This document shows, one piece after another, positions 1 to 8,847 of a DNA stretch of 8,847 bases. The stretch spans positions 1 to 8,847 of the forward strand of contig RFFU01000044.1 of assembly GCA_003697085.1 (NCBI GenBank). Direction: 5' to 3'. The position numbers and the translations under genes were made by a program. The first letter of the stretch is position 1. Every line of letters starts with the position of its first letter. Source of the stretch: Candidatus Hydrogenedentota bacterium. GTDB taxonomy: Bacteria > UBA8481 > J006. The notes beneath the pieces were generated by a model. The model had not been told where the DNA came from. It searched no databases and saw nothing but the letters and a program-made list of their open reading frames with translations.

Positions 1-539
1 AGAAGATGGTAGGGAAGCGGCGGCATTTCATCTTGGTCAACAAAGTCTTCGGGGTGAGTTCCGGTGCCGTTTTTCCGGAAGGTGCCGTCTTTTTCGACCC
101 AGGCGATATTTCGCAGATCCTCAAAGGAACGTCCCTCCGCCAATCTTCGAACGAGATTGCGAAACGTAACCTCGCCCTCCCCCATTACGACGATGTCCAC
201 GCAGGGATGGCGAGCCGTTGTTTCAGGAACGAGTGTGGGATGGTTCCCTCCCCAAACGATGGGCACCTCCGGCGCAGCCTCACGCACGACTCGAGCCGCG
301 AGCAGCCCGCCCTTGATCTGGGTGCCGGTCATCGAGGAAATGCCAACGCAAAGGGTATCGTCATCCAAGGTCCGCCGAAGACGCTCGCGCCAATCGTCAT
401 GAACCCTTTGATCGATAATCTCCACGTCAAAATCAGCTGTCAGCGTCGCCGCGGTTTGAAGCAACGAGAGCGGGAGCCAGACGGAAAGCCCCTTCAGATC
501 GAGTCCCGTGAAGGGATAGAAAAGGACGACCCGTCCCAT
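1..539 (-). CDS. B12-binding radical-SAM protein, N-terminal part (cut by window edge)
   Basis: This reading frame stays open from ATG at 539 to the left edge, giving 179 residues without a stop; the 3' part is outside the window. What is visible is a Rossmann-like cobalamin-binding domain of the type placed before radical-SAM domains (BchE-like proteins, B12-dependent methylases). Signs are a VVLFYPF first strand (residues 4-10), GISSMTG (66-72), IVWGGNHPTL (94-103), DIVVMGEGE (115-123) and a closing PPLPYHL segment that usually leads into the radical-SAM barrel. The CxxxCxxC cluster would lie beyond the edge, so the catalytic class and substrate cannot be stated. GTG at 551 is an alternative in-frame start; the ATG has only a close AGGG upstream. 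It begins 29 bases after the cupin gene, so the two are probably co-transcribed. Family assignment is by motif recognition. Confidence 0.85.
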   Translation of the reverse strand, partial: MGRVVLFYPFTGLDLKGLSVWLPLSLLQTAATLTADFDVEIIDQRVHDDWRERLRRTLDDDTLCVGISSMTGTQIKGGLLAARVVREAAPEVPIVWGGNHPTLVPETTARHPCVDIVVMGEGEVTFRNLVRRLAEGRSFEDLRNIAWVEKDGTFRKNGTGTHPEDFVDQDEMPPLPYHL

Positions 540-568
540 ATCCCTAAACACTCGTCTTCGGTTTCATC

Positions 569-838
569 TCATCCGAAACGATAATGTTTCCGCACCGGCT
601 CATGAATTCTCCATTCGCACTCCAGTCCTTCCGGAAAAATCACGAGGTCTCCTTCGCCGAAGGACACTTCCCCCTCCGCCGTCTTTACGGTCACCCGCCC
701 TTCCAAAATCAGACATGTCTCTCTCTCCTCGTACCGCCACGGGAAGGTCGCCGGCCCGTGCTCCCAGATCGGCCACGCGCGAATCCCCTTCTCTTCGATC
801 TCTTCCTCGCTCGGTTTCCGTATCTCGATCTTCGCCAT
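569..838 (-). CDS. Small cupin protein (DUF861/cupin_3 family)
   Basis: The gene encodes 89 residues. The start at 838 is chosen because a strong GGGAGGAAGG ribosome binding site precedes it; the frame is open further upstream to 964 but that extension resembles no protein and lies over the promoter. The core is a single beta-barrel cupin: FPWRYEERETCLILEG (residues 32-47), then GEGDLVIFPEGL (61-72), CEW (74-76) and the typical ending PVRKHYRFG (81-89). The size and these signatures fit the stand-alone DUF861 proteins related to ureidoglycine aminohydrolase and EutQ. The first motif lacks the paired histidines of metal-binding cupins, so metal use is doubtful. The function of these small members is generally unknown. 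It is the first gene of a likely two-gene unit with the B12/radical-SAM gene. Confidence 0.85.
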   Translation of the reverse strand: MAKIEIRKPSEEEIEEKGIRAWPIWEHGPATFPWRYEERETCLILEGRVTVKTAEGEVSFGEGDLVIFPEGLECEWRIHEPVRKHYRFG

Positions 839-888
839 CTTCGATCCTTCCTCCCTTCTCCGCGCCGAACTTCGCTTCCAGAGACTCC

Positions 889-906
889 ATTCCCACCGCT
901 GGGAAT
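889..906 (-). promoter_or_regulatory. Hairpin in the predicted leader of the cupin gene
   Basis: ATTCCCA (889-895) and TGGGAAT (900-906) form a perfect 7-bp stem with a 4-base CCGC loop. It lies between the predicted transcription start and the ribosome binding site of the cupin gene, about 50 bases before its start codon. No T-run follows, so it is not a terminator. A regulatory role is possible but unproven. Confidence 0.3.
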
Positions 907-955
907 TTTCACCCCGGCTCGAGAAAATCATTTTCCTGTTGCTCTTTCTTCCTCC

Positions 956-984
956 ATTGTACACGCTCTCTTGGAATCAAGCAA
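956..984 (-). promoter_or_regulatory. Likely sigma70-type promoter for the cupin/radical-SAM unit
   Basis: On the minus strand TTGCTT (979-984) is followed after exactly 17 bases by TACAAT (956-961), a 5/6 match to the -10 consensus; the -35 matches 3/6. Transcription would begin near 949, leaving a leader of about 110 bases before the cupin ATG at 838. The prediction rests on consensus match and position only. Confidence 0.5.
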
Positions 985-1111
985 ATTCCGACTCTGAAAG
1001 GGGGAAAATCATCGCGGGCGGAGAGAACCTTTTCCAACGCGCGACCGGAAGACGCGACGAAGTCGGAATACCTTGAATCTTCTCCGTGCCGCCTCTGGAA
1101 AGGACTAGACA

Positions 1112-1654
1112 ATGCGAACGCGAAAAGACATTTCCTTTCTCGTTCAGATTCCGAATCCCTCTCATCCGGTCACCGTGGAAAGCGGTCCCGTCATTGTCGA
1201 GGATCTTCCTGTTCTTCGAAGACTCCACGCCGGAATTCGACTCTCCTCCTTCGAACCGGAGGATGAGGTTCATGTCAGAAGATTGCGTCTGGAGGGAAGA
1301 CTTCGATTTCGTATCACCGATTCCTGCGCCCGCTGCTTGAAGGAAACCTCCAAGAATTTCGTCACGACCTTCCTTTCAATGATCGATCTCTCCGAAAGAA
1401 CGGTCACCGCGCTCGACCTCCATTCGCCTCCTGAACCCGGCGGATACCGCCGCGTGGGGGAAGAATACATCGACCTTCGCGACGAGATACTTCAACGGAT
1501 TCATCTCGAATTTCCGCGAAAAATACTCTGCCGCTCCGATTGTCGCGGACTCTGTCCGAACTGCGGCCACGATCTCAACACCGGTTCTTGCTCTTGCCCT
1601 CCGCCCGAACCAGACGGTCCCTTCGCGGCCCTGAAGAACTGGATTCTCGACTGA
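1112..1654 (+). CDS. DUF177 / YceD-family zinc-ribbon-like protein
   Basis: A 180-residue protein, a usual length for DUF177. The family is linked to 23S rRNA accumulation and ribosome biogenesis, and its gene is typically found directly before rpmF. Diagnostic residues are a CARC pair (C72, C75) and a second cysteine-rich block: C140, C144, C148, C151, C160 and C162, including the signature GLCPNCGHDLN (146-156), then FAALKNW near the end (171-177). The cysteine pairs suggest a zinc-binding knuckle. The ATG at 1112 has an AAGGA site 7-8 bases upstream. The striking feature is the neighbourhood: no L32 gene follows, and the next 667 bases are repeats. It is transcribed divergently from the cupin gene. 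I found no convincing promoter in 839-1111 for this strand. Confidence 0.9.
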   Translation: MRTRKDISFLVQIPNPSHPVTVESGPVIVEDLPVLRRLHAGIRLSSFEPEDEVHVRRLRLEGRLRFRITDSCARCLKETSKNFVTTFLSMIDLSERTVTALDLHSPPEPGGYRRVGEEYIDLRDEILQRIHLEFPRKILCRSDCRGLCPNCGHDLNTGSCSCPPPEPDGPFAALKNWILD

Positions 1655-1680
1655 TTTCTCGGCTTCCATTCAAGGAGAAA

Positions 1681-1695
1681 CCTCTTGAGAAGAGG
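1681..1695 (+). repeat. Short perfect hairpin ahead of the hexamer repeat
   Basis: CCTCTT (1681-1686) and AAGAGG (1690-1695) pair perfectly around a 3-base GAG loop, 27 bases after the DUF177 stop codon. There is no T-run, so it is not a classic terminator. Its right arm runs straight into the first GGG of the hexamer array. Confidence 0.4.
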
Positions 1696-1735
1696 GCAAG
1701 GGCAAGGGCAAGGGCAAGGGCAAGGGCAAGGGCAA
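1694..1735 (+). repeat. GGGCAA hexamer tandem repeat, 7 copies, G-quadruplex motif
   Basis: Seven perfect head-to-tail copies of GGGCAA occupy 1694-1735, followed by a partial copy (GGCAA). Every third base run is GGG with 3-base CAA spacers, so the + strand satisfies the canonical G3N1-7 quadruplex rule with three G-runs to spare. The array begins 39 bases after the DUF177 stop codon, so it would lie in that gene's 3' untranslated RNA. Perfect copies imply recent expansion or ongoing slippage. It does not lie within a recognisable gene. Confidence 0.9.
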
Positions 1736-1784
1736 GGCAAAAGGAAAAAGGGAAAAGGAAAAACGGAAAAGGGAACAGAAGATT
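1736..1784 (+). repeat. Polypurine low-complexity tract
   Basis: Directly after the hexamers the sequence is almost only A and G, built of irregular AAGG, AAAAGG and AAAAAGGG units with only three C bases. It looks like a decayed continuation of the tandem array or an independent low-complexity tract. Confidence 0.6.
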
Positions 1785-1814
1785 CGGCGCGTAGACTCTC
1801 CAGTCTGCGAATCA

Positions 1815-1825
1815 CCGATCCGCCC
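1815..1825 (+). repeat. Left copy of an 11-bp direct repeat flanking the element
   Basis: CCGATCCGCCC lies five bases outside the left arm and recurs in the same orientation at 2029-2039. It could be a remnant of a target-site duplication or of an older duplicated unit. Confidence 0.5.
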
Positions 1826-1829
1826 GTCG

Positions 1830-2019
1830 TGTCATTCCGAGGAGGCAGCGGGCCGACGAGGAATCCCCCACGAGTGCTGACAACCGCCTCGTTCTCCCTC
1901 GCCCCTCGGGGGAGAGGGTTGGGGGTGAGGTGAGCGCATCGGCACCACGGCGGGATACCACGTGAAGGGGATTCCTCGCGGAGCCTGTCCCGAGCGAATG
2001 CGAGGGGCTCGGAATGACA
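1830..2019. repeat. Inverted-arm repeat element (REP/MITE-like)
   Basis: The left arm runs from TGTCATTCCGAG (1830-1841) to GAGGAATCCCC (1858-1868); the right arm is its inverse, GGGGATTCCTC (1967-1977) to CTCGGAATGACA (2008-2019). Arm ends are identical, but the middles differ in length (16 versus 30 bases), so each arm is itself a two-ended unit. Between them lie a GC-rich hairpin and G-rich runs (1893-1930). Units of the form TCATTCCGAG...GAGGAATC are, from memory, a common dispersed repeat type in environmental bacterial genomes. There is no transposase gene, so this would be a non-autonomous element or a pair of dispersed repeats. Confidence 0.65.
1893..1930 (+). repeat. GC-rich hairpin and G-run inside the inverted-arm element
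   Basis: TCTCCC (1893-1898) pairs with GGGAGA (1910-1915), and further CCCC/GGGG pairing is possible in the loop. Behind it lie G-runs at 1916-1918 and 1921-1925. The combination of CCCTC, GGGGGAGAGGG and GGGGGTGAGG resembles a GC-rich intergenic repeat seen in many bacteria. It forms the centre of the larger element. Confidence 0.5.
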
Positions 2020-2028
2020 ACGCGGACG

Positions 2029-2039
2029 CCGATCCGCCC
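2029..2039 (+). repeat. Right copy of an 11-bp direct repeat flanking the element
   Basis: CCGATCCGCCC, identical to 1815-1825, begins nine bases outside the right arm. The unequal distances from the arm ends mean it is not a clean insertion footprint. Confidence 0.5.
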
Positions 2040-2085
2040 TTCGCAGGTTGGAGAACCTCCGCCTCCCGTTCGCCGTATTATGGAG

Positions 2086-2105
2086 CACGGACACTCTTGT
2101 CCGCG
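2086..2105. repeat. Small hairpin, CGGACA/TGTCCG
   Basis: CGGACA (2088-2093) and TGTCCG (2098-2103) form a perfect 6-bp stem with a CTCT loop; a C-G pair beyond one mismatch extends it to 2086/2105. No T-run follows. Short hairpins of the type GGACA-loop-TGTCC are, from memory, found as dispersed intergenic repeats in several environmental phyla, which fits the repeat-rich surroundings. Confidence 0.45.
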
Positions 2106-2176
2106 AAGGGACGGTAGAGAAAAGGAGACAGAACGATGCTATCGCGGACCGTAGGCGCAACCGTTCGGGCGCCCTT

Positions 2177-2187
2177 TGTCATTCCGA
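2177..2187 (+). repeat. Lone copy of the repeat-arm end
   Basis: TGTCATTCCGA repeats exactly the first 11 bases of the arms at 1830 and 2019. No matching GAGGAATC end is clear downstream (only a weak GAAGAATTTT), so this is either a decayed third unit or a fragment. Confidence 0.4.
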
Positions 2188-2214
2188 TTCCGTGTCTTGG
2201 GAAGAATTTTTCTC

Positions 2215-2244
2215 TTGTTTTTCCTCCGCCGTTCGTGCTAAAAA
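2215..2244 (+). promoter_or_regulatory. Possible promoter of the small lipoprotein gene
   Basis: TTGTTT (2215-2220) and TAAAAA (2239-2244) are separated by 18 bases, with a TG one base before the -10 (extended -10 form). Each box is only a partial consensus match. Transcription would start near 2251, about 70 bases before the lipoprotein ATG. Confidence 0.3.
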
Positions 2245-2321
2245 GCTGCCGATGCAGAGTGACCTCCGTACCGTATTCCTCCTTCGGTGAGTGCGGGGGG
2301 AAGAGAAAGGAAACGTGTACG

Positions 2322-2519
2322 ATGCTTCAGAAAATTCGCGATCAATCCCTCTTCATCCTGGGACTCACCGCACTCTTTTTTTTCCTGGCGGGTTGCGGTA
2401 GCGGAAAGATCGATTATCGAAAGGAGTTGGTCCGCGGAGATATGAATATCCAGGCAAGCGCTCGGGAATATGAAACTCCACCGCGGACCCGACCGGACGG
2501 GGCGGTTCCGCGGGACTAG
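2322..2519 (+). CDS. Small predicted lipoprotein
   Basis: A 65-residue protein of unknown function. Residues 1-9 form the n-region (K4, R6), residues 10-22 are strongly hydrophobic (LFILGLTALFFFL) and LAGC at 22-25 is a clear lipobox, so signal peptidase II cleavage before C25 would leave a 41-residue lipid-anchored peptide. The mature part is polar, with IDYRKEL (30-36) and a proline/arginine-rich end; I see no known domain. The same frame is open upstream to an ATG at 2136 that has a good AAAGGAG site, but that start would bury the signal peptide at residue 63 and read through repeat DNA. The ATG at 2322 has AAGGA about 10 bases upstream and is preferred. It converges with the response-regulator gene, 97 bases away, and no strong terminator is visible between them. 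Confidence 0.6.
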   Translation: MLQKIRDQSLFILGLTALFFFLAGCGSGKIDYRKELVRGDMNIQASAREYETPPRTRPDGAVPRD

Positions 2520-2616
2520 TCTCTCTTTTTCGTTTTCCTTGTGATTCCTCTCTGGGCTCTCTGCCCTCCGTGGTTCTTTTTGCGGGCCGTGCGGGAGTCC
2601 GATTTGCGAACGGAAT

Positions 2617-3105
2617 TTATGTTTCCCGAGGCGCTCCCACGGCACTTTCGATCTCCTGGCGGACCAACAGCGCCGTTTCTTCATCAACCGGCTCGTGACG
2701 CCGCCGCCCACTCGAATCCCCCACCACCCGATCTATGGCCGTCAGGAGTGAATTGAATCCGCTGGTCTTCATCACGAAATCATCCGCCCCAACATCGAAG
2801 CCCAACTGCCTCTCCTCTTCATCGACAAAAACAGCGGAAAACAAAACTATGGGAACGTCGTAGAGTTCGGGATCATGTCGCAAATAACGGCACGCCTGGT
2901 ACCCGTCGACTCCCGGCATAAGAAGATCTAGTACTACGACAGACGGACGTTCTTTTTTTGCGGCTCGAATAGCCTCCCAACCGTTTGGGACACTAATTAC
3001 AGTATATCCTTCCCCTTCGAGCCAGAAGGATAGTATGTCCCTCATGTCAGTGTCGTCCTCGGCCAGGATTAACCTGTGCCCTTTCTCTTTCGCAGACGCG
3101 TTCAT
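2617..3105 (-). CDS. Single-domain response regulator (CheY-like receiver)
   Basis: A 162-residue protein. The receiver domain fills residues 10 to about 128: acidic pair E16, D17, D18; phospho-acceptor D60 in VVVLDLLMPGVDG (56-68); the threonine/serine switch at S90; and conserved K113. The remaining 35 residues form a short polar tail without a recognisable DNA-binding or enzymatic domain, so output is probably through protein contact. The start at 3105 is chosen because the predicted promoter places transcription start near 3124, only about 20 bases upstream, and a GGAG lies 11 bases before the ATG. The frame continues open to a TTG at 3276, but that stretch overlaps the promoter. No histidine kinase is adjacent, so it is an orphan regulator. 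It lies downstream of the rib operon on the same strand but has its own promoter. Confidence 0.9.
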   Translation of the reverse strand: MNASAKEKGHRLILAEDDTDMRDILSFWLEGEGYTVISVPNGWEAIRAAKKERPSVVVLDLLMPGVDGYQACRYLRHDPELYDVPIVLFSAVFVDEEERQLGFDVGADDFVMKTSGFNSLLTAIDRVVGDSSGRRRHEPVDEETALLVRQEIESAVGAPRET

Positions 3106-3130
3106 TTTCGCGTATTCTCCATCACTAATA

Positions 3131-3159
3131 ATTTTATGGATTGAATGGCTCTTTTTCAA
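3131..3159 (-). promoter_or_regulatory. Strong sigma70-type promoter of the response regulator
   Basis: On the minus strand TTGAAA (3154-3159) and TAAAAT (3131-3136) are spaced by exactly 17 bases, matching 4/6 and 5/6 of consensus. It sits in an AT-rich island (about 3110-3260) unlike the GC-rich surroundings. Predicted transcription start is near 3124, just before the GGAG ribosome binding site of the ATG at 3105. This is the best promoter candidate in the window. Confidence 0.65.
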
Positions 3160-3305
3160 CCTTGAAGTTTGTATCTTTTCACTGTGATTTTTGTCCGCTT
3201 TTATTTTGGATCGCGGACGTCCTATTTTTGATTTTATTTGAGTTCGAGTTTTCCCGCCCGATTTTCGCTGGAACAATGTGAATTGGCTACCTACTCGAAA
3301 ACATC

Positions 3306-3343
3306 GGATGCCCCTGAACTCTCAGGATGCCCCTAAACTCTCA
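3306..3343. repeat. 19-bp tandem duplication across the deacetylase stop codon
   Basis: Two head-to-tail copies of a 19-base unit starting GGATGCCCCT and ending CTCTCA occupy 3306-3324 and 3325-3343, differing by one base (3316 versus 3335). The second copy ends with the deacetylase stop codon (3341-3343). The near-identity suggests a recent slippage duplication in the 3' flank; the protein is unaffected. Confidence 0.85.
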
Positions 3344-4039
3344 GCGATAATTTCTCTCCAATAAATCGCTGACGGTTACTAAATCGAAGCCGCGAGCCTG
3401 GAGCAGATCGAGCAGGACCGGCAAAGCCTCGACGGTCGAGCGATGCGTGTCATGCAACAAAATTATCGACCCCGGCTCGACTTCCCTTCCGATCCGCTCC
3501 CATATCTTCCTCTCTCCCGGCTTCATCCAGTCCTTAGGGTCGATCGACCACATCACGACCAACTCGACATCCGTCCGCGAGAGGTCACGGAGCACGGAGA
3601 AGGAAATGCTTCCTCCCGGCGGGCGGAAAAGCACCGGCGGAACTCCGCATCCTTTCTCAATCGCGTCCCCGGCCATTGAAATCTCCAGGATTCGCTGTTG
3701 CGACGAGAGTTTCGTAAACGCGTGATGGTGAAACCCGTGACTTCCAATCTCGTGTCCTTCGTCGAGCATTCGTTTCAGGATTTTCTCGTTTCCCTCCACT
3801 CGTTCTCCAAGCACGAAGAACGTCGCATGGGCATCGGCATAGGAGAGGATATCGAGCACGCGTGGGGTCCAACGAGGATCAGGGCCGTCGTCGAAGGTGA
3901 CAGCCACGCGCGGAACATCGGTCGGTCCCGACCACGTTACCTCGACTCCCCTTTCGGCGGGACTCGTCGAAGGAGCGAAGGAAAAGATGAGAAGGAAGGC
4001 GAAGGTCCATGGGATCCGAGTGAGCCGAATACGGCTCAC
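3341..4039 (-). CDS. Secreted polysaccharide deacetylase (NodB homology, CE4)
   Basis: A 232-residue metal-dependent deacetylase that removes N- or O-acetyl groups from a polysaccharide such as peptidoglycan, chitin-like polymer or an exopolysaccharide; the substrate cannot be read from sequence. A signal peptide is visible: basic N-terminus, hydrophobic FAFLLIFSF (13-21) and a likely cleavage after SPA (26-28). All five CE4 motifs are present: TFDDGPD (48-54; D50 base, D51 metal), SHGFHHH (100-106; H101, H105 metal), RPPGG (139-143), DPKDW (167-171) and ILLHD (193-197; H196). It should be active outside the cytoplasm. The start is GTG at 4039, overlapping the TPR stop codon (GTGA) and buried in a 10-bp hairpin, so translation is probably coupled to the upstream gene. 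It is the last gene of the riboflavin/nusB/TPR operon. Confidence 0.92.
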   Translation of the reverse strand: MSRIRLTRIPWTFAFLLIFSFAPSTSPAERGVEVTWSGPTDVPRVAVTFDDGPDPRWTPRVLDILSYADAHATFFVLGERVEGNEKILKRMLDEGHEIGSHGFHHHAFTKLSSQQRILEISMAGDAIEKGCGVPPVLFRPPGGSISFSVLRDLSRTDVELVVMWSIDPKDWMKPGERKIWERIGREVEPGSIILLHDTHRSTVEALPVLLDLLQARGFDLVTVSDLLERNYR

Positions 4040-4041
4040 TC
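4018..4041 (-). promoter_or_regulatory. Start-codon hairpin at the TPR/deacetylase junction
   Basis: In the mRNA, GAGUGAGCCG (4041-4032) and CGGCUCACUC (4027-4018) form a perfect 10-bp stem with a UAUU loop. The 5' arm contains both the TPR stop (UGA, 4038-4036) and the deacetylase start (GUG, 4039-4037). The GGGAG ribosome binding site lies just upstream, unpaired. A ribosome finishing the TPR gene would open the stem, so the structure looks built for strict translational coupling. The pairing is seen directly; the role is inferred. Confidence 0.6.
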
Positions 4042-6084
4042 CGTCCGCTCCCGTTTCGCGGCCTCGCGGGCCCGAACCAGATTGAAAGCGGCTTCGACGG
4101 CTTGGGAATCCGCCTTCACCGCGCGTTCAAACATTCGTGCCGCTTCCTCAGGTAACCCGCGACGGTAGTAGATATTTCCCAATTGAGTATAGGCCCGGGC
4201 GTCGTTCGGTTCCAAGCGGGCTGCGACACGAAGCACATCGACGGCTTCGTCATACCGAAGTTGTCTCGAATAGATAATTCCGAGGTTGTAATACACATCC
4301 GGGTTCGTCTTATCGAAGACCAACGCCTCTTTCAGGTCGTTTTCCGCGGCCGCCAAATCCCCTCGTTTATCCTCGAGCAGTGCCTTCATCAGAAAAATCC
4401 GGGCGCGTTCCTTGTTGCTTCGCGCGGCCGATTCCGCCCGCTCAATCCACTTTCCGGCTGGATCCAGCCTCTCGAGTTGAAGATTCAACCGAGCCAATCG
4501 CAGAAGAATCTCGACGGACGCTTCCCCGTTCTCCACGGTCCGCTCGTACTCCGTGATCGCGGCATCCGGCCGTCCCGTCGCCAGATAAGCGTCGGCGAGG
4601 GCCGTGGCGTACTTCGGATCCTTCCGATCCAAATCCACGGCCCGGCGCAGCGCTTTTACGGCCTCCTCATTCTTTTGCAACCGCCTCAGGATCAGCCCCT
4701 TGTTATAGAAGGTCCGCGGGTCCTCCGGATCCCCTTGCTCGTATTCCGCCAAGGCTCCTTTCCAATCACCTCGTTTCTCATAGATCAGGCCGAGGTTGAC
4801 GTGAGCGCGGGGAGCGAGAGGTCCGTGCAGCGCGACGACCTTTCGAAACATCGCCTCCGCGCGATCCAGTTGGTCTTTTTCGAGGAGGATATACCCGACG
4901 GTGAAATACGCAAAATCGGCGGAGGTATCGTAGGACAGGCCTTTTCCGAAGGCCGCCAGACTCTTTTCGTACCTCTGATCCAGGAATTCCACGCTGCCAA
5001 GCCCGAACCATGCTTCCGCATCACCGGGCCTGATCGCGAGGTATTTCTGATAGGCCCCGCGCGCCTCGTCGAAGAGGCCGGCCTGAGCCTTTGCCACCGC
5101 CTCGTTGAAGCGATAATCCGGCACCTCCGGATCCTCTTCCGCCGCCTTTTCAAAACGACGCCCGGCCTCGTCAAGCATCCCCTGCTTGTAATACATCAAT
5201 CCCGCCAAGGCGCGCGCGCGAGCCCGCTCGCGTACGTCGGAGAGAAATCGCGCAGCGGTATCGAACGAGGCGGCGGCGGCGGCGTATTTCTCCGAGTTCC
5301 TCATAAGAACGAGACCTCGGTTGAAATGAGCCGCTCCGTTTCGCGGCTCAGACTGCAAAACGGCTTCATAAGAACGAAGAGCCCTCGAAAATTCTTCACT
5401 CGCAAAGTAGGAGTTCCCCAAATTGAGAAGGATTTGCATATTGCTCGGCGCCAGCCTCGCCGCCTCCTCCAGCGCCGTCACCGCCTCCCGAATCTTTCCC
5501 GCGTGAAGATAAGCCAACCCGAGATCATGCATGGCCAAGGGGTCCCGCGGATCCAAGCGAACCGCTTTTCGCAAAGAATGGATCGCCTCGCGCCTATCTC
5601 CGAGTTGATCTGAAATGATTCCGATTTGAATAAAGGCGCGGCGACCGTATTCCCCCTGGGGATCAATCTCGATCACACCGCGAAAGGCATCCAAAGCCGA
5701 AGCGAGATCGCCTTTTTCGAGATTGACGAGACCAAGGTTATATCGCAATCGCAGGGTTTCTTTCGTACGCCCGGCCAGACCACCCAACTGCGATTCCGAT
5801 GGAACCTTGATCTCACGCCTCTCCTCGGCGGGTTCGAGGACTTTGCGTTCCGGAGGCCGAATCGTACCGGGCACCTCTTTCCCCCGGCTCGAACCCGTTC
5901 GGTCTCCCCCCTTTTTCAACAACCCCGTCGGAACGAGGCCCTTGAGGGCGGAGACGGCACGGTTCGGAGGCCGAACCTCACGACGGGCACGGACGGCTTC
6001 CTCTCGTGCCCACTGCACGAGGAAATAGGCTCCCGCCAGGGAGAAAACCAACGCCAAGATCGAAACCAGATATTTCCCCTTCAT
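4036..6084 (-). CDS. Membrane-anchored protein with about 16 TPR units
   Basis: A 682-residue protein. Residues 5-25 form one hydrophobic membrane helix at the very N-terminus with no cleavage site, followed by a basic stretch (WAREEAVRARREVR), a charged proline/lysine-rich linker to about residue 105, and then nearly continuous tetratricopeptide repeats to the end. I count about 16 units of 33-36 residues with the usual pattern, for example YNLGLVNLEKGDLASALDAF, HDLGLAYLHAGKIREAVTAL and YNLGIIYSRQLRYDEAVDVL. Such proteins act as scaffolds for protein complexes, often in envelope assembly. Positive charges after the helix would by the positive-inside rule leave the TPR domain in the cytoplasm, though the N-terminal KGK is also basic, so topology is uncertain. 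The ATG overlaps the nusB stop (ATGA), and its own stop overlaps the deacetylase start. The partner is unknown. Confidence 0.88.
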   Translation of the reverse strand: MKGKYLVSILALVFSLAGAYFLVQWAREEAVRARREVRPPNRAVSALKGLVPTGLLKKGGDRTGSSRGKEVPGTIRPPERKVLEPAEERREIKVPSESQLGGLAGRTKETLRLRYNLGLVNLEKGDLASALDAFRGVIEIDPQGEYGRRAFIQIGIISDQLGDRREAIHSLRKAVRLDPRDPLAMHDLGLAYLHAGKIREAVTALEEAARLAPSNMQILLNLGNSYFASEEFSRALRSYEAVLQSEPRNGAAHFNRGLVLMRNSEKYAAAAASFDTAARFLSDVRERARARALAGLMYYKQGMLDEAGRRFEKAAEEDPEVPDYRFNEAVAKAQAGLFDEARGAYQKYLAIRPGDAEAWFGLGSVEFLDQRYEKSLAAFGKGLSYDTSADFAYFTVGYILLEKDQLDRAEAMFRKVVALHGPLAPRAHVNLGLIYEKRGDWKGALAEYEQGDPEDPRTFYNKGLILRRLQKNEEAVKALRRAVDLDRKDPKYATALADAYLATGRPDAAITEYERTVENGEASVEILLRLARLNLQLERLDPAGKWIERAESAARSNKERARIFLMKALLEDKRGDLAAAENDLKEALVFDKTNPDVYYNLGIIYSRQLRYDEAVDVLRVAARLEPNDARAYTQLGNIYYRRGLPEEAARMFERAVKADSQAVEAAFNLVRAREAAKRERTE

Positions 6085-6539
6085 ACGGTCTCTCTTTTCC
6101 TCGCGGAAGGTTTCGTGAATCTCCGCGCAACCGCATCCAGGACTCCATTCACAAAGGCCGCGGCTTCCTCACCCGCGTAAATTTTCGCCAACTCGACGAC
6201 CTCGTCAATGACTATCTCCCGAGGCACCTCTTCTCCGTTCTGGTCGCCATACCAATACTCAAAGATTCCCATCCGTAGGAGAGTCTTCTCCGATCGACCC
6301 ATACGATCCAATCGCCAGTTCGAACCCGCCGACTCGATCGCGCGGTCCAATTCCTCCCGATTCCGCAATGTTCCCTCGACAAGATGGCGCACAAATTTCT
6401 TTTGCCGATGGGGAACGCCTCCTTGCAATTGGTAGAACAACGCGATTTCCTCTTCGAGACCCTTCAACACCTCCGAAAACCTTCCCTCCGCCTGAAAGAG
6501 CATTTTGAAGGCCGCCTCGCGGGCTTTACGCCGAATCAT
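6081..6539 (-). CDS. nusB: Transcription antitermination factor NusB
   Basis: A 152-residue all-helical protein of typical NusB length. NusB pairs with NusE (ribosomal protein S10), binds boxA RNA and supports antitermination of rRNA transcription. Hallmarks are RRKAREAAFKMLFQ (3-16) near the N-terminus, DRMGRSEKTLLRMGIFE (78-94) and the very conserved C-terminal block IVIDEVVELAKIYAGEEAAAF (109-129) followed by VNGVLDAV (130-137). The ATG at 6539 lies inside ribH (14-base overlap) with a GAGG site about 7 bases upstream, so both are translated from one mRNA. The ribH-nusB linkage is common in bacteria. The stop overlaps the start of the TPR gene by 4 bases. All conserved blocks are intact. 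Confidence 0.95.
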   Translation of the reverse strand: MIRRKAREAAFKMLFQAEGRFSEVLKGLEEEIALFYQLQGGVPHRQKKFVRHLVEGTLRNREELDRAIESAGSNWRLDRMGRSEKTLLRMGIFEYWYGDQNGEEVPREIVIDEVVELAKIYAGEEAAAFVNGVLDAVARRFTKPSARKRETV

Positions 6540-6993
6540 TTCCGCCCTCGTCTCCTCGTTTCAAACGATCTTGGAGAGCAAGCATCTCGCGAGCCGCTTC
6601 CGCCGCCTCCGCCCCCTTGTTCCCCAGCGGTCCCCCGGCACGCGCCATCGCCTGCGCGAGACTGTCTACAGTCAACACTCCAAACGCCACGTAGAAACCC
6701 TCGGTACAAATTCGGACCAAACCGGTGGTGACCGCGTGACAGATCCAATCGAAATGCGGCGTCTCACCCCGCACGACTGCTCCGATAGCCACCGCGGCAT
6801 CAAAACCCGCATCACGGGCCCATCGCGCCGCTGCAACCAACTCGAACGCTCCCACCACTTCGCACTCCTCCACCTCCACGCCGCTCGTCTGGTCCAACAC
6901 CGCTCGCGCCCCCTTGCGCAACCTCTGTGTGACCGGGCCGTTCGTTCGCGAGACAATCAACGCGACCTTTTTTCTCGCCCTCTCACCCTTCAT
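6526..6993 (-). CDS. ribH: 6,7-dimethyl-8-ribityllumazine synthase
   Basis: A 155-residue enzyme that condenses 5-amino-6-ribitylamino-uracil with 3,4-dihydroxy-2-butanone 4-phosphate to the lumazine precursor of riboflavin; it normally assembles into pentamers or 60-mers in the cytoplasm. Visible signatures: the substrate loop SRTN (15-18), GAFEL (48-52), GAVVRGETPHFDWIC (71-85) with catalytic H80, FGVLTVDSLAQAMARAGG (104-121) with phosphate-binding R118, and NKGAEAA (125-131). The loop has SRTN where many homologues have ARFN or ARFW, a mild variation. The ATG at 6993 follows a strong GAGGAGGAG site. A 97-base gap separates it from ribBA, the only open junction of the operon, so it is translated independently of ribBA, perhaps to allow higher output. 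Confidence 0.96.
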   Translation of the reverse strand: MKGERARKKVALIVSRTNGPVTQRLRKGARAVLDQTSGVEVEECEVVGAFELVAAARWARDAGFDAAVAIGAVVRGETPHFDWICHAVTTGLVRICTEGFYVAFGVLTVDSLAQAMARAGGPLGNKGAEAAEAAREMLALQDRLKRGDEGGNDSA

Positions 6994-7008
6994 AAATCCC
7001 TCTCCTCC

Positions 7009-7044
7009 TCATACGGCACCGTATTTTTTCGCAACTCTCTTCAT
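7009..7044 (-). CDS. Possible 11-residue leader peptide before ribH
   Basis: Within the ribBA-ribH gap a tiny frame (ATG at 7044, TGA at 7009-7011) would encode MKRVAKKYGAV. GGAG touches its ATG and AAGGA lies about 11 bases upstream. Its stop codon overlaps the beginning of the ribH ribosome binding site, 15 bases before ribH, which could couple the two. It also contains the palindromic ATACGG/CCGTAT pair (7011-7024). It may equally be chance. Confidence 0.2.
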   Translation of the reverse strand: MKRVAKKYGAV

Positions 7045-7090
7045 TCTCCGGTCGTTCCTTTCCGAGCGAACTTTTCGGGAACCGAACGCA

Positions 7091-8350
7091 TCACTTCTCC
7101 GCCAAAAACCGCAACATATGTCCCAATTTGTCTCGTTTCACCTCTAGATACCGGCGGTTTTCATCCCGAACGACCAACGGCATCTCAATCCGCTCCACGA
7201 CCTCGAGACCATATCCCTTCAAACCAATGATCTTTCTGGGATTGTTCGTCAGAAGTCGCAATTTTCTCACACCAAGACGGACAAGTATCTGGGCGCCGAT
7301 TCCGTAATCCCGTAAGTCGGCGCGGAAGCCCAACTTCCAGTTCGCCTCGACCGTATCCAACCCCTTCTCCTGAAGTTCGTAAGCCTTCAACTTGTTCTTG
7401 AGTCCGATTCCGCGCCCCTCTTGGCGCATATAGAGCAACACTCCCCGATCATTCTCGTCGATCGTCCGAAGCGCCGTCTCCAATTGATCTCCGCAATCGC
7501 ACCGCAAGGAGTGAAAGAGATCACCCGTCAAACATTCAGAATGAGCCCGCACCAGAACCGGATTCCCGTCGTCGACAGCGCCGCGAACCAGAGCAAGATG
7601 AATATCGCCGGTCAGGGTCTCCTCAAAGGCGTGCAGAAGGAAACGGCCGAAGCGGGTTGGAAGATTGATACTCGCAACGGGGCGGATCAGTTCCTCCTTC
7701 CGGCGTCGATAGGCGATCAGGTCCGCAATCGTGATGATCGGAAGGCCGTGACGTTCCGCAAATTTCTCCAGATCCGACATTCGGGCCATGGTGCCGTCAT
7801 CATTGAGAATTTCGCAGATGACGGCCACCGGATGTAACCCGGCCAGTCTCGCCAGATCGATCGCCGCCTCCGTGTGCCCTGCCCTTCTCAAGACGCCGCC
7901 GCGTTTCGCCACGAGAGGAAAGATGTGTCCTGGACGTGTCAGATCCACCTCCGTTGTCCTCGGGTCGGCCAAACATCGGATCGTACGGGTTCGGTCCGCG
8001 ACGGAAATGCCCGTCGTCGTTCCCACCCTCGCGTCCACCGAAACGGTAAAGGCGGTTCCGAGGGGGTCTGTTCCGTTCGAGACCATGGAAACAAGATTCA
8101 ATTCCCGGGCTCGTTCTTCCGTGAGCGGCACGCAGATCAGTCCGCGGCCGAACTTTGTCATAAAATTCACGGCGTCCTCGGATACGAATTCCGCCGCAAT
8201 CACAAGGTCTCCCTCGTTTTCGCGCTCGGCATCGTCCACGACAATGAGCATCTCCCCTCTTCGAAAACGGCCCACGGCTTCATCGATCGAGATCACGTGG
8301 GATACCTTGCCGGGGGTAATGCTTGGCGCGGATTCCCTCTCTCCGTTCAT
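7091..8350 (-). CDS. ribBA: Bifunctional DHBP synthase / GTP cyclohydrolase II
   Basis: A 419-residue fusion of the usual length that supplies both starting branches of riboflavin synthesis. The N-terminal RibB half (about 15-220) makes 3,4-dihydroxy-2-butanone 4-phosphate from ribulose 5-phosphate: DDAERENEGDLV (39-50), TRPGHIFPLVAKRGGVLRR (138-156), GHTEAAIDLARLAGL (158-172) and EILNDDGTMAR (180-190). The C-terminal RibA half (about 225-419) opens GTP: zinc ligands C273, C284 and C286 in HSECLTGDLFHSLRCDCGD, RQEGRGIGL (309-317), LRDYGIGAQIL (346-356) and LLTNNPRKI (366-374). Both active sites look intact, so neither half appears degenerate. The ATG at 8350 overlaps the ribE stop (ATGA), indicating translational coupling. 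Both activities are cytoplasmic. Confidence 0.97.
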   Translation of the reverse strand: MNGERESAPSITPGKVSHVISIDEAVGRFRRGEMLIVVDDAERENEGDLVIAAEFVSEDAVNFMTKFGRGLICVPLTEERARELNLVSMVSNGTDPLGTAFTVSVDARVGTTTGISVADRTRTIRCLADPRTTEVDLTRPGHIFPLVAKRGGVLRRAGHTEAAIDLARLAGLHPVAVICEILNDDGTMARMSDLEKFAERHGLPIITIADLIAYRRRKEELIRPVASINLPTRFGRFLLHAFEETLTGDIHLALVRGAVDDGNPVLVRAHSECLTGDLFHSLRCDCGDQLETALRTIDENDRGVLLYMRQEGRGIGLKNKLKAYELQEKGLDTVEANWKLGFRADLRDYGIGAQILVRLGVRKLRLLTNNPRKIIGLKGYGLEVVERIEMPLVVRDENRRYLEVKRDKLGHMLRFLAEK

Positions 8351-8847
8351 TGTCCTCGTTCCTCTTCGCTTCGTGCCGTCAAGGCCTCGACAACATAACG
8401 CGCTATCAAATCGTATTCGATGTTGACGCGCGTTCCCACCGGCGCCGTCCCGAGATTCGTGCGATCAAGTGTCTCCGGAATCAGAGCCACGCGGAAAACG
8501 CCGCCCGAACCTATCCGGTTCCACCTGGCCACAGTCAAGGAGACTCCGTTTACGGCCACCGAACCCTTCTCTGCCACAAGCCCCGGGGAGACCAAATCGA
8601 CCCGGAAGTCCATCTCGCAAAATTCTCCCTCCTTCGAGATCGCTTCGACTCTTCCCACGCCGTCGATGTGCCCCGTCACGAAGTGTCCTCCCAACCTGTC
8701 GGAAAGACTCAGGGAACGTTCCATGTTCACCGTCGTTCCCTCCGCATAATCTCCGGCGATCGTTCGTTCCAGCGTCTCCCGGCTCAATTCGAAGAAGATC
8801 CGTTCTCCGCTCGTCTCGACCACTGTCAGGCAACACCCATCGATCGC
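8347..8847 (-). CDS. ribE: Riboflavin synthase alpha subunit, 5' end cut by window edge
   Basis: The frame is open from the right edge to TGA at 8347, giving 166 residues; the first 30-40 residues, including the expected MFTG start, lie outside. The enzyme dismutates two lumazine molecules to riboflavin and one ribitylaminouracil. The two-fold repeated lumazine-binding domain is visible: first copy AIDGCCLTVVE at the edge, ETLERT, VNMERSL and GGHFVTGHIDGVG; second copy VNGVSLTV, PETLDRTNLG and VNIEYDLIARYV. The internal ATG/GTG codons nearby are not the true start, because the conserved CCLTV motif precedes them in frame. The last codons overlap ribBA by 4 bases. ribD and any FMN riboswitch would lie further right. 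Confidence 0.95.
   Translation of the reverse strand, partial: AIDGCCLTVVETSGERIFFELSRETLERTIAGDYAEGTTVNMERSLSLSDRLGGHFVTGHIDGVGRVEAISKEGEFCEMDFRVDLVSPGLVAEKGSVAVNGVSLTVARWNRIGSGGVFRVALIPETLDRTNLGTAPVGTRVNIEYDLIARYVVEALTARSEEERGQ

Follow-up and report, generated by a model that had tools for sequence, protein, structure and literature searches.

A 10-bp hairpin over the stop/start overlap of a TPR-protein and polysaccharide deacetylase gene pair in a Candidatus Hydrogenedentota bacterium

The operon and its genes

The window, the whole stretch of 8,847 nucleotides that was analysed, belongs to contig RFFU01000044.1 of a Candidatus Hydrogenedentota bacterium. Positions 2617-8847 contain a neighbourhood of riboflavin genes, nusB and the genes of a TPR-repeat protein, a polysaccharide deacetylase and a response regulator. 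This neighbourhood is shared with Candidatus Hydrogenedentes bacterium CG07_land_8_20_14_0_80_42_17 (G001), which belongs to the same order and another family. A literature search on the riboflavin-nusB-TPR-deacetylase-response regulator neighbourhood found no paper. The genes next to the junction considered here are the following:

6081-6539, minus strand: nusB, which overlaps the TPR gene (-4); the TPR start carries no hairpin and serves as an internal control
4036-6084, minus strand: TPR-repeat protein of 682 aa whose N-terminal segment is hydrophobic
3341-4039, minus strand: polysaccharide deacetylase, 232 aa (Pfam PF01522, E 1.2e-34), with a signal-peptide-like N-terminus

The N-terminus of the deacetylase probably constitutes a signal peptide. 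The enzymes of the PF01522 family deacetylate their substrates and leave the glycan backbone uncut. The description of this deacetylase as potentially wall-damaging, given in an earlier note on this DNA, is therefore unsupported and, since the backbone is spared, protection from wall damage is a poor premise.

Several repeats are also found in the window. A 19-nt tandem duplication (GGATGCCCCTAAACTCTCA) at 3306-3344 adjoins the deacetylase stop codon. At 1693-1737 the hexamer AGGGCA is perfectly repeated in tandem (7.5 copies), and after it a purine-rich AAGGGAAAAGGAAA array runs on to approximately 1775. The stretch 1825-2030 is a dispersed repeat: the genome contains 63 matches to it, and several of these lie at contig ends, which suggests that it breaks the assembly.

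The hairpin at the TPR/deacetylase junction

The stop codon of the TPR gene and the start codon of the deacetylase gene overlap (GTGA, -4), which is the arrangement that characterizes termination-reinitiation coupling. In the minus-strand mRNA the junction reads GGGAG-CGGACGGA-GUGA, and its elements are:

4048-4052, minus strand: SD-like GGGAG, 8 nt upstream of the GTG and within the TPR gene, largely base-paired when long contexts are folded
4037-4039, minus strand: deacetylase start codon GTG, in the 5' arm of the hairpin, giving a 4-nt overlap with the TPR gene
4036-4038, minus strand: TPR stop codon TGA, in the 5' arm of the hairpin
4018-4041, minus strand: perfect 10-bp hairpin with the loop UAUU, in mRNA sense GAGUGAGCCG-UAUU-CGGCUCACUC

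The assignment of the GTG as the deacetylase start is sound, since it is the first ATG, GTG or TTG past the preceding in-frame stop and none of the later ones retains the hydrophobic, signal-peptide-like N-terminus. The N-terminus that results aligns closely with that of the G001 protein.

The two arms of the hairpin (4018-4027 and 4032-4041) are complementary at all 10 of their positions and are separated by 4 nt, in agreement with the stem and loop described in the earlier note. Its placement of both the stop and the start codon in one arm also holds: GAG, the final codon of TPR, lies in the 5' arm together with the TGA stop and the GTG start. The folding energy, a check proposed together with the hairpin, is predicted to be -18.4 kcal/mol for the 24-mer alone, and each of the three longer stretches folded (70, 73 and 141 nt) also has the stem in its minimum-energy structure. 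The window contains no other perfect stem that is 9 bp or longer and has a 3-8-nt loop. The predicted fold is stable and lies at and directly 3' of the TPR stop codon, as in a ribosome termination structure (RTS). The comparison of the window with Rfam gave no match. An inverted repeat inside the TPR gene (TGAGCCGC / GCGGCTCA, 5327-5350) has a core in common with the hairpin arms, probably by chance.

The same 24-bp palindrome might bind a repressor at the DNA level or terminate transcription, and its perfect dyad symmetry around an A+T-rich centre would suit such a function. However, it is located inside an operon with overlapping genes. It is also single-copy, with no second genome match within 3 mismatches, and for this reason the operator or dispersed-repeat reading was dropped. 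The intrinsic terminator was likewise dropped: neither side carries a T-run and no U-run follows the stem, the flanking sequence being CGGATCCC on the mRNA strand and CGTCCGCTCCC on the other. A function of this type is very improbable.

Frequency of comparable stems in the genome

The genome survey covered 2.12 Mb of the 3.2 Mb genome and 1,591 gene starts, called by a simple codon-bias caller so that some start positions will be wrong. The hairpin is real and locally exceptional. It is the strongest structure both among the 1,591 called starts and among the 220 surveyed -4 overlaps, and none of the other called starts has a perfect stem of more than 8 bp over the start codon. When 24-nt start windows are folded, the deacetylase start is the lowest of the 1,591 (-15.9 kcal/mol, the next being -11.6), and the other scored starts of the operon are weak (0.0 kcal/mol for TPR and -4.4 for nusB). 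The 40-nt stretch at the TPR stop reaches -23.5 kcal/mol, the lowest value among the 220 overlaps.

Per Mb, this genome contains about 25 perfect stems that are 10 bp or longer and have 3-8-nt loops; of the 52 surveyed, 29 lie outside genes and 21 inside. A first-order Markov sequence with matching composition yields about 10 per Mb. Given the genomic frequency, the presence of one such stem somewhere in an 8.8-kb window is unremarkable, whereas its position over a start codon is remarkable. The resampling of synonymous codons downstream of real starts places stems of at least 10 bp over 6e-5 of the starts; the expectation is 0.047 in 779 starts, which scales to about 0.15 per whole genome of this size. 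On the other hand, synonymous versions of the exact TPR and deacetylase peptide ends contain a stem of at least 10 bp in 0.53% of the cases, so that the encoded residues make the stem easier to reach. The earlier argument that arms with a coding function are unlikely to pair by chance is correct in that such stems are rare over starts, but chance formation is possible and the peptide itself favours the stem.

The stem may also have arisen by chance, through codon usage in a genome that is rather rich in G+C, and have no selected role. The genomic background, including the stems inside genes, and the 0.5% rate for the encoded peptide are in line with this explanation, and so are the missing pairing in G001 and the choice of the window, which was picked because a reader had noticed the stem and which therefore carries additional multiple testing. 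The explanation is nevertheless somewhat unlikely: over start codons the rate is just about 6e-5 per start, and so strong a stem at a start codon should alter translation, whether selected or not.

Comparison with the related genome

The gene order rib gene-ribH-nusB-TPR-deacetylase-response regulator is kept in G001, where the genes take their names from alignments, from their position and from homology to the window genes. The protein identity between G001 and the window is 43% for TPR and 48% for the deacetylase. The overlaps in G001 are -4 for rib/ribH, -14 for ribH/nusB and -4 for nusB/TPR, and the last two agree with those of the window. The TPR and deacetylase genes of G001 are 130 nt apart, and a dispersed repeat with 24 matches in the G001 genome fills this gap (L003:3484-3608). 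Its deacetylase starts with ATG. No perfect short-loop stem is found at the TPR stop and deacetylase start of G001, where the fold of the deacetylase start is only -1.0 kcal/mol.

An order-level search, which covered one other genome, returned no further genome with the operon beyond G001, and a scan of genome contigs returned the G001 operon again, three weak partial TPR matches and nothing else. The conservation of the pairing in relatives, by which the earlier note proposed to judge the hairpin, is absent in G001, the sole distant relative compared, though the operon gene order is kept. On this single distant comparison, the conservation of the hairpin is not supported. G001 argues against the hairpin as an ancient part of the operon, and a comparison at this distance cannot show selection in the window's own lineage.

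Accessibility of the deacetylase start

The GTG start is predicted to be paired with a probability of 1.0 in all four sequence contexts folded, so that structure would hide the start when upstream translation is missing, as in pairs of the atpHA type. The SD-like GGGAG is 73-100% paired in contexts of 120-500 nt and partly free only in the 80-nt context; in most of these folds the ribosome-binding site is not free, contrary to the earlier statement. Opening the region from -15 to +13 at the deacetylase start costs about 30 kcal/mol, the highest value among all starts scored (mean 11.8, sd 4.4 kcal/mol). In the fold model with a ribosome at the TPR stop, the stem is wholly gone when the 3' edge of the ribosome is placed at +12, and its downstream half pairs differently when the edge is placed at +10.

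Translational coupling and known systems

Short overlaps are coupled in the gene pairs tested (PMC6728339, PMC10666635), and -4 overlaps make up 220 of the 1,100 same-strand junctions surveyed in the genome. Coupling itself is therefore the ordinary expectation. The 4-nt stop/start overlap and the SD-like site within the upstream gene are those of -4 termination-reinitiation (PMC6728339, PMC10666635), which needs no hairpin; the hairpin is an extra element at the TPR/deacetylase junction. With a very short spacing, a second ribosome cannot start until the first one leaves, which favours the restart by the same ribosome (review PMC12548453).

In several coupled pairs, the start of the second gene is covered by an inhibitory structure (review PMC12548453). 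In E. coli atpHA, phage f1 VII/IX and MS2 coat/lysis, as at the TPR/deacetylase junction, the structure at the downstream start is one that upstream translation would open, and f1 VII/IX is also coupled at -4 spacing. These three systems were tested genetically, whereas the TPR/deacetylase structure is predicted; unlike theirs, it is a short, local hairpin into which both the stop and the start codon fall. Predicted hairpins are also found at the PvuII C/R overlap, where the timing of a harmful enzyme had been ascribed to them. There the genes overlap over a greater length, and the deletion of the hairpins had no clear effect (PMC2997769), which calls for caution with predicted hairpins at overlaps.

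The reading to which we assign a probability of about one half is ordinary translational coupling through the -4 overlap, made stricter by a lineage-specific hairpin that occludes the start. The hairpin would lock the deacetylase start, and fresh ribosomes would hardly be able to begin there. The ribosome that ends the TPR gene would then cover and melt the hairpin. Subsequently, the same ribosome, or its 30S subunit, would restart at the overlapping GTG. The deacetylase output would in this way be tied to the synthesis of the TPR protein, and would probably be far lower. The analysis establishes the overlap, the stem, its predicted stability and its exceptional rank in the genome; we infer that the hairpin folds in the cell, that it would block independent initiation, that re-initiation may proceed through the stem and that selection may maintain it.

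The hairpin could also have the opposite effect, as in the RTS, a stable structure at or just after a stop codon that is predicted to give less re-initiation (PMC7518266). It would then block both fresh initiation and re-initiation, leaving the deacetylase very low whatever the rate of TPR translation. In a synthetic operon, structure right after the stop codon cut re-initiation (PMC7518266), and the present stem starts 3 nt before the stop and is much stronger than usual for the genome. Such structures are, however, depleted at overlapping or closely spaced genes (PMC7518266). Moreover, the deacetylase start codon lies within the footprint of the terminating ribosome, so that in the fold model re-initiation would begin on a stem that has already been opened. 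An insulating function is unlikely.

The earlier note had proposed a stop-start switch that makes the deacetylase only when the TPR protein has just been made. The anatomy of the junction is consistent with coupling, namely the -4 overlap, the SD-like GGGAG and the paired start, but the pairing is absent in G001. The hairpin may also act in the opposite direction, since a stable structure just after the stop can suppress re-initiation as well (PMC7518266). A selected all-or-none switch, in which the deacetylase would come only from a ribosome just done with TPR and the hairpin would be opened solely by that terminating ribosome, is quite unlikely.

Significance

Coupling made stricter by the hairpin thus remains the preferred reading, and the TPR/deacetylase junction is best read as an otherwise ordinary operon feature, a strict version of a known mechanism. 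Two published ideas conflict on structures at the stop/start site: the finishing ribosome opens the structure, which enforces the coupling, or re-initiation is blocked. The junction, whose stem is stronger than any other of its kind in the surveyed 2.12 Mb, is a compact natural test case for these ideas, and the weakly structured starts of the same operon serve as controls.
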